From Aequorivita sp. HC6-5 (GTDB lineage: Bacteria; Bacteroidota; Bacteroidia; Flavobacteriales; Flavobacteriaceae): a DNA stretch of 64,000 bases. This document shows, piece by piece, positions 1 to 64,000 of the stretch. The notes under the pieces are model-generated. The model was not told the origin of the DNA. It was given only the letters and a program-made list of their open reading frames with translations, and did not search any database. The stretch is taken from assembly GCA_905182755.1 (NCBI GenBank), contig CAJJCS010000002.1:62001-126000 (forward strand). The letters are read 5' to 3'. A program made the position numbers and the translations under genes. Position 1 is the stretch's first letter. Each line of letters starts with the position of its first letter.

Positions 1-195
1 TGGTGTATTAAAACAGTAGTGCAGCGCAATAGTTAGCTCCACAACTCCTAGTGAGGCTCCTAGGTGTCCTTCTTTTACAGCTACAACACCAATAATAAAA
101 TCTCTTAGCTCTTGGGCCAATTGCGGTAATTGATCTTTAGAAAGTAATCTAAGATCTTTGGGAAATGATATGGTCTCTAATAGGTTTTGTGACAC
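1..195 (-). CDS. dxs: 1-deoxy-D-xylulose-5-phosphate synthase, N-terminal part (truncated by window edge)
   Basis: Reverse-strand translation from GTG at 195: [65 protein letters not shown], typical Dxs N-terminus. Confidence 0.9.
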
Positions 196-325
196 AACAC
201 AAAGATACTAGAATTAATACATCGTGCGTGGTTAGTTTTTGTGGTGTATGTAAAATAATGTGTAGCATTATTTTTTTAGTGTATTAACTCAATAACCATT
301 ATTTTTAGGGCTAATAAAACCTATT

Positions 326-775
326 TTGATAACTCCTCACGACGATATTTATTTTATGAAACGCGCCTTGCAAGAAGCGCAAACGGCCTATGATAAATCA
401 GAAATACCTATTGGCGCTGTTATTGTTGCAGATAATCAAATCATAGCAAGGGCACATAATCTTACCCAAACCCTTAATGATGTTACAGCACATGCAGAAA
501 TGCAAGCCATTACAGCGGCCGCTAATTTTTTGGGCGGGAAGTATTTACATAAATGTACGCTATATGTAACCATAGAGCCCTGCCAAATGTGTGCAGGAGC
601 TTTATTTTGGAGTCAAATACCTACCATAGTATATGGCGCCTCTGATTCCCAAAGAGGATGTATTGCAATGAAAACTACTTTGCATCCTAAAACAAAGATA
701 AGTGGTGGGGTTCTTGCCAAAGAGGCGGCTGGCTTACTGCAGCAGTTTTTTATTGAGAAAAGAAACCTTAACTAA
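326..775 (+). CDS. tadA: tRNA-specific adenosine deaminase / nucleoside deaminase
   Basis: HAEMQA and PCQMCAGA zinc-deaminase motifs; TTG start at 326 (ATG alternative at 356). Confidence 0.9.
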   Translation: MITPHDDIYFMKRALQEAQTAYDKSEIPIGAVIVADNQIIARAHNLTQTLNDVTAHAEMQAITAAANFLGGKYLHKCTLYVTIEPCQMCAGALFWSQIPTIVYGASDSQRGCIAMKTTLHPKTKISGGVLAKEAAGLLQQFFIEKRNLN

Positions 776-784
776 AATAGTAAA

Positions 785-823
785 ACAAACAAACCCCACT
801 TTTGTAAAGCGGGGTTTGTTTTG
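785..823. terminator. Bidirectional intrinsic terminator between convergent tadA and csp
   Basis: ACAAACCCC...GGGGTTTGT stem flanked by A-rich and T-rich tracts. Confidence 0.75.
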
Positions 824-835
824 CTAAAAAAAGAA

Positions 836-1027
836 TTATATAGCTGTTACTTGAGCCGCTACTGTTCCTTTTCTTCCTTCTTCTTCAACATATGTTACTT
901 TATCACCTTCGTTAAGAGATGGCCCGTTAACTCCTGTGACGTGTACAAAAATTTCTTGTCCAGTTTCATCATTTGTAATAAAACCAAACCCTTTAGATTC
1001 GTTAAAAAATTTTACTGTTCCTTCCAT
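836..1027 (-). CDS. Cold-shock domain protein
   Basis: 63 aa, MEGTVKFFNESKGFGFITNDETGQEIFVH: RNP1-type CSD motif. Confidence 0.95.
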   Translation of the reverse strand: MEGTVKFFNESKGFGFITNDETGQEIFVHVTGVNGPSLNEGDKVTYVEEEGRKGTVAAQVTAI

Positions 1028-1109
1028 TTTCTAGTTATAATACATTAATAATATAGCAAATGTATGGAAAAATAAATATCAAATGTAGTCTGTAAACGGT
1101 TTTTTGATA

Positions 1110-1355
1110 TTATAACTTATTGTTATTGGTGTATTTACGCATTTTCAAGATGTTTTCTTGATTGAGCATATACTGCTTTACGTCCTTACCTTTCCAACGG
1201 TAATATACAAAAGTTGGCATCCAGATAAAGAACAAGGTAGTAACGCCCAAACCTATGCATAGTTGTGATCTAGCAAGATCTTCTTCACCAATATAAAAGC
1301 CATAGCTTACCAAAATAACTGCTGCAATAAAGAAAATGTATAATAGTATACGCAT
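1110..1355 (-). CDS. Small conserved membrane protein of unknown function
   Basis: 81 aa with two hydrophobic segments, directly downstream of aspS on the same strand. Confidence 0.6.
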   Translation of the reverse strand: MRILLYIFFIAAVILVSYGFYIGEEDLARSQLCIGLGVTTLFFIWMPTFVYYRWKGKDVKQYMLNQENILKMRKYTNNNKL

Positions 1356-1361
1356 GTATTT

Positions 1362-3116
1362 TTATTCTTGAATGTCTAGTTTTAGGTGTAGCTCTGTAAG
1401 CTGAGTGTCATCCAGGGGGGCAGGGGCATCAATCATTACATCACGACCGCTATTGTTTTTTGGGAAGGCTATATAATCTCGAATGGTTTCTTGCCCTCCA
1501 AGAATTGCAACTAGCCTGTCTAGACCAAAAGCAATACCTCCATGAGGTGGCGCACCATACTCAAAGGCATCCATCAAAAATCCAAACTGTGCTTTGGCCT
1601 CTTGCTCACTAAAGCCTAAATGTTTTAACATAGTGGCTTGGGTTTGCTTGTCATGAATACGGATAGAACCTCCACCAATTTCATTTCCGTTTAATACTAA
1701 GTCATAGGCATTTGCCTTCACCTCTCCAGGGCTTGTTTCTAGAAGCTCCATCTGTCCAGGTTTTGGTGATGTAAAGGGATGGTGCATGGCATGATAGTTT
1801 CCTGTTTCTTCATCTAGTTCTAACAGCGGAAAATCAACAACCCACAAGGGTGCAAACTCATCCGGCTTTCTAAGGCCTAATCTTTCTGCCAGTTCCATAC
1901 GTAGTGCACTTAATTGCGCACGTACTTTGTTGGTTTGACCAGAGAGCACACAAATTAAATCTCCAGGTTTTGCTCCAGTAGTTTCTGCCCATTTGGCCAA
2001 ATCTTCTTGGTCATAAAACTTATCTACAGAAGATTTAAAACTACCATCATCATTACAACGGCAATATACCATGCCTAGAGCTCCTATTTGAGGACGTCTT
2101 ACCCAGTCTATTAATTTGTCTATTTCTTTTCTTGTAAAGCTATTTGCTCCTGGCACGGCAATACCAACCACTAATTCTGCAGTGTTAAAGACGTTAAATT
2201 CTTTGTGTTTTGCAACTTGGTTTAATTCTCCAAACTCCATTGCAAAACGAATGTCTGGTTTGTCATTTCCATACAAGCGCATCGCATCATCGTACTGCAT
2301 TCTAGGAAATGCTCCAATACTTACTCCGTTAATTTCTTTTAATAAATGGCGAGTTAATCCTTCAAAGGTGTTAAGAATGTCTTCTTGTTCTACAAAAGCC
2401 ATCTCACAATCTATTTGTGTAAACTCTGGCTGTCTGTCTGCACGTAAATCTTCATCTCTAAAGCATTTTACAATCTGGAAGTATTTATCTAAGCCTCCCA
2501 CCATAAGCAGTTGCTTGAATGTCTGGGGTGATTGAGGTAGTGCGTAAAATTGTCCTTGATTCATTCTACTTGGTACTACAAAATCACGAGCACCCTCTGG
2601 AGTAGATTTAATTAAATACGGGGTTTCTACATCTACAAATCCTTGTCCAGATAAGTAGTTGCGCACTGCCATAGATACTTTGTGCCTAAAGATAAGATTT
2701 TCACGCACTGGATTTCTTCTTATATCCAAGTAGCGATATTTCATACGCAGGTCCTCTCCACCGTCTGTAGTGTCTTCAATAGTAAAAGGCGGTGTAAGTG
2801 AGGCGTTAAGAATTGTCACTTTTGAAACTAATATTTCTATATCCCCTGTTGGCATGTTGGGGTTTTTAGACTCACGTTCTATTACAGTTCCTGAGATTTG
2901 AACAACAAACTCACGCCCAAGTTTTTGAGCTTGCTGTATCATGGTTTTTTGTGTGCGCTGGGCATCAAAGATAAGTTGCGTTACACCATAGCGATCACGA
3001 AGATCTACCCAAACCATAAATCCTTTGTCACGAGTTTTTTGTACCCATCCTGCAAGGGTTACTTCCTGTCCTATGTGTTCGGCCCTTAGTTGACCGTTAG
3101 TATGTGTTCTGTACAT
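1362..3116 (-). CDS. aspS: Aspartate--tRNA ligase
   Basis: 584 aa; class II aaRS motifs ([31 protein letters not shown]), bacterial AspRS architecture. Confidence 0.97.
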
Positions 3117-3372
3117 GGGTATGTGTGTATTTTGTCTTCCCTAAAAGAAGTATGCAAATTTAATAAGTTCTATGATATTGACCGTCTTTTTAAGGGATTT
3201 ATAGCACCTCTAAAAACAACAGAAAGAAATAATTAAAAATTAGGGTGTAAATTTCATGTTATTACAGCTTTTTCTCTGCCTTGGCCTTTTTCTCAGATAG
3301 GCCAACAAAAGCAATAAAAACAATGCTTTATAACTTTCATAGCTATATATTTACATAGTAATTTTGGATTAT

Positions 3373-3503
3373 AGCGAAGTGTAAGAACCTAGATTAACCA
3401 ATAGAAGTATTGGGCACGTATGCCAAAATGATGTTTTTTGTTTCTTACACGTAGTTTTCAATTATACAAAGTCGCCTGTAGCAGTACAGGCGACTTTTTC
3501 TTT
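3373..3503 (+). ncRNA. Candidate stand-alone small RNA with multi-hairpin fold and intrinsic terminator
   Basis: TAATTTTG (TAnnTTTG box) at 3359-3366; GTGTAAGAA(3379-3387)/TTCTTACAC(3442-3450) closing stem; inner hairpins CCAATA-gaag-TATTGG and GGCA-cgta-TGCC (mutually exclusive at one base pair); terminator at 3470-3503. Confidence 0.45.
3469..3503 (+). terminator. Intrinsic terminator reading on + strand
   Basis: AAGTCGCCTGTA-gcag-TACAGGCGACTTTTTCTTTT. Confidence 0.8.
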
Positions 3504-3549
3504 TAAAAATACAGGTCAACATATTGCCCCAGATTTTTGTAATACCTCT

Positions 3550-6500
3550 TTATTGAAGTTTTGTTGGGTTTCTTTGCGCTACAAATACAGCAATTTTCAT
3601 TTTTAGTCGAGTAGCAAAATAGAACAGGATTGGTACAATGATTAATGTCAAAAATGTGGCAATAATTAAACCATATATAACAGTCCAGGCCAAAGGCCCC
3701 CAGAAAATTACATTATCTCCTCCCATATAAATATTAGCATCAAATTCACTAAATAAGGTAAAGAAATTTATGTTTAAGCCAATAGCCAGAGGGATTAGCC
3801 CTAAGACAGTAGTAATTGCTGTTAACAGCACAGGACGTAATCTTGCCTTACCTGCCTGTATGATGCTATCTAGTAAATCTTCTTTTTCAAGGTATTGACT
3901 AGCGTCTAGATCCAGCGTATTTTTCTTTCTATCGATAAGCAGTTGGGTATAATCTAGCAGCACAACACCATTATTAACAACAATACCGGCAAGGGATATA
4001 ATACCCATCATGGTCATGATAATAACAAAAGGAGCTCCAGAAATTACAATACCTCCAAAGACACCAATGAAGCTCAGGAATATAGCTATCATAATAATAA
4101 ATGGTTTAGAGACAGAATTGAATTGAAAAATTAATATCAGAAAAATTAAGCCCAAACCACTAAAAAACGCACCCATTAAAAAGGCCTGTTCTTTATTTTG
4201 TTTTTCTAGTTGCCCTGTGTAATCAATTTTCACGCTATCTGGGATGCCTTCTATATTTAGCATTTCATTTTTTACCTGCGCAACTGCGGCTCCGGCATCT
4301 GTATATCCTGGAGTTAATGCAGAGTACAGTGTTACAATTCTTTTAGATTGTTTGTGCTTTATGGCACTAAATCCAGAGTTATTTTTTTGAGATGCAACTG
4401 TAGAGACTGGTATTTCACGCAGTTTTCCGGTGGGTGTTCTAAAGGTTATAGATTGATTAAAAAGCGCGCTTGAGTTGTAGCGGCTTGCCTTGTTGAAACG
4501 AATATAAATATCATAATCTTCTCCATCTTCTTTGTACACGCCTGCCTTGGCGCCAAATAAAGAATTACGCAGTTGCTGGCCTATTTGCCCAGCATTGACC
4601 CCTAGCTCACCTGCTTTTTCTCTGTCAATGAGAACCTGCATTGCTGGTTTGTCTTTATTGACGTCTATCTTCAGCTCATCTATGGCAGCTATATTTTTGG
4701 TGTTTAAAAAAGCACGCATTTTTTCGGCAGCTGTGATAAGCTCATTATAATCACTACCAGAGAGCTCTATGTTTACAGGTGCTCCTTGTGGAGGGCCATT
4801 AGAGTCTTTCTCTACAGAGATGATAATTCCAGGATAAATTCCCTTTAAATCTTCTTGTACTTTTTTGCGCAATACCTCACTGTCTTCTCCACGGCGGTAT
4901 TTGTACTCTCTCATAGAGGCTGTTATTTTGCCCTTATGAGGCATTTCTGCAGAAGAGCCGCCATCTGTTTGCGGATTCCCAGCACCTTCTCCAACTTGAG
5001 AAACAGCACTTTCTACCAAATAATTAAACCCTCCATCTGTGTACTGGTCACTATTTATAGTGTTGTATACACGCTTTTCAATTTCTTTTGTGATGGCATT
5101 TGTTTTTTCAATAGAAGTCCCTTGGGGATATTCTAGGTAGACAATAATTTGATTGGGTGTGTTGTCTGGAAAAAATTCAATTTTTGTTCTTTGGTTTGAA
5201 ACCGAAATTCCAAATGCTGCAAAAGCTCCAAATAGCATTACAAAAGTAAACCCAATAATAAGATAAGGTCTTGCACCTTTAAAGGCTGTTGTGAGATTTT
5301 TTTTGTACCAATTCTCTAACCTAGTAAGTACTTTGGTTTGAAATGTATTTGCAAGTTTACGGAGTATTAATCTATAGACCCATAACATCGCGGCAGTGAA
5401 TATCATTAGGCTTCCAAGACCGCTATAAGCGCCTCCAAATGCCATAATAAATGCTCCAATACCTATCATAATTGCTGAAATGGCAATGATGTTTTTTAAA
5501 GGCATGTCTTTGTCCTGGGTAGACATAAATTGAGACACCAGCACCGAATTAAAGAATATGGCAACAAATAAAGAGGATCCTAACACCACAGATAGCGTGA
5601 TAGGGAAATAGATCATAAATTGCCCCATTAGCCCTGGCCATAGCCCTAGGGGTATAAATGCAGCGACCGTAGTTGCTGTAGATATAATAATTGGAAATGC
5701 AATTTCTCCAATTCCTTTTTTGGCGGCATCTATGCGGCTAAGCCCTTCCTCGTCCATTAATCGGTATACGTTCTCTACAACTACAATACCATTATCAACC
5801 AACATTCCAAGGCCCATTATTAGTCCAAAAAGTATCATGGTGTTTAATGTGTATCCCATCCAACCCAATATCATTAATGACATAAACATAGACATGGGTA
5901 TTGCAAAACCAACAAACAGCGCATTTTTAAAACCAAGGAAAAACATCAATACCGTTACCACCAAGATGATTCCGAAAATAATGTTATTAACCAAATCATC
6001 TACTTGCCCAATGGTTTTTGATGATTGATCATTGGTGATGTTTACCTGCAGGTTTGAAGGAAATACATTGGCCTGTGTTTGGGCAACAATTCTTTCGATT
6101 TTTTCTGCGGCAGCAACCATGTTTTTCCCAGATCTTTTCTTAACATCTAGCATAACAACTGGGTTGCCGTATTCTCTGGCAAAGGTAGTTCTGTCTTTCT
6201 CTTTAAAACTTACAGTGGCCACATCTTTTAGATAGACTATGTCTCCATTTTCTGACTTTACAACAAAATTTTCTAATTCTTTGGGGTTTTCTATTTCACC
6301 TAAAATCCTGATAGTTCTGCGCTGTCCGCTGGTTTTAAAATTACCTGCAGACATGGTAGTGTTACCATTAGAGATGGCACCTTGAATATCATTAAAACTA
6401 ACAGAAGAGGCCATCATTTTATAGATATCTACAGCAACTTCTACTTCTTTTTCTTGAGCTCCACGAATATCAACTTGCTTTATTTCTTCTAGATTTTCAA

Positions 6501-7038
6501 TTTCATCTTGCAGGTATTCTGCAAATTCTTTTAATTTTTCTACTGGATAATCACCCGAAATATTAATGTTGAGAATGGGCATTTCTTCGCTCATACTGAG
6601 TTCAAAAATAGTAGGTTCTACTTTTGCACCATTAAAGGTAGGCCAATCCTCATTGGAGGTTTGGGTGTCTATCTCGTCTTTAACTTTTTGCTTTGCTTTG
6701 TCTACAGAAATACCTTCATCAAACTCAACTATTACCATAGAGTAGTCTTCTTGAGAGGTGGAGGTTATTTCTACCACATTGCTTACTGTTTTTAATTTAT
6801 CCTCTAGTGGGTCTGTGATAAGTTTTTCAATGTCTTCTGCGGTATTTCCGGGATACACAGAGCTAATGTAAATTTTTGTTTCTCTAATTTCTGGAAAGTT
6901 TTCGCGTGGCATATTATTGTATGCACTTCCTCCTAAAAACAACACCAATAACATTGCCATATAAATGGTTGTTTTGTTATTAATGGCCCAAGATGAAAGT
7001 TTAAACTCTTTCTCGGTATTTTTTTTCTGCTTTGCCAT
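3550..7038 (-). CDS. RND family efflux transporter permease (AcrB/CusA-like)
   Basis: 1162 aa; multiple TM segments, RND motifs (GLIMGLGMLVDNGIVVVENV, ...RPVLLTAITTVLGLIPLA). Confidence 0.95.
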   Translation of the reverse strand: MAKQKKNTEKEFKLSSWAINNKTTIYMAMLLVLFLGGSAYNNMPRENFPEIRETKIYISSVYPGNTAEDIEKLITDPLEDKLKTVSNVVEITSTSQEDYSMVIVEFDEGISVDKAKQKVKDEIDTQTSNEDWPTFNGAKVEPTIFELSMSEEMPILNINISGDYPVEKLKEFAEYLQDEIENLEEIKQVDIRGAQEKEVEVAVDIYKMMASSVSFNDIQGAISNGNTTMSAGNFKTSGQRRTIRILGEIENPKELENFVVKSENGDIVYLKDVATVSFKEKDRTTFAREYGNPVVMLDVKKRSGKNMVAAAEKIERIVAQTQANVFPSNLQVNITNDQSSKTIGQVDDLVNNIIFGIILVVTVLMFFLGFKNALFVGFAIPMSMFMSLMILGWMGYTLNTMILFGLIMGLGMLVDNGIVVVENVYRLMDEEGLSRIDAAKKGIGEIAFPIIISTATTVAAFIPLGLWPGLMGQFMIYFPITLSVVLGSSLFVAIFFNSVLVSQFMSTQDKDMPLKNIIAISAIMIGIGAFIMAFGGAYSGLGSLMIFTAAMLWVYRLILRKLANTFQTKVLTRLENWYKKNLTTAFKGARPYLIIGFTFVMLFGAFAAFGISVSNQRTKIEFFPDNTPNQIIVYLEYPQGTSIEKTNAITKEIEKRVYNTINSDQYTDGGFNYLVESAVSQVGEGAGNPQTDGGSSAEMPHKGKITASMREYKYRRGEDSEVLRKKVQEDLKGIYPGIIISVEKDSNGPPQGAPVNIELSGSDYNELITAAEKMRAFLNTKNIAAIDELKIDVNKDKPAMQVLIDREKAGELGVNAGQIGQQLRNSLFGAKAGVYKEDGEDYDIYIRFNKASRYNSSALFNQSITFRTPTGKLREIPVSTVASQKNNSGFSAIKHKQSKRIVTLYSALTPGYTDAGAAVAQVKNEMLNIEGIPDSVKIDYTGQLEKQNKEQAFLMGAFFSGLGLIFLILIFQFNSVSKPFIIMIAIFLSFIGVFGGIVISGAPFVIIMTMMGIISLAGIVVNNGVVLLDYTQLLIDRKKNTLDLDASQYLEKEDLLDSIIQAGKARLRPVLLTAITTVLGLIPLAIGLNINFFTLFSEFDANIYMGGDNVIFWGPLAWTVIYGLIIATFLTLIIVPILFYFATRLKMKIAVFVAQRNPTKLQ

Positions 7039-7040
7039 AG

Positions 7041-8218
7041 TTATTACAAATTAGTAGGTGATGATTTTTACAGATTGCCCGTCTTTTACGCTACGAGCTC
7101 CTTCTTCAATAATTTGATCTCCGTTCTTCAAGGCCTGACAAGACCTCGATGCTATTTCCTTGTTTTTTTCCTGTTTCAATAATCACACGACTAGCCACTG
7201 CTTTGTCTTGATTTATTTGTTTTAGAATATAGATATATTGTTCTCCTTGTGCATTTTCAGAAATAATACTTTGTGGTATCACAATAGCATTTTTGTTTGT
7301 GTAGTCGTTAATTTTTAATCGTGCAGTTAAGTTAGGCTTGATATTGTTTTTCTTGTTTTCTACCTCGATTTCAGCCTTAAATGTTCTGTTATTAGGATTT
7401 ATAAAACTTCCTGTTTGGCTTATTGTTGTCTCTAGGGTTTCTCCAAGTACAGGAAAGGAAACCTCAACTTGTTTTCCTACTATGACACTGGTTATATATG
7501 TTTCTGGCACATCAGCCTTCACGTACATGTTCTCTAAACTCACAATTCTAAGTATTGCGGTTAGTCCTGGGGCTACCACATTTCCTTTCTCTGTAATAAT
7601 ATCATCAATAGTACCAGAAAAAGGAGCCTTAATACTTGCTTTTGCTACTTGTTGTTGCATAGAGTTAACCGCTTTTACTTGTCCATCATAAGCTGTTTTT
7701 GCTTGAAGGTATTGTATTTCGCTACCAATGTTTTGATTCCATAGGCGCTCCTGTCTCTCAAAAGTTGTTTTGGCAAGTGCCATCTGTACCTGCATTTGTG
7801 CCAATGATTGGCTCATGCCACCATCATCTATAGTGGCAAGAAGCTGTCCTTTTTTTACGCGTTGCCCTTTTGTTACATGTACTTTCTTTAAGATACCACC
7901 CATTTCTGGGGTGATTAGAATGTTTTGATCTGTTTCTACACTTGCTTGCAATTCAACATAATGCTTGAAAACCGTCTTACTAGCTATAAAAGAAGTTATT
8001 AAAGGCATGTTTTTTTCTGGATTTAATGCTGCCAGAGCCTTATCTAATGATTTTATTTGCGTATTTATTTCTTGTTGTTGTAATACAATCTTATCACGTC
8101 TTTTTTGTATTGCTTCCGCGTTTTCAGAGGCTATTACCTCTTGGGTTGTTTCTTGTTTTTGGTCTGCGCAGCTAGTTAGCAAAACCGTGATGGTTAGTAG
8201 TGTGATTATTTTTTTCAT
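7041..8218 (-). CDS. RND efflux periplasmic adaptor (HlyD/MFP family lipoprotein); C-terminus frameshifted
   Basis: Lipobox LLTSC; biotinyl-lipoyl-like core. Listed ORF stops at 7106, but the other frame continues LKNGDQIIEEGARSVKDGQSVKIITY*, consistent with one extra base near 7124-7130. Confidence 0.88.
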
Positions 8219-8242
8219 AATTGATTGTAGTGCTATTTGATC

Positions 8243-9679
8243 TTAGTATTTGTTTTTAATGTCTTCTACAGACATTCTTAAATTTGGGGTATTTAAAACC
8301 GTCTCCATTTCAGCTTTGGCATTTATAATTTCTACCATAGCATTCAAGTGTTGTTGTTGTACCCTAAATAATTGGCTTTGTGCTTGTCTTAAATCAAAAC
8401 TTGTTGCCAAACCTTCTTTAAACTTTACCTGATTTTTATATTCAATACTTCTGGCCAAGACAAGGTTTTTTTCAGTGTTTTGATAACGATCTAGACTATA
8501 CTGATAGTTGCTTTTTGCTCTTTCAAAGTCTAGTTTTACACGCTGGATTGTTTGATCAAAATCTGTTTTTGCTTGGTCTAGGGCTATTTTTGCTTGCTGA
8601 TTTCTAGCATTTCTCAGGCCACTTGAGAAAACAGGGACATTTAATGTTATTCCAAAAGCAGATGATTGATACCAATTTTGATCACTACTGAAAAAATCAA
8701 ACTGATTTCCAAATCCTGTGTTCCCATAATTGATAAAACCATTTAAAGAAGGCATACCCTGGCTTTGTTCAAGTTTTAATTCTATCACGCGCTGGTTGGT
8801 AAGGTTTTCTGCAAGTTTATAGTCCAGGTTTTTTTCGATTTCCAAGGTGTTGTCCAAAAGAGCCAAAGAAATGTTATCAGAGGTGAGCCCTTCAAGGGTA
8901 TTGGTTAACACCACATTTTTATCTACACTAATACCTAAGGTTAGATTTAATAATTGTTTTGCAATATTAAAAGACCTTTGAGCATTACTTAATTGTGTTT
9001 TCTCATCCAATAATGTAATCTCTAACTGCTGTATAGCTTGTTGTTCTATAAGCCCGTTTTCATAAACCTTTGTTGCCTCAAAGAGGTTTTTTTCTAAATT
9101 AGCAATGTTGTTTTTTGTAATTGCTATAAACGCATCTGCCACTAGCACATTTGCATAGGCCTCGATAACTTGTTTTCTTACCTCTAGGTTTGTTTTTTCG
9201 TTTAGATTTTCATTAAAACTAAGGAGCGATTTTACACCTTCAAGCGCATACAAGTAGCTTCCGTCAAAAATAAGTTGGGTAAGGGTGGCATAGGCTCCTA
9301 AATTTTGTTTTGTCCCGAAAACTATAGGAACAAACCCCTGTGGTGCAATGGGTGTCCCAGTGGCTTGTATACCAAAAAACTCCTCAACGGTATTTATCAC
9401 ACTTGTAGTATTGTCAAAGGCAGCAGCAGGCAATAGTGAAACTCGTTGGCTTATGTTGTTTTCGTAAGAAAAATTAGCGTCTATTTGAGGAAGCCCCATT
9501 GCTGTGGCTTCCCACTTTCGTTTTAAAACTTTAGAGATATCTCTTCTAGAATTAATGGTTGCATAACTACTGTCAATTGCAAAAGAGATTGCCTGTTGTA
9601 AAGAAAAAGAGTAGGTTTTGTCTTGGCCATATCCCTGTAGGCTTACTAGAACGCATACTATAATGATGTATTTTTTCAT
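8243..9679 (-). CDS. TolC family outer-membrane efflux protein
   Basis: 478 aa, signal peptide, OEP heptad-rich repeats, operonic with the RND genes. Confidence 0.92.
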   Translation of the reverse strand: MKKYIIIVCVLVSLQGYGQDKTYSFSLQQAISFAIDSSYATINSRRDISKVLKRKWEATAMGLPQIDANFSYENNISQRVSLLPAAAFDNTTSVINTVEEFFGIQATGTPIAPQGFVPIVFGTKQNLGAYATLTQLIFDGSYLYALEGVKSLLSFNENLNEKTNLEVRKQVIEAYANVLVADAFIAITKNNIANLEKNLFEATKVYENGLIEQQAIQQLEITLLDEKTQLSNAQRSFNIAKQLLNLTLGISVDKNVVLTNTLEGLTSDNISLALLDNTLEIEKNLDYKLAENLTNQRVIELKLEQSQGMPSLNGFINYGNTGFGNQFDFFSSDQNWYQSSAFGITLNVPVFSSGLRNARNQQAKIALDQAKTDFDQTIQRVKLDFERAKSNYQYSLDRYQNTEKNLVLARSIEYKNQVKFKEGLATSFDLRQAQSQLFRVQQQHLNAMVEIINAKAEMETVLNTPNLRMSVEDIKNKY

Positions 9680-10284
9680 TAGTCTTGGTTTGATTGTATC
9701 AATTGGTTTAATATGTTTCTACCCTTTGGAGTTACAATACCTCGAAGGTGATATTCTAGGTACATTTCATAAAGTGTTTCTCCCTCATACATGGTGTGGG
9801 GAAATAATGATTCTTCTTTAATGCCAATGATTCCGTTAAAATATATTCTGGCTACAAATTGCACCTCGATGTTTTTACGATATAAATCCTGGTCTAAACC
9901 TGTGTTGAGGTTTTTAACAACACATTGTTGCATATATCCAAATTGGCGTTTTTTTATACTATCATAAATAGTAGGGTAGTACTTTTGAAGTTGGTACCAA
10001 GGAGATGCTTTTTCTTTTTGCATGTATTGCATCACTCTTTTTTTAATGGCGTATAATTCCTCAATCGGGTTTTGTCCCAAATCACAAATGGCATCAATAT
10101 CTTCGCACACTATTTCAAATACATGATCTGTAACCACCGCCACAACTGTTTCTTTATTGCTGAAATGGCTGTAAATGGTTTTTTTAGAAATACCCATTTC
10201 TTTGGCAATGTCATCCATAGTAACACTCTTGAAACCAAGTTTCATGAAGAGTTCTGTAGCCTTTAGGATGATATTTTTTTTCAT
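9679..10284 (-). CDS. TetR/AcrR family transcriptional regulator of the efflux operon
   Basis: MKKNIILKATELFMKLGFKSVTMDDIAKEMGISKKTIYSHFSNKETVV = TetR HTH; start set to ATG 10284 because the upstream ORF extension overlaps the promoter. Confidence 0.92.
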   Translation of the reverse strand: MKKNIILKATELFMKLGFKSVTMDDIAKEMGISKKTIYSHFSNKETVVAVVTDHVFEIVCEDIDAICDLGQNPIEELYAIKKRVMQYMQKEKASPWYQLQKYYPTIYDSIKKRQFGYMQQCVVKNLNTGLDQDLYRKNIEVQFVARIYFNGIIGIKEESLFPHTMYEGETLYEMYLEYHLRGIVTPKGRNILNQLIQSNQD

Positions 10285-10294
10285 AATGCGATGG

Positions 10295-10333
10295 CAAATA
10301 TACAAGGAAACTTTAAAGACAAAAAAAGTTTCC
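10295..10333 (-). promoter_or_regulatory. tetR-operon promoter with embedded inverted-repeat operator
   Basis: Minus strand TTTG-N17-TATATTTG; GGAAACTTT(10306-10314)/AAAGTTTCC(10325-10333) perfect 9-bp inverted repeat over the spacer and -33 region. Confidence 0.6.
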
Positions 10334-10472
10334 AACGTTTAATCTTTTTTTAACATCTACCAATCTCTTTTTTTTGTGATGGGTTATCTTTTGTTAAATT
10401 CAAGTCATAAAAGATTGTGAACATCTCCTTTTAGTATTAAGTTAATCCTTATTTTTGAGGAAATTTTAAAGT

Positions 10473-11445
10473 ATGGATATTTCAAAATACAGTGATGCTC
10501 TAGTTGCACACCTAGCCAACAAGGTTACCCTAAAAGAGCCTGCGTCATTGTATGAACCTATTGATTACATACTCACTTTAGGAGGTAAACGCCTTCGCCC
10601 GGTGTTAACTTTGATGAGTGCAGATTTTTTTGGAGGAAATTACAAACAGGCTCTAGATGCTTCTCTTGCCGTAGAAATGTTTCATAATTTTTCTCTTGTT
10701 CATGATGATATCATGGACAATGCTCCACTTAGAAGGGGCCACCAAACGGTCCATGAGAAATGGGATGTCAATACAGGTATTTTATCTGGAGATGCCATGC
10801 TAATTTTAGCCTACCAACTTTTTGAAACCTACAGGCCAGAGGTATTTATGCAATTGGCAGTTTTGTTTAGTAAAACCGCTTTAGAGGTTTGTGAGGGCCA
10901 GCAATATGACGTTGATTTTGAAACAAGAAACGATGTTACCATTTCTGAGTACATTAAAATGATTGAATATAAAACAGCCGTGCTTATTGGCGCTTCTTTA
11001 CAAATGGGAGCTATTATTGCAGACGCTTCACAGTCTTGCCAAGAAAAAATATATGCCTTTGGGAAAAATTTAGGTATTGCATTTCAATTACAGGATGACT
11101 ACCTAGACGCCTTTGGAAACCCCTTGACTTTTGGAAACAAGTGGGAGGAGATATTATAGCCAACAAAAAAACATTTCTTTACTTAACGGCATTACAAAAA
11201 AGCACTCCCTTCTGAGGCCCAAGAACTTATCTTCATTGTTTGCAACTATGCCAAAAGATCCTTCAGATAAAATAACAGCTGTAAAAGAAATTTTTGTCTG
11301 CTCAGGAGCTGCAAAAGCTACCGAGGATGAAATAGCCAGGTACACCAACACATCAATTTCTTTATTACAAGACATTAAAATTTCACAGCAACACAAAGAC
11401 ACTCTAAAGAGCTTTGCTGATTTTTTAATGAACAGAAACGTCTAG
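10473..11445 (+). CDS. Polyprenyl (farnesyl/geranylgeranyl) diphosphate synthase, frameshifted
   Basis: GGKRLRP, LVHDDIMDNAPLRRG, FQLQDDYLD motifs; the sequence continues in other frames (SEAQEL.. / ..SLFATMPKDPSDKITAVKEIFVCSGA) after the stop at 11159. Confidence 0.88.
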
Positions 11446-11664
11446 GTTTTTCTCTAGATAAAAATTCTTACAAAAGCAATCCAAGGGCTTGTGTCCAAGA
11501 AAAACAAAAGCATTACAAAGCTAAAATTACTTGTTATTTTTTGAAGGGTCTTCATTAGAGATCGTTTATCATAATTAGTGCCATAAATATACGATTTCCA
11601 AAGATGTATTTTTAGGTATTTGTTGTATTTTTGCCTTGTTTTAAAACATCGCAGTATCCCAATT

Positions 11665-14412
11665 ATGGATAAATATTCTTTTCTAAATGCAATTCATCCC
11701 GAGCAAATTTCGGAACTATATTCTACGTACTTAAAAACTCCAGATGTTGTAGAGCCTAGTTGGCGTGCTTTTTTTCAAGGTTTTGACTTTGGAATAGAAA
11801 GCGGCAGTGTTACAGAAGGGCTTGGTATTACTGGTGCTGATTCTGTTCCCCAAAATGTATTAAATGAGTTTAAGGTTATAAAACTCATTGATGGCTATAG
11901 AACACGTGGGCACTTGTTTACCAAAACAAACCCAGTTCGAGAAAGAAGAAAATACCAACCCACATTAGCGCTTGAAAATTTTGGCCTGCAGCAATCAGAC
12001 CTGCAAACAGAATTTGAAGCAGGCTCCATTATTGGGCTTGGTAAAACAACCCTGGCAGTAATTGTAGGTCATCTTGAGGCTATTTATTGTAATTCTATTG
12101 GAGTTGAGTATATGTACATACGCAATCCAGAAGAAATTAAATGGATACAAAATTGGATCAACACCAATGACAATAGCCCTACATATTCTACTGAGCAACA
12201 AAAACACATACTAAAAAAATTAAATCAAACACTTTCATTTGAAACCTTCCTGCATTCTAAATATGTAGGCCAAAAGCGTTTTTCTATCGAGGGAGTAGAT
12301 GCACTTATTCCTGGGCTAGACACTTTAATTGAAAGAGGAGCAGAAAAAGGAGTAGAACAATTTGTGGTAGGAATGGCTCATAGAGGCCGTCTTAATGTCT
12401 TGACTAATATCTTCGGAAAATCTCCAGAGGATATATTTAGTGAGTTTGACTCTAAAGAATACGATGAGGCAGAACTATTTGATGGCGATGTTAAATACCA
12501 CATGGGCTGGACAAGTTTCAGAAAAACTGATGGAGGTAAACAGGTACGTATGGACTTGGCCCCAAACCCATCTCACCTGGAAGCAGTAAATGCTGTGGTT
12601 GGGGGTATTTCTAGAGCAAAAATAGACACAAAATTAGGTGGAGATGCTTCCAAAATATTGCCTATTTTAATTCATGGTGATGCCGCAGTAGCCGGCCAGG
12701 GTGTTGTGTATGAGTTTATTCAAATGGCGCAACTCGATGGATATAAAACAGGAGGAACCATACATATTGTTGCAAACAATCAAGTTGGTTTTACTACAAA
12801 TTATTTAGACGCACGTTCTTCAACCTATTGTACAGATATTGCTAAAGTAACCTTGTCTCCGGTATTGCATGTAAATGCAGATGATGTTGAGGCGGTGTGT
12901 CATGCCTTTAGTTTTGCACTAGATTTTAGGCTGCAATTTGGCCGTGATGTATTTCTAGATATTTTGGGGTACAGAAAGTATGGCCACAATGAGGGTGATG
13001 AGCCTCGTTTTACGCAACCTAAATTGTATAAAGCAATTGCAAAGCATCAAAACCCCAGAGATATTTACGCTGCAAAACTACTTCAAGAAAACAGCATAGA
13101 TGCAGGATATGTAAAACAGTTAGAGCTGCAATACAAAGAAGAGCTCGAAGATGATTTGCAGGCGTCTCGAAAAAAAGACAAAACGGTTATCACTAAAATA
13201 CTAGCTGATGACTGGAAAGGATATACCCTAGGAAGAGAAGAAGCTATTTTAACTCCTATAGACACAACATTTGCTCTAAAAAACCTAGATAAACTTGCTG
13301 ACGGGATCACAAAATTACCCGCAGATAAAAAGTTTATGCGTAAAATAGAGCGCATTATTGCAGATAGAAATAAACAATATACAGAGCGTAACACCTTAGA
13401 TTGGGCAATGGGAGAACTGTTGGCTTATGCTTCTTTAATGGAAGAAGGATTTGATGTTAGGATCTCTGGGCAAGATGTTGAGCGCGGTACCTTCTCTCAC
13501 AGGCATGCAGTTATAAAAACAGAAGAAGAAGGGGAGCGTATCAATCTTCATAATACTCTTGATGTACCAGGAAAGATGCATATCTACAACTCACTGCTCT
13601 CTGAGTATGCTGTTGTAGGGTTTGATTATGGGTATGCTATGGCAAGCCCTAAAACATTAACCATTTGGGAAGCCCAATTTGGAGACTTCTCAAACGGAGC
13701 GCAAATTATGTTGGATCAATACATATCTGCAGCAGAGAGTAAGTGGAAAACACAAAACGGCCTTGTGATGTTGTTGCCTCATGGATATGAAGCCCAAGGG
13801 TCCGAGCACTCTAGTGCCCGTATGGAGCGTTATCTTCAACTTTGCTCCCGTGATAATTTAATTTTGGCAGATGTTACAACACCTGCAAACTTTTTTCACC
13901 TGTTGCGCAGGCAAATGAAATGGAATTTCAGAAAACCACTTATTGTATTTACGCCAAAGAGTTTGTTACGTCATCCTCTTGTTGTATCTTCAAAAGAAGA
14001 ATTGGCCTTAGGAAGTTTCCAGGAAGTTATTGATGATCTGCAGGTAGATAAAAAAAATGTTACTTCTGTGGTATTTTGTACAGGTAAGTTTTACTATGAC
14101 CTTCTAGAGCGAAGAACACAAGACAAAAGAGAAGATGTAGCCATTGTGCGCATAGAGCAGTTGTTTCCATTGCCAACACAGCAGTTGGAGGCTATCATTG
14201 CCACATATACTAATGCCAAAGAATATGTTTGGGCACAAGAAGAGCCAAAAAACATGGGCGCTTGGGGATTCATGTTAATGAATTTTGATAGCGTACCACT
14301 GCGCCTTGCATCAAGAAGAGTGTATAGCTCTCCTGCAGCAGGAAGTAGTACACGCTCTAAGGCAAGACATAAAGAAGTAATTGACAGTGTTTTTCAAACA
14401 CCAAAAAAATAA
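11665..14412 (+). CDS. sucA: 2-oxoglutarate dehydrogenase E1 component
   Basis: MDKYSFLNAIHPEQISELYSTY.., GMAHRGRLNVL, GDAAVAGQGVVYE, GYEAQGSEHSSARMERYLQL. Confidence 0.97.
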   Translation: MDKYSFLNAIHPEQISELYSTYLKTPDVVEPSWRAFFQGFDFGIESGSVTEGLGITGADSVPQNVLNEFKVIKLIDGYRTRGHLFTKTNPVRERRKYQPTLALENFGLQQSDLQTEFEAGSIIGLGKTTLAVIVGHLEAIYCNSIGVEYMYIRNPEEIKWIQNWINTNDNSPTYSTEQQKHILKKLNQTLSFETFLHSKYVGQKRFSIEGVDALIPGLDTLIERGAEKGVEQFVVGMAHRGRLNVLTNIFGKSPEDIFSEFDSKEYDEAELFDGDVKYHMGWTSFRKTDGGKQVRMDLAPNPSHLEAVNAVVGGISRAKIDTKLGGDASKILPILIHGDAAVAGQGVVYEFIQMAQLDGYKTGGTIHIVANNQVGFTTNYLDARSSTYCTDIAKVTLSPVLHVNADDVEAVCHAFSFALDFRLQFGRDVFLDILGYRKYGHNEGDEPRFTQPKLYKAIAKHQNPRDIYAAKLLQENSIDAGYVKQLELQYKEELEDDLQASRKKDKTVITKILADDWKGYTLGREEAILTPIDTTFALKNLDKLADGITKLPADKKFMRKIERIIADRNKQYTERNTLDWAMGELLAYASLMEEGFDVRISGQDVERGTFSHRHAVIKTEEEGERINLHNTLDVPGKMHIYNSLLSEYAVVGFDYGYAMASPKTLTIWEAQFGDFSNGAQIMLDQYISAAESKWKTQNGLVMLLPHGYEAQGSEHSSARMERYLQLCSRDNLILADVTTPANFFHLLRRQMKWNFRKPLIVFTPKSLLRHPLVVSSKEELALGSFQEVIDDLQVDKKNVTSVVFCTGKFYYDLLERRTQDKREDVAIVRIEQLFPLPTQQLEAIIATYTNAKEYVWAQEEPKNMGAWGFMLMNFDSVPLRLASRRVYSSPAAGSSTRSKARHKEVIDSVFQTPKK

Positions 14413-14519
14413 GCCACTGCTCAGAATTAATTAGCATTAATTTTTCTGAACTTTGAGTATATTAAAACAGAATTAAGTACTAAAATTTTGACGCGAGTCG
14501 AAACCATAACAGACATACT

Positions 14520-15734
14520 ATGTTAGAAATGAAAGTTCCTTCACCGGGAGAATCTATTACCGAAGTAGAAATAGCTCAATGGCTAGTTCAAGACGGAGAT
14601 TATGTAGAGAAAGATCAAGCAATTGCTGAGGTTGATAGTGATAAGGCAACACTAGAACTTCCAGCAGAGGCAAGTGGTATTATTACATTAAAAGCAGAAG
14701 AAGGTGATGCTGTTGCCGTTGGAGCTGTAGTTTGTTTAATTGACACAACTGCTGCCAAGCCAGAAGGTACTTCAGCAAATACAGATACTCCAAATGCAGA
14801 GAAACAGCCTGCAAAAGCTGCTGCAATACAAACACCACCGGCCACAAAAGAATCTTACGCGACAGGAACGCCATCTCCAGCGGCAAAAAAGATTTTAGAT
14901 GAAAAATCAATTGCATCCACAAGTGTTTCTGGTACGGGAAGAGATGGCCGTATTACAAAGCATGATGCTCTTAATGCAGTTCCATCTATGGGATCTGTTG
15001 GTTCTAAAATTAGAGGGGAGTCTAGAACAAAACTTTCAATGTTGCGCAGAAAAGTAGCAGAACGTTTGGTAGAGGCAAAAAACACAACGGCAATGTTAAC
15101 CACCTTTAATGAGGTTGATATGGGGCCAATATTTGCACTTAGAAAAGAGTATAAAGAAACCTTTAAAGCAAAACACGGGGTGGGTCTTGGGTTTATGTCC
15201 TTCTTTACACTTGCAGTGGTTCGTGCCTTAGAATTATATCCATCAGTAAACAGTATGATTGATGGTAAGGAAATGCTTACGTATGATTATAAAGATATCT
15301 CTATAGCCGTATCTGGACCAAAAGGACTTATGGTGCCAGTGATAAGAAACGCAGAAGATTTAACCTTTAGAGGTGTTGAGGCTGAAGTGAAAAGATTGGC
15401 AATTCGTGCTCGTGATGGACAAATTACCGTAGATGAAATGACAGGCGGAACATTTACCATTTCTAATGGAGGTGTTTTTGGAAGCATGCTTTCTACGCCT
15501 ATTATTAACCCTCCGCAATCTGGTATTTTAGGAATGCACAACATTGTAGAGCGTCCAGTGGTTAAAGACGGAGCTGTTGTTATTGCTCCTATTATGTTTG
15601 TAGCACTTAGTTATGACCACCGTATTATAGACGGTAAAGAATCTGTAGGTTTCTTGGTAGCTGTTAAGGAGGCCCTTGAAAATCCAACAGAGTTATTGAT
15701 GCAATCAGATGTTAAAAAAGCCTTAGAGCTTTAA
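14520..15734 (+). CDS. odhB: Dihydrolipoyllysine-residue succinyltransferase (2-OGDH E2)
   Basis: Lipoyl domain ([14 protein letters not shown]), E3-binding domain, catalytic [12 protein letters not shown]; directly after sucA. Confidence 0.97.
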
Positions 15735-15751
15735 TATAAAATAGTCTTCAT

Positions 15752-15786
15752 AAAAAAGGCTCATACAGTGTATGAGCCTTTTTTTA
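15752..15786. terminator. Intrinsic terminator after odhB
   Basis: AAAAAAGGCTCATACA-gtg-TATGAGCCTTTTTTT. Confidence 0.85.
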
Positions 15787-15819
15787 TACTAAGATGTTGA
15801 TACAGGTATTTAAGACAAC

Positions 15820-16254
15820 TTATTTGAGATACATGCAATTGCGGCCATAGTCTATAACGGCGCTGTGTTTTTTTAAATAATCTGCCCCTAGAATGCCGTG
15901 AACTATTGTAGGATCTACCTTAGAGATTGCTTTGTTAACGTGAGACAAATCAAACAGTACAAAAGAGATGTTTTTTGTGAGATACCCCTCTAGTTCCAGA
16001 ACATTGTTTAAGGCAAGTGCGGTTTTCATGTTTGAGTCTCCGGCGCCGGCTGCAATTACATCACTTTGCTGTTGGGTGAGATTAAAAATGCCAGCATGCT
16101 CAAACCCAACACAGCTCGATGAGGCACCTGTATCTATAATAAAAACACCCTTTTTGGCATTTAGTTTGACGCGGCAGGTATAATGGCCAGTGGTCATTTT
16201 ACGCAATACAATTCTTTGAAAACCTTTGCCCTCTAATAAATTTCTTAACTGCAC
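15820..16254 (-). CDS. Retropepsin-like (clan AA) aspartic protease
   Basis: 144 aa; FIIDTGASSSCVG catalytic motif and GILGADYLKKHSAVIDY. Confidence 0.85.
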   Translation of the reverse strand: MQLRNLLEGKGFQRIVLRKMTTGHYTCRVKLNAKKGVFIIDTGASSSCVGFEHAGIFNLTQQQSDVIAAGAGDSNMKTALALNNVLELEGYLTKNISFVLFDLSHVNKAISKVDPTIVHGILGADYLKKHSAVIDYGRNCMYLK

Positions 16255-16267
16255 GGTATTTTTTTAA

Positions 16268-16297
16268 CAAATATAGCAAACAAAATAGCTAGCTTTG
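16268..16297. promoter_or_regulatory. Divergent -7 elements for the aspartic protease (-) and tatD (+)
   Basis: CAAATATA at 16268-16275 (minus TATATTTG) and TAGCTTTG at 16290-16297 (plus), both TAnnTTTG. Confidence 0.5.
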
Positions 16298-16302
16298 CAA
16301 TC

Positions 16303-17067
16303 ATGTTAACAGACACACATACACACTTATACAGCGAGGCTTTTGATTTGGATAGAGACACTGTGATGCAACAGGCGAAGGATAGGGGAGTTTCACGGTT
16401 TTTTATTCCTGCTATAGATTCTAGCTACGCAAAAGCAATGTATGATTTAGAAGCATCCTATCCAGAGTGTGTGCATTTAATGATGGGATTACACCCTACC
16501 TCTGTTAAAGAAAATTACAAAGAAGAATTAGCCTTTGTAGTAAAAGAGCTTGAAAGGCGAAGTTTTGTTGCCATTGGTGAGATCGGGATTGATTTGTATT
16601 GGGACACCAGTACCTTGGAAATACAAAGAGACGCTTTTGTTTTTCAAATCAGGTTAGCCAAAAAGTATAAGCTACCTATAGTTATCCATTGCAGAGATGC
16701 TTTTGACCAAGTTTTTGAAGTATTAGAGCAAGAAAAAGGGGATGATTTGTTCGGTATATTTCATTGTTTTACCGGCAGCTTGGCCCAAGCAAAACAGGCC
16801 ATTGGGTATAACATGAAATTGGGTATTGGCGGAGTTGTTACGTTTAAAAATGGCAAGATTGATCAGTTTCTCAATCAAATTGATATAAAACACATTGTTT
16901 TAGAAACAGATGCGCCCTACCTTTCACCCGCACCACATAGAGGCAAAAGAAACCAAAGCAGTTACCTATCTTTGATTGCAAGTAAAGTAAGTACCTTGTA
17001 TGATATTTCTGAAGCACAAGTAGCAGAAATAACTACAGCAAATGCGGCAGCAATTTTTAAGATTTAA
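16303..17067 (+). CDS. TatD family metal-dependent DNase/hydrolase
   Basis: DTHTHLYS, GEIGIDLYWD, IVIHCRDAFDQ, LETDAPYLSPAPHRGKRN. Confidence 0.95.
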   Translation: MLTDTHTHLYSEAFDLDRDTVMQQAKDRGVSRFFIPAIDSSYAKAMYDLEASYPECVHLMMGLHPTSVKENYKEELAFVVKELERRSFVAIGEIGIDLYWDTSTLEIQRDAFVFQIRLAKKYKLPIVIHCRDAFDQVFEVLEQEKGDDLFGIFHCFTGSLAQAKQAIGYNMKLGIGGVVTFKNGKIDQFLNQIDIKHIVLETDAPYLSPAPHRGKRNQSSYLSLIASKVSTLYDISEAQVAEITTANAAAIFKI

Positions 17068-17082
17068 CACACCTATTATATT

Positions 17083-18111
17083 ATGACTACCCAAACAAGC
17101 ACTATTTTATTAATCTATACCGGCGGTACTATTGGTATGATAAAAGATTCTGAAACAGGTAGTCTTAAAAATTTCAATTTTAATGACCTGCTCAAACACA
17201 TACCTGAGCTTAATTTATTGGACTGTACCATAGACACCCAAAGCTTTGAGGCTCCTATTGATAGCTCAAATATGGGGCCTGTATATTGGCAACAATTAGT
17301 AAGCATTATAGAAAACCAGTATGATCATTTTGATGGTTTTGTAGTCTTGCATGGCAGCGATACAATGTCTTACACCGCCTCTGCAGTAAGTTTTATGTTG
17401 GAGAACCTGGCCAAGCCAGTTATTTTTACTGGATCTCAACTACCTATTGGAGATTTGCGCACAGATGCAAAAGAAAACTTGATTACCTCCATACAACTTG
17501 CGGCTTTAAAACAAGACAATGTCTCTGTTATTAAGGAGGTTGGTTTGTATTTTGAATATAAATTATATAGAGCCAACCGTACCACCAAGATAAATGCAGA
17601 GCATTTTGAGGCTTTTGCCTCTTTAAATTACCCTGCATTGGCTCAAAGTGGAGTGAACCTCTCTATAGATTACAACGCTTTGCTTGTACCCGAGAATAAA
17701 CCCTTGTTGGTCCATAAAGAGTTGGAGCCAAAAATACTGCTGGTTAAAATGTTTCCAGGGATTACTCAGCAAATGGTGACCCATCTATTTAATGTAGATA
17801 TGTTTAAGGGGCTTGTTATAGAAACCTATGGGACCGGAAATTTAACAACCCAAGGCTGGTTTATCACTGCATTAAAAAAAGTTGTAGACTCAGGAATTCC
17901 CGTTGTTAATGTAACCCAGTGCTCTGGAGGGAGTGTTGTGATGGGCCTTTATGAAACTAGTGCCGAATTAAAAAACATGGGCGTTATAAGCGGTAAAGAC
18001 ATAACCACAGAGGCTGCCCTAACAAAATTAATGTACTTACTGGCCATTGAAGATTCTCAAAAAGATTTTAAAACCCTCTTTGAGACCTCTCTTAGAGGAG
18101 AAATGAGTTAA
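17083..18111 (+). CDS. Type I L-asparaginase
   Basis: TILLIYTGGTIGMI and VLHGSDTMSYTASAVSFML active-site motifs. Confidence 0.95.
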   Translation: MTTQTSTILLIYTGGTIGMIKDSETGSLKNFNFNDLLKHIPELNLLDCTIDTQSFEAPIDSSNMGPVYWQQLVSIIENQYDHFDGFVVLHGSDTMSYTASAVSFMLENLAKPVIFTGSQLPIGDLRTDAKENLITSIQLAALKQDNVSVIKEVGLYFEYKLYRANRTTKINAEHFEAFASLNYPALAQSGVNLSIDYNALLVPENKPLLVHKELEPKILLVKMFPGITQQMVTHLFNVDMFKGLVIETYGTGNLTTQGWFITALKKVVDSGIPVVNVTQCSGGSVVMGLYETSAELKNMGVISGKDITTEAALTKLMYLLAIEDSQKDFKTLFETSLRGEMS

Positions 18112-18173
18112 TATTTCAATAAAATTGTGCCCAGTGAAATATAAAAAATTGTTTCTTTGCAAAACAAAAAAAT

Positions 18174-18258
18174 AGAGAGGTGGCCGAGTGGCTTAAGGCG
18201 CACGCTTGGAAAGCGTGTATACGGCAACGTATCGAGGGTTCGAATCCCTTCCTCTCTG
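18174..18258 (+). tRNA. tRNA-Ser (GGA)
   Basis: AGAGAGG/CCTCTCT acceptor stem, anticodon loop TTGGAAA, variable arm, GAGGGTTCGAATCCCTT T-arm. Confidence 0.95.
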
Positions 18259-18547
18259 CAAGGGTATATCCAGCAATAAAATCTATGTGTTTTTAATAAT
18301 AAAGGCAGGGGCTTAAAAAAGGTGTTTGTCTTAATTATTGGTACAGAAATTGATGTTGTTTATATAGAGTATGATACATTGTATTTTAGTAAATAGTTAG
18401 TAATTAGAGGGTATGAGCTTCTGAGACATAATAATTAACATAAAATGCAATAGCAACCCTAAAATTCTTGTTTTTTACACAATTATTTTTATATCTTTAA
18501 AACCTAAATTTAACTAAAAATTAAAATTAAACTTTAAGTCTATACCA

Positions 18548-19336
18548 ATGAAAAAATTATTTTCTATTATGGCAATTGCCGCACTAGTTTTCGCGGGATC
18601 TTTAACAGCAAACGCTACAGCGCCAACAACTTCAACCTCACTAGTAGCAGCATCTACGATAACTCTTGTACAAGATGATGCAGCCCAGGAGGTAGATAAC
18701 AGAACATGGCACCAGAAACTAAAAGAACGTTTCATACAAGGGGGTCCTGGTTTTATGGGAATTGTACTAGTATGTTTAATACTAGGTCTTGCTATGGCAA
18801 TTGAAAGAATTATATTTTTAAACCTCTCTACTACAGACACTCAAAAATTAGCTGAAGGTGTAGAAGAGGCCTTAAAAAGTGGTGGTGTAGAAGCTGCAAA
18901 AGAGGTATGCAGAAACACTAAAGGACCTGTAGCATCTATCTACTATCAAGGGTTAGAGCGTGCAGATGAGAGTATTGAAGCTGCAGAAAAAGCGGTTGTA
19001 GCCTACGGAGGTGTACAAATGGGACAACTAGAGAAAAATGTTTCTTGGGTATCACTATTTATCGCATTGGCTCCAATGCTTGGTTTCATGGGTACCGTAA
19101 TTGGTATGATTACAGCCTTTGACAAAATTGAAGCAGCTGGAGACATGAATCCTTCACTTGTAGCAGGTGGTATTAAAGTAGCCTTGTTAACAACAGTATT
19201 TGGACTTGTTGTAGCGATTATACTTCAAATCTTTTATAATTACATTATTGCAAAAATTGACAGTATTGTAAACTCTATGGAAGACGCATCAATTACTCTA
19301 ATTGATATGTTGATTGACTACAAAAACAAAAAATAA
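18548..19336 (+). CDS. MotA/TolQ/ExbB proton channel family protein
   Basis: Three TM segments; LAPMLGFMGTVIGMITAFDKI signature. Confidence 0.93.
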   Translation: MKKLFSIMAIAALVFAGSLTANATAPTTSTSLVAASTITLVQDDAAQEVDNRTWHQKLKERFIQGGPGFMGIVLVCLILGLAMAIERIIFLNLSTTDTQKLAEGVEEALKSGGVEAAKEVCRNTKGPVASIYYQGLERADESIEAAEKAVVAYGGVQMGQLEKNVSWVSLFIALAPMLGFMGTVIGMITAFDKIEAAGDMNPSLVAGGIKVALLTTVFGLVVAIILQIFYNYIIAKIDSIVNSMEDASITLIDMLIDYKNKK

Positions 19337-19355
19337 TCTTTAAAAGAACCAAACA

Positions 19356-19787
19356 ATGGGTTTACATAAAATTTCTAAAATAGTAGCTTTAGTTCTTGGT
19401 GTGGCTGGTGTCCTTCTTTGGGGGATGTTGATGATAAAAGGAGATGAAGCTGTAATAGCTAGTGGAGGAGAGGGTCTAGATTCTTTTCTTTATGTAGCGT
19501 ATTTAACTTTTGCAATATTACTCATAACTGTTGTGATTTTTGTTGTTAAAGGTATACTAGGGGGTGATGTTAAAAAGACACTTATGTCTGTAGGTGCCTT
19601 TTTGCTGATATTTGTTATTTCTTATGTAATGGCCGATGGAGTAGAATCCTTCACCAAAGACGGAGAGTTAGTAACAGCTCAAACCTCAAGATATATAGGT
19701 ACAGGACTTTACGCCTTTTACATTTTGTCTGTGGTAGCAGTTATCGCAATGGCATTTAGTGGAGTAAAAAAATTAACAACTCGATAA
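19356..19787 (+). CDS. Conserved membrane protein between exbB- and exbD-like genes
   Basis: 143 aa, four predicted hydrophobic segments, tightly spaced in the operon. Confidence 0.7.
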   Translation: MGLHKISKIVALVLGVAGVLLWGMLMIKGDEAVIASGGEGLDSFLYVAYLTFAILLITVVIFVVKGILGGDVKKTLMSVGAFLLIFVISYVMADGVESFTKDGELVTAQTSRYIGTGLYAFYILSVVAVIAMAFSGVKKLTTR

Positions 19788-19788
19788 T

Positions 19789-20391
19789 ATGGGAAGAAGA
19801 GCAACACCAGAGGTGAATGCTGGTTCTATGGCAGATATTGCGTTTCTATTACTTATCTTTTTTCTGGTAACAACTACCATAGAAAAAGACAAAGGAATTG
19901 CACGTCAATTACCGCCAAAGCAAGATGAACAACCTCCAGTAGATATTAAAGAAAAGAACATTTTTGTTGTTACTGTAAATAAAGAAGATCAAATTCTTGC
20001 AGACAACGAGCTTATGGATATTCAAGATATTAGGCAAGCAGCTATTTCTTTTTTAGATAATGGTGGTGATGGCACTTGTAACTATTGTAAAGGCGAAAAA
20101 GATCTTGCATCTTCAGACAATCCAGAGAAAGCTATTATCACAGTAAAGAGCGATAGAGAGACCTCTTATAAGACCTATATTCAGGTCCAAAATGAACTCG
20201 TAGCTGCCTATAATTTCTTACGAGATAGAGAATCTGAGCGATTGTTTGGGTTCAAGTTCACGAAAGTGAAAAGTGCAATAGCTACTGGTGATTATAAAGG
20301 GAATGAAGAAAGAGCTCAAACAAAACTAAAAGAAATTCAAGCGCTTTTTCCGATGAAATTATCTGAAGCAGAAGCAAAAAAATCTCAATAA
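19789..20391 (+). CDS. ExbD/TolR family biopolymer transport protein
   Basis: Single N-terminal TM with SMADIAFLLLIFFLVTT; periplasmic region with a CxxC (TCNYCKG). Confidence 0.9.
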   Translation: MGRRATPEVNAGSMADIAFLLLIFFLVTTTIEKDKGIARQLPPKQDEQPPVDIKEKNIFVVTVNKEDQILADNELMDIQDIRQAAISFLDNGGDGTCNYCKGEKDLASSDNPEKAIITVKSDRETSYKTYIQVQNELVAAYNFLRDRESERLFGFKFTKVKSAIATGDYKGNEERAQTKLKEIQALFPMKLSEAEAKKSQ

Positions 20392-20405
20392 TAAAAAACA
20401 GTTTT

Positions 20406-20879
20406 ATGTCTAAGTTTAATAAGAAAAAAGGCGGTGAATTGCCTGCAGTAAATACAGCATCCCTTCCAGATATTGTATTTATGTTATTGTTTTTCTTTAT
20501 GGTAGTAACTGTATTGAGAAAAGATAATATGCTGGTGCAACAAAAACTTCCTAAGGCAGATCAAGTTGAAAAACTAAAGAAAGATCGTTCTGTTTTTATT
20601 TATGCTGGAAAACCAAGTTCTCGATATAAAGAGAAGTTTGGTACCGAAGGAAAAATACAAATAGGAGATAAGTATACTGATATTAACTCTCTTGAATTTG
20701 CTTTGTCTGAAGCAAGAACCAAGTTAATACCAGAACTACAAGGAAAGGTTGTTGTTGGCTTAAAGGTGGATGAACAAACCAACGTAGGTTTGCTTCAAGA
20801 CGTCAAAGAAAAACTACGAGATCTTAATATGGTGAAAATTATTTATATCACTGCACCAGGTAACGACGTGCAACAGTAA
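20406..20879 (+). CDS. ExbD/TolR family biopolymer transport protein
   Basis: NTASLPDIVFMLLFFFMVVTVLR TM signature. Confidence 0.9.
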   Translation: MSKFNKKKGGELPAVNTASLPDIVFMLLFFFMVVTVLRKDNMLVQQKLPKADQVEKLKKDRSVFIYAGKPSSRYKEKFGTEGKIQIGDKYTDINSLEFALSEARTKLIPELQGKVVVGLKVDEQTNVGLLQDVKEKLRDLNMVKIIYITAPGNDVQQ

Positions 20880-20901
20880 ATAGATATCATATTACAAATA
20901 C

Positions 20902-20937
20902 AAACGCTTTTTCTATTTTTAGAAAAGGCGTTTTTTT
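20902..20937 (+). terminator. Intrinsic terminator after the exbD operon
   Basis: AAACGCTTTTTCTA...TAGAAAAGGCGTTTTTTT. Confidence 0.7.
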
Positions 20938-20974
20938 ATTTCACAAGCATTTAAAATTCGATTATATTTAGCCC

Positions 20975-21673
20975 ATGGGTCACAAGTGCTATTTTATGTG
21001 TTGTTTTTTATGTGTGAGCGCACTCTTTGCACAAAAAGAAGTAGCCTCAGATTCTCTAGAGAATAACTATCGAGAAGATCAGTTTTATTTTGGCATAACA
21101 TATAACATTTTATTAGATACACCAGAGATGGTAGACTCTCGTGGCTTAACGGCTTCTGTTCATTTTGGCTTTATGAGAGACATACCTATCAATAAACGCA
21201 GAAATGTATCTATTGCCCTTGGTATTGGCGCTTCTTTCGATGAGTATGGTAATACACTTTTTATAGGAGAAGATGCAGCACAGCAGTCTATATTCAGTTC
21301 TTTAGACGCCAATGATGTTACCTATGATGTAAATAGATTTAGCACCTCAAGTATAGAAATCCCTCTAGAATTTCGATGGCGCACCTCAAGTGCACAAAGC
21401 TATAAGTTTTGGCGCTTTTACACCGGAATACGTTTAGGATATGACTATTGGTATAAATCTTCTTTCAAACAAGACGGCAACATCGTGACACAAACAGATA
21501 TTCCAGAGTTTAATAACATGCGCCTTGGGGCCACACTTAGTGTTGGATACAATACAGTAAATTTTTATGGCTATTATGGCATTACACCTTTCTTTGATAA
21601 TGCCACCACGACAAACGGTACACCAATAGACATGAGAACTTTAAAGCTAGGTCTTTTGTTTTTCTTTCTCTAA
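20975..21673 (+). CDS. Outer-membrane beta-barrel protein (porin/PorT-like family)
   Basis: 232 aa, signal peptide, alternating beta-strand pattern, terminal LKLGLLFFFL. Confidence 0.65.
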   Translation: MGHKCYFMCCFLCVSALFAQKEVASDSLENNYREDQFYFGITYNILLDTPEMVDSRGLTASVHFGFMRDIPINKRRNVSIALGIGASFDEYGNTLFIGEDAAQQSIFSSLDANDVTYDVNRFSTSSIEIPLEFRWRTSSAQSYKFWRFYTGIRLGYDYWYKSSFKQDGNIVTQTDIPEFNNMRLGATLSVGYNTVNFYGYYGITPFFDNATTTNGTPIDMRTLKLGLLFFFL

Positions 21674-21693
21674 AGAAAGACTCATGGGTTGTT

Positions 21694-22302
21694 TTAGACC
21701 CAAAAACCAAACAGTAAAAACTGCGATATCCCGCCAATAAAAAACCCAAAGCACAATTCTATCACGCTGTGTGATTTTGTATGAAGCCTAGAGCTGGCAA
21801 CCAATCCATTTATGATACATAAAACCGATATGCTGCCTAGCATGTTTATGTTAAAATGAATGCTAACTCCTATTAAAAACATCGTAACACCTGCTACTGC
21901 CATTTGGTGAAGACTCACTTTAAATTTAAATAACACTAGAAAAAGGGCCGTTAGCGAAGCGGCTAAAATACCCACAAAAAAGTAATACAATTCTATATCT
22001 TCATAGGGTTTAAAGATTAGTTTAATAATTAGTAACACCAACAAGACTTGTATCATCAGTGGGTATTTGCGTTCTCGTACCTCAAAGAGATGTATGCTAG
22101 AAACAACCCCAGTATTTTTGAGTAAAAAGAATAAAACAATGGGTGTAAAAGTAGTCAGGGTAGCAATAGCATATATATTGGCTAACATACGCTCGGGCTC
22201 AATAAAACGAGGTGTAATAGCATAATAACAAAGTACACCAACAAGGGGCATCAATAAGGGATGGAAGATATAGCCTGAAATACGTAAAATTTGATTCATC
22301 AA
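21694..22302 (-). CDS. Conserved integral membrane protein (possibly PAP2-like)
   Basis: 202 aa, about 6 hydrophobic segments, overlaps rpoN end; SRLHTKSHSVIELCFG near the C-terminus. Confidence 0.6.
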   Translation of the reverse strand: MMNQILRISGYIFHPLLMPLVGVLCYYAITPRFIEPERMLANIYAIATLTTFTPIVLFFLLKNTGVVSSIHLFEVRERKYPLMIQVLLVLLIIKLIFKPYEDIELYYFFVGILAASLTALFLVLFKFKVSLHQMAVAGVTMFLIGVSIHFNINMLGSISVLCIINGLVASSRLHTKSHSVIELCFGFFIGGISQFLLFGFWV

Positions 22303-23744
22303 AGCTCTTTTCTAAGGCGTGCCACAGATAGCTCTAATTGTTCTCTATATTTAGCAACGGTGCGTCTGGCAATAGGGTATCCTTTTTCTTTTAGAATTTG
22401 AGCCAGCTTATCATCGGTAAGGGGTTTTCTTTTGTCTTCTTCACCAATGGTAATTTCAAGTATTTTTTTTATTTCTTTAGTAGATACATCTTCTCCTTGG
22501 TCGTTTTTCATGGATTCACTAAAAAACTCTTTAATGAGTTTTGTGCCATAAGGGGTATCTACATATTTACTATTTGCAACTCTAGATACAGTAGAAATAT
22601 CCATACCAATAGTATCTGCAATATCTTTTAAAATCATGGGCCTTAACTTGCGTTGATCACCAGATAGAAAGTAGGCTTCTTGTTGGTGCATGATGGCATT
22701 CATGGTTACAAAAAGTGTTTGTTGCCTTTGTTTAATTGCATCAATAAACCACTTGGCTGCGTCTAATTTTTGTTTGATAAATAGCACTGCCTCTTTTTGT
22801 GATTTTGATTTGTCCTTAGACTCTTTATAGCCTTTAAGCATGTTAGAGTATTCTCTAGATACATGCAACTCTGGAGCATTTCTTCCATTGAGCGTTAATT
22901 CTAAGCTGCCTTCAACTATGGTAATGGCGAAATCTGGCACAACATGTTCTACCATTCTTGTATTACTTGAAATGGCTCCTCCCGGCTTTGGGTTTAAACT
23001 TTCAATTTCAGCAATTGCCTCTCTAAGTTCGTCTTCTGAAATACTAAACTTTTGAAGTAATTTTTTGTAATGTTTTTTTGAGAAATGATCAAAGGTTTCT
23101 TTTAAAATACGAGACGCTAAAACAACTTTTGAGTTTTGCTGCTTTCTTTTTAGTTGCAGCAATAGACATTCCTGTAAATCTCTGGCTCCAACTCCTGCAG
23201 GGTCTAGTTCTTGTACTTTTTCTAGCACACTCTCTACAGCAGCCTCTTGGGTGTACACATTTTGAGTAAAGGCCAAATCATCAACAATGTCTGCAATTTC
23301 TCTTCGTATATAGCCGCTTTCATCAACGCTTCCAACCAAGAATTTTGCAATTTCCTTTTCACTTTCTTCAAGCCTATAGGTATTTAATTGCAGCATCAGA
23401 TGTTGGGTAAAGGATTGACCTGCTGCATAGGGCATATGTGTTTCCTTATCATCTGCACTATAGTTATTTGCATTTAACTTATAACTAGGGGTTTCATCAT
23501 CACTTAGATAATCATCTATATTTATTTCAGGAGCTTCATCTATAGTTTCTTGGTACTCATCATTAATATCTTCATCAAACTTTTCTGGTTCCTCTTTCCC
23601 GCCTTCTAGTGCAGGGTTTTCGTTCATCTCTTGAGAAATACGTTGTTCAAAAGCCTGCGTTGGCAATTGAATTAACTTCATCAACTGTATTTGTTGTGGA
23701 GATAATTTCTGAGATAACTTAAAATTTAGAAACTGTTTTAGCAT
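22299..23744 (-). CDS. rpoN: RNA polymerase sigma-54 factor
   Basis: N-terminal Q-rich LSPQQIQLMKLIQLPTQAFEQRISQEMNENPALE and RpoN box ARRTVAKYREQL. Confidence 0.97.
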   Translation of the reverse strand: MLKQFLNFKLSQKLSPQQIQLMKLIQLPTQAFEQRISQEMNENPALEGGKEEPEKFDEDINDEYQETIDEAPEINIDDYLSDDETPSYKLNANNYSADDKETHMPYAAGQSFTQHLMLQLNTYRLEESEKEIAKFLVGSVDESGYIRREIADIVDDLAFTQNVYTQEAAVESVLEKVQELDPAGVGARDLQECLLLQLKRKQQNSKVVLASRILKETFDHFSKKHYKKLLQKFSISEDELREAIAEIESLNPKPGGAISSNTRMVEHVVPDFAITIVEGSLELTLNGRNAPELHVSREYSNMLKGYKESKDKSKSQKEAVLFIKQKLDAAKWFIDAIKQRQQTLFVTMNAIMHQQEAYFLSGDQRKLRPMILKDIADTIGMDISTVSRVANSKYVDTPYGTKLIKEFFSESMKNDQGEDVSTKEIKKILEITIGEEDKRKPLTDDKLAQILKEKGYPIARRTVAKYREQLELSVARLRKEL

Positions 23745-23842
23745 TTAAAAATGATGTAGACTATAAAGGTAAAAAAAACCAGCTATATACAAAACGGTAC
23801 AACGCTGGTTTTAATATGTGGTATGTGTTTTATTTTTAAGTT

Positions 23843-25291
23843 TTAAAACTCTGCGTTACCAGGTGTTCTTGGGTAAGGAATCACATCTCTTATGTTTCCC
23901 ATACCAGTTACAAACAGCACAAGGCGCTCAAAACCTAATCCAAAGCCACTGTGGGTACAAGTGCCAAACTTTCGAAGGTCTAGATACCAATATAATTCTT
24001 CTTCGCTAATATCCATAGCTTTCATCTTTTGCTTGAGAACATCATACCGCTCCTCACGTTGAGAGCCGCCAACTATTTCTCCAATACCTGGAAATAAAAC
24101 ATCCATGGCGCGAACCGTTTTTTCATCTTCATTTAAGCGCATATAAAATGCCTTAATGGTAGCGGGGTAATCAAACAAAATTACCGGACACTTAAAGTGT
24201 TTTTCTACCAAAAATCGTTCGTGTTCACTTTGTAAATCTGCGCCCCACTGGTTTATAGGGTACTTAAATTTCTTCTTCTTGTTGGGTTTGCAATTTTTTA
24301 AAATATCAATTGCTTCTGTATAGCTTACACGCTTAAAATTGTTGTCAATCACAAAATGTAATTTCTCGCGCAATGTCATTTCTTGACGTTCTACAGCAGG
24401 TTTGCTTTTATCTTCCTCTATGAGTCTTTGCTCCAAAAAGGCTAAATCGTCTTGGCAGTTTTCTAGCGCATAGGAGATTACATACTTTATGAAATCTTCG
24501 GCCAAGTCCATGTTGTCTGCCAAATCGTTGAAGGCAACCTCTGGTTCAATCATCCAAAACTCTGCTAAATGGCGAGAGGTATTGCTGTTTTCTGCTCTAA
24601 AGGTAGGCCCGAAAGTATATACTTTACCCAGTCCCATTGCAAAGGTTTCTGCCTCTAATTGGCCACTTACCGTAAGGTTGGTTTCTTTTGCAAAAAAGTC
24701 TTCTTTATAATTTACATTACCCTTGTCATCCAAAGGCGGGTTTTTTGGATCCAGTGCACTTACCTTAAACATTTCTCCTGCACCCTCTGCATCACTTCCT
24801 GTGATAATTGGAGTATGCATATAATTAAATCCATTTTTCTGAAAATACTCGTGTACTGCAAAAGATAGTTTTGATCGCAAACGCATCACCGCTCCAAAGG
24901 TATTGGTGCGCACACGTAAATGCGCTTGTTCGCGCAACTTTTCTAGACTGTGACGCTTTGGAGAAAGAATGGTTAGTTTTACCTGTTCTGGGTCTGCGGT
25001 GCCTAAAATAACAATGCCAGACACTTGCACCTCTAGGGTTTGTCCTTGCCCTTGGCTTTTTACCAGCACTCCGGTAATTTCTATACAAGCTCCTGTAGTT
25101 ATATCTTTAAGTATGTCTTGGTCAAAATTTTCAAAATCAATAACACATTGCAAATTTTTAATAGTAGAGCCATCATTTACCGCAATAAAACGGTTGCTTC
25201 TAAAGGAACGAACCCAACCTCGTATTTTAAGTTCGTTGATGGTAGGCTCTGTTTGTAAAACGTGTACTATTTCTGTGTGTTTCATAGTCAA
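23843..25291 (-). CDS. asnS: Asparagine--tRNA ligase
   Basis: 482 aa class II aa[27 protein letters not shown] and [16 protein letters not shown]. Confidence 0.96.
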
Positions 25292-25344
25292 AAAATCAAG
25301 CGATAAAGATAGGTTATAATTCAGATAATAGAAATGAGTATTAA

Positions 25345-27747
25345 TTATTTTAACAGCTCCTGTTCTTCTTCCATATTTTCTGGTAAGATGCCTAGGGCCG
25401 GTTTTTTTAGGGTTTGTTTATTTGCAATACTCTTTTCAAGAGAAAGCAGTAAAGATGGAAGTAACATTAAATTTGCTAGCATAGCAAATACTAAGGTAAC
25501 AGAAACCAATGCGCCAAGTGCTACAGTACCTCCAAAACTTGAGATAGTGAATACAGAAAACCCAAAGAAAAGTACAATAGAGGTGTAAAACATACTTACT
25601 CCTGTTTCACGCAAGGCAGCGTATACAGATTTTTTAATCTTCCAGTTATTGGCAATAAGTTCTTGGCGATATTTGGCCAAAAAATGAATAGTGTCATCCA
25701 CAGAGATACCAAAGGCGATACTAAACACTAAAATGGTAGAGGGTTTTATGGGGACTCCTAAAAAGCCCATCAAACCAGCGGTGATAATTAAGGGAAGTAA
25801 ATTTGGTATCAGAGAAACCAATATCATTCTAAAGCTCCTAAACATCCAAGCCATAAAAAGGGCAATTAGTAAAATGGCCAGAGAAAGACTAATAATTAGA
25901 TTTTTAACTAAATACTTTGTTCCTTTTTGAAATAGTAATGCTTTCCCTGTAAAACTTACGTTGTACCTGTCTTGTGGAAAAATTTTAAGTGCTTTGGCCT
26001 TTAGGTCCTCTTCAATTCTGTCAAATCGCTCGGTACCTATGTCTTTCATAAAAGTAGTAATACGGGCAAACTGTCCTGTACTATCTACGTAACTTTTCAG
26101 CAAATTTGTGTCTTTTGTGCTGCTTTTGGCATAACTTAAAATAAAGCTTCTCTCTTGGCTATTGGGCAATTGATAGTACTCAGGATTGCCATTATAATAT
26201 GCTTGTTTGCTATATTTTACTAGATCTACCACAGAAAGTGATTGTGAAAACTCTGGGAACTCTTCTATATACTCTTGAAGCTCATTCATTCGCTTTAAAG
26301 TAGCAAGTTTCATTACACCTTTCTTTCTTTTAGTATCTACTAAAATTTCAAGAGGCATAATGCCTTTATACTCTTTCTCGAAAAACCTAATGGATTTAAA
26401 AAACTCGGTCTTCTTTGGCATGTCTTCAACCAGTGAGCCAGAGATTTTTATATTGTAAATTCCAATGATACTAACACACAATAGCCCAATAGAAATGATA
26501 TAAATAGCAATACGATTGTGCCTCACTTTGTTTTCCATCCAATCCACAAAGCGGTTAATCCAACGTTTGTTTAAATGGTTTAAGTGCTTGTTTTTAGGCA
26601 CTGCCATAAAACTATACACAATAGGAATAATAAGCAAGCAAAGCAAGAATATGGCAATAATACAGATAGAGGCAACAATTCCAAATTCTTTGAGTAGTTG
26701 GCTATTTGTTAAAATAAATGTGGCAAACCCTGAGGCAGTCGTAACATTGGTCATTAATGTTGCATTTCCAACTTTAGCAATAACGCGTTGCAGCGATTTT
26801 GCTTGATTACCGTGCTGTTTTATTTCTTGATGGTATTTGTTAATCAAGAAAATACAATTAGGGATTCCAATTACAATTATAAGTGGAGGAATTAAAGCGG
26901 TTAATACCGTGATTTCATATTTAAGCAACCCAAGTATTCCAAAGGCCCATAATACACCAATAATAACAGTAATCATTGATATGAAAGTTGCTCTGTAAGA
27001 TCTAAAGAAAAAGAAGAAAATAATAGAGGTGACAAGCACAGCTGCGCCAATAAACATGCCTATTTCATCAATAATGTTTTGAGAGTTTAAGGTTCTAATA
27101 TAGGGCATACCAGAGGTATAGACTTTCATGCCAGTTTGTTTTTCAAAGGCTGCTATTTTAGGAATAAGCACCTGCTCTATAAATATTTTTCTGGCAGGGG
27201 TATTTACAATGTCTTTTTTAAGATACACGGCAGTTCTTACAGACTTTTTATCTGGAGAGTACACCAATCCATTATAAAAAGGAAGCTTTTCAAAAAGTTC
27301 GTATTGTAGTTTTTTAAGTTGTTTTTCACTTAAAATAGAATCCCTTACAAGCGGAACCATTTCAAACCCTATACTATCTGTGCGTTTTTTTAATTTTTGG
27401 AGGTCTCCTACAGATAAAGTGAGGTCAACCTCTGGGGCTTGCCCAAGTTCTTTAGATAAGATACTCCAGGCGCTGAAATTTGATGGAGTGAATAATAAAC
27501 TGTCTTTTACGCCATATATGATAAGGTTTCCTTCTTCTCCAAAGGTGTCCAGAAATGTATTGTAGGCTGTGTTTACCTGGTGGTCATCGGGAAGCATGTT
27601 TGCCTCTGTGTAGGTGAAACGCATATGTTTCCATTGCATTCCAAGAAAGATGGTAAAGCAAGCAATAGCAACTAAAATAAATACCCGGTTGCGTAATATA
27701 AAACGCGCCGTGGCACTCCAAAATCCGATGCTAAAAAGTTTATTCAA
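25345..27747 (-). CDS. MMPL/RND-superfamily predicted exporter (sterol-sensing-domain-like)
   Basis: 800 aa, duplicated TM + periplasmic loop organisation; [23 protein letters not shown]. Confidence 0.88.
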
Positions 27748-27842
27748 TGATAGATGTTTTGTTGTTTTGTAAAGGTAAGAAATCTATTTAGGGCAATTAA
27801 AATTATGGCACCTCGATTTTTGTAAAATATGAAGGGTCTCTA

Positions 27843-28592
27843 TTAAAATGACATTGACATTGCAAGGCCTACCTCATTTTTGTTGTAATAAGGGATCACT
27901 GCCGTTTTGGTTGCTGTTTCTTTTTTAGAAAACAGTTCTTTAAAAAAGGGCTGAACCCAGTAGGCAATTTTGGTGCTTAAAATACCAATTCCAGCAGCTG
28001 CAATTACATCAGAAAACCAATGTTTATTATTATACATTCTTAAATATCCTGTTCCAGCGGCGATAAAATATCCAGAAACACCATACCATGGTGAAACATC
28101 CTTATATTCTTGATATAAAAACTCAGCCCCCATAAAGGCTGTTGCTGTATGCCCAGAGGGAAATGAGGTGTATCCAGTTTGGTTGGGTCTTTGGCGATGC
28201 GTGGCTTTTTTTAATACAGTAACACTGGACCCCATTATAAGGTAGGCAGTTGCCAAAACAATGCTACGGTCTTTAAAATTGTTTTTCCCTTTTATGCCAA
28301 ATAAATTTAACCCATACACAGATAAAAACGCAAGTGACTGGGTGCCTTCATCAAGTGGAAATGTTTTATAGATGTCTGAATTTATGCTTTTTCTAATAGA
28401 AGTATCAAGGGTAGTTAACTTATCACTATAGAGGCTTAAGGCTCCATATCCTATTAATGAAGCAGGTATAATTAAAGCTTTATAGTTAAAGCGATTGTCT
28501 TTTTGGTGGTGGAGGGTATCTTGTTTTTTAGTTTGTGAAACGGCATTGAAATTCACAAAAATAAAGACCAATAAGAAACTTATTTTTTTCAT
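27843..28592 (-). CDS. PAP2 family phosphatase
   Basis: KKATHRQRPN, SFPSGHTA and HWFSDVIAA motifs; N-terminal signal. Confidence 0.9.
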   Translation of the reverse strand: MKKISFLLVFIFVNFNAVSQTKKQDTLHHQKDNRFNYKALIIPASLIGYGALSLYSDKLTTLDTSIRKSINSDIYKTFPLDEGTQSLAFLSVYGLNLFGIKGKNNFKDRSIVLATAYLIMGSSVTVLKKATHRQRPNQTGYTSFPSGHTATAFMGAEFLYQEYKDVSPWYGVSGYFIAAGTGYLRMYNNKHWFSDVIAAAGIGILSTKIAYWVQPFFKELFSKKETATKTAVIPYYNKNEVGLAMSMSF

Positions 28593-28683
28593 TTTTTAAG
28601 GAGCGCTTATGGGGTGTTTTTAAATAGCTGTAAATTAATACATAAGTAACTAAAAAAAACAACTTAGGTACTACATTTCAACA

Positions 28684-28735
28684 AAGAGCCCCCTAACTAT
28701 TAGAAAAAACTAATAACAAATAGGAGGCTTTTTTA
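28684..28735. terminator. Probable intrinsic terminator (imperfect stem)
   Basis: AGCCCCCTA..TATTAG-aaaaaa-CTAATA..TAGGAGGCTTTTTT. Confidence 0.5.
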
Positions 28736-28754
28736 TTTTGATATGATGTACATG

Positions 28755-29312
28755 TTATACAGTCATAATTTCTTTTTCTTTAACCGTAAGAAGAGTGTCA
28801 ATTTTGGTGATACTTGCATCTGTCATTTTCTGGATATCTTCTTCCAGACTCTTCTTTAAATCATCGCTTGCACCTTCTATTTCTTTAATGCTATTCATGG
28901 CATTTTTACGGTCGTTGCGCACTCCAACTTTACTGTCTTCTGCTTCTGCTTTAGCTTGTTTGGCCAGTTCTATTCTGCGTTCTTCTGTAAGAGGAGGAAC
29001 GTTTATAATAACACTGTCTCCATTGTTCATTGGGTTAAAGCCAATATTTGCAAGATGAATTCCTTTTTCTATTTCTGGAATTAATCCTTTTTCCCAAGGA
29101 GCAATTGTAATTGTCATACCATCAGGTGTTGCAACATTAGCAACTTGTGATAATGGAGTTTGGCTACCATAGTAGTTTACCATAACACTTCCCACCATAG
29201 CGGGAGATGCCTTTCCGGCACGAATATTTACAAATTTTTTATTTAAGTGGCTCACGGCGTTATCCATGGCTTCTTTTGCACTGTCTATGATAAATTCTAT
29301 TTCCTCTTCCAT
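28755..29312 (-). CDS. frr: Ribosome recycling factor
   Basis: RAGKASPAMV, PPLTEERRIELAKQAKAEAEDSKVGVRNDRKNA. Confidence 0.97.
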   Translation of the reverse strand: MEEEIEFIIDSAKEAMDNAVSHLNKKFVNIRAGKASPAMVGSVMVNYYGSQTPLSQVANVATPDGMTITIAPWEKGLIPEIEKGIHLANIGFNPMNNGDSVIINVPPLTEERRIELAKQAKAEAEDSKVGVRNDRKNAMNSIKEIEGASDDLKKSLEEDIQKMTDASITKIDTLLTVKEKEIMTV

Positions 29313-29361
29313 CTGTATATCCCTAAAATGGGTATTTATTAATGTTTTCTAAAATGCTAGC

Positions 29362-30069
29362 TTAAAGATTTACTTTGGTTCCAATATTCTCTCCAGAGAT
29401 CACTTTCATTAAGTTTCCACGAGTATTCATGTCAAAAACGATTATAGGTAGTTCGTTTTCTTGGCTTAGGGTAAATGCAGTAGTATCCATCACTTTGAGC
29501 CCTTTTTTTAATACATCTTCAAAAGAAATAAACTCAAATTTAACCGCATCTGCATTTTTTTCTGGGTCACTAGAGTAAATACCATCTACTCGAGTTCCTT
29601 TTAATATAACATCTGCGTTAATCTCTATAGCCCTTAAAACAGCGGCACTATCTGTCGTGAAATATGGGTTACCCGTACCTCCTCCAAAAATAACCACACG
29701 TCCTTTTTCAAGGTGACGCACAGCTCTTCGTTTTATAAAAGGCTCTGCTACTTCATTAATTTTAATAGCGCTTTGCAGTCTAGTAGGAATGCCTTGGTCT
29801 TCAAGGGCTCCTTGTAGGGCTAAACCGTTAATCACTGTAGCTAGCATGCCCATATGGTCTCCCTGTACGCGGTCCATACCTTTGCTGGCTCCTGCAACAC
29901 CTCTAAAAATATTTCCTCCTCCAATAACAATAGCAACTTGCACTCCAGTGGCTATAATTGCTTTTATATCTTGGGCATATTCTTTTAGTCTTTCTGGGTC
30001 AATACCGTATTGTAGGCTTCCCATCAAGGCTTCTCCTGAGAGTTTTAGAAGGATTCTTTTATAGTGCAT
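29362..30069 (-). CDS. pyrH: UMP kinase
   Basis: [39 protein letters not shown]. Confidence 0.97.
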
Positions 30070-30139
30070 AGTGGTGTTTTGTTAGTTGCAAAAATAGTGA
30101 AATTATAAAAGATGTTTCTAACTAAGCATATAAAAAAGA

Positions 30140-30178
30140 AAAATCCGTTTTCAACACAGAGGTTGAAAACGGATTTTA
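30140..30178 (-). terminator. Intrinsic terminator between tsf and pyrH
   Basis: AAATCCGTTTTCAAC/GTTGAAAACGGATTT perfect 15-bp stem; T-rich tract on the minus strand. Confidence 0.85.
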
Positions 30179-30198
30179 TAAGTATATACGTTCTTGAC

Positions 30199-31167
30199 TT
30201 ACGCCAAAGTAACTCTCTTAAACCCTACTACAGCAGCATCTCCTTTGCTGGCAACGTACTGTGCAACATTTTTCTTTTCATCCATAATGAAGTTTTGATC
30301 TAACAAACATTTCTCTTGGTCTAGAGAAGTATTATCAGAAATAAAACGCTCCATTTTTCCAGGAAGAATTCTATCCCAGATTTGTTCTGGCTTTCCTTCT
30401 GCTTTTAATTCTGCTTTTGCAGCCTCTTCAGCAGCACTTAAAGCCTCTGTTGTTAATTGAGACATTGAGATGTATTGAGGAATGTTTTTAAGGGTTTTCC
30501 CTAAACGTCCTAGCTCAATATTATCTTTTTCAATAACAGCAATTCTTGCTTCTGTTTCATTTGCAACAAACTCAGGGGTAAAATCTTTGTATGATAATGT
30601 AGTGGCTCCCATAGAAGCGACTTGCATTGAAACACTTTTACTAACCTCTGCAGCCGTATCACTATCTTTAGATAAACCAACAAGAGCGCCAATTTTCTTT
30701 CCGTGGATATAGGTGCCAACAAAAGGTGCTTCTAGTATTTCAAAACCACCTATTTCTAGTTTTTCACCAATAACACCTGTTTGCTCAATTAGTTTTTCAG
30801 CAACAGTCATCTCTGTGTTAAAAGCTGCAGCTAAGAATGCCTCTTTTGAGTCATAATTAATTGCAATGGCAGCCATTTCTTTAGCCATTGCAGAGTATGA
30901 ATCATTGTTTGCAACAAAATCAGTCTCACAGTTTAAAGACACAACAACACCTCTTGTTTTTGCATCATTAATTTGAGAAACAACAGCCCCTTCACTAGAG
31001 TCACGGTCTGCTCTTTTTTCTGCAATTTTTTGTCCTTTTTTTCTAAGGATACCAATGGCATCATCAATGTTTCCTTCTGCTTCAACAAGGGCTTTTTTAC
31101 AGTCCATCATTCCAGCTCCGGTTTTCTTTCTTAATTCGTTTACTTGTGCGGCGGTTATTTTTACCAT
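30199..31167 (-). CDS. tsf: Elongation factor Ts
   Basis: VNELRKKTGAGMMDCKKALVEAEGNIDDAI. Confidence 0.97.
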   Translation of the reverse strand: MVKITAAQVNELRKKTGAGMMDCKKALVEAEGNIDDAIGILRKKGQKIAEKRADRDSSEGAVVSQINDAKTRGVVVSLNCETDFVANNDSYSAMAKEMAAIAINYDSKEAFLAAAFNTEMTVAEKLIEQTGVIGEKLEIGGFEILEAPFVGTYIHGKKIGALVGLSKDSDTAAEVSKSVSMQVASMGATTLSYKDFTPEFVANETEARIAVIEKDNIELGRLGKTLKNIPQYISMSQLTTEALSAAEEAAKAELKAEGKPEQIWDRILPGKMERFISDNTSLDQEKCLLDQNFIMDEKKNVAQYVASKGDAAVVGFKRVTLA

Positions 31168-31297
31168 CGTATTGTTTTTTTATTATTTCCGAATGGTCGG
31201 AAATTTTATTATTGTATTTGTGAACTTAAAAAGTCGCTTAATAGAATTTCTAGAAGAAAAAAAATTAAACGACTCTATATCTTAATTGAATCGAGAC

Positions 31298-32245
31298 CTA
31301 CTCTTCTTCTTTAGTAGCTTCTTCTTCTTTTACAGCCTTTTTAGCTGGCGCTGCTTTTTTCGGGGCTGCTTTTTTTGTAGCTGCTTTTTTTGGAGCTGCT
31401 GCTTTTTTTGGAGCTGCTTCTTTTTTTGGAGCTGCTGTTTCTTCTGTAACTGCTGCTGCTTCTTTTACAGGAGCCGCTTCTTCAGTTTCTTTAGTTTCAA
31501 CAGGAGCTTGTTTTTCAGCTTTTGCTTTTTCAGCACTTTCTTTTCCAGCTTTACGTTCTGATAGACCTTCTTTTACAGCATCTGCAACAGCGGTCATGAT
31601 CTTGTCTATAGACTTTGATGCATCATCATTTGAAGGGATGACATAATCGATTACTCTTGGATCACAGTTTGTGTCAACCATTGCAAAAATTGGAATATTT
31701 AATTTTATAGCCTCTGCTACTGCAATGTGCTCACGTGTTGTATCAACAACAAATAAAGCTGCAGGCAAACGACTCATTTCTCCAATAGAACCTAAGTTTT
31801 TTTCTAGTTTAGCACGTAAACGGTCTACTTGTAGACGCTCTTTTTTGGAAAGTGTCATGAAGGTTCCGTCTTGCTTCATTCTATCAATAGTAGCCATCTT
31901 CTTGACAGCTTTTCTGATAGTTACAAAGTTTGTTAACATTCCGCCAGGCCATCTTTCTGTGATGTAGGGCATGTTTACAGATTTTGCTTTTTCAGCAACA
32001 ATGTCTTTTGCTTGTTTTTTGGTAGCTACAAAAAGTATTTTCCTACCAGAGGCTGCTATTTTCTTTAAAGCTTCTCCAGCTTCCTGAATTTTTGCAGCAG
32101 TTTTGTATAGATTGATGATGTGAATCCCATTACGCTCCATGTAGATGTAAGGAGCCATGTTTGGATTCCATTTTCTTGTTAGGTGTCCAAAGTGTACACC
32201 TGCATTTAGAAGTTCTTTAACTTCTGTGTTGTTGTCTTTTGCCAT
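31298..32245 (-). CDS. rpsB: 30S ribosomal protein S2 with Ala/Lys-rich C-terminal tail
   Basis: LLNAGVHFGHLTRKWNPNM.., TERWPGGMLTNF; about 80-aa low-complexity KKAAPKK tail. Confidence 0.97.
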   Translation of the reverse strand: MAKDNNTEVKELLNAGVHFGHLTRKWNPNMAPYIYMERNGIHIINLYKTAAKIQEAGEALKKIAASGRKILFVATKKQAKDIVAEKAKSVNMPYITERWPGGMLTNFVTIRKAVKKMATIDRMKQDGTFMTLSKKERLQVDRLRAKLEKNLGSIGEMSRLPAALFVVDTTREHIAVAEAIKLNIPIFAMVDTNCDPRVIDYVIPSNDDASKSIDKIMTAVADAVKEGLSERKAGKESAEKAKAEKQAPVETKETEEAAPVKEAAAVTEETAAPKKEAAPKKAAAPKKAATKKAAPKKAAPAKKAVKEEEATKEEE

Positions 32246-32461
32246 TTTGTTTTTAGTTTACGTTCTGTGTGTTTAGATGTCAATTACTTAGTTTACCTTT
32301 TTGCTACTAGGGCTTTGGGTAAGGAGTAATTTAGATGCTAAACTAATTGTCCCACCCGGCAGAGCGGGACTAACAGCTTATTAATATAATTGTATTTCTA
32401 TGAACTTGTATGAAGCAAGAAAAATTCTTCCCCCAAATACCCAAAAAATTGGGTGTAAAAA

Positions 32462-32848
32462 TTAACGTTTCGAGAATTGGAATTTTTTACGGGCTTTTTT
32501 CTGTCCGAATTTCTTTCTTTCTACCATTCTTGGATCTCTAGTTAAAAGACCTTCTGGTTTTAAGATTCCTCTGTTCTCATCATTTAATGTGCACATTGCA
32601 CGAGATATAGCCAAACGAATTGCTTCTGCTTGTCCAGTGATACCACCACCAAAAACATTTACTTTAATGTCAAAGGTTTTCTCATTGTCTGTCATTACAA
32701 GTGGCTGCATTACTTTGTATCGTAATGTTGGGGTTGTAAAATAATTATCAAACTCACGCTTGTTGATTGTGATGTTTCCTTTCCCTTGAGATAAGTAAAC
32801 ACGCGCAACAGCGGTTTTTCTTCTTCCAATTTTGTGTATAGTTTCCAT
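32462..32848 (-). CDS. rpsI: 30S ribosomal protein S9
   Basis: 128 aa, GRRKTAVARVYL ... DPRMVERKKFGQKKARKKFQFSKR. Confidence 0.98.
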   Translation of the reverse strand: METIHKIGRRKTAVARVYLSQGKGNITINKREFDNYFTTPTLRYKVMQPLVMTDNEKTFDIKVNVFGGGITGQAEAIRLAISRAMCTLNDENRGILKPEGLLTRDPRMVERKKFGQKKARKKFQFSKR

Positions 32849-33306
32849 TACTTAGTTGCGGTATTAATTTTAATAGCTCTTGGTTTTTGCGCTTCTTGAC
32901 CGTGGTTTGCATCTGCATACACTTTCAAGTTTCTAAAAAGTACTGAACCTAATTTGTTTTTAGGCAGCATTCCTTTAACCGCCTTCTCAACAACGCGTGC
33001 TGGATTCTTGTCTTTTAATTCTGTAGCAGTAAGGCTTTTTTGTCCACCTGGGTAACCAGTGTGACGTATGTAAGACTTTTCTGCCCACTTGTTCCCTGTT
33101 AATTGGACGTTGCTTGCGTTTATGATAATCACATTATCTCCACAGTCTACATGAGGTGTAAAGCTTGGCTTGTGTTTACCGCGAAGTAATTTTGCAACTT
33201 CACTCGCAAGACGACCTAGTGTGTGCCCGTCCGCATCTACTATTAACCACTCTTTTGTTACAGTGGCTTTATTAGCAGATACTGTTTTGTAACTTAATGT
33301 ATCCAT
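32848..33306 (-). CDS. rplM: 50S ribosomal protein L13
   Basis: [45 protein letters not shown]. Confidence 0.98.
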
Positions 33307-33539
33307 TATAGTTCTTTGTCTAATTATTAATAAATTATTTCTGTCCCGTATTATCGGACGGCAAAAATACTGTTATTTATTTGAATAACAAATAGTAAAA
33401 GATACATTTTCGTTTATTTTTTTGAAATAAAATCCTAAAGATAAACCCCTTGTTTAAAGGGGCCTCTCAATTTATAAATCTGGTGTTACTCTTGTGCTGA
33501 TTTTACTCAACACCTGTATAGGAATTTGAGTATTAACAT

Positions 33540-34634
33540 TTAGCGCGTTTTGGCTATTTTAAACGTTTCATTATTAATACGCACATAAAACATATTTCCA
33601 GATAGTGAAGAAAGGTCAATTTGTTTTAAGTTGCCCTTTAATTCTCCTGAGAGCATTAATTGACCTAGCACAGAATACACTTGGTAAAAGGCGTCCTGTT
33701 GTAAAGATATGTTTACAACACCTCTAGTTGGGTTAGGATACAAAATTGTCTGACTTATGTTCTCTTGTGTATCTAAAACTTCACATTCAAAACTACTTTC
33801 TATGTTTGATGCAAGTGGATTGTCTTGAACGTAATCTGTCAGTAAAGAACAATAGCAATCGTTTTGATCTACATATAATTTAAACCATGATAGTGCAACT
33901 TTACCAACACTTGAGTTGCCTCCCTCTGGTGTATTTGCAACACCATGATTACCATTTTCTATTTCAAAGAGGAGTTTATTTGTGCTATTTGGGGTGTTAT
34001 CATAATGTATGTTGGCATGAATCCCTGGAGGAGCAACCGTATCATCTTGCCCACTAAAAATCACTACAGGGCTGCTATGATCTAAATCTGGGTTTGGAAG
34101 CCAAGGACATAGCGCAACGACTCCCTTAATGCTATTGTCTAAAACAGCAGCACGTTGTGCTCCTCCGCCTCCCATGGAGTGTCCACTTACGGCAAACTTG
34201 TCTTCATCTATAGCTCCAAGTAGTGGTGAGGCATTTCTGGTGTTCTCTTCTCGTAGTGTTTCTAGGGCATCCAATAAAGCTTCTGCTCTGGCTTCTGGAA
34301 AATCATAAATCGAATTTGTACCAATAATAATAGTAACAATACCATGAGAGGCATAAAATGGCCCCCAGGCCTCAACACTATTTGGCGAGGCGGTAAAACC
34401 TGGTACAATAGCGATACTAGCATAGGGTGGTGTAGCGTTTGTAGGATAATAAACTGTGGCGCCAAAATAGTCCGGGCCATTACGAAGTCCGTCTGCCTCT
34501 GTGAGGGTGGCAACATCATAAATCCCTGGGTTGCTTAGGCTACCAATGGTGATCTCCTCGCACTGAGAAAACACCGTTGTAGTAGCTAGAAATAAAGCCA
34601 ATAAAACAACTGTTTTTGTATATAATTCTCTCAT
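33540..34634 (-). CDS. Secreted PETase/cutinase-like polyester hydrolase (alpha/beta hydrolase) with T9SS type A sorting domain
   Basis: Signal peptide; GFTASPNSVEAWGPFYASHGIVTI, GHSMGGGGAQ nucleophile elbow, SGQDDTVAP, ENGNHGVANTPEGGNSS; C-terminal YPNPTRGVVNIS...IDLSSLSGNMFYVRI. Confidence 0.88.
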   Translation of the reverse strand: MRELYTKTVVLLALFLATTTVFSQCEEITIGSLSNPGIYDVATLTEADGLRNGPDYFGATVYYPTNATPPYASIAIVPGFTASPNSVEAWGPFYASHGIVTIIIGTNSIYDFPEARAEALLDALETLREENTRNASPLLGAIDEDKFAVSGHSMGGGGAQRAAVLDNSIKGVVALCPWLPNPDLDHSSPVVIFSGQDDTVAPPGIHANIHYDNTPNSTNKLLFEIENGNHGVANTPEGGNSSVGKVALSWFKLYVDQNDCYCSLLTDYVQDNPLASNIESSFECEVLDTQENISQTILYPNPTRGVVNISLQQDAFYQVYSVLGQLMLSGELKGNLKQIDLSSLSGNMFYVRINNETFKIAKTR

Positions 34635-34714
34635 CTTGTATGCTTTAATTTTTTGTAAAATACAATAGTATTATTTGAAATGCAAGAACAAGGCTTTTGT
34701 AAACAACGTATTTG

Positions 34715-37576
34715 TTAATGTGCCTGTAGCCAATTCTCACCCTCTCCTAGTTCAACATCAAGAGGCACCGCTAGTGTGTAAGCATTTTCCATTTCAGTTT
34801 TAATGAGTGTTTTCATTTCAGAGAGTTCTGGCTTGTACACATCAAAAACTAGTTCATCATGTACCTGCAGTAGCATCTTGGTTTTATAGCCGCCTTTCTC
34901 TAATTTTTCATGAATGTTTATCATGGCAATTTTAATAATATCTGCCGCGCTTCCTTGAATAGGAGCATTGACGGCATTACGCTCTGCCCCGCCACGCACT
35001 ATGGCGTTGGAACCATTAATATCTTTTAAATATCTGCGACGGCCTAAAACTGTTTGTACATAGCCATTATCTCTTGCAAAATCTACCAATTCGCTCATGT
35101 AATTACGCAATTTCGGGTAGGTTTTGTAATAGGTGTCAATAAGTTCTTTTGCCTCACCTCTTGAAAGATCTGTTTGGTTGCTTAGTCCAAAGGCAGAAAC
35201 GCCGTAGATAATACCAAAGTTTACAGTTTTAGCATTACTTCGTTGCTCTCGGGTTACCTGCTGTAAGGGTACATTAAATACTTTAGCCGCTGTAGAGGAG
35301 TGAATATCTAGCCCATCTTTGAAGGCCTTCATCATGGTTTGTTCTTCACTTAATGCGGCAATGATACGAAGCTCAATTTGAGAATAATCTGCAGCCACCA
35401 ATACATACTCCTGGTTTCTTGGAACAAAGGCTTTTCTCACCTGTCTTCCTCTTTGGGTGCGTATTGGGATATTTTGCAGGTTAGGGTTATTGCTGCTAAG
35501 GCGTCCTGTTGCCGCAACTGTCTGCATGTAGTCTGTATGGACTCTTCCCGTGGCCTGTTCTATTTGTAGTGGCAAGGCATCTACATAGGTCGATTTTAGC
35601 TTGGCTAGCCCACGGTATTCAAGTACATCTGCAATAATTTGATGCTCTTTAGCCAGAGAAGAAAGCACATCTTCTGCGGTAGAGTATTGCCCTGTTTTTG
35701 TTTTTTTAGGCTTGGCAACAAGTTTCATTTTACCGAAAAGAATTTCTCCCAATTGCTTTGGAGATGCAATGTTAAATTCTTCTCCAGCCTCTTTGTAAAT
35801 GTTGGCCTCTAGGGTAAGAATGTCATGGTCTAAATCTCCAGAGAGTGACTGTAAGAACTCCTTATCTAGATTGATGCCCTCTGCTTCCATAGCCGCAAGA
35901 ACTCTTAGAAGTGGCACCTCAATGTCGTCAAATAATTTTTGAAGATTATTGTCTTTAAGCTCTTTGGCGAAGTGCTCTTTGAGCTGAAATGTAATATCTG
36001 CATCTTCTACCGCATATTGTGTTTGCTGGTCTATAGGCACATCGCGCATCGATTTTTGGTTTTTCCCTTTTTTACCAATGAGCTCTGTAATAGATACGGG
36101 CGTGTAGTTTAAATACGTTTCTGCCAATATATCCATGTTGTGTCTCATATCTGGATTGATCAGGTAATGGGCCAGCATGGTGTCAAATAATTTTCCGTGT
36201 ACCGAAATATTATATTTACGTAAAACCTTAATATCGTATTTTAAATTTTGCCCAACCTTTTCAATTTCTGTAGCTTCAAAAAAGGGACGTAATTGTTCTA
36301 TAATTTGCTGGCTAGCGTCTCTGTCTTCAGGAAAGGGAAGGTAGAATCCTTTGCCCTTTTCCCAAGAAAAAGCAATTCCAACAAGCGCTGCGGTAAGCGG
36401 GTTTAGCCCTGTTGTTTCTGTGTCAAAACAAACGCTGGGTTGCTTCATTAGATTTTCTATAAACAAGCGTGTTCCCATACCAGGTTGTATGGTTTGATAA
36501 AAATGTTCTGTGTCTTTAATGGTTTTTCTACTGCTGTAGCTCTGGCTTTGCGCAGTAGGTTCACTGTCTCCACCAAATAGTGAAAACTGCCCTTCTCCAG
36601 CGCTAGGACTTGCTGGTGTTGGAGATGTCTTTTTTGAATCAGTAGCAGCCGTCTTGGGTTGGTTACTGGTTCCTTTTGTAGCCATGGCCTGCTCAGAGAA
36701 TGTATTGGCAAAGCTAGTGGTGAGGCGGCGAAACTCTAATTCTTCAAAAATTTCTGTAACGGCGCCAATATCTGGAGCACTCATCTGAAAATTGGCTGCA
36801 TTAAAATCTACGGGCACATCCAGCATTATGGTGGCTAGTTCTTTGCTAAGAAGGCCAAGGTCTTTATTGGCCTCTATTTTTTCTTTCATTTTTCCTTTGA
36901 GCTGCGCTGTATTGGCAAGTAGCCCCTCCATAGAACCAAATTGGCTAATGAATTTTTTGGCAGTTTTGTCTCCAACTCCCGGAAGTCCAGGAATGTTATC
37001 TGCACTGTCACCCATCATCCCTAAATAATCGATGACTTGCATGGGGTCAGTAACTTCAAATTTCTTTTGTACCTCTGGGATTCCCCAGGTTTCATACCCA
37101 CCTCCAAAAACAGGACGATACATGAAAATATTATCTGAAACCAGCTGAGCAAAATCCTTATCTGGAGTAACCATAAAGGTTTGATATCCTTCTTTTTCTG
37201 CTTTTTTTGCCAAGGTTCCTATCACATCATCTGCCTCAAAACCTTCTTTAACCATGATGGGTATATGCATGGCAGTTAATATTTTTTGAATATACGGTAC
37301 CGCTATTTTAATGCCATCTGGCGTTTCATCTCTATTGGCCTTATACTCTGGAAATAGTTCGTTTCTGGCCTGGCTACCTCCTTTGTCAAAACAAACGGCT
37401 ATATACTCTGGACGTTCTCTTTTAATAACATCAATAAACGAATTCATAAACCCTAAAATAGCAGAGGTATCCATCCCTTTGCTATTAATGCGAGGGTTTT
37501 TAATAAGTGCATAATACCCTCTAAAGATTAAAGCAAATGCATCAATAAGAAATAAACGTTTTTTTGGTTGTGACAT
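34715..37576 (-). CDS. polA: DNA polymerase I
   Basis: 5'-3' exo, 3'-5' exo (FDTETTGL) and polymerase motifs (DYSQIELRI, KTVNFGIIYG, QVHDELVFD); start MSQPKKRLFLIDA at 37576. Confidence 0.97.
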   Translation of the reverse strand: MSQPKKRLFLIDAFALIFRGYYALIKNPRINSKGMDTSAILGFMNSFIDVIKRERPEYIAVCFDKGGSQARNELFPEYKANRDETPDGIKIAVPYIQKILTAMHIPIMVKEGFEADDVIGTLAKKAEKEGYQTFMVTPDKDFAQLVSDNIFMYRPVFGGGYETWGIPEVQKKFEVTDPMQVIDYLGMMGDSADNIPGLPGVGDKTAKKFISQFGSMEGLLANTAQLKGKMKEKIEANKDLGLLSKELATIMLDVPVDFNAANFQMSAPDIGAVTEIFEELEFRRLTTSFANTFSEQAMATKGTSNQPKTAATDSKKTSPTPASPSAGEGQFSLFGGDSEPTAQSQSYSSRKTIKDTEHFYQTIQPGMGTRLFIENLMKQPSVCFDTETTGLNPLTAALVGIAFSWEKGKGFYLPFPEDRDASQQIIEQLRPFFEATEIEKVGQNLKYDIKVLRKYNISVHGKLFDTMLAHYLINPDMRHNMDILAETYLNYTPVSITELIGKKGKNQKSMRDVPIDQQTQYAVEDADITFQLKEHFAKELKDNNLQKLFDDIEVPLLRVLAAMEAEGINLDKEFLQSLSGDLDHDILTLEANIYKEAGEEFNIASPKQLGEILFGKMKLVAKPKKTKTGQYSTAEDVLSSLAKEHQIIADVLEYRGLAKLKSTYVDALPLQIEQATGRVHTDYMQTVAATGRLSSNNPNLQNIPIRTQRGRQVRKAFVPRNQEYVLVAADYSQIELRIIAALSEEQTMMKAFKDGLDIHSSTAAKVFNVPLQQVTREQRSNAKTVNFGIIYGVSAFGLSNQTDLSRGEAKELIDTYYKTYPKLRNYMSELVDFARDNGYVQTVLGRRRYLKDINGSNAIVRGGAERNAVNAPIQGSAADIIKIAMINIHEKLEKGGYKTKMLLQVHDELVFDVYKPELSEMKTLIKTEMENAYTLAVPLDVELGEGENWLQAH

Positions 37577-37741
37577 GGTTGCTTTATCTTTTGAGTTTGG
37601 CCCAAGGGTTTTTAAAATGTTTCTAGTTATCGTGTTTTTGAGTGTAGCATAAAAAACAATACTATGATATCCAAAAATAGAAAAAACACTAGAGAGTTTT
37701 ACCAAAAGCCAATACAAAATATCAATAGAATATACACCAAT

Positions 37742-37777
37742 AAAAAAGCCCTACACTTTTTGGTGTAGGGCTTTTTA
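37742..37777. terminator. Intrinsic terminator downstream of tandem paralog genes
   Basis: AAAAAGCCCTACAC-tttttg-GTGTAGGGCTTTTT. Confidence 0.8.
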
Positions 37778-37824
37778 GTATTCTTTGCCTAAAGGGATAT
37801 TTGTAGTGCTATATGCGTATTATT

Positions 37825-38535
37825 TTAAAGGCTATCGTAGTACTTTACCGCTGTAAGTAAATCTTCTTGTTTGTTAAGATCTAAATTATATTGCTTTGTA
37901 AAGGCTTTCATTTGAGTTTGTTTTTCTCCAAATACCTTTAGTTTTTTGCTTCTAGACTTAGGCATTTGATAAAATTTACCACTTTTAGTCACTAAGTAAA
38001 AAACAGGTTTGTCTTTAAAAACAGCAGGAAGTGTTTTTGTGATGGAAGATGTAGCCTTTTTTTCTCGGCTTAAAATCTTTTATGTGTTTTTTATACAGCG
38101 CTATTTGACCTCCTTCAAAGATAACTTGAAAATAACCTCCATTTTCAACACCTCCTTGGTAGGGTACAAACACATATATGTCCTCTATAATCTTAACATA
38201 TATGTCTTGAGATTTAGTAAAACTCTTGCGTTTTCATCATCTGAGCTAAGGATTTGTTTTACCTCCATCTCATCTGCAACGGCATTGTATCTTATCGCTA
38301 TGTTATCAGCAAGGAGTTTTCCTTCTTTGTAAATGTTCCCTAGTAAAAAACTTGGATTGTTGTAAGGAGTACCTTTATAGGTTTTTGTGTCTTTAAAGTT
38401 AACATCCTTATTTTGTCTTTTTATGTAGTTATCTAAAAGAAAAACATCTGAAACAAACATTGCAGAGTCAAATTGTGCTAAAGCTGTGTTAAGTGTTAAT
38501 ACACATAAAACAACGGTAAGAATAGTTTTTTTCAT
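37825..38535 (-). CDS. Secreted protein of unknown function, paralog A (frameshifted)
   Basis: Signal peptide; ORF stops at 38185, but the other frames continue RSFTKSQDIYVKIIEDIYVFVPYQGG... and ...SKKLKVFGEKQTQMKAFTKQYNLDLNKQEDLLTAVKYYDSL*, matching the neighbouring paralog. Confidence 0.7.
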
Positions 38536-38581
38536 TGGTATGGTTTTTATTTATAATAATAATGCAAAAACTTTGCCAAGA

Positions 38582-39283
38582 TTAAAGCGCGTTAAAATAG
38601 TCTAACGCTTGATGTAAATCTTTTTCTCTACGAAGGTTTAAGTTATTGGTTTGAATATACGTACTCATCTGGTCCTCCTTTGAAACTAACAACTTCTCTC
38701 TTTTTGTTTTCCCTTTTGGGAGTTTTGTAAGATGCCCCTTGCTACTTACAATGTACAATTGTTCTTTTTCTTTAAATGTGTCTGGAACATCTCTAGAGTA
38801 GGAGTTTGCAGACTCTTTACCCTCAACAAAATCTTTAATTATCTTTTTATACACAGTAAGCTTAGCACCTTGTGCTATCACCATAAAGTATCCCGCTTTT
38901 TGATTTTTGTCTGGAGATATAAGGTACACAAAATCATCATTTAAAATACGTACAGAGATGTTTTGATTTGCTTTGATGACATTGGCAACAGTAGCTGAGG
39001 CGTTAGTATTTGCCTTTAGTTCTATTTCTTCTGCCTGGACATTATACCTTAGTGCAACATTACTGGCCACTAATTTTCCATCTTTATATATAGATCCAAT
39101 TTGAAATTCTTTGTTTGCGTATATAGACCCCATGGTATTTTTATAGCCTTTGAAAACCGGTGTTGTTTTTGAGGATAGATAGTCATTATCTGATGTTTGG
39201 TCATTAGTCATACTTTGAGAAAGCATGTTTAAAGACACAAAAAGGGATACTAATACTAGAAAATTATTTTTCATTAATGACAT
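38582..39283 (-). CDS. Secreted protein of unknown function, paralog B
   Basis: 233 aa, signal peptide; shares GSIYKDGKLVASNVALRYNVQAEEIE and the C-terminal pattern with paralog A. Confidence 0.7.
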   Translation of the reverse strand: MSLMKNNFLVLVSLFVSLNMLSQSMTNDQTSDNDYLSSKTTPVFKGYKNTMGSIYANKEFQIGSIYKDGKLVASNVALRYNVQAEEIELKANTNASATVANVIKANQNISVRILNDDFVYLISPDKNQKAGYFMVIAQGAKLTVYKKIIKDFVEGKESANSYSRDVPDTFKEKEQLYIVSSKGHLTKLPKGKTKREKLLVSKEDQMSTYIQTNNLNLRREKDLHQALDYFNAL

Positions 39284-39464
39284 AGTTTATTTTTAAAAAC
39301 AAGCTCAAAACTAATCTTTCAAGCTTTTAATTGTGTTAAATTATTGTTATTGTTTAGGGATAATTGATGCTTTTTCAGCCAGCTGCAAATAAAAACAAAA
39401 CCTATAAAGCAGCAATTACTTTGTGCGTTTTTTGTGAGATAATTAATGTAAGGTATAGCTCTTA

Positions 39465-41577
39465 TTAAAGCTCAATTAAATCTATGGCTTTTGTCACATC
39501 TGTCTCGGGCATTTTACAAGCGTTATTCACACAAACATAAACAAAGGTCTCATTTTCTATAAAACGCTGCTCTAGAAGTGGGCTATTTCCCTCTATGGTG
39601 CTACCTGCAACAAGTTTGTTTGGCAAATAGTACTGATGAATTTCTTTCACTTTTTGCTGCGCATCTTCTCCTACAACAACAATTTCATAGAAGCTGTTTT
39701 GAAAATTCGCCAATAAGTCCAACCAGTTAGAAAACCCTGACGGGTATTTTTCTATCTCTGGGAGTACATTTTTAAGCATTTGAGAAGCGGTAGCGCCATA
39801 CGTTTGGTTGTCAAAATGATGTGATAAAACATATAAGTTTTTTGCCATCATAGAGTTGGATGCTGGAATTACATTGTCTCTGTATTCAAAACTTCTTGTA
39901 ATTAAAGATGGATCCTGGTCATTGGTGAAATAAAACAGTTGTTTTTCTGAATCAAAGAAATGTCCGTAGGTGTAGCTTGTTAGTTCATTGGCAATGAAGA
40001 GCCACTGATCATCCAAGGTAATTTCATACAAACCAATATAGGCATCAATTACCGCGGCATAATCTTCTAGATATCCATTAATAGTGCTTTTTCCGTCCTT
40101 ATAGCTATGAAACAAAGCGCCAGAAGTTTGCCATTGTTTAGACTTTATAAAGTGTGCGTTTTTTAAAGCAGCCTGCAAGTATGCTGGCTCTTGAAATGCT
40201 TTATAAGCATCTACATATCCCTTTAGCATAAGCCCATTCCAGGAGGTTAGTATTTTATCATCAAGTCTTGGCTTATCACGTTTATTTCTGTAGTTAAGGA
40301 GTGTTTTTCTCCAAGCCTGTTTTTTGTTTTGTAATTCTTGATTGGTAATACCAAACTCTGCGCACACCACAGGGTCACTTTTAGAGCGTATTAATACATA
40401 ATGATTGTTCTCCCATAGTCCAAAAGAATTAATGTTATAATAGGTTGAGAATAATTCAACATCTTCTCCAAGTTCCTTTGTAAGCTCCTCTTTGGTGAAC
40501 ACATAATAGGCTCCCTCTTCAAGAACTCCATCCTTGGTGAGGCTATCGGCGTCAAAGGAAGAGTAAAAGGCACCTTCACTGTTTGTGCATTCTCTAGCAA
40601 CAAATGCAAGAGTTTGAGTTACCACTTCTTTGTATAAATTATCTTTAGTGGCTAAATAGGCGTTGCTATACAAGCTTACCATCTGGGCATTATCATACAG
40701 CATTTTTTCAAAGTGAGGAACATGCCATTTTTTATCTACACTATACCTTGAGAAAGCCACCTCCAATATGATCGTATATTCCGCCATAGGCCATCTTGTT
40801 TAGGGTAGTGGTAACATATTCAAGTAGGCCCGTATCTTTGCTTTGTTTTGCTTTTCGCAGAAGATAAGAAATGGTATTTGGCATCATAAATTTAGGAGCT
40901 CTGTTTGGGCCTCCAAATGTGTTGTCAAAAGATGCTTGCCACTGGCTTAAAATTTCATCGGTATTGTAGTTTTTTAAATCTACATTTTCCTCATTTAAAG
41001 GAAGAAGATCCATGCTTTTTATACCTTCTTCAAGATTGTTCGCAACCTCAAATAACCTTTCTGGGTTTTGGGTGTATAGTTTTTGCATTTGTTCTAAGGC
41101 ATTTACCCAATCCTCTTTTTTAAAATAGGTACCTCCCCAAACAGGTCTTCCATCTGGAAGTGTTATAACATTAAGTGGCCACCCTGCACTTCCGGTTAAT
41201 AGCTGTACCGCATTAATATAGATTTGATCTACATCTGGACGCTCTTCTCTGTCTACCTTAACATTGATGTAGTTTTTGTTCATTACAGCGGCAACTGCAC
41301 TATCCTCAAAACTCTCTCGCTCCATAACATGGCACCAATGACAGGCAGCATATCCTATGCTAACAATCATGAGTTTTTTATCCTTTTTTGCAGCCTCCAA
41401 TGTTTGGTCATTCCAAGCTCTCCAATCTACAGGGTTGTGCGCGTGCTGCAATAAATAAGGACTTGTTTCTTGGGCAAGTAAGTTGGTGTATTGATGTATG
41501 TCCACGGCGTCTTTTTTTGAAGTATTACAAGAAAAAAATAAAATCGAACAAAGTAAAATCAAATAAAGTTGTTTCAT
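39465..41577 (-). CDS. Thioredoxin-domain (DUF255/YyaL, SSP411-like) lipoprotein, frameshifted
   Basis: SPYLLQHAHNPVDWRAW, ACHWCHVMERESFED; frame change near 40750 restores [34 protein letters not shown]. Confidence 0.88.
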
Positions 41578-41675
41578 CTATACTTGGGTTTAATAAATCT
41601 TATAAACAAAAATACACTTTTTGAAATTTCAAAATATAGTATTATACATCTATTGTGTCTGTAAGCAATACAATA

Positions 41676-42605
41676 TCAGCCATTAACTGCCTCTACGGTT
41701 TCAACTCGGCCAGGCATCATTTCTTTAAGCATGGTTTGAATACCATTTTTTAAAGTAACGGTTGCCGAAGGACAACCACTGCATGCCCCTTGCAAGATGA
41801 CATGAACGGTTTTAGTGTCTTTTTGATAGGAGTCAAACGCAATGTGCCCGCCATCACTTGCTACAGCCGGTTTGATGTACTCATCAAGAATATCAACAAT
41901 CTCCTGCTCAATATTGTTGTATGCTTTGTCGTTTTTTTCCTGAGAAACAGCCGTTTTTTTCTTGTCATTTGCTGTAACAATCTCTTTCTTGCTTTGCAAA
42001 AAAGCATCATTAAAAATAGCTTTACCCTCTTCTATGAAGGTTCTTATAAATGAGCGTAGTTCATTGGAGACTTCTGTCCATTCAACCACATTGTATTTTG
42101 TTATAGAAATATAGTTTGCGCTAATAAAAACTTCTTTTACAAAAGCAAAAGAGAAGAGTGCTTTTGCTAGTGGTGCCTCTATTGCATCTTCTATAGATTT
42201 AAACTCAAAAACCCCATCAGCTAGGGGTTTGTTAGCAACATACTTCATCACCCCTGGGTTTGGAGTGCTTTCTGCATATACTGTAACAGGTACTTTTTTT
42301 GATGTTTCTTCTTCGGTGATTACCTCTTTGTCACTATTTAGGTAGTCTGCAATAGATTGTGCTACTTCGTCCTGTACAGATGGCCAATCAACAATATTGA
42401 ATTTCTCAATAGCAACAAAATTTTGAGATATATAGACTGTTTTCACAAAGGGAAGGTAAAACAATTCTTGAGCTAAAGGACTGGGTTTTGCTTGGTCTAT
42501 GTTAGAGAACTCATAACTTTTCGCCTGGGTTAAAAACGAATTTGTAACAAACTTCACAATATTTTCGTTATTTGTTGGTTGTACAGATATGTTAAATTGG
42601 TCCAT
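41676..42605 (-). CDS. NifU-family Fe-S scaffold with two tandem Nfu_N domains
   Basis: C-terminal CSGCPSATVTLKNGIQTMLKE; two related N-terminal domains; start MDQFNISVQPTNNENIVKF at 42605. Confidence 0.9.
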   Translation of the reverse strand: MDQFNISVQPTNNENIVKFVTNSFLTQAKSYEFSNIDQAKPSPLAQELFYLPFVKTVYISQNFVAIEKFNIVDWPSVQDEVAQSIADYLNSDKEVITEEETSKKVPVTVYAESTPNPGVMKYVANKPLADGVFEFKSIEDAIEAPLAKALFSFAFVKEVFISANYISITKYNVVEWTEVSNELRSFIRTFIEEGKAIFNDAFLQSKKEIVTANDKKKTAVSQEKNDKAYNNIEQEIVDILDEYIKPAVASDGGHIAFDSYQKDTKTVHVILQGACSGCPSATVTLKNGIQTMLKEMMPGRVETVEAVNG

Positions 42606-42686
42606 AGTGTGAATTTTGTGTGATTTTTTTTTGCAAAAATACCGAAAGAAAATCATTGTAATGAATATATTTGACCTCATATTGAT

Positions 42687-45600
42687 TTGTTAATGAAAAA
42701 AATAGTACCCTTTATATTTGCACTCTATTGTTCTGTGGGTATTGGCCAAATCACCATAGATGAAACTTTTACCGCTCAAGAATTAATTCAAGACATCCTT
42801 ATTGATTCTCCATGTGCTGAAGTTACTAATGTTGGCCAGCGTACGGGTACAGATTTTGGAAACGTAAACGGGATTGGATATTTTAACGCAAACGGCTCAA
42901 ATTTTCCTTTTTCTGACGGGATTATTCTAATGACAGGTGATGTTTCTCAGGCATCTGGCCCCAATAATACTGGTGTAACGCTAAGTGGTGGTGACGCATC
43001 ATGGCCCGGAGATCCAGATTTAGAGGCAAACACTACTGCAACAGCTACCAATAACGCCTCTGCAATTCAGTTCAATTTTGTACCACAAATTGCTCAGATA
43101 AATTTTAATTTTATTTTAGCATCTGAAGAATATAATAGAAATTTTGAATGTACTTTTTCTGACGCTTTCGCATTTATACTCACAGACCAAGTAACGGGTG
43201 CTGTTCAAAACCTTGCGGTATTACCTGGTACCACAACTCCAATAGAGGTTACAAATGTTAGGTATGGTATCCCAGGGCAGTGTGATGATATAAATACAGA
43301 ATATTTTCAACAATATAATTTTGATGTTCCTGGTTTGCCTTCTGTAAATGCGGCAGACTCTCCCATATACCTCAATGGCCAAACCGTTCCTTTAACAGCT
43401 GTTGGTAATGTAATTCCGGGAAATGGCTACAACATAAAACTAGTTATTGCAGATGAGACAGATTCTGCATTTGATGCTGCCGTATTTCTTGAAGGTGGCT
43501 CTTTTAATATTGGAGTAAACCTTGGTCCAGATGTTACCATTGAACTAGGAACTGCTTTGTGTGAAGGTGAAACATTAGAGATAGGTTTATCTGGCCTGGG
43601 TGGTTCTACAGATGGAAGTACCTATCAATGGTTTATTTTCAATCCTGTTACTTTGGTCTTTGACATCATTCCAGGAGAAACTAATTCCACGCTAGATGTC
43701 ACAGTATCTGGAACCTATCAAATAGAAGTTACCAATGATGATTCTGGTTGTTCTGGAACCGATGATATTGTAGTTGAGTTTGCCCCACAGCCAATAGCAA
43801 ACCAACCAATCAATTTGTTTCAGTGTGATGATGGATCTCAAATGGGGGTTTTTGATCTTACCATTAATGATGCGCTTGTTTTGGGCGCTCAAGACCCTAC
43901 TTTGTTTACAGTCAAATACTATGAAGATTTCACAGACTCTCAAGCAGGTGTAAATGAAATTCTTACGCCCAATGCCTTTCTAATTACCGCACCACCTTTA
44001 CAAACAATTTTTGTGCGCATAGAAGATATTGGCGGAATATGTTTTGCTTTAGAAGATTTTACAATTAATTACTCCCAACCTTTTGTAGCTGAACTTACTG
44101 ACGAAGGATTTTGTGATGGTGACTCCAGCGGTATAGTTGCTGTTAATTTACCAGATCTTAAAGATGTTGAGGTTCTCAATGGTCTTGATCCTCTGCTCTA
44201 TGATATTACCTACCACAATACCCTCATTGATGCAAACGCAGATGTAAACCCACTGCCAGGAATTTATAATGTAACGGGACCTGTTGAGACTATTTTTGTG
44301 CGTATAGAAAGTGTTTTTGACCAGCTTTGTTTTGATACAGGAAGCTTTGATATTACTATTTATGTAGCGGCTACCGCCACCATTCCAACCAAGTATAACA
44401 TTTGTGACGAGTTACCCAACGATGGTTTTGGTATTTTCGATTTAACGACCAAAGATTTAGAGATTACCGGAGGTAACCCAGATGCAGTAGTTTCTTACTA
44501 TATTACTTTTGCTCAGGCTCTTGCAGGAACTCCTGCTATTGCTCCTGCCGATGCATTTATTAATACAGTACAAGGTTTTCAAGTTGTATATGCTAGGGTA
44601 GATAATATAAACGCCACAGATTGTTCTAACATCGTAGCTTTAGAGTTGCAGGTTAATGATGCTCCTGCCATCACAGATCCAATTACTGATTATTTTGTGT
44701 GTGATTTGGACGGTAACGGTATTGAGACTTTTGATTTAACGAGCAAGGATGAGGAGATTTTAAATTCTTTGGTAGATGTTACTTTAAGCTATCATGAGAA
44801 TTTTGCAGATGCAGAAGCTGGGTTATTTCCTATCACTCCTGCCACGGGGTATGTAAGTCCTTCTGCTACTATTTGGGTACGCGCTGTAAACTATGAGGAT
44901 GGAGATATTTCTAATGCTGCTTTGTGTGTTACTATAGGACAGTTTGATTTAATTTTAGGAGAGACTCCTTCTTTTAATATTATCCCAGAGATTGTAGCGT
45001 GTGATGATGAGATTGCTGATGGTATTACGGAGTTTGATTTAAACAGTTACAATGAGATTATCACCGGTGGTAATCCAGATGTTACTGTCACGTATCATGC
45101 CACCCAGGAGTTTGCCCAAGATGGTATTCCTGCCTTGCCTGTATTTTACACCAACACGACCAACCCTGAAGATATTTGGGTACGTGTTAGTGATGTAAGT
45201 GGTTGTTATGGTATTTTCATGAGTTCTTTGGTTGTTGTGCCTCGTCCAGAGATATTTGAGCCCTTGCCACTTATATACTGTGATGATGACAACGATGGTT
45301 TTGGGACCTTTATATTAACGGATGCCGATGAGCAGGTAGTAGGAGGTAACCCAGCGGGTAACCTAGTTGTTAGTTACCATGTTACATTATCTGATGCTAT
45401 AAACGGGGTATTGCCTTTAGTTAGTCCTTATGATAATGAGGTTCCTTTTGATCAGATTATCTATGTTCGATTGTTTGATATTGCTTCGGGATGTTATAAC
45501 ACCACGATTCTGCATTTACTAGTAGAGGAGCGTCCAGCCATTACCGACCCACAGCCTTTGGTTGTTTGTGATACAGATGGAGACGGCATTGCTGTTTTTA

Positions 45601-48600
45601 ATTTAACCTCTGCAGAGCCTGATATGCTTCAAGGCTTAACGGGCGGCCCTTATGTTGTGTCTTACTTTACAGACATGGCGATGACTAGTGCTATTGTGAA
45701 CCCTTTTAGTTTCAGCAATAGTGTGAACCCTCAGACGATATATGTTACTGTTAGTGATACCAATAATGATTGTGAGAGTTTAACTACCTTAGAGCTACGT
45801 GTTGAGATCCCGCCACTGCTTGTCAATCCAACGCCACTGGAGCTTTGTGACCAGACCGATATTCTAGGGCCTGATGATGAGCTGGAGATTTTTGATTTAA
45901 CCAGTAGGATAGCAGAGATAACAGGCGGAGATTTAAGTGTATCTGTTAGCTTCTTTGAGAGTTTTGCAGATTTGCAAGGTAACACCAACGCTATTGCAGC
46001 TCCAACAGCCTACCAAAATATAATTGGCGGTGTTGTTCAAAACCCTCAGACTATATGGATACGCGCCCAGGATGTAAACACCTCTTGTGTTATCGATACA
46101 GGTGTTGTAACCTTAGATTTGATTGTAAATCCACTTCCTTCACCAATACTACCAACGCCACTGGAGATTTGTGATATAGACAATGATGGTTTTGGCGAGT
46201 TTACCTTGACCGATAAAGATATTGAGATTATTGGCGGTGAGCCAGGAGTTATCGTTAGCTATCACGAGACGTTGAGTGATGCTCAGAATAACATATTCCC
46301 AATAGGGAGTCCTTACCAAAATATAGTAGCCAATCTTCAGTTTGTTTATGTACGTGCTACCTATGATGATGTTCCTCCTGCGTTAGGTACAGGTTGCTGG
46401 CGTGTTGTCAAGCTAGAGCTTGTTGTAAACCCAACACCTATCGTACCGATAGATTTAGAACCAATTATAGCCTGTGATCCAGATATGGATGGTTTTGAGG
46501 TGTTTGATCTCACCCAACGCGCAGCTATCATTTACGGTACTCAGGATGTAAGTCAGTACTCGTTAAGTTACTATTTAAGTGAGGCAGATGCCCACAGTAG
46601 GCACCCCAGCTATTGCAAGTCCAAACACTTTTACCAATACTGTTAACTCCACTACAAACTATTTGGATCCGTTTGGAGAATGTAGATAGTGGCTGTTTTA
46701 AGTTGGGTAGTTTTGATATCCAGGTTGTTGATGGCCCCGAGGTTATACAACCCAACGCGTTTAACAAGTGTGATGATTTGGGAGAACCCTTTGATGGTAT
46801 TACGACCTTTGATTTAACAACTCAGGATGCTATTATTACAGCAGGCGAGCCGTCTGTAGGAGTACAGTATTATGAGACCCTTGCCAACGCGCAGGCAGAT
46901 ATTGATGCTATTAACCCTGCCACGGCGTATGTAAACCAGGTAAACTTGCAAACGATTTATGTTCGTGTTACCGATGGTAATAGTTTATGTGTAGATACAA
47001 GTGTTACCCTTACCCTAAGGGTATTGCCAAACCCTCAGCCAGAACAGCCAGATCCTATTGCGCTTTGTGATACAGATGGTGATGGTCAGCAGGTGTTTGA
47101 TTTAACCATTAGAGCTGCACAGATTTTAGATGGTGAGACGTATGATTTACTATACTACGAGACAGAGCTGTTAGCTATAGACGGCGCGCCAGGCACAGAG
47201 ATTTTAGATCCTACGGCGTATACCAATACTAGTAACCCTCAGGATATTTACATACGTGTTACCAACCCTGGTTCAGACGCTTTGTGTTTTGAGATAGTTG
47301 TTTTAACGATATCTGTAAACACGCTTCCAGATGATGGTGTTTTATTGGATGATTATGAGATCTGTGAGCTTCCCTTTGATGGTATTTCTATTTTTGATTT
47401 AACGACAAAGATTCCAGAGATATTGGTGGGTCAAGATATGGTTAACAATGTGGTTAGTTTTTATGTCACCCCGGCAGATGCTACAGCAGGTGTAAACCCA
47501 ATTCCAATACCTACCACGTACCAAAACATCACTAATCCTCAGGCTATCTATGTAGGTATTACTAATACGGCTACGGGATGTTATATAGGCGGCGTTCAGT
47601 TTTTCAACATTGAGGTGAAGCCAGGAGCTACAGCTACAGCGCCATTGCTTGCTTACACTTTGTGTGATCAAGAGGGAGAAAATGACGGTTTTACAAGTTT
47701 TGATTTAACCCTTCAGAGTTTATTGGATGAGATTTTAAATGGTCAAGACCCTTTAGATTATCTATTGACCTTCCACGAGACATTAGCCAATGCTATGGAC
47801 GCAGAGAATCCTTTGGGAGCTAGTTATACCAATATTATCAACCCTCAGATTATTTATGCAAGGGTAGAGAACGCATCTTCTGGCTGTTATGATGTTGTAG
47901 AAGTAATCTTGAAGGTAAATCAATTACCGGTAATTACCCTAGAGGAGAGTTATAGATTGTGTGTTGATCAAAATGGTCTTCCTATTGCCTCAGACCAGGG
48001 AGCAGCCTCACCACCAGTTATAGATACATCTCTAGATGATGCGTTGTATAGCTTTGAGTGGAGTATAGATGGTGTTGTTCAAGTAGGAGAGAGTGGCGCT
48101 AGTATTATAGCCACTACAGGCGGGGTGTATCAGGTAAATATTACACAGTTATCAAGTGGCTGCCAGACAGTAGTTAGTACTACGGTAACGGTATCACAGG
48201 CTCCGGTTACGTGGAGTTTTAATTTACTTAACGGGGCTTTTGCTGATAACCACAGTGTAGAGATATTGGCCGAGGGTCTTGGCGAGTATGTGTATAGTAT
48301 AGATGGCGGACCCTTCCAGGAGAGTAATGTGTTTAGTAATGTATCTCCAGGGGTGCATACTATTACCATAAAAGACGCCAATGGTTGTGGAGAGGTTAGC
48401 TTTGATATAGGCGTTGTGGATTACCCTGATTACTTTACACCCAATAACGATGGATATCACGATACTTGGAATATAATAGGCATTGCAGATTTCGATGCTA
48501 CGGCAAATATTTATATATTTGACCGCTACGGGAAACTGCTCAAGCAAATTAGTCCATTAAGTCCAGGATGGGATGGAACTTATAATGGTAATGCATTACC

Positions 48601-48685
48601 ATCGAGTGATTATTGGTTTAGAGTGGAGTACACAGAACAAGGAATACAGAAAGAAATAAAAGGGCATTTTACCCTAAAGAGATAA
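42687..48685 (+). CDS. Giant choice-of-anchor-L/repeat protein with T9SS type B (gliding-motility-type) C-terminal sorting domain, frameshifted near 46590-46680
   Basis: N-terminal signal and DGIILMTGDVSQASGPNN..; about 14 FDLT-type repeats; C-terminal YFTPNNDGYHDTWNI...YIFDRYGKLLKQISPLSPGWDGTYNG. Confidence 0.88.
43770..47930 (+). repeat. Tandem ~90-100 aa coding repeats within the T9SS protein
   Basis: Recurring CD.dgdG...FDLT....e(I/L)..G....v.YhetladA......i....Y.N...pqtIyvRv.d....C. Confidence 0.85.
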
Positions 48686-48707
48686 GAAATTAGACGATAC
48701 TAAAATT

Positions 48708-49727
48708 ATGAATTTTAAAAAAACCTACGTTGTTTTACTTTTATTAGTAACCCAATTTTCATTTTCACAGGATGGTATTCCTGTTTATCACGACTACTTG
48801 AGTGATAATTTGTATTTATTGCACCCCTCTATGGCAGGAGCAGCATCTCACAATCAAGTAAGATTAACGGCCCGTCAACAATGGTTTGGAGAACTAGAGG
48901 CTCCAAATTTACAGACACTAAGTTTTAACGCAAGGCTGGGTGAGAAATCTGGTTTTGGCGCTATTGTGTATAACGATAAAAATGGTTTTCATTCTCAATC
49001 TGGGGGCTATATCACCTATGCGTATCATTTAATGTTTTCTAGAACAGCCACAGATTTAAATCAATTATCATTTGGACTTAGCGCAGGATTTTCTCAATCT
49101 AATCTTAATGAAAACACTTTTTTACTTTCATACCCAACCAATGACAGCTTTGATCCAGCAATTTTTGGAGGCACACAATCTGCATCCTATTTCAATATAG
49201 ATGCTAGTTTGTCTTATAATTTTTTAAATTTTTCTTCTCATGTTACTGTAAAGAATTTAATATTACAAAACAGAGACCTTTATGATCCAAGAAATGAATC
49301 TAATAACCAACGTAGATATCTAGTTTCTGCTGGATACGCAATTGGTAGTTATGGCTCAGACTGGAGCTATGAGCCATCTGTTTTATTTCAATACTCTGAG
49401 GGTACCGCAGAGAAATCTGTGGATGTGAATTTTAAATTATTCAGAAGCATGGATTTTGGTAAGATCTGGGCGGCATTATCATACAGAAGGTCTCTAGATG
49501 GTGCAGAGTATCTTCAGGGAGGGGTTATCGACTCACAACAACAACAATTAATCACACCTGTTTTAGGGGTTAATTATAATAACTTTTTATTTGCATACAC
49601 TTATGGTCTTCAATTAGGTGATGTTCAATTTAATAATGGTGGCGGGTTTCATCAAATCACTTTGGGGTATGATTTCTTAGGAAACAGACCAGAGCCTTAT
49701 GATTGTAATTGCCCAGCAATTAACTAA
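48708..49727 (+). CDS. PorP/SprF family type IX secretion system membrane protein
   Basis: DGIPVYHDYLSDNLYLLHPSMAGA; immediately follows a type B CTD protein. Confidence 0.93.
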   Translation: MNFKKTYVVLLLLVTQFSFSQDGIPVYHDYLSDNLYLLHPSMAGAASHNQVRLTARQQWFGELEAPNLQTLSFNARLGEKSGFGAIVYNDKNGFHSQSGGYITYAYHLMFSRTATDLNQLSFGLSAGFSQSNLNENTFLLSYPTNDSFDPAIFGGTQSASYFNIDASLSYNFLNFSSHVTVKNLILQNRDLYDPRNESNNQRRYLVSAGYAIGSYGSDWSYEPSVLFQYSEGTAEKSVDVNFKLFRSMDFGKIWAALSYRRSLDGAEYLQGGVIDSQQQQLITPVLGVNYNNFLFAYTYGLQLGDVQFNNGGGFHQITLGYDFLGNRPEPYDCNCPAIN

Positions 49728-49728
49728 T

Positions 49729-49758
49729 AAAAAAGCCTGCTAATTAGCAGGCTTTTTT
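49729..49758. terminator. Intrinsic terminator
   Basis: AAAAAAGCCTGCTAATTAGCAGGCTTTTTT. Confidence 0.85.
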
Positions 49759-49852
49759 ATTGTTTTAGAAGATCTTTTCTGAGATATCAATACTGTCTTT
49801 GTACTGTTTTAATAAAAAAGTAAGAGTCTTGGCTTTTGAGTTTGTAAAAAAC

Positions 49853-50557
49853 TCAAGTTTTGGTTTTGATTAGTGACGTGCTTAAAAGATCATTAGAGCT
49901 AAGTACAAGCTGGGTCTGTCTTGCTACTGCTTGCCCACTATCTATTATTTGTATGTTGTCTGGCAGTAGTTTTTTTAGCTGCTCTATAAGGTATGGATAA
50001 TGGCTACAGCCCAATACTAGATAATCAATGTTAGCCGCTAACATAGGTTCTAGGTATTTTTTAAGCAGCACTGTGGTTTGTGGCGAGGCAATCTCACCAT
50101 TTTCTATAAGTTTTACCAATCCCTCTCCTACAACTTCTGTAATTTTAATATTTAATGCTAAGGCCTTAGAGGTCTCAACAAATAATTCGCTACTAAGTGT
50201 GCCCTTAGTTGCTAAAATGCCAATACTGCTTGTCTTAGACATTAACGCAGCAGGTTTAATGGCAGGTTCTATGCCAATAAACGCAATTTGGTAATGGTTT
50301 CTTAAATAGGTGATGGCGTTTGTAGTTGCGGTATTGCAAGCTATAATTATAATTTTACAGCCAAGGGAGATAAGGTGTTCGGTATTTTTAATACACAGTG
50401 AGAGAATTTCCTCTTTTGTTTTGTTACCGTAGGGTGCATTTATACTATCTGCAAGATATATAGTAGCCTCATGAGGTAGTTGTTTGTGAATTTCCTTCCA
50501 AATAGAAGTCCCGCCCACTCCAGAATCAAAAATACCTATAGGTGCCTTATTGTTCAT
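49853..50557 (-). CDS. murI: Glutamate racemase
   Basis: IGIFDSGVGGTSIW, IIACNTATT, VLGCSHYPYL. Confidence 0.95.
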   Translation of the reverse strand: MNNKAPIGIFDSGVGGTSIWKEIHKQLPHEATIYLADSINAPYGNKTKEEILSLCIKNTEHLISLGCKIIIIACNTATTNAITYLRNHYQIAFIGIEPAIKPAALMSKTSSIGILATKGTLSSELFVETSKALALNIKITEVVGEGLVKLIENGEIASPQTTVLLKKYLEPMLAANIDYLVLGCSHYPYLIEQLKKLLPDNIQIIDSGQAVARQTQLVLSSNDLLSTSLIKTKT

Positions 50558-50608
50558 ATGATAAAGGTAATGATATCAACTATATTTTTATTGCATAAAG
50601 CCTAAAAC

Positions 50609-50638
50609 AAAAAAGCCTGCTAATGAGCAGGCTTTTTT
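50609..50638. terminator. Intrinsic terminator nearly identical to the one at 49729
   Basis: AAAAAAGCCTGCTAATGAGCAGGCTTTTTT. Confidence 0.85.
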
Positions 50639-50659
50639 GTTTTAGATATAAAGTAAAAA

Positions 50660-51169
50660 TTAGATTCCTAATTCTTTTTTAACATCCATTAAAAGATCAA
50701 ATCCATCTGCTAGTATTACACCGTTTCCAGTAGCAGAGTCAAGAACATATTGATATCCTTTTGCTCTAGCAACTTTTTGGATAGCCGTACGTGCTTTTTC
50801 AAGAATTGGCTGATAAATATCAACTTCTTTCTTTTGTAAATCTTGCAGTGCTTGTTGTCTGTATGCAGAAATATTACGCTCCATACCTTGAACTTCTTCT
50901 ACACGTTTTGCATTTTCTTCTTGTGTTTTTGTTGTTTCTTCAGCGCCGTATTGCTTTACTTTTGCTTCAAACTCTTTTGCCATGTCCTTGATAGCTGTAT
51001 CATACGTTTTTTGCAATTTTTCTAACTGGCTTTGTGCAGCCTTCATCTCTGGCATAGACTCAACCAGAGCTTGGGTGTCAACATGTGCTGTTTTTGATTG
51101 TGCATTTGTAAAAGTTGTAGCTCCCATAAATAAGGCTACTGCTATCATTAAATTCTTCATTGTTTTCAT
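50660..51169 (-). CDS. OmpH/Skp family periplasmic chaperone
   Basis: 169 aa, signal peptide, coiled-coil, downstream of bamA. Confidence 0.9.
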   Translation of the reverse strand: MKTMKNLMIAVALFMGATTFTNAQSKTAHVDTQALVESMPEMKAAQSQLEKLQKTYDTAIKDMAKEFEAKVKQYGAEETTKTQEENAKRVEEVQGMERNISAYRQQALQDLQKKEVDIYQPILEKARTAIQKVARAKGYQYVLDSATGNGVILADGFDLLMDVKKELGI

Positions 51170-51237
51170 TTTAATTGTAATTAAGTGTTATATTAATTTT
51201 TAAGTATACTAATTATTTCCCGTTTCCGTCACCTTGC

Positions 51238-52092
51238 TTAGGGGGGGTTGCCTCTTGATTTTGACCTCTTATTTTTGGGTGGTATTGGTGGCCAAGGCGT
51301 GCCATTTCTAATTGCTTGTATAGAATCTTTAGTTCTTTGGCGTGCTTCAAGTAATTCAGCCCTTCTTAGATCATAGGCTATTTTCTTTGCAGCTCTAATA
51401 GAATCACGCTCTCTCTTTCTATCTTTCATGATTTGCTCACGCGCATCCTGCTTTGCGTCATTTTCTTGCTCACGCTGGGTAACTTCTTTATCTTCTTCAA
51501 GAGATAAATCATCTCTTTTCTCGATTTCTTTACGCTCTCTTTTACTGCTGGCTTCTTTTCTTTTCTCTACTCTATTGACACTTCTTAAAACAATATCGCT
51601 AATGTCATTTCTTTTGGCAGCAAAAAGCATTACTACATCTGCAGACTTGTCAAAAATAAAATCATATTTTTTGGCCTCTGCAACTTCTTGAACAATATTA
51701 AATACTTGATCTTGTATTGGCTGTACTAATTGTCTTCTTTGTATTACCAAATCTCCACCAGACCCGAAACGATTTTGCTGATAGGTTATCATCTCATCTT
51801 CTTTGATCTTGATTTCTTCTTCTCTCTCTTCAATAAGTTCTTTGGTTAATAAAACACGCTCATTGGTGAGAGTTAATTTCATTAAGTCAATCTCTTGTTG
51901 TTTTTTGTCGATATCTGCTTTCCAGCGTTGTACTTTTCCGTCCAACTGTGTAGATGCTTCTATATACTCAGGTACATTTTCAAGTATGTATTCCATGTCA
52001 ATGTATCCAATACGCACACCTCTTTGTGCATTTGCTGAAAATGATATGCAAATAAATGCAATCGCTACTAAAAGAATTTGTTTAGTTTTCAT
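51238..52092 (-). CDS. OmpH/Skp family protein with charged C-terminal extension
   Basis: RIGYIDMEYILENVPEYIEA...; long K/R/E-rich helix. Confidence 0.88.
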   Translation of the reverse strand: MKTKQILLVAIAFICISFSANAQRGVRIGYIDMEYILENVPEYIEASTQLDGKVQRWKADIDKKQQEIDLMKLTLTNERVLLTKELIEEREEEIKIKEDEMITYQQNRFGSGGDLVIQRRQLVQPIQDQVFNIVQEVAEAKKYDFIFDKSADVVMLFAAKRNDISDIVLRSVNRVEKRKEASSKRERKEIEKRDDLSLEEDKEVTQREQENDAKQDAREQIMKDRKRERDSIRAAKKIAYDLRRAELLEARQRTKDSIQAIRNGTPWPPIPPKNKRSKSRGNPP

Positions 52093-52127
52093 AGTAATGG
52101 TTGATGTTAAGAAAATATCGTGCCAAA

Positions 52128-54696
52128 TTAAAATTGTTGTCCTATTATAAAGTGGGTTTCCCAGCCATTAGGGTTGGTTCCCGACAATGTTGAATCAAAT
52201 CCATAAGCAAAATCGATACCTAATAATCCGAATGCTGGCATAAATATACGTAATCCTGCGCCAGCAGACCTCTTAAGATTAAAAGGATCATATTCTCTAA
52301 AGCCGTCATAAGAGTTTCCTGCTTCTACAAATGCCAATACATATATAGATGCTAATTGCTTCAATGTAATTGGGTATCTCATTTCTAACGAAAATTTATT
52401 ATAAATATTATTTCCATCTTGTGGTGATAGAGATTGATTAGGATATCCACGAAGTTGAACGACTTCTCTTCCATCTAAACTAAATGCACCAAGGCCATCT
52501 CCTCCAACAAAGAATCTCTCAAATGGAACAACACCTCTATCGTTGTTGTAAGATCCTAAGAACCCAAATTCTGTTTTAGAGCGCAATACCAAATCTCCAG
52601 TGATTTTGTTATACCAAGTTCCCTCAAATTTAATTTTATAGTACTCTAACCAATTAAAACGCTCTTGATCAATAGCAGAAATACGCTCTTGGGTGTCAAC
52701 ATCTGTTTGGTTTTCTCTTAGAAAGTCCACCAAACCTTCGCGCTCTTGAGCAAGCTTACCATAATCTACCCCATTAAATAATGAATAGGGTAGTGTTACT
52801 TTGGCAGAGACTTTAAATTCTGCACCAAATTTAGGATAAATTGGATTATTACCCACATTACTTCTTGTAAGACCAATAGTATATGCTAGGTTATTTGAAA
52901 AACCATCACCAAATGTAAATAGCCCTGTGTTATAATTTTTTAAGTTATAGTGCTGAAAACTTATGGCATTAGAGAATGTAAAGTTATCATCTGGCCAAGT
53001 CAATCTTTTGGCGAGGCCCAAGGATCCACCCGTGATTAAAAATCGTTGATCTTTATCTACTTCTCTTGTTTGGAAATTATAACGGTATTGTACCGTATGA
53101 GAAAAAGAACCACTAAACTGTACTGGGCGTTTTCCTCCCAACCAAGGCTCTGTTACAGACAAACTATAGGTTTGATAATTTGTACTTGCCTGGGCTCTTA
53201 AAGAGAGTTTTTGTCCATCACCCATAGGCAAGGGCTTATAGGCATCGGCGTTAAATATATTTCTTAGTGAGAAGTTGTTAAAAGATAGTCCAAGAGTTCC
53301 CACAAAACCACCACCTCCATATCCACCCTGAAGCTCTATCTGGCTTGCTCCTTTTTCTACCACAGAATATTCCATGTCTAGTGTTCCGTTGTTTGGATCA
53401 ACATTTTTAAAGTTTGGTGAAATTTGTTCTGGGTCAAAGAAGCCTAAATTACTTAGTTCTCTTATGGTTCTAACCACATTTCTTTTTACTGTATTTTTGG
53501 CCGGGTCTTGTACGTAATTCTCTATAAATTACATGGTCATTTGTTTTGGTGTTTCCAACTACCGTGATATGATCAAAATAGGCTTGCTTCCCTTCTCTAA
53601 TCCTTATTTCATAATCAATAGTATCTTGTCTTACGGCAACCTCTACTGCATTAATGGTAGAGAAAAGATACCCGTTGTTTTGGTATTTGTTTGTGAGATC
53701 AAAGGCTTCTGGGTCTGTGTTGTCTTCAATTCTTTCTGCCATAAGGGTTCCGTTGTAAACATCTCCTTTTTTAATACCCAGTGTCTGGCTTAATTGGCCA
53801 TTTGTGTATACGCTATTTCCTAAAAAGCGAATGTTTCCAAAGTAATATTTTTTACCCTCCTCTATTTTGATGGCAACACCAACACTGCGATCGTTTGTGT
53901 TGTAGACACTATCACTTACTATTTTTGCATCTCTATATCCATTCTCTTTGTAGGTCTGAATGATAGATGCTTTATCTTCTTTATAACCAGCATCAGTAAA
54001 TTTTGACATCTTCCAGATACGAATCGGGTTTCTTCTTTTAATATTTTTCATGGAACGCCTTAGGGTTCCATCTTGCAGATTTTCATTGCCTTCAAACTCA
54101 AGAGGAGAGATTTTAATCCTATTGTTTTTGTTGATAATGATTTTCATGTCTTTAGCAACTTCAACACCTGTAGAGTCTAGCTTTGCAGGAGTGCTAATAA
54201 TAACATCTGTGTTGTAGAATCCTTTTTCGACAAATTTATTGCGTATAAAATTTTTGGTGGTAGTGATTAAATTTTTAGTGATTTTTATCCCAGATTTTAA
54301 TTCTGTTTCTTTTAGAATTTCTTTGGTCATCGCTTTGCGAATCCCATCACCAACAATTGTAATTTCATCTAGCTTTGGTAGCTCCACTATATAGATTTCT
54401 AGATCTGCGAGGTCTCCATCTATTTTTGTAACGTAAATAGCAATGTCACTAAATAGATTTTGTTCCCATAATTTTTTTGTGACCTCACTCAGGCGTTCTC
54501 CAGGGATGAATATGCGCTCTCCTTTTTTAAGACCTGTAAAGGCAACAACAGTTTGATCATTGTAGCTCTGTGCTCCTGCAACTGTAATGTTATTTATCTC
54601 GTATTTTATACCGGCATCTAGCTCTTTTTGCTGTGCCTGTATTGTTGATGACCAGAGCAGTGCAATGGCTAAAAAACAAAAGATCTTTCTGTACAT
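52128..54696 (-). CDS. bamA: Outer membrane protein assembly factor BamA, frameshifted near 53480
   Basis: POTRA domains (VYRELRTRPGQKYSK..), C-terminal barrel (GIDFAYGFDS..HFIIGQQF); fixing one base in the A5 run joins KYSKRNVVRTIRELSNLGFFDPEQ. Confidence 0.92.
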
Positions 54697-54715
54697 ACTA
54701 AAAATATAATGCGAA

Positions 54716-55456
54716 TTATAATTGCTCACTTGTCTTTCCAAATCTTCGTTCTCTGTTTTGATAATTTAATATTGCCTCAAAAAGATGGTTTTTGGTGTAA
54801 TCTGGCCAAAGTACATCTGTAAAATATAATTCTGCATATGCTAGTTGCCACAACAAAAAGTTGCTTATACGTTGCTCACCACTGGTGCGAATTAACAAAT
54901 CTACATCAGGCAGGTCTTGAGTGTATAGATGATTGTTAATCAGTTTTTCATCAATATTTTCAGGCGAAATTAATCCTTTTTTAACTTTAAGACTAATCTC
55001 TTGAATTGTTTTTGTTATTTCTTCTCTAGACCCATAACTTAGTGCAAGTGTCAAGGTCATTTTTGTGTTGTTTTTTGTTTTTTCAATCACATCCCTAAGC
55101 TCTTTTTGTGCTTTACTTGGTAGCGCATCAAGATTGCCAATGGCGTTTAATTTTATGTTGTGCTTGTCAAGCAACTTGATTTCTTTTTTTAAGGAGGAAA
55201 CCAACAGTCTCATCAGTAATTCTACTTCAATTTTTGGACGATTCCAATTTTCAGTAGAAAAGGCATAAAGAGTTAGGTAGGGTACGTTAATTTCCACACA
55301 AGCCTCTGTGATTTCACGAACTGCTTTTGTGCCATTTTCATGACCCATAGACCTAAACATACCCTTGGCTTTTGCCCAACGTCCATTACCATCCATGATA
55401 ATGGCCAGATGTTGTGGAATGGTATCTTTATTTATTTGTTCTAAGAGACGACTCAT
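54716..55456 (-). CDS. uppS: Isoprenyl transferase (undecaprenyl diphosphate synthase)
   Basis: HLAIIMDGNGRWAKAKG, LTLYAFSTENWNRP, DLLIRTSGEQRISNFLLWQLAYAEL. Confidence 0.96.
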   Translation of the reverse strand: MSRLLEQINKDTIPQHLAIIMDGNGRWAKAKGMFRSMGHENGTKAVREITEACVEINVPYLTLYAFSTENWNRPKIEVELLMRLLVSSLKKEIKLLDKHNIKLNAIGNLDALPSKAQKELRDVIEKTKNNTKMTLTLALSYGSREEITKTIQEISLKVKKGLISPENIDEKLINNHLYTQDLPDVDLLIRTSGEQRISNFLLWQLAYAELYFTDVLWPDYTKNHLFEAILNYQNRERRFGKTSEQL

Positions 55457-55460
55457 TTCT

Positions 55461-56154
55461 TTAAAAATTACAATAACAGGGTTCTCTACCAAAAGTAAAT
55501 GAAAAAGTAATGCCCGTAAAGACATACCAATCATTATTATTTTGATTTCCAAATTTTAAATCTTGTGATTGGTTATCTCCTTGCGATGGATTGCTTGCAT
55601 CGATATTATCTGTAAATGCATACCTAGCTCCAATCTCGAAAGCTCCAATTAATTTTGTACTTAGGGTTGCTTTATACCCAAGTACCATTGGGATTGCAAA
55701 TGCACCAGTTTGGTTGTATTGAGTTGTGTCACCCTGGGCATCACTTAAAGAGGCCTGATTAATAAAATAGGTGATTCCTGTGATATAGATAGGGCGCTGC
55801 AGCTGGAGCTCCAGAGTTTAAATTGAACTCCCAAAAGGTGTACTCTAGCCCTGCAGAAAATTCTTTAATATTGTTTTGAAAAGAGTAGCCTCTTTGTTTT
55901 CTTCTACCTTCTTTACTGTCTGCATCATTTCCTTCTGCTTTGGCTATAATGGCCGAAAAACGGAATGAATGCCTCTGGCTTCTGTTCCATTTAAAAACAC
56001 CGCCAAATGCTAGTGTATTTGGATTGACATACGTTGTACTACCAACATCTCCAATTACATTTGCCCCGCCAACAAAACCACCCAGCTCAAATGTCTGTGA
56101 AGCTCCTTTTTGTATGCAAAAAAGCACTAAAAAAACTACCGTTAAATACCTCAT
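55461..56154 (-). CDS. DUF6089-like outer-membrane beta-barrel protein, frameshifted
   Basis: FELGGFVGGANVIGDVGSTTYVNPN...; continues in another frame YIYITGITYFINQASLSDAQG...ITFSFTFGREPCYCNF*. Confidence 0.8.
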
Positions 56155-56254
56155 AAGTTTTAAAAAGTTCGCAAATATAACAATAAACTTGGCACTACCC
56201 CACCATAACAGCCATAGTCTAGATTGATAAACAATTTTTAGTGTTTTTTATTGC

Positions 56255-57139
56255 TTAGTTTCTTTTGTCTTCTCCCCAAAGTAGTTTTTTCCGAAGTGTT
56301 TTAATAAAACTCTCTTCTATGGGCTGCACAAATTTAATAGTGAAGGGTGCTTTTTTAATGGTGATTACCGTCTCGTTTTCAAGGGTTACAATTCTAGAGT
56401 CTAAAGACACTAAATGGGTATCTTCTCTTCCCGAAACTTTAAGGGTTACCACACTATTATCTGGAACAACAAGAGGTCTAACATTTAAGTTATGAGGCGC
56501 AATGGGCGTGAGTATGATACTTTCATTGCTAGGTTCAATCACAGGGCCACCACAGCTCAATGAATAGCCTGTAGATCCTGTAGGGGTAGATATTATTAAC
56601 CCGTCAGACCAGTAAGAGGTTAGGTATTCTGAGTTAATAGTGGTTTCTACTTTAATCATTGAGGTTGTATTTTTTCTATTAACGGCCACCTCGTTTAATG
56701 CAAAATTCAAGGGAGTAATCTCCTTGTTTGATGGACTCGTTTCTATAGATAATAAGGAACGCTCAGAGATGTAATAGTTGCCCTCGAGTATCTCTGTAAT
56801 ACTTGCGGTTATATCTTGTTTTTGTATGGTAGCTAGAAACCCAAGTCTTCCTGTGTTTACTCCAACAATTGGGATGTCAAGATCTCGTACAAATGTGATG
56901 GATTTTAAAATAGTGCCATCCCCTCCGATGCTAAAAAACAGATCATAGCTAGTGTCTAATTTTGTAAAACTTGCCAGGTTAGATAAGTCTGTATGAAAAG
57001 ATTGGTTCTCTCTCATAAGCGCTAAAAAGTTTTTTTCCACCACAATTTCAACTCCTTTACTTTGCAATGCATTGAGAATTGCCTGTATGTGAGTTTCAGA
57101 ATTTTTGTGGTAAAATTGGCCGTAGATCCCTATTTTCAT
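56255..57139 (-). CDS. nadK: NAD kinase
   Basis: FFSIGGDGTILKS, GVNTGRLGFLA, ISTPTGSTGYSLSCGGP. Confidence 0.96.
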   Translation of the reverse strand: MKIGIYGQFYHKNSETHIQAILNALQSKGVEIVVEKNFLALMRENQSFHTDLSNLASFTKLDTSYDLFFSIGGDGTILKSITFVRDLDIPIVGVNTGRLGFLATIQKQDITASITEILEGNYYISERSLLSIETSPSNKEITPLNFALNEVAVNRKNTTSMIKVETTINSEYLTSYWSDGLIISTPTGSTGYSLSCGGPVIEPSNESIILTPIAPHNLNVRPLVVPDNSVVTLKVSGREDTHLVSLDSRIVTLENETVITIKKAPFTIKFVQPIEESFIKTLRKKLLWGEDKRN

Positions 57140-57141
57140 AA

Positions 57142-57798
57142 CTACATCTTTAGGTATTTGTCAAGGTATTGAGACCTTTTTTTTAGATCTTCAATAAATC
57201 GATCTTCTTGATGATTAGACACTACGTTATAGTTGTATCTTCTAAAAGTTTGAACGATAGCATTGATGCCTGTGTGCCCAACCTTAATAGTGATTTGAGT
57301 GATGTCATTCTCCATTTTTGAGATAAACACCCCTAAAATCTTTGCATCATTGCTTTCTACAATTTGACAAATTTCAGAAAAAGAATAATCTGCGGTACCT
57401 TTTTCAATAACAATAATGCCTCCCGCCTCTCCTAGAAAAGGAGTGTCGTTAAAGATGTTCATGATGTCACTCAGCTCATAATACCCAAGGTATTTGTAGT
57501 TGTCTGTCAATACAGGCATAATAGTGGTATTGTTCAGGGCAAAAGCCTCAAGTATGTCTATCCAATTGGTGTGCTGTTTTACATGAAATGACTCTAAAGA
57601 GTATTGATATGCCTCTAGGGTTTTATCTGCGTCATAGCAATGAATGTCATTTTCTGAAATTGCACCTTCAAAAACCCCATCTTTGGTCACAGGGATGTGT
57701 GAGTAGGTGAGCTGGTTGAAAGCGTTTTGAACCTCACTTACTTTGGTGGTAAGGTCAAAAGGGGTGATGTCATTTATGATATATTGTTGTGTGTTCAC
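57142..57798 (-). CDS. CBS domain-containing protein
   Basis: 218 aa; paired CBS-like segments (FNQLTYSHIPVTKDGVFEGAISEND, NNTTIMPVLTDNYKYLGYYELSDI). Confidence 0.85.
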   Translation of the reverse strand: MNTQQYIINDITPFDLTTKVSEVQNAFNQLTYSHIPVTKDGVFEGAISENDIHCYDADKTLEAYQYSLESFHVKQHTNWIDILEAFALNNTTIMPVLTDNYKYLGYYELSDIMNIFNDTPFLGEAGGIIVIEKGTADYSFSEICQIVESNDAKILGVFISKMENDITQITIKVGHTGINAIVQTFRRYNYNVVSNHQEDRFIEDLKKRSQYLDKYLKM

Positions 57799-57881
57799 AG
57801 CAAAGGTTTTTATGCAAAATACTTAAAATATAGTTTCAAAACTGTGCTTAAGCATTGTATTTTTGTTTCAAATATATAATG

Positions 57882-58595
57882 ATGACAAAGTTAAGTGTAA
57901 ATATTAATAAAATTGCAACATTGCGTAACGCTCGTGGTGGTAATTACCCTAGTGTAGTGCAGGTGGCAAAAGATGTACAGTTGTTTGGCGCCCATGGCGT
58001 AACAATACATCCGCGTCCAGATGAGCGTCATATAAGGTACCAAGATGCCTATGATTTAAAACAGGCCGTGACAACAGAGTATAACATTGAAGGGAATCCT
58101 ATTGCTAAGTTTATGGATATGGTTTTAAAAATAAAACCAACTCAGGTTACCTTGGTGCCAGATAGTATAGATGCAATTACCTCAAATGCAGGATGGGATA
58201 CTCTAAAACACAAAGATTTTTTAAGTGAAGTAATTTCAGAATTTAAAAACAGCGGTATCCGCACATCGATATTTGTAGATCCATCTTTAAAGGCAGTAGA
58301 AGGGGCAGCCAATGTTGGTGCAGACAGAATAGAATTATACACAGAGGCCTTTGCAAAGCAGTATTCTTTAGGAGATTTTGAGGCTATAGTACCTTATGAT
58401 GCCTGTGCAAAACTAGCACATCAATTAGGGATGGGAGTAAACGCTGGTCATGATTTATCTTTAGATAACATTGCATTTTTTGCTAAAAATGTATCACATC
58501 TAGCAGAGGTTAGTATTGGTCATGCGCTTATTTCTGAGGCAATTTATAAAGGCTTGCAGCCTACCATTGAGGCTTATTTGTCTAAACTAGTATAG
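57882..58595 (+). CDS. pdxJ: Pyridoxine 5'-phosphate synthase
   Basis: LSVNINKIATLRNARGGNYPSV, GVTIHPRPDERHI, GVNAGHDLSLDN. Confidence 0.96.
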   Translation: MTKLSVNINKIATLRNARGGNYPSVVQVAKDVQLFGAHGVTIHPRPDERHIRYQDAYDLKQAVTTEYNIEGNPIAKFMDMVLKIKPTQVTLVPDSIDAITSNAGWDTLKHKDFLSEVISEFKNSGIRTSIFVDPSLKAVEGAANVGADRIELYTEAFAKQYSLGDFEAIVPYDACAKLAHQLGMGVNAGHDLSLDNIAFFAKNVSHLAEVSIGHALISEAIYKGLQPTIEAYLSKLV

Positions 58596-58598
58596 GGT

Positions 58599-59361
58599 AT
58601 GATATTACACTCACAAATAATAGGAACCGGCACACCCTTTGTAATTCTTCATGGGTTTTTGGGTATGAGTGATAACTGGAAAAGTCTTGGGAAAAAGTTT
58701 GCCAATCAAGGATACCAAATGCACCTTATTGATCAGCGAAATCACGGCAGAAGCTTTCATGATTCTGTTTTTACTTATCAGGCTATGGCTGCAGATTTGT
58801 TAACTTATTGTGAGCATCACAATCTTGATCAAGTGGTTTTGCTAGGGCACTCTATGGGCGGCAAAACAGCTATGGAGTTTGCTACTGCTCACCCAGAAAG
58901 GGTGTCAAAATTAATTATTGCAGATATAGCTCCTAGGCAGTATGGTGAGCACCATCAAGATATTTTAAAAGGCCTTGGTTTATTAGATTTTTCTATTATT
59001 AATTCTAGGGCTAAGGCCAGACGAGGTTTTGGCAAGTTATATTAAGGAGCCAGGTGTGCGACTTTTTTTACTTAAAAATGTATACTGGATTGAAAAAAAG
59101 CAACTAGCTCTTAGAGTTAATTTACCTGTGGTTACCAAAGAAATTGCTCAAGTGGGTAAAGCGCTTGCTACTACTGCAGTTTTTAACAAAGAGACCTTGT
59201 TTGTTCGTGGAGAAAACTCTGGATATATAAGCTCTTTAGATGAAATTTCCATACAAAAACACTTCCCTAAAAGCCAAATAAAGACCATTTTGGGAGCTGG
59301 CCATTGGTTACACGCAGAAAATCCTCAGCAATTTCATCAAATTGTTGTGGATTTTTTATAA
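58599..59361 (+). CDS. Alpha/beta fold hydrolase, frameshifted near 59020
   Basis: VILHGFLGMSDNWKSLGKKFA, DQRNHGRSFH, GHSMGGKTAM; C-terminal GAGHWLHAENP in the other frame. Confidence 0.9.
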
Positions 59362-59473
59362 CATTGCAAAGTAAAATGTATTGTACACACCCAATAATTG
59401 CATAATTGGTAAAATTTGAGTGTTATATAAGCTATATTTATAAAAATTAATCTTTAACTAAACGTAAACAATT

Positions 59474-60742
59474 ATGAAAAAAGTATTACTCCTCACGGTG
59501 TTATTTCTTGCAACGGCTGTTACTTATGCCGGTGGGTATAGGGTGAGTCTTCAAGGAAACAAAGCCTTGGCAATGGGTCATACAGGTGTTGCTGTAATTA
59601 ACAGTAGTGAACTTGTATTTTTTAACCCAGCAGGGTTAGTGTACCTAGAAAACAAATTAAGTGTATCTGTTGGCGCCCATGGTGTTCTTGCAGATGTTTC
59701 TTACCAAAACTCTGCAACAGGAGAAACCGCAATGACAGAGGCTGGTGTTGGTACACCATTTTATGCATACATATCTTACCAGGCTAACGATTGGCTTGCA
59801 TTTGGTTTAGGGATTTACACCCCTTACGGAAGTACTGTTGCCTATGAAGATGACTGGGCTGGATCTCACCTTGTTAATAATATAGCACTTCAGGCTATTT
59901 TTGTACAACCAAGTGTATCTGTTAAAATCACTGACAAATTTAGTGTTGGTGGTGGACCAATCTACGCAACAGGTGGTGTTAACTTTAACAAAAACCTTAA
60001 CAGAACTCTTGTAGATCTTGACGGAAACAGATCTGAGGTAACTTTGGAGCAAACTGGAATTAGTAACTGGGGTTGGACCGCAAGTGCTATGTTAAGAGCT
60101 TCTGAGAATTTAACTGTTGGTGTGAATTACCGCTCAGAGATAATTCTTAGCGCAGAAGATGGAGATGCTACTTTTGAGAACATTCCTAACTCTCCACTAA
60201 CTCCTTTCTCAGACACAACCTTTAGTGCAGATTTACCACTTCCTGCAGAACTTACAATGGGTCTTTCTTATAAGCACAGTGATTTCTTGTTTGCCTTTGA
60301 TTACAACATGACGTATTGGAGCGCCTATGAATCTTTAGCTGTTGTTTTCGGAAATGACACACCAGATTCTGTACTTCTTAGAAATTACAAAGATGCGTCT
60401 ACCTACAGATTTGGAGTACAATATGAGGCATCAGAGTCTTTCACCCTAAGAGGTGGATACTACTTTGATGAATCTCCAGTACAATCTGGATATTTTGCAC
60501 CAGAGACTCCTCGTAACGATAGTAACGGGTATACTGCTGGTTTAACATTTAAAGTAGGTGACCGCCTAGAAATTGATGCTTCTTTCTTGTATTTACAATT
60601 TGATGAAGTAGATGCTTCTTATGATTACTTCGTTGAAGGATCTGGAGGACCTGCTGGTTTAATTAATCAGTACTCAAGTTTTGGAGGAACTTATAAATCA
60701 AGTGTATTTGTACCAGGTTTAGGTATCACTTACAAACTTTAA
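59474..60742 (+). CDS. OmpP1/FadL/TodX family outer-membrane transporter
   Basis: GGYRVSLQGNKALAMGHTGVAVINSSELVFFNPAGL. Confidence 0.9.
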   Translation: MKKVLLLTVLFLATAVTYAGGYRVSLQGNKALAMGHTGVAVINSSELVFFNPAGLVYLENKLSVSVGAHGVLADVSYQNSATGETAMTEAGVGTPFYAYISYQANDWLAFGLGIYTPYGSTVAYEDDWAGSHLVNNIALQAIFVQPSVSVKITDKFSVGGGPIYATGGVNFNKNLNRTLVDLDGNRSEVTLEQTGISNWGWTASAMLRASENLTVGVNYRSEIILSAEDGDATFENIPNSPLTPFSDTTFSADLPLPAELTMGLSYKHSDFLFAFDYNMTYWSAYESLAVVFGNDTPDSVLLRNYKDASTYRFGVQYEASESFTLRGGYYFDESPVQSGYFAPETPRNDSNGYTAGLTFKVGDRLEIDASFLYLQFDEVDASYDYFVEGSGGPAGLINQYSSFGGTYKSSVFVPGLGITYKL

Positions 60743-60762
60743 TCTAAAAAAAACTAATTAAG

Positions 60763-62294
60763 ATGAAAAATACTATAAAATTTATGATTGGTTTGCTTGC
60801 CATTGGTTTGGTAAGTTGTGAGCCAGAATTTGAAAATGCAGTAACCGATGAAGGTTTCTACGACGCAGGAGATGCAGATTTCTCAACCTATGTATCTCTT
60901 GGTGCATCTATAACTGCTGGAACTGCAGATGGAACAATTTACAAGTCTGCACAAGAAAACTCGTATCCAAGTATTGTTGCTCAACAATTTGGTTTTGTTG
61001 GCGGTGGAGATTTTACCCAGCCACTTACCTCAGATAATTTAGGAGGTTTGCTATTAAACGGAGAACCGCTTCCTGGATACGGAACTAGGTTGGTTTTATC
61101 TGCAGATGAGAATGGGAATCCTTTTCCAACACCATTAGACTGGAACACCTACTACAGATGTAGCAACAAGTGCTACAGGACCTTTTAATAATATGGGAGT
61201 TCCGAGGCTGCAAAAAGTTTTCATTTAGTACGCCAGGTTATGGAATCTTTGCTGGTATTGCTAACGGTACTGCAAACCCTTGGTATGCAAGATTTGCAAC
61301 CAGTGCATCTTCAACAGTAATTGATGACGCAGTTTCTTTGAATCCAACCTTTTTTAGTTTGTGGATTGGTAATAATGATGTTTATTCATATGCTTCTCAG
61401 GGAGGTATTGGTGTAGACCAATTAGGGAATTCAGATATTAGCACTTATGGCTATAGAGACATTACAGATCCAAATGCATTTGCTACTGCATATAGCGCTC
61501 AAGTAGATGCGCTTACTAGCTAATGGGGCTAAAGGAGTGTTAGTAAACATCCCAGATGTAACATCTCTTCCTTACTTTACAACTGTGCCACCGCGATCTA
61601 TACCCTTAGATGCTGCAACAGCAGGAGCTGTTAATGCACAGTTTGCATTATATAATGGTGCACTAGGACAATTAGTTGCAGGTGGATTTATTTCTGCAGA
61701 AGAAGCTGCTATTCGTGCAATTAATTTTGTAGAAGGTGTCAACTACCCTATCATGACAGATGTAGATTTAACAGATGTAACAGCCATCCTTATAGGAGCT
61801 GGTTTAGACCCGCAAACGCTGCACTTTTAGGTCAGTTACGTCAAGTAAAAAGTGATGATTTAGTGGTGTTAACAGCATCTAGTGTTTTAGGTACCACACC
61901 AGACCCTTCAAACCCATTAGGTGTTGTAGGTGTTTCTATACCATTACAAGACGTTTTTGTTTTAACATCTACAGAAAAAGCACGTGTAGATACAGCTGCA
62001 CAGTCTTTTAATGCTATTATCGAAGGATTAGCAGCTGCTAATGAGCTTGGATATGTTGATGCAAATGCTGCTTTAGCTGAAGTTGCCTCAACGGGCCATG
62101 CTTTTAATGGAGGTGTTATGACTAATGCTTATGTAACAGGTGGTGCTTTTTCTCTTAGACGGAGTACACTTAACGCCAAGAGGATATGCTTTTGCGCAAA
62201 TTCAATTATTGATGTAATTAACACAACCTATAATGCTTCTATCCCAAAAGTGGATATTGGTACGTATGGTACAGTAACTTTGCACAACAATTAA
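60763..62294 (+). CDS. SGNH/GDSL-like lipoprotein, multiply frameshifted
   Basis: Lipobox GLVSC; YVSLGASITAGTADG, FFSLWIGNNDVYSYA; reading frame broken at about 61140-61230, 61510, 61820-61860 and 62150. Confidence 0.75.
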
Positions 62295-62313
62295 GTAGCA
62301 TTTAATACAATTT

Positions 62314-62351
62314 AAAAAACCCCAGATAGAAGTTCTATCTGGGGTTTTTTT
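62314..62351. terminator. Intrinsic terminator
   Basis: AAAAAACCCCAGATAGA-agt-TCTATCTGGGGTTTTTTT. Confidence 0.85.
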
Positions 62352-62406
62352 ATGCCTTTATATGTTGTAAGGATGTTCTTTTTTCAAGCTAACTATAGGG
62401 ATGTAG

Positions 62407-63231
62407 TTATTGTATCCTAAAGGTAATTACAGGCATGTTGGCATGATTTACTAAATCCTCGCTTATACTACCATTAAAAAAGTGTGAAAGCCCCCTACGT
62501 CCATGGGTGCTTGTTCCTATTAGTTTTGCGCCTTTCATTTTAGCAAACTGCAAAATACCATCCTCAACAGAGTAGGCGTTGTGTATGTTGATGGTGTGGT
62601 TTTCTTCTTTTGAATCTTTAATAAAATCTTGCATGAGTTTATTTGCCTGCTCTGTAGTTTTAAATCCTGCAGGAGTATTTACGTATAGTAAATGCATTTT
62701 TGCATCCATGGCTTTAGCAAATTTTTGTGCCTGGGTAAAACTCCAACGACTCTCTTCTCCAAAATCTGTAGCAAAAACAAAGTCTTTAATGTTAAAATCT
62801 GTATGCTCGTTTTTAATCACCAAAACAGGTATGTTGGCAGTGCGCACTACCTTTTCTGTATTGCTACCAATAAACAGTTCTTTTATCCCGTTAGCCCCAT
62901 GAGATCCCATTACAATAAGGTCAATGTCTTTTTCTTCAACGGTTCTATTAATATCACTATATATTTGGTCATGCCCAATCGCTTCATGTATCTCAATAGG
63001 GCCTAGATAGTCTTTTTTTAAAAGCGCTTCAAAGCTTTTTTCTGCCAGTTTTATAAAGTATAAAGACTCTGGCATGCTTGCGTTGTTTTGCACCCCTCGA
63101 ATTTGAGATGGCATGTCCAGGGAGTGTAAGAGGTAAATTTCACTATTGTGCTTGGTTGCAATCTCTACAGCTACTTTTAATGCATTTTCTGCTTGTGATG
63201 AAAAATCTGTTGGAACAAGGATGCGTTTCAT
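62407..63231 (-). CDS. Universal stress protein family, two tandem USP domains
   Basis: RILVPTDFSSQAENALKVAVEIA, VMGSHGANGIKELFIGSNTEKVVR, GTSTHGRRGLSHFFNGSISEDLV. Confidence 0.92.
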   Translation of the reverse strand: MKRILVPTDFSSQAENALKVAVEIATKHNSEIYLLHSLDMPSQIRGVQNNASMPESLYFIKLAEKSFEALLKKDYLGPIEIHEAIGHDQIYSDINRTVEEKDIDLIVMGSHGANGIKELFIGSNTEKVVRTANIPVLVIKNEHTDFNIKDFVFATDFGEESRWSFTQAQKFAKAMDAKMHLLYVNTPAGFKTTEQANKLMQDFIKDSKEENHTINIHNAYSVEDGILQFAKMKGAKLIGTSTHGRRGLSHFFNGSISEDLVNHANMPVITFRIQ

Positions 63232-63323
63232 AGGCTGTATATTAGGATTAATAAAAATTTCTTACATGAAGATACAAAAAAATAATGTGCTGCGCTAAGG
63301 TTTTTTAATATCAAATAAAGTAC

Positions 63324-63331
63324 TATATTTG
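63324..63331 (+). promoter_or_regulatory. Bacteroidetes-type -7 element upstream of rimP
   Basis: TATATTTG (TAnnTTTG). Confidence 0.6.
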
Positions 63332-63354
63332 CACAGAATTTATGATGAGAAAAG

Positions 63355-63380
63355 GAGGGGACAGCTAGTCCCCTCTTTTT
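63355..63380 (+). promoter_or_regulatory. Terminator-like hairpin in the rimP-nusA leader (candidate attenuator)
   Basis: GAGGGGAC-agcta-GTCCCCTC followed by TTTTT, between the promoter and the rimP ATG at 63395. Confidence 0.55.
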
Positions 63381-63394
63381 ATAACCAAAATTTA

Positions 63395-63859
63395 ATGAGA
63401 GAAAAAGTCACCCAATTATTAAATGAAGCATTAAAAGAACATACCCATTTGTTCTTGATTGATATGGAAATTGCTTCAGACAATAAAATTGCTGTTATTA
63501 TAGACGGTGATCAGGGAGTAACAGTAGAAGATTGTATTGCAATAAGCAGGGCTATAGAGCATAATTTAGATAGAGAAGAAGAAGATTTCTCTTTAGATGT
63601 TCTTTCTGCGGGTGTTTCACGCCCACTTAGCTTGCCAAGGCAGTACAAGAAAAATCTAGGTAGAAACCTGCAAGTAAAAACAACACAGGGCCAAACCATA
63701 GAAGGTAAGATTACACAAACAACAGATACCGAGGTAACCCTAGAGTGGAAAGCTCGTGAGCCAAAGCCTGTTGGAAAAGGAAAAGTAACGGTTCAAAAAC
63801 AAGCGGTACTTCCTTACACAGATATTGTAGAAGCAAAAGTTATGGTAACATTTAATTAA
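63395..63859 (+). CDS. rimP: Ribosome maturation factor RimP
   Basis: MREKVTQLLNEALKEHTHLFLIDMEI.., DVLSAGVSRPLSLPRQYKKNLGR; followed by nusA. Confidence 0.93.
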   Translation: MREKVTQLLNEALKEHTHLFLIDMEIASDNKIAVIIDGDQGVTVEDCIAISRAIEHNLDREEEDFSLDVLSAGVSRPLSLPRQYKKNLGRNLQVKTTQGQTIEGKITQTTDTEVTLEWKAREPKPVGKGKVTVQKQAVLPYTDIVEAKVMVTFN

Positions 63860-63865
63860 AATGAT

Positions 63866-64000
63866 ATGGAAAATTTAGCGTTAATTGATTCGTTTTCAGA
63901 ATTTAAAGACGATAAACAGATTGATAGAGTAACCCTGATGGCGATACTTGAAGATGTTTTTAGAAATGCTCTAAAGAAAAAATACGGGAGTGATGATAAT
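63866..64000 (+). CDS. nusA: Transcription termination/antitermination factor NusA, N-terminus (truncated by window edge)
   Basis: MENLALIDSFSEFKDDKQIDRVTLMAILEDVFRNALKKKYGSDDN. Confidence 0.9.
   Translation, partial: MENLALIDSFSEFKDDKQIDRVTLMAILEDVFRNALKKKYGSDDN

Follow-up and report, generated by a model that had tools for sequence, protein, structure and literature searches.

Hydrolysis of ester bonds by a Ser-His-Asp triad is established for the family of PETases and cutinases. Four of its Bacteroidota members, PET27 to PET30, are close relatives of the enzyme analyzed here, and the activity results given in PMC8767016 report them as active on pNP esters, tributyrin, PCL, Impranil and BHET. 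In the same results PET foil was attacked by PET27 and, far more weakly, by PET30, with PET28 and PET29 inactive on it. The literature on the W159H exchange in IsPETase is contradictory: according to the review PMC8669999, Joo et al. saw a dramatic loss of activity, and gains were reported in other studies when it was combined with further mutations (PMC11219463). Type I enzymes have a three-residue gap at the loop between the catalytic His and the next conserved Trp (review table, PMC11219463). In a 2025 ocean survey (ISME J) none of the M1-M4 enzymes tested acted on PET, and the M5 motif was proposed as a requirement for PET activity of ocean enzymes (PMC12224614).

We analyzed a stretch of 64,000 nucleotides (contig C2:62001-126000; hereafter the window) of a marine flavobacterium, from a 1.89-Mb assembly that is 77.5% complete. 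A preliminary description had placed an open reading frame for a PETase-like protein at 33540-34634 and left its strand unnamed. The frame exists and lies on the minus strand: read from 34634 to 33540 it translates into 364 amino acids, and the plus-strand reading of the interval gives 28 stops. The gene, its parts and its surroundings are as follows, in window positions.

33540..34634, minus strand: PET27/PET30-type esterase gene, 364 aa (open reading frame, structure-sequence and profile matches)
34566..34634, minus strand: signal peptide, residues 1-23 (sequence, by eye; PMC8767016 table 3)
33780..34565, minus strand: alpha/beta hydrolase (Pfam PETase) domain, residues 24-285 (profile match and model)
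34170..34184, minus strand: nucleophile motif G-H-S-M-G, residues 151-155, with S153 as nucleophile (alignment)
34181-34179, minus strand: H152 codon CAC (codon comparison)
34041..34043, minus strand: catalytic acid D198 (alignment)
33942..33947, minus strand: catalytic H230 and the rare G231 (GGT; TCT in most sisters) (alignment, codons)
33543..33743, minus strand: T9SS type A sorting domain, residues 298-364 (PF18962 and TIGR04183)
33405..34221, no strand: tract 23% different from the sister genome L025 (3.8% elsewhere), probable recombination (mismatch scan)
34715..37573, minus strand: polA, conserved upstream neighbour (neighbourhood comparison)
32462..33306, minus strand: rplM and rpsI, downstream neighbours in close relatives (neighbourhood comparison)

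The protein matches Pfam PETase (PF12740) over residues 37-270 (E = 1.9e-54) and Por_Secre_tail (PF18962) over residues 298-360 (E = 1.5e-9; 38.4 bits, cut-off 27). Its tail also passes NCBIfam TIGR04183 (30.4 bits, cut-off 23), and the NCBIfam BHET-hydrolase equivalog is matched below cut-off. Among solved structures PET30 is nearest in sequence (7pzj, E = 2.3e-140, residues 1-362), and the remaining PET hydrolases and cutinases with solved structures give 4.6e-47 and weaker. Matches of this strength to PETase, Por_Secre_tail and 7pzj are not due to chance. An AlphaFold model derived from 25 orthologues had a mean pLDDT of 82, and most of its catalytic-domain blocks reached 86 or above, with some at 73-80. 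Its top Foldseek match was again 7pzj (TM 0.91 on target length, rmsd 1.3 A, 68% identity); structures of LCC and IsPETase came next. Scanning genome contigs returned the genomes of the published enzymes, assigned here through table 1 of PMC8767016: Aequorivita sp. CIP111184 (L030, PET27), A. viscosa (L043, PET28), A. vladivostokensis (L032, PET29), K. jeonii (L068, PET30) and P. sakaiensis (L089, IsPETase). Identity to the window protein in the catalytic domain is 76% for PET27 and PET29, 73% for PET28, 67% for PET30 and 34% for IsPETase. In a tree of 75 proteins, the window protein and PET27-PET30 share one Bacteroidota branch (95/89, 53 rows), which is apart from the enzymes of Proteobacteria and Actinobacteria and leaves IsPETase outside. 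The protein has the PETase domain, the signal peptide (judged by eye) and the T9SS/PorC tail of the PET27/PET30 group, together with the site pattern laid out for that group in table 3 of PMC8767016, namely Phe-Met-(Trp/Tyr/Ala), an Asp-His-Ser triad and a single C-terminal disulfide position. The profile search and the structure prediction that the preliminary description had proposed as checks, along with the tree, thus uphold its assignment to PETase/cutinase-like esterases with a T9SS tail, of the PET27 and PET30 kind. We estimate at roughly 0.9 the probability that the gene encodes a native, secreted, T9SS-exported serine esterase of this Bacteroidota group, cleaving hydrophobic esters or polyesters via S153, H230 and D198.

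Alignment with IsPETase, PET27 and PET30, using the sequences from their own genomes, bore out all the residue comparisons with IsPETase in the preliminary description. S153, D198 and H230 fall at the triad positions, and homology and the fold match suggest that they also have triad geometry. W178 occupies the position of IsPETase W185, H152 that of W159 and G231 that of S238. The cysteines of the active-site disulfide are replaced by G195 and V232, as in PET30, and the spacing from the catalytic His to the Trp is 19 residues in the window protein, IsPETase, PET27 and PET30 alike. S153, M154, D198, H230, C25, C260, C262 and C284 are invariant in all 58 Bacteroidota relatives. Besides the C262/C284 pair, the invariant C25 and C260 may form an extra disulfide, a bond unmentioned in the cited parts of the PET30 paper (PMC8767016). 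The clamp, F80-M154-W178, is the same as in PET27 and Cut190, and positions 206 and 210 are His/His in the window protein, PET27 and PET30 and Ser/Ile in IsPETase. The protein has the extended loop of type IIb PETases (the IsPETase type), with 19 residues; its subsite II carries H152 and G231 instead of Trp and Ser/Thr, and G195/V232 stand in place of the second active-site disulfide (C203-C239). Type I cutinases combine His and Phe in subsite II with no loop extension; here the His is present, Gly replaces the Phe and the loop is extended. The C-terminal M5-PETase motif, DxDxR..FxC, is absent from the window protein, PET27 and PET30, and IsPETase has it.

The signal peptide is hydrophobic and ends VFS-QC; by analogy with PET27 and PET30, as listed in PMC8767016, it would probably be cleaved before Q24. 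The genome contains PorU (1314 bits), PorV (546 bits) and SprA, the last over cut-off and split into two neighbouring pieces. Por_Secre_tail has 61 matches in it, of which 56 pass the cut-off. With a tail over cut-off for both PF18962 and TIGR04183 and with all three components in the genome, the protein has the attributes of a T9SS type A cargo. Sec export would come first, the C-terminal domain would then direct passage of the outer membrane via the type IX system, and the enzyme would finally be released or anchored outside the cell. Elsewhere in the window, a CHU_C type IX signal marks a large secreted protein (42687-48685) that is split over two overlapping frames, likely by a frameshift; a PorP/SprF gene (48708-49727) comes next, and the two form an SprB-like adhesin locus. 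Other genes are split into adjacent reading frames (39465-41577, 52128-54741, 60763-62294, 10473-11445 and 58599-59361), among them those for a DUF255/thioredoxin protein, a POTRA/Omp85 BamA-like protein and others. SprA is itself split at G000:C2:150436-157576, and together these multiple splits look like assembly indel errors.

PF12740 occurs as a single-copy gene in 11 of the 12 genus genomes, including all six near-complete ones; of 300 genomes sampled from the family, only 12 have it. It is thus a genus core gene with a patchy wider distribution. It adjoins polA in 10 of the 11 carriers; the arrangement was not seen in L115. Given this presence and this neighbourhood, the gene is a native chromosomal gene and not a plastic-era gain; recent horizontal gain of the whole gene was rejected on the same two grounds. 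The genus-core place argues that these marine 'PETases' are older than plastic, so that such genes at sea are no evidence of plastic adaptation. In L027, unlike its sisters, about 4.8 kb separate polA (ending at 1160) from the PETase gene (starting at 5932), an insertion or rearrangement. A promoter scan found no sigma-70-like site upstream of the start, Bacteroidota promoters being of another type, and a single weak terminator-like hairpin lies at 33461-33446, in a scan whose counts are about those expected by chance. As to a PET-degradation cluster, no MHETase/tannase (PF07519) match was present in the 77.5%-complete assembly, a weak negative as the control matched nowhere.

DNA identity to the nearest sister genome, L025, is 97-98% for polA, rplM and tsf and 86% for the PETase gene. 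The excess divergence lies in the tract of about 0.8 kb at 33405-34221, which takes in most of the 3' two thirds of the gene and the downstream spacer. Its mismatch scan score is 118, against a highest value of 40 among 2000 shuffles. Within the tract the nearest relative is L022, then L024, and outside it L025. Four-taxon informative sites are also clustered in the gene (29 like their neighbours versus 16.8 +/- 3.3; 2 of 5000 shuffles as high). A difference of 23% inside and about 4% in the flanks suggests recombination between sister species, the simplest reading of the tract; the recipient may have been the window lineage or that of L025. Rapid change in a protein that is exported would explain part of the divergence, but it gives no account of a nearest relative that changes along the tract. 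Recombination is read here with the caveat that a chimeric MAG assembly could produce such a tract.

Both active-site departures from PET27, H152 (W in PET27) and G231 (S in PET27), are inside the tract; the L025 enzyme has W152 and S231. H152 occurs in 14 of the 58 Bacteroidota relatives, and a tree built without column 152 requires five changes between His and other residues at this position, four of them forced by well-supported branches; the codons are TGG versus CAC or CAT. G231 occurs in 3 of the 58, and the window protein shares the combination of the two with L024 alone. L113, which came out of the genus search, carries the pair too and is possibly the same genome as L024. The residue combination that had been singled out as worth testing is therefore rare as a pair, as is G231, but H152 alone is not. 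A sequencing or assembly error behind these residues is unlikely, because CAC at 152 and GGT at 231 recur in independent MAGs. It is a speculative and rather unlikely idea that the W159-to-H switch of subsite II, engineered in IsPETase, recurs in nature through TGG to CAC codon changes of three bases and partly through segment exchange between sister species, tuning an ancestral secreted polyesterase to different natural polyesters. The close relatives offer a natural set of W/H variants for testing the effect of W159H on one scaffold.

In the predicted mechanism, hydrophobic esters or polyesters would have their ester bonds cut in an open cleft by the S153/H230/D198 triad; F80 and M154 would serve as oxyanion and clamp residues, and W178 would form the clamp wall opposite. 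The most likely substrates are tributyrin-like esters and aliphatic polyesters such as PCL. Since the gene is standard in the genus, plastic, PET included, is unlikely to be the natural target. PET28 and PET29 share F-M-W, W152 and S231 with PET27 and, in the results cited from PMC8767016, leave PET foil untouched, so this motif is no predictor of PET activity. The M5 motif cannot settle the matter either, as it is missing here but also in PET27 and PET30. We put detectable PET activity of the window enzyme at somewhat below even odds. Of the earlier inference of a polyester/cutin-like esterase, the esterase class stands, and the substrate has to be qualified in view of the genus-core distribution, the PET28/PET29 motif and the M1-M4 survey.

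A true PET hydrolase with at least the activity of PET27, its cleft opened for PET by the H152/G231 pair, appears improbable. The PET27-like F-M-W clamp and the extended loop would fit it, and W159H belongs to the improved IsPETase variants W159H/S238F and DuraPETase (PMC11219463). The same clamp in PET28 and PET29 goes with inactivity on foil, however, and W159H alone is the exchange that lowered IsPETase activity in Joo et al. Marine Flavobacteriales sequences moreover fall in classes M2-M4, and tested M1-M4 enzymes were inactive on PET (PMC12224614), and at the Ser214 position the enzyme has H206, the residue to which restriction of the clamp Trp in type I enzymes is ascribed (PMC11219463). 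A second alternative, also unlikely in our view, is that the enzyme is a lipase or general esterase acting on surface lipids of algae or plants and on cutin-like esters, and is of no real use against polyesters. This would suit a gene that is core to a marine genus and predates plastic, and PETase-fold enzymes are promiscuous. Against it, each of the four close relatives that were soluble or recoverable, PET27-PET30, cleared PCL and Impranil in the results given in PMC8767016. A dienelactone hydrolase of an unrelated clade, which the preliminary description had named as a refuting outcome, can be dismissed. That family is distantly related, and PET27 gives a weak match to Pfam DLH, but at E 0.001 the window protein does not match this profile. 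It does match Pfam PETase, and among solved structures it comes nearest to PET30, followed by PET hydrolases and cutinases.

A secreted esterase of the PET27/PET30 group thus remains our reading, and PET27 itself (Aequorivita sp. CIP111184, WP_111881932) is among the closest known counterparts of the window protein: it shares the length of 364, F80-M154-W178, the triad, the 19-residue loop, G195/V232, C25/C260/C262/C284 and the T9SS tail, and differs in W152 and S231 and in having no polA within 6 kb of its gene. PET30 (Kaistella jeonii, PDB 7PZJ) has the whole architecture, including G195/V232, and departs from the window protein by Y178 for W178, W152 and S231; its C262-C285 disulfide, described in PMC8767016, corresponds to C262/C284, the C-terminal Cys pair that the preliminary description had thought possible. 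IsPETase (Piscinibacter sakaiensis) has the fold, the triad, the Trp clamp and the 19-residue loop in common with the window protein, and differs in Y87, W159, S238, its active-site disulfide, S214/I218 for H206/H210 and the lack of a T9SS tail. Cut190 and other type I cutinases resemble it in F-M-W (Cut190) and in His at the W159 position (PMC11219463 table), but have a shorter loop, Phe at the S238 position and no T9SS tail. The window protein is therefore a further enzyme of the PET27/PET30 group, a class already known, to which it adds a natural His/Gly subsite II; the rare part is this subsite-II pair.
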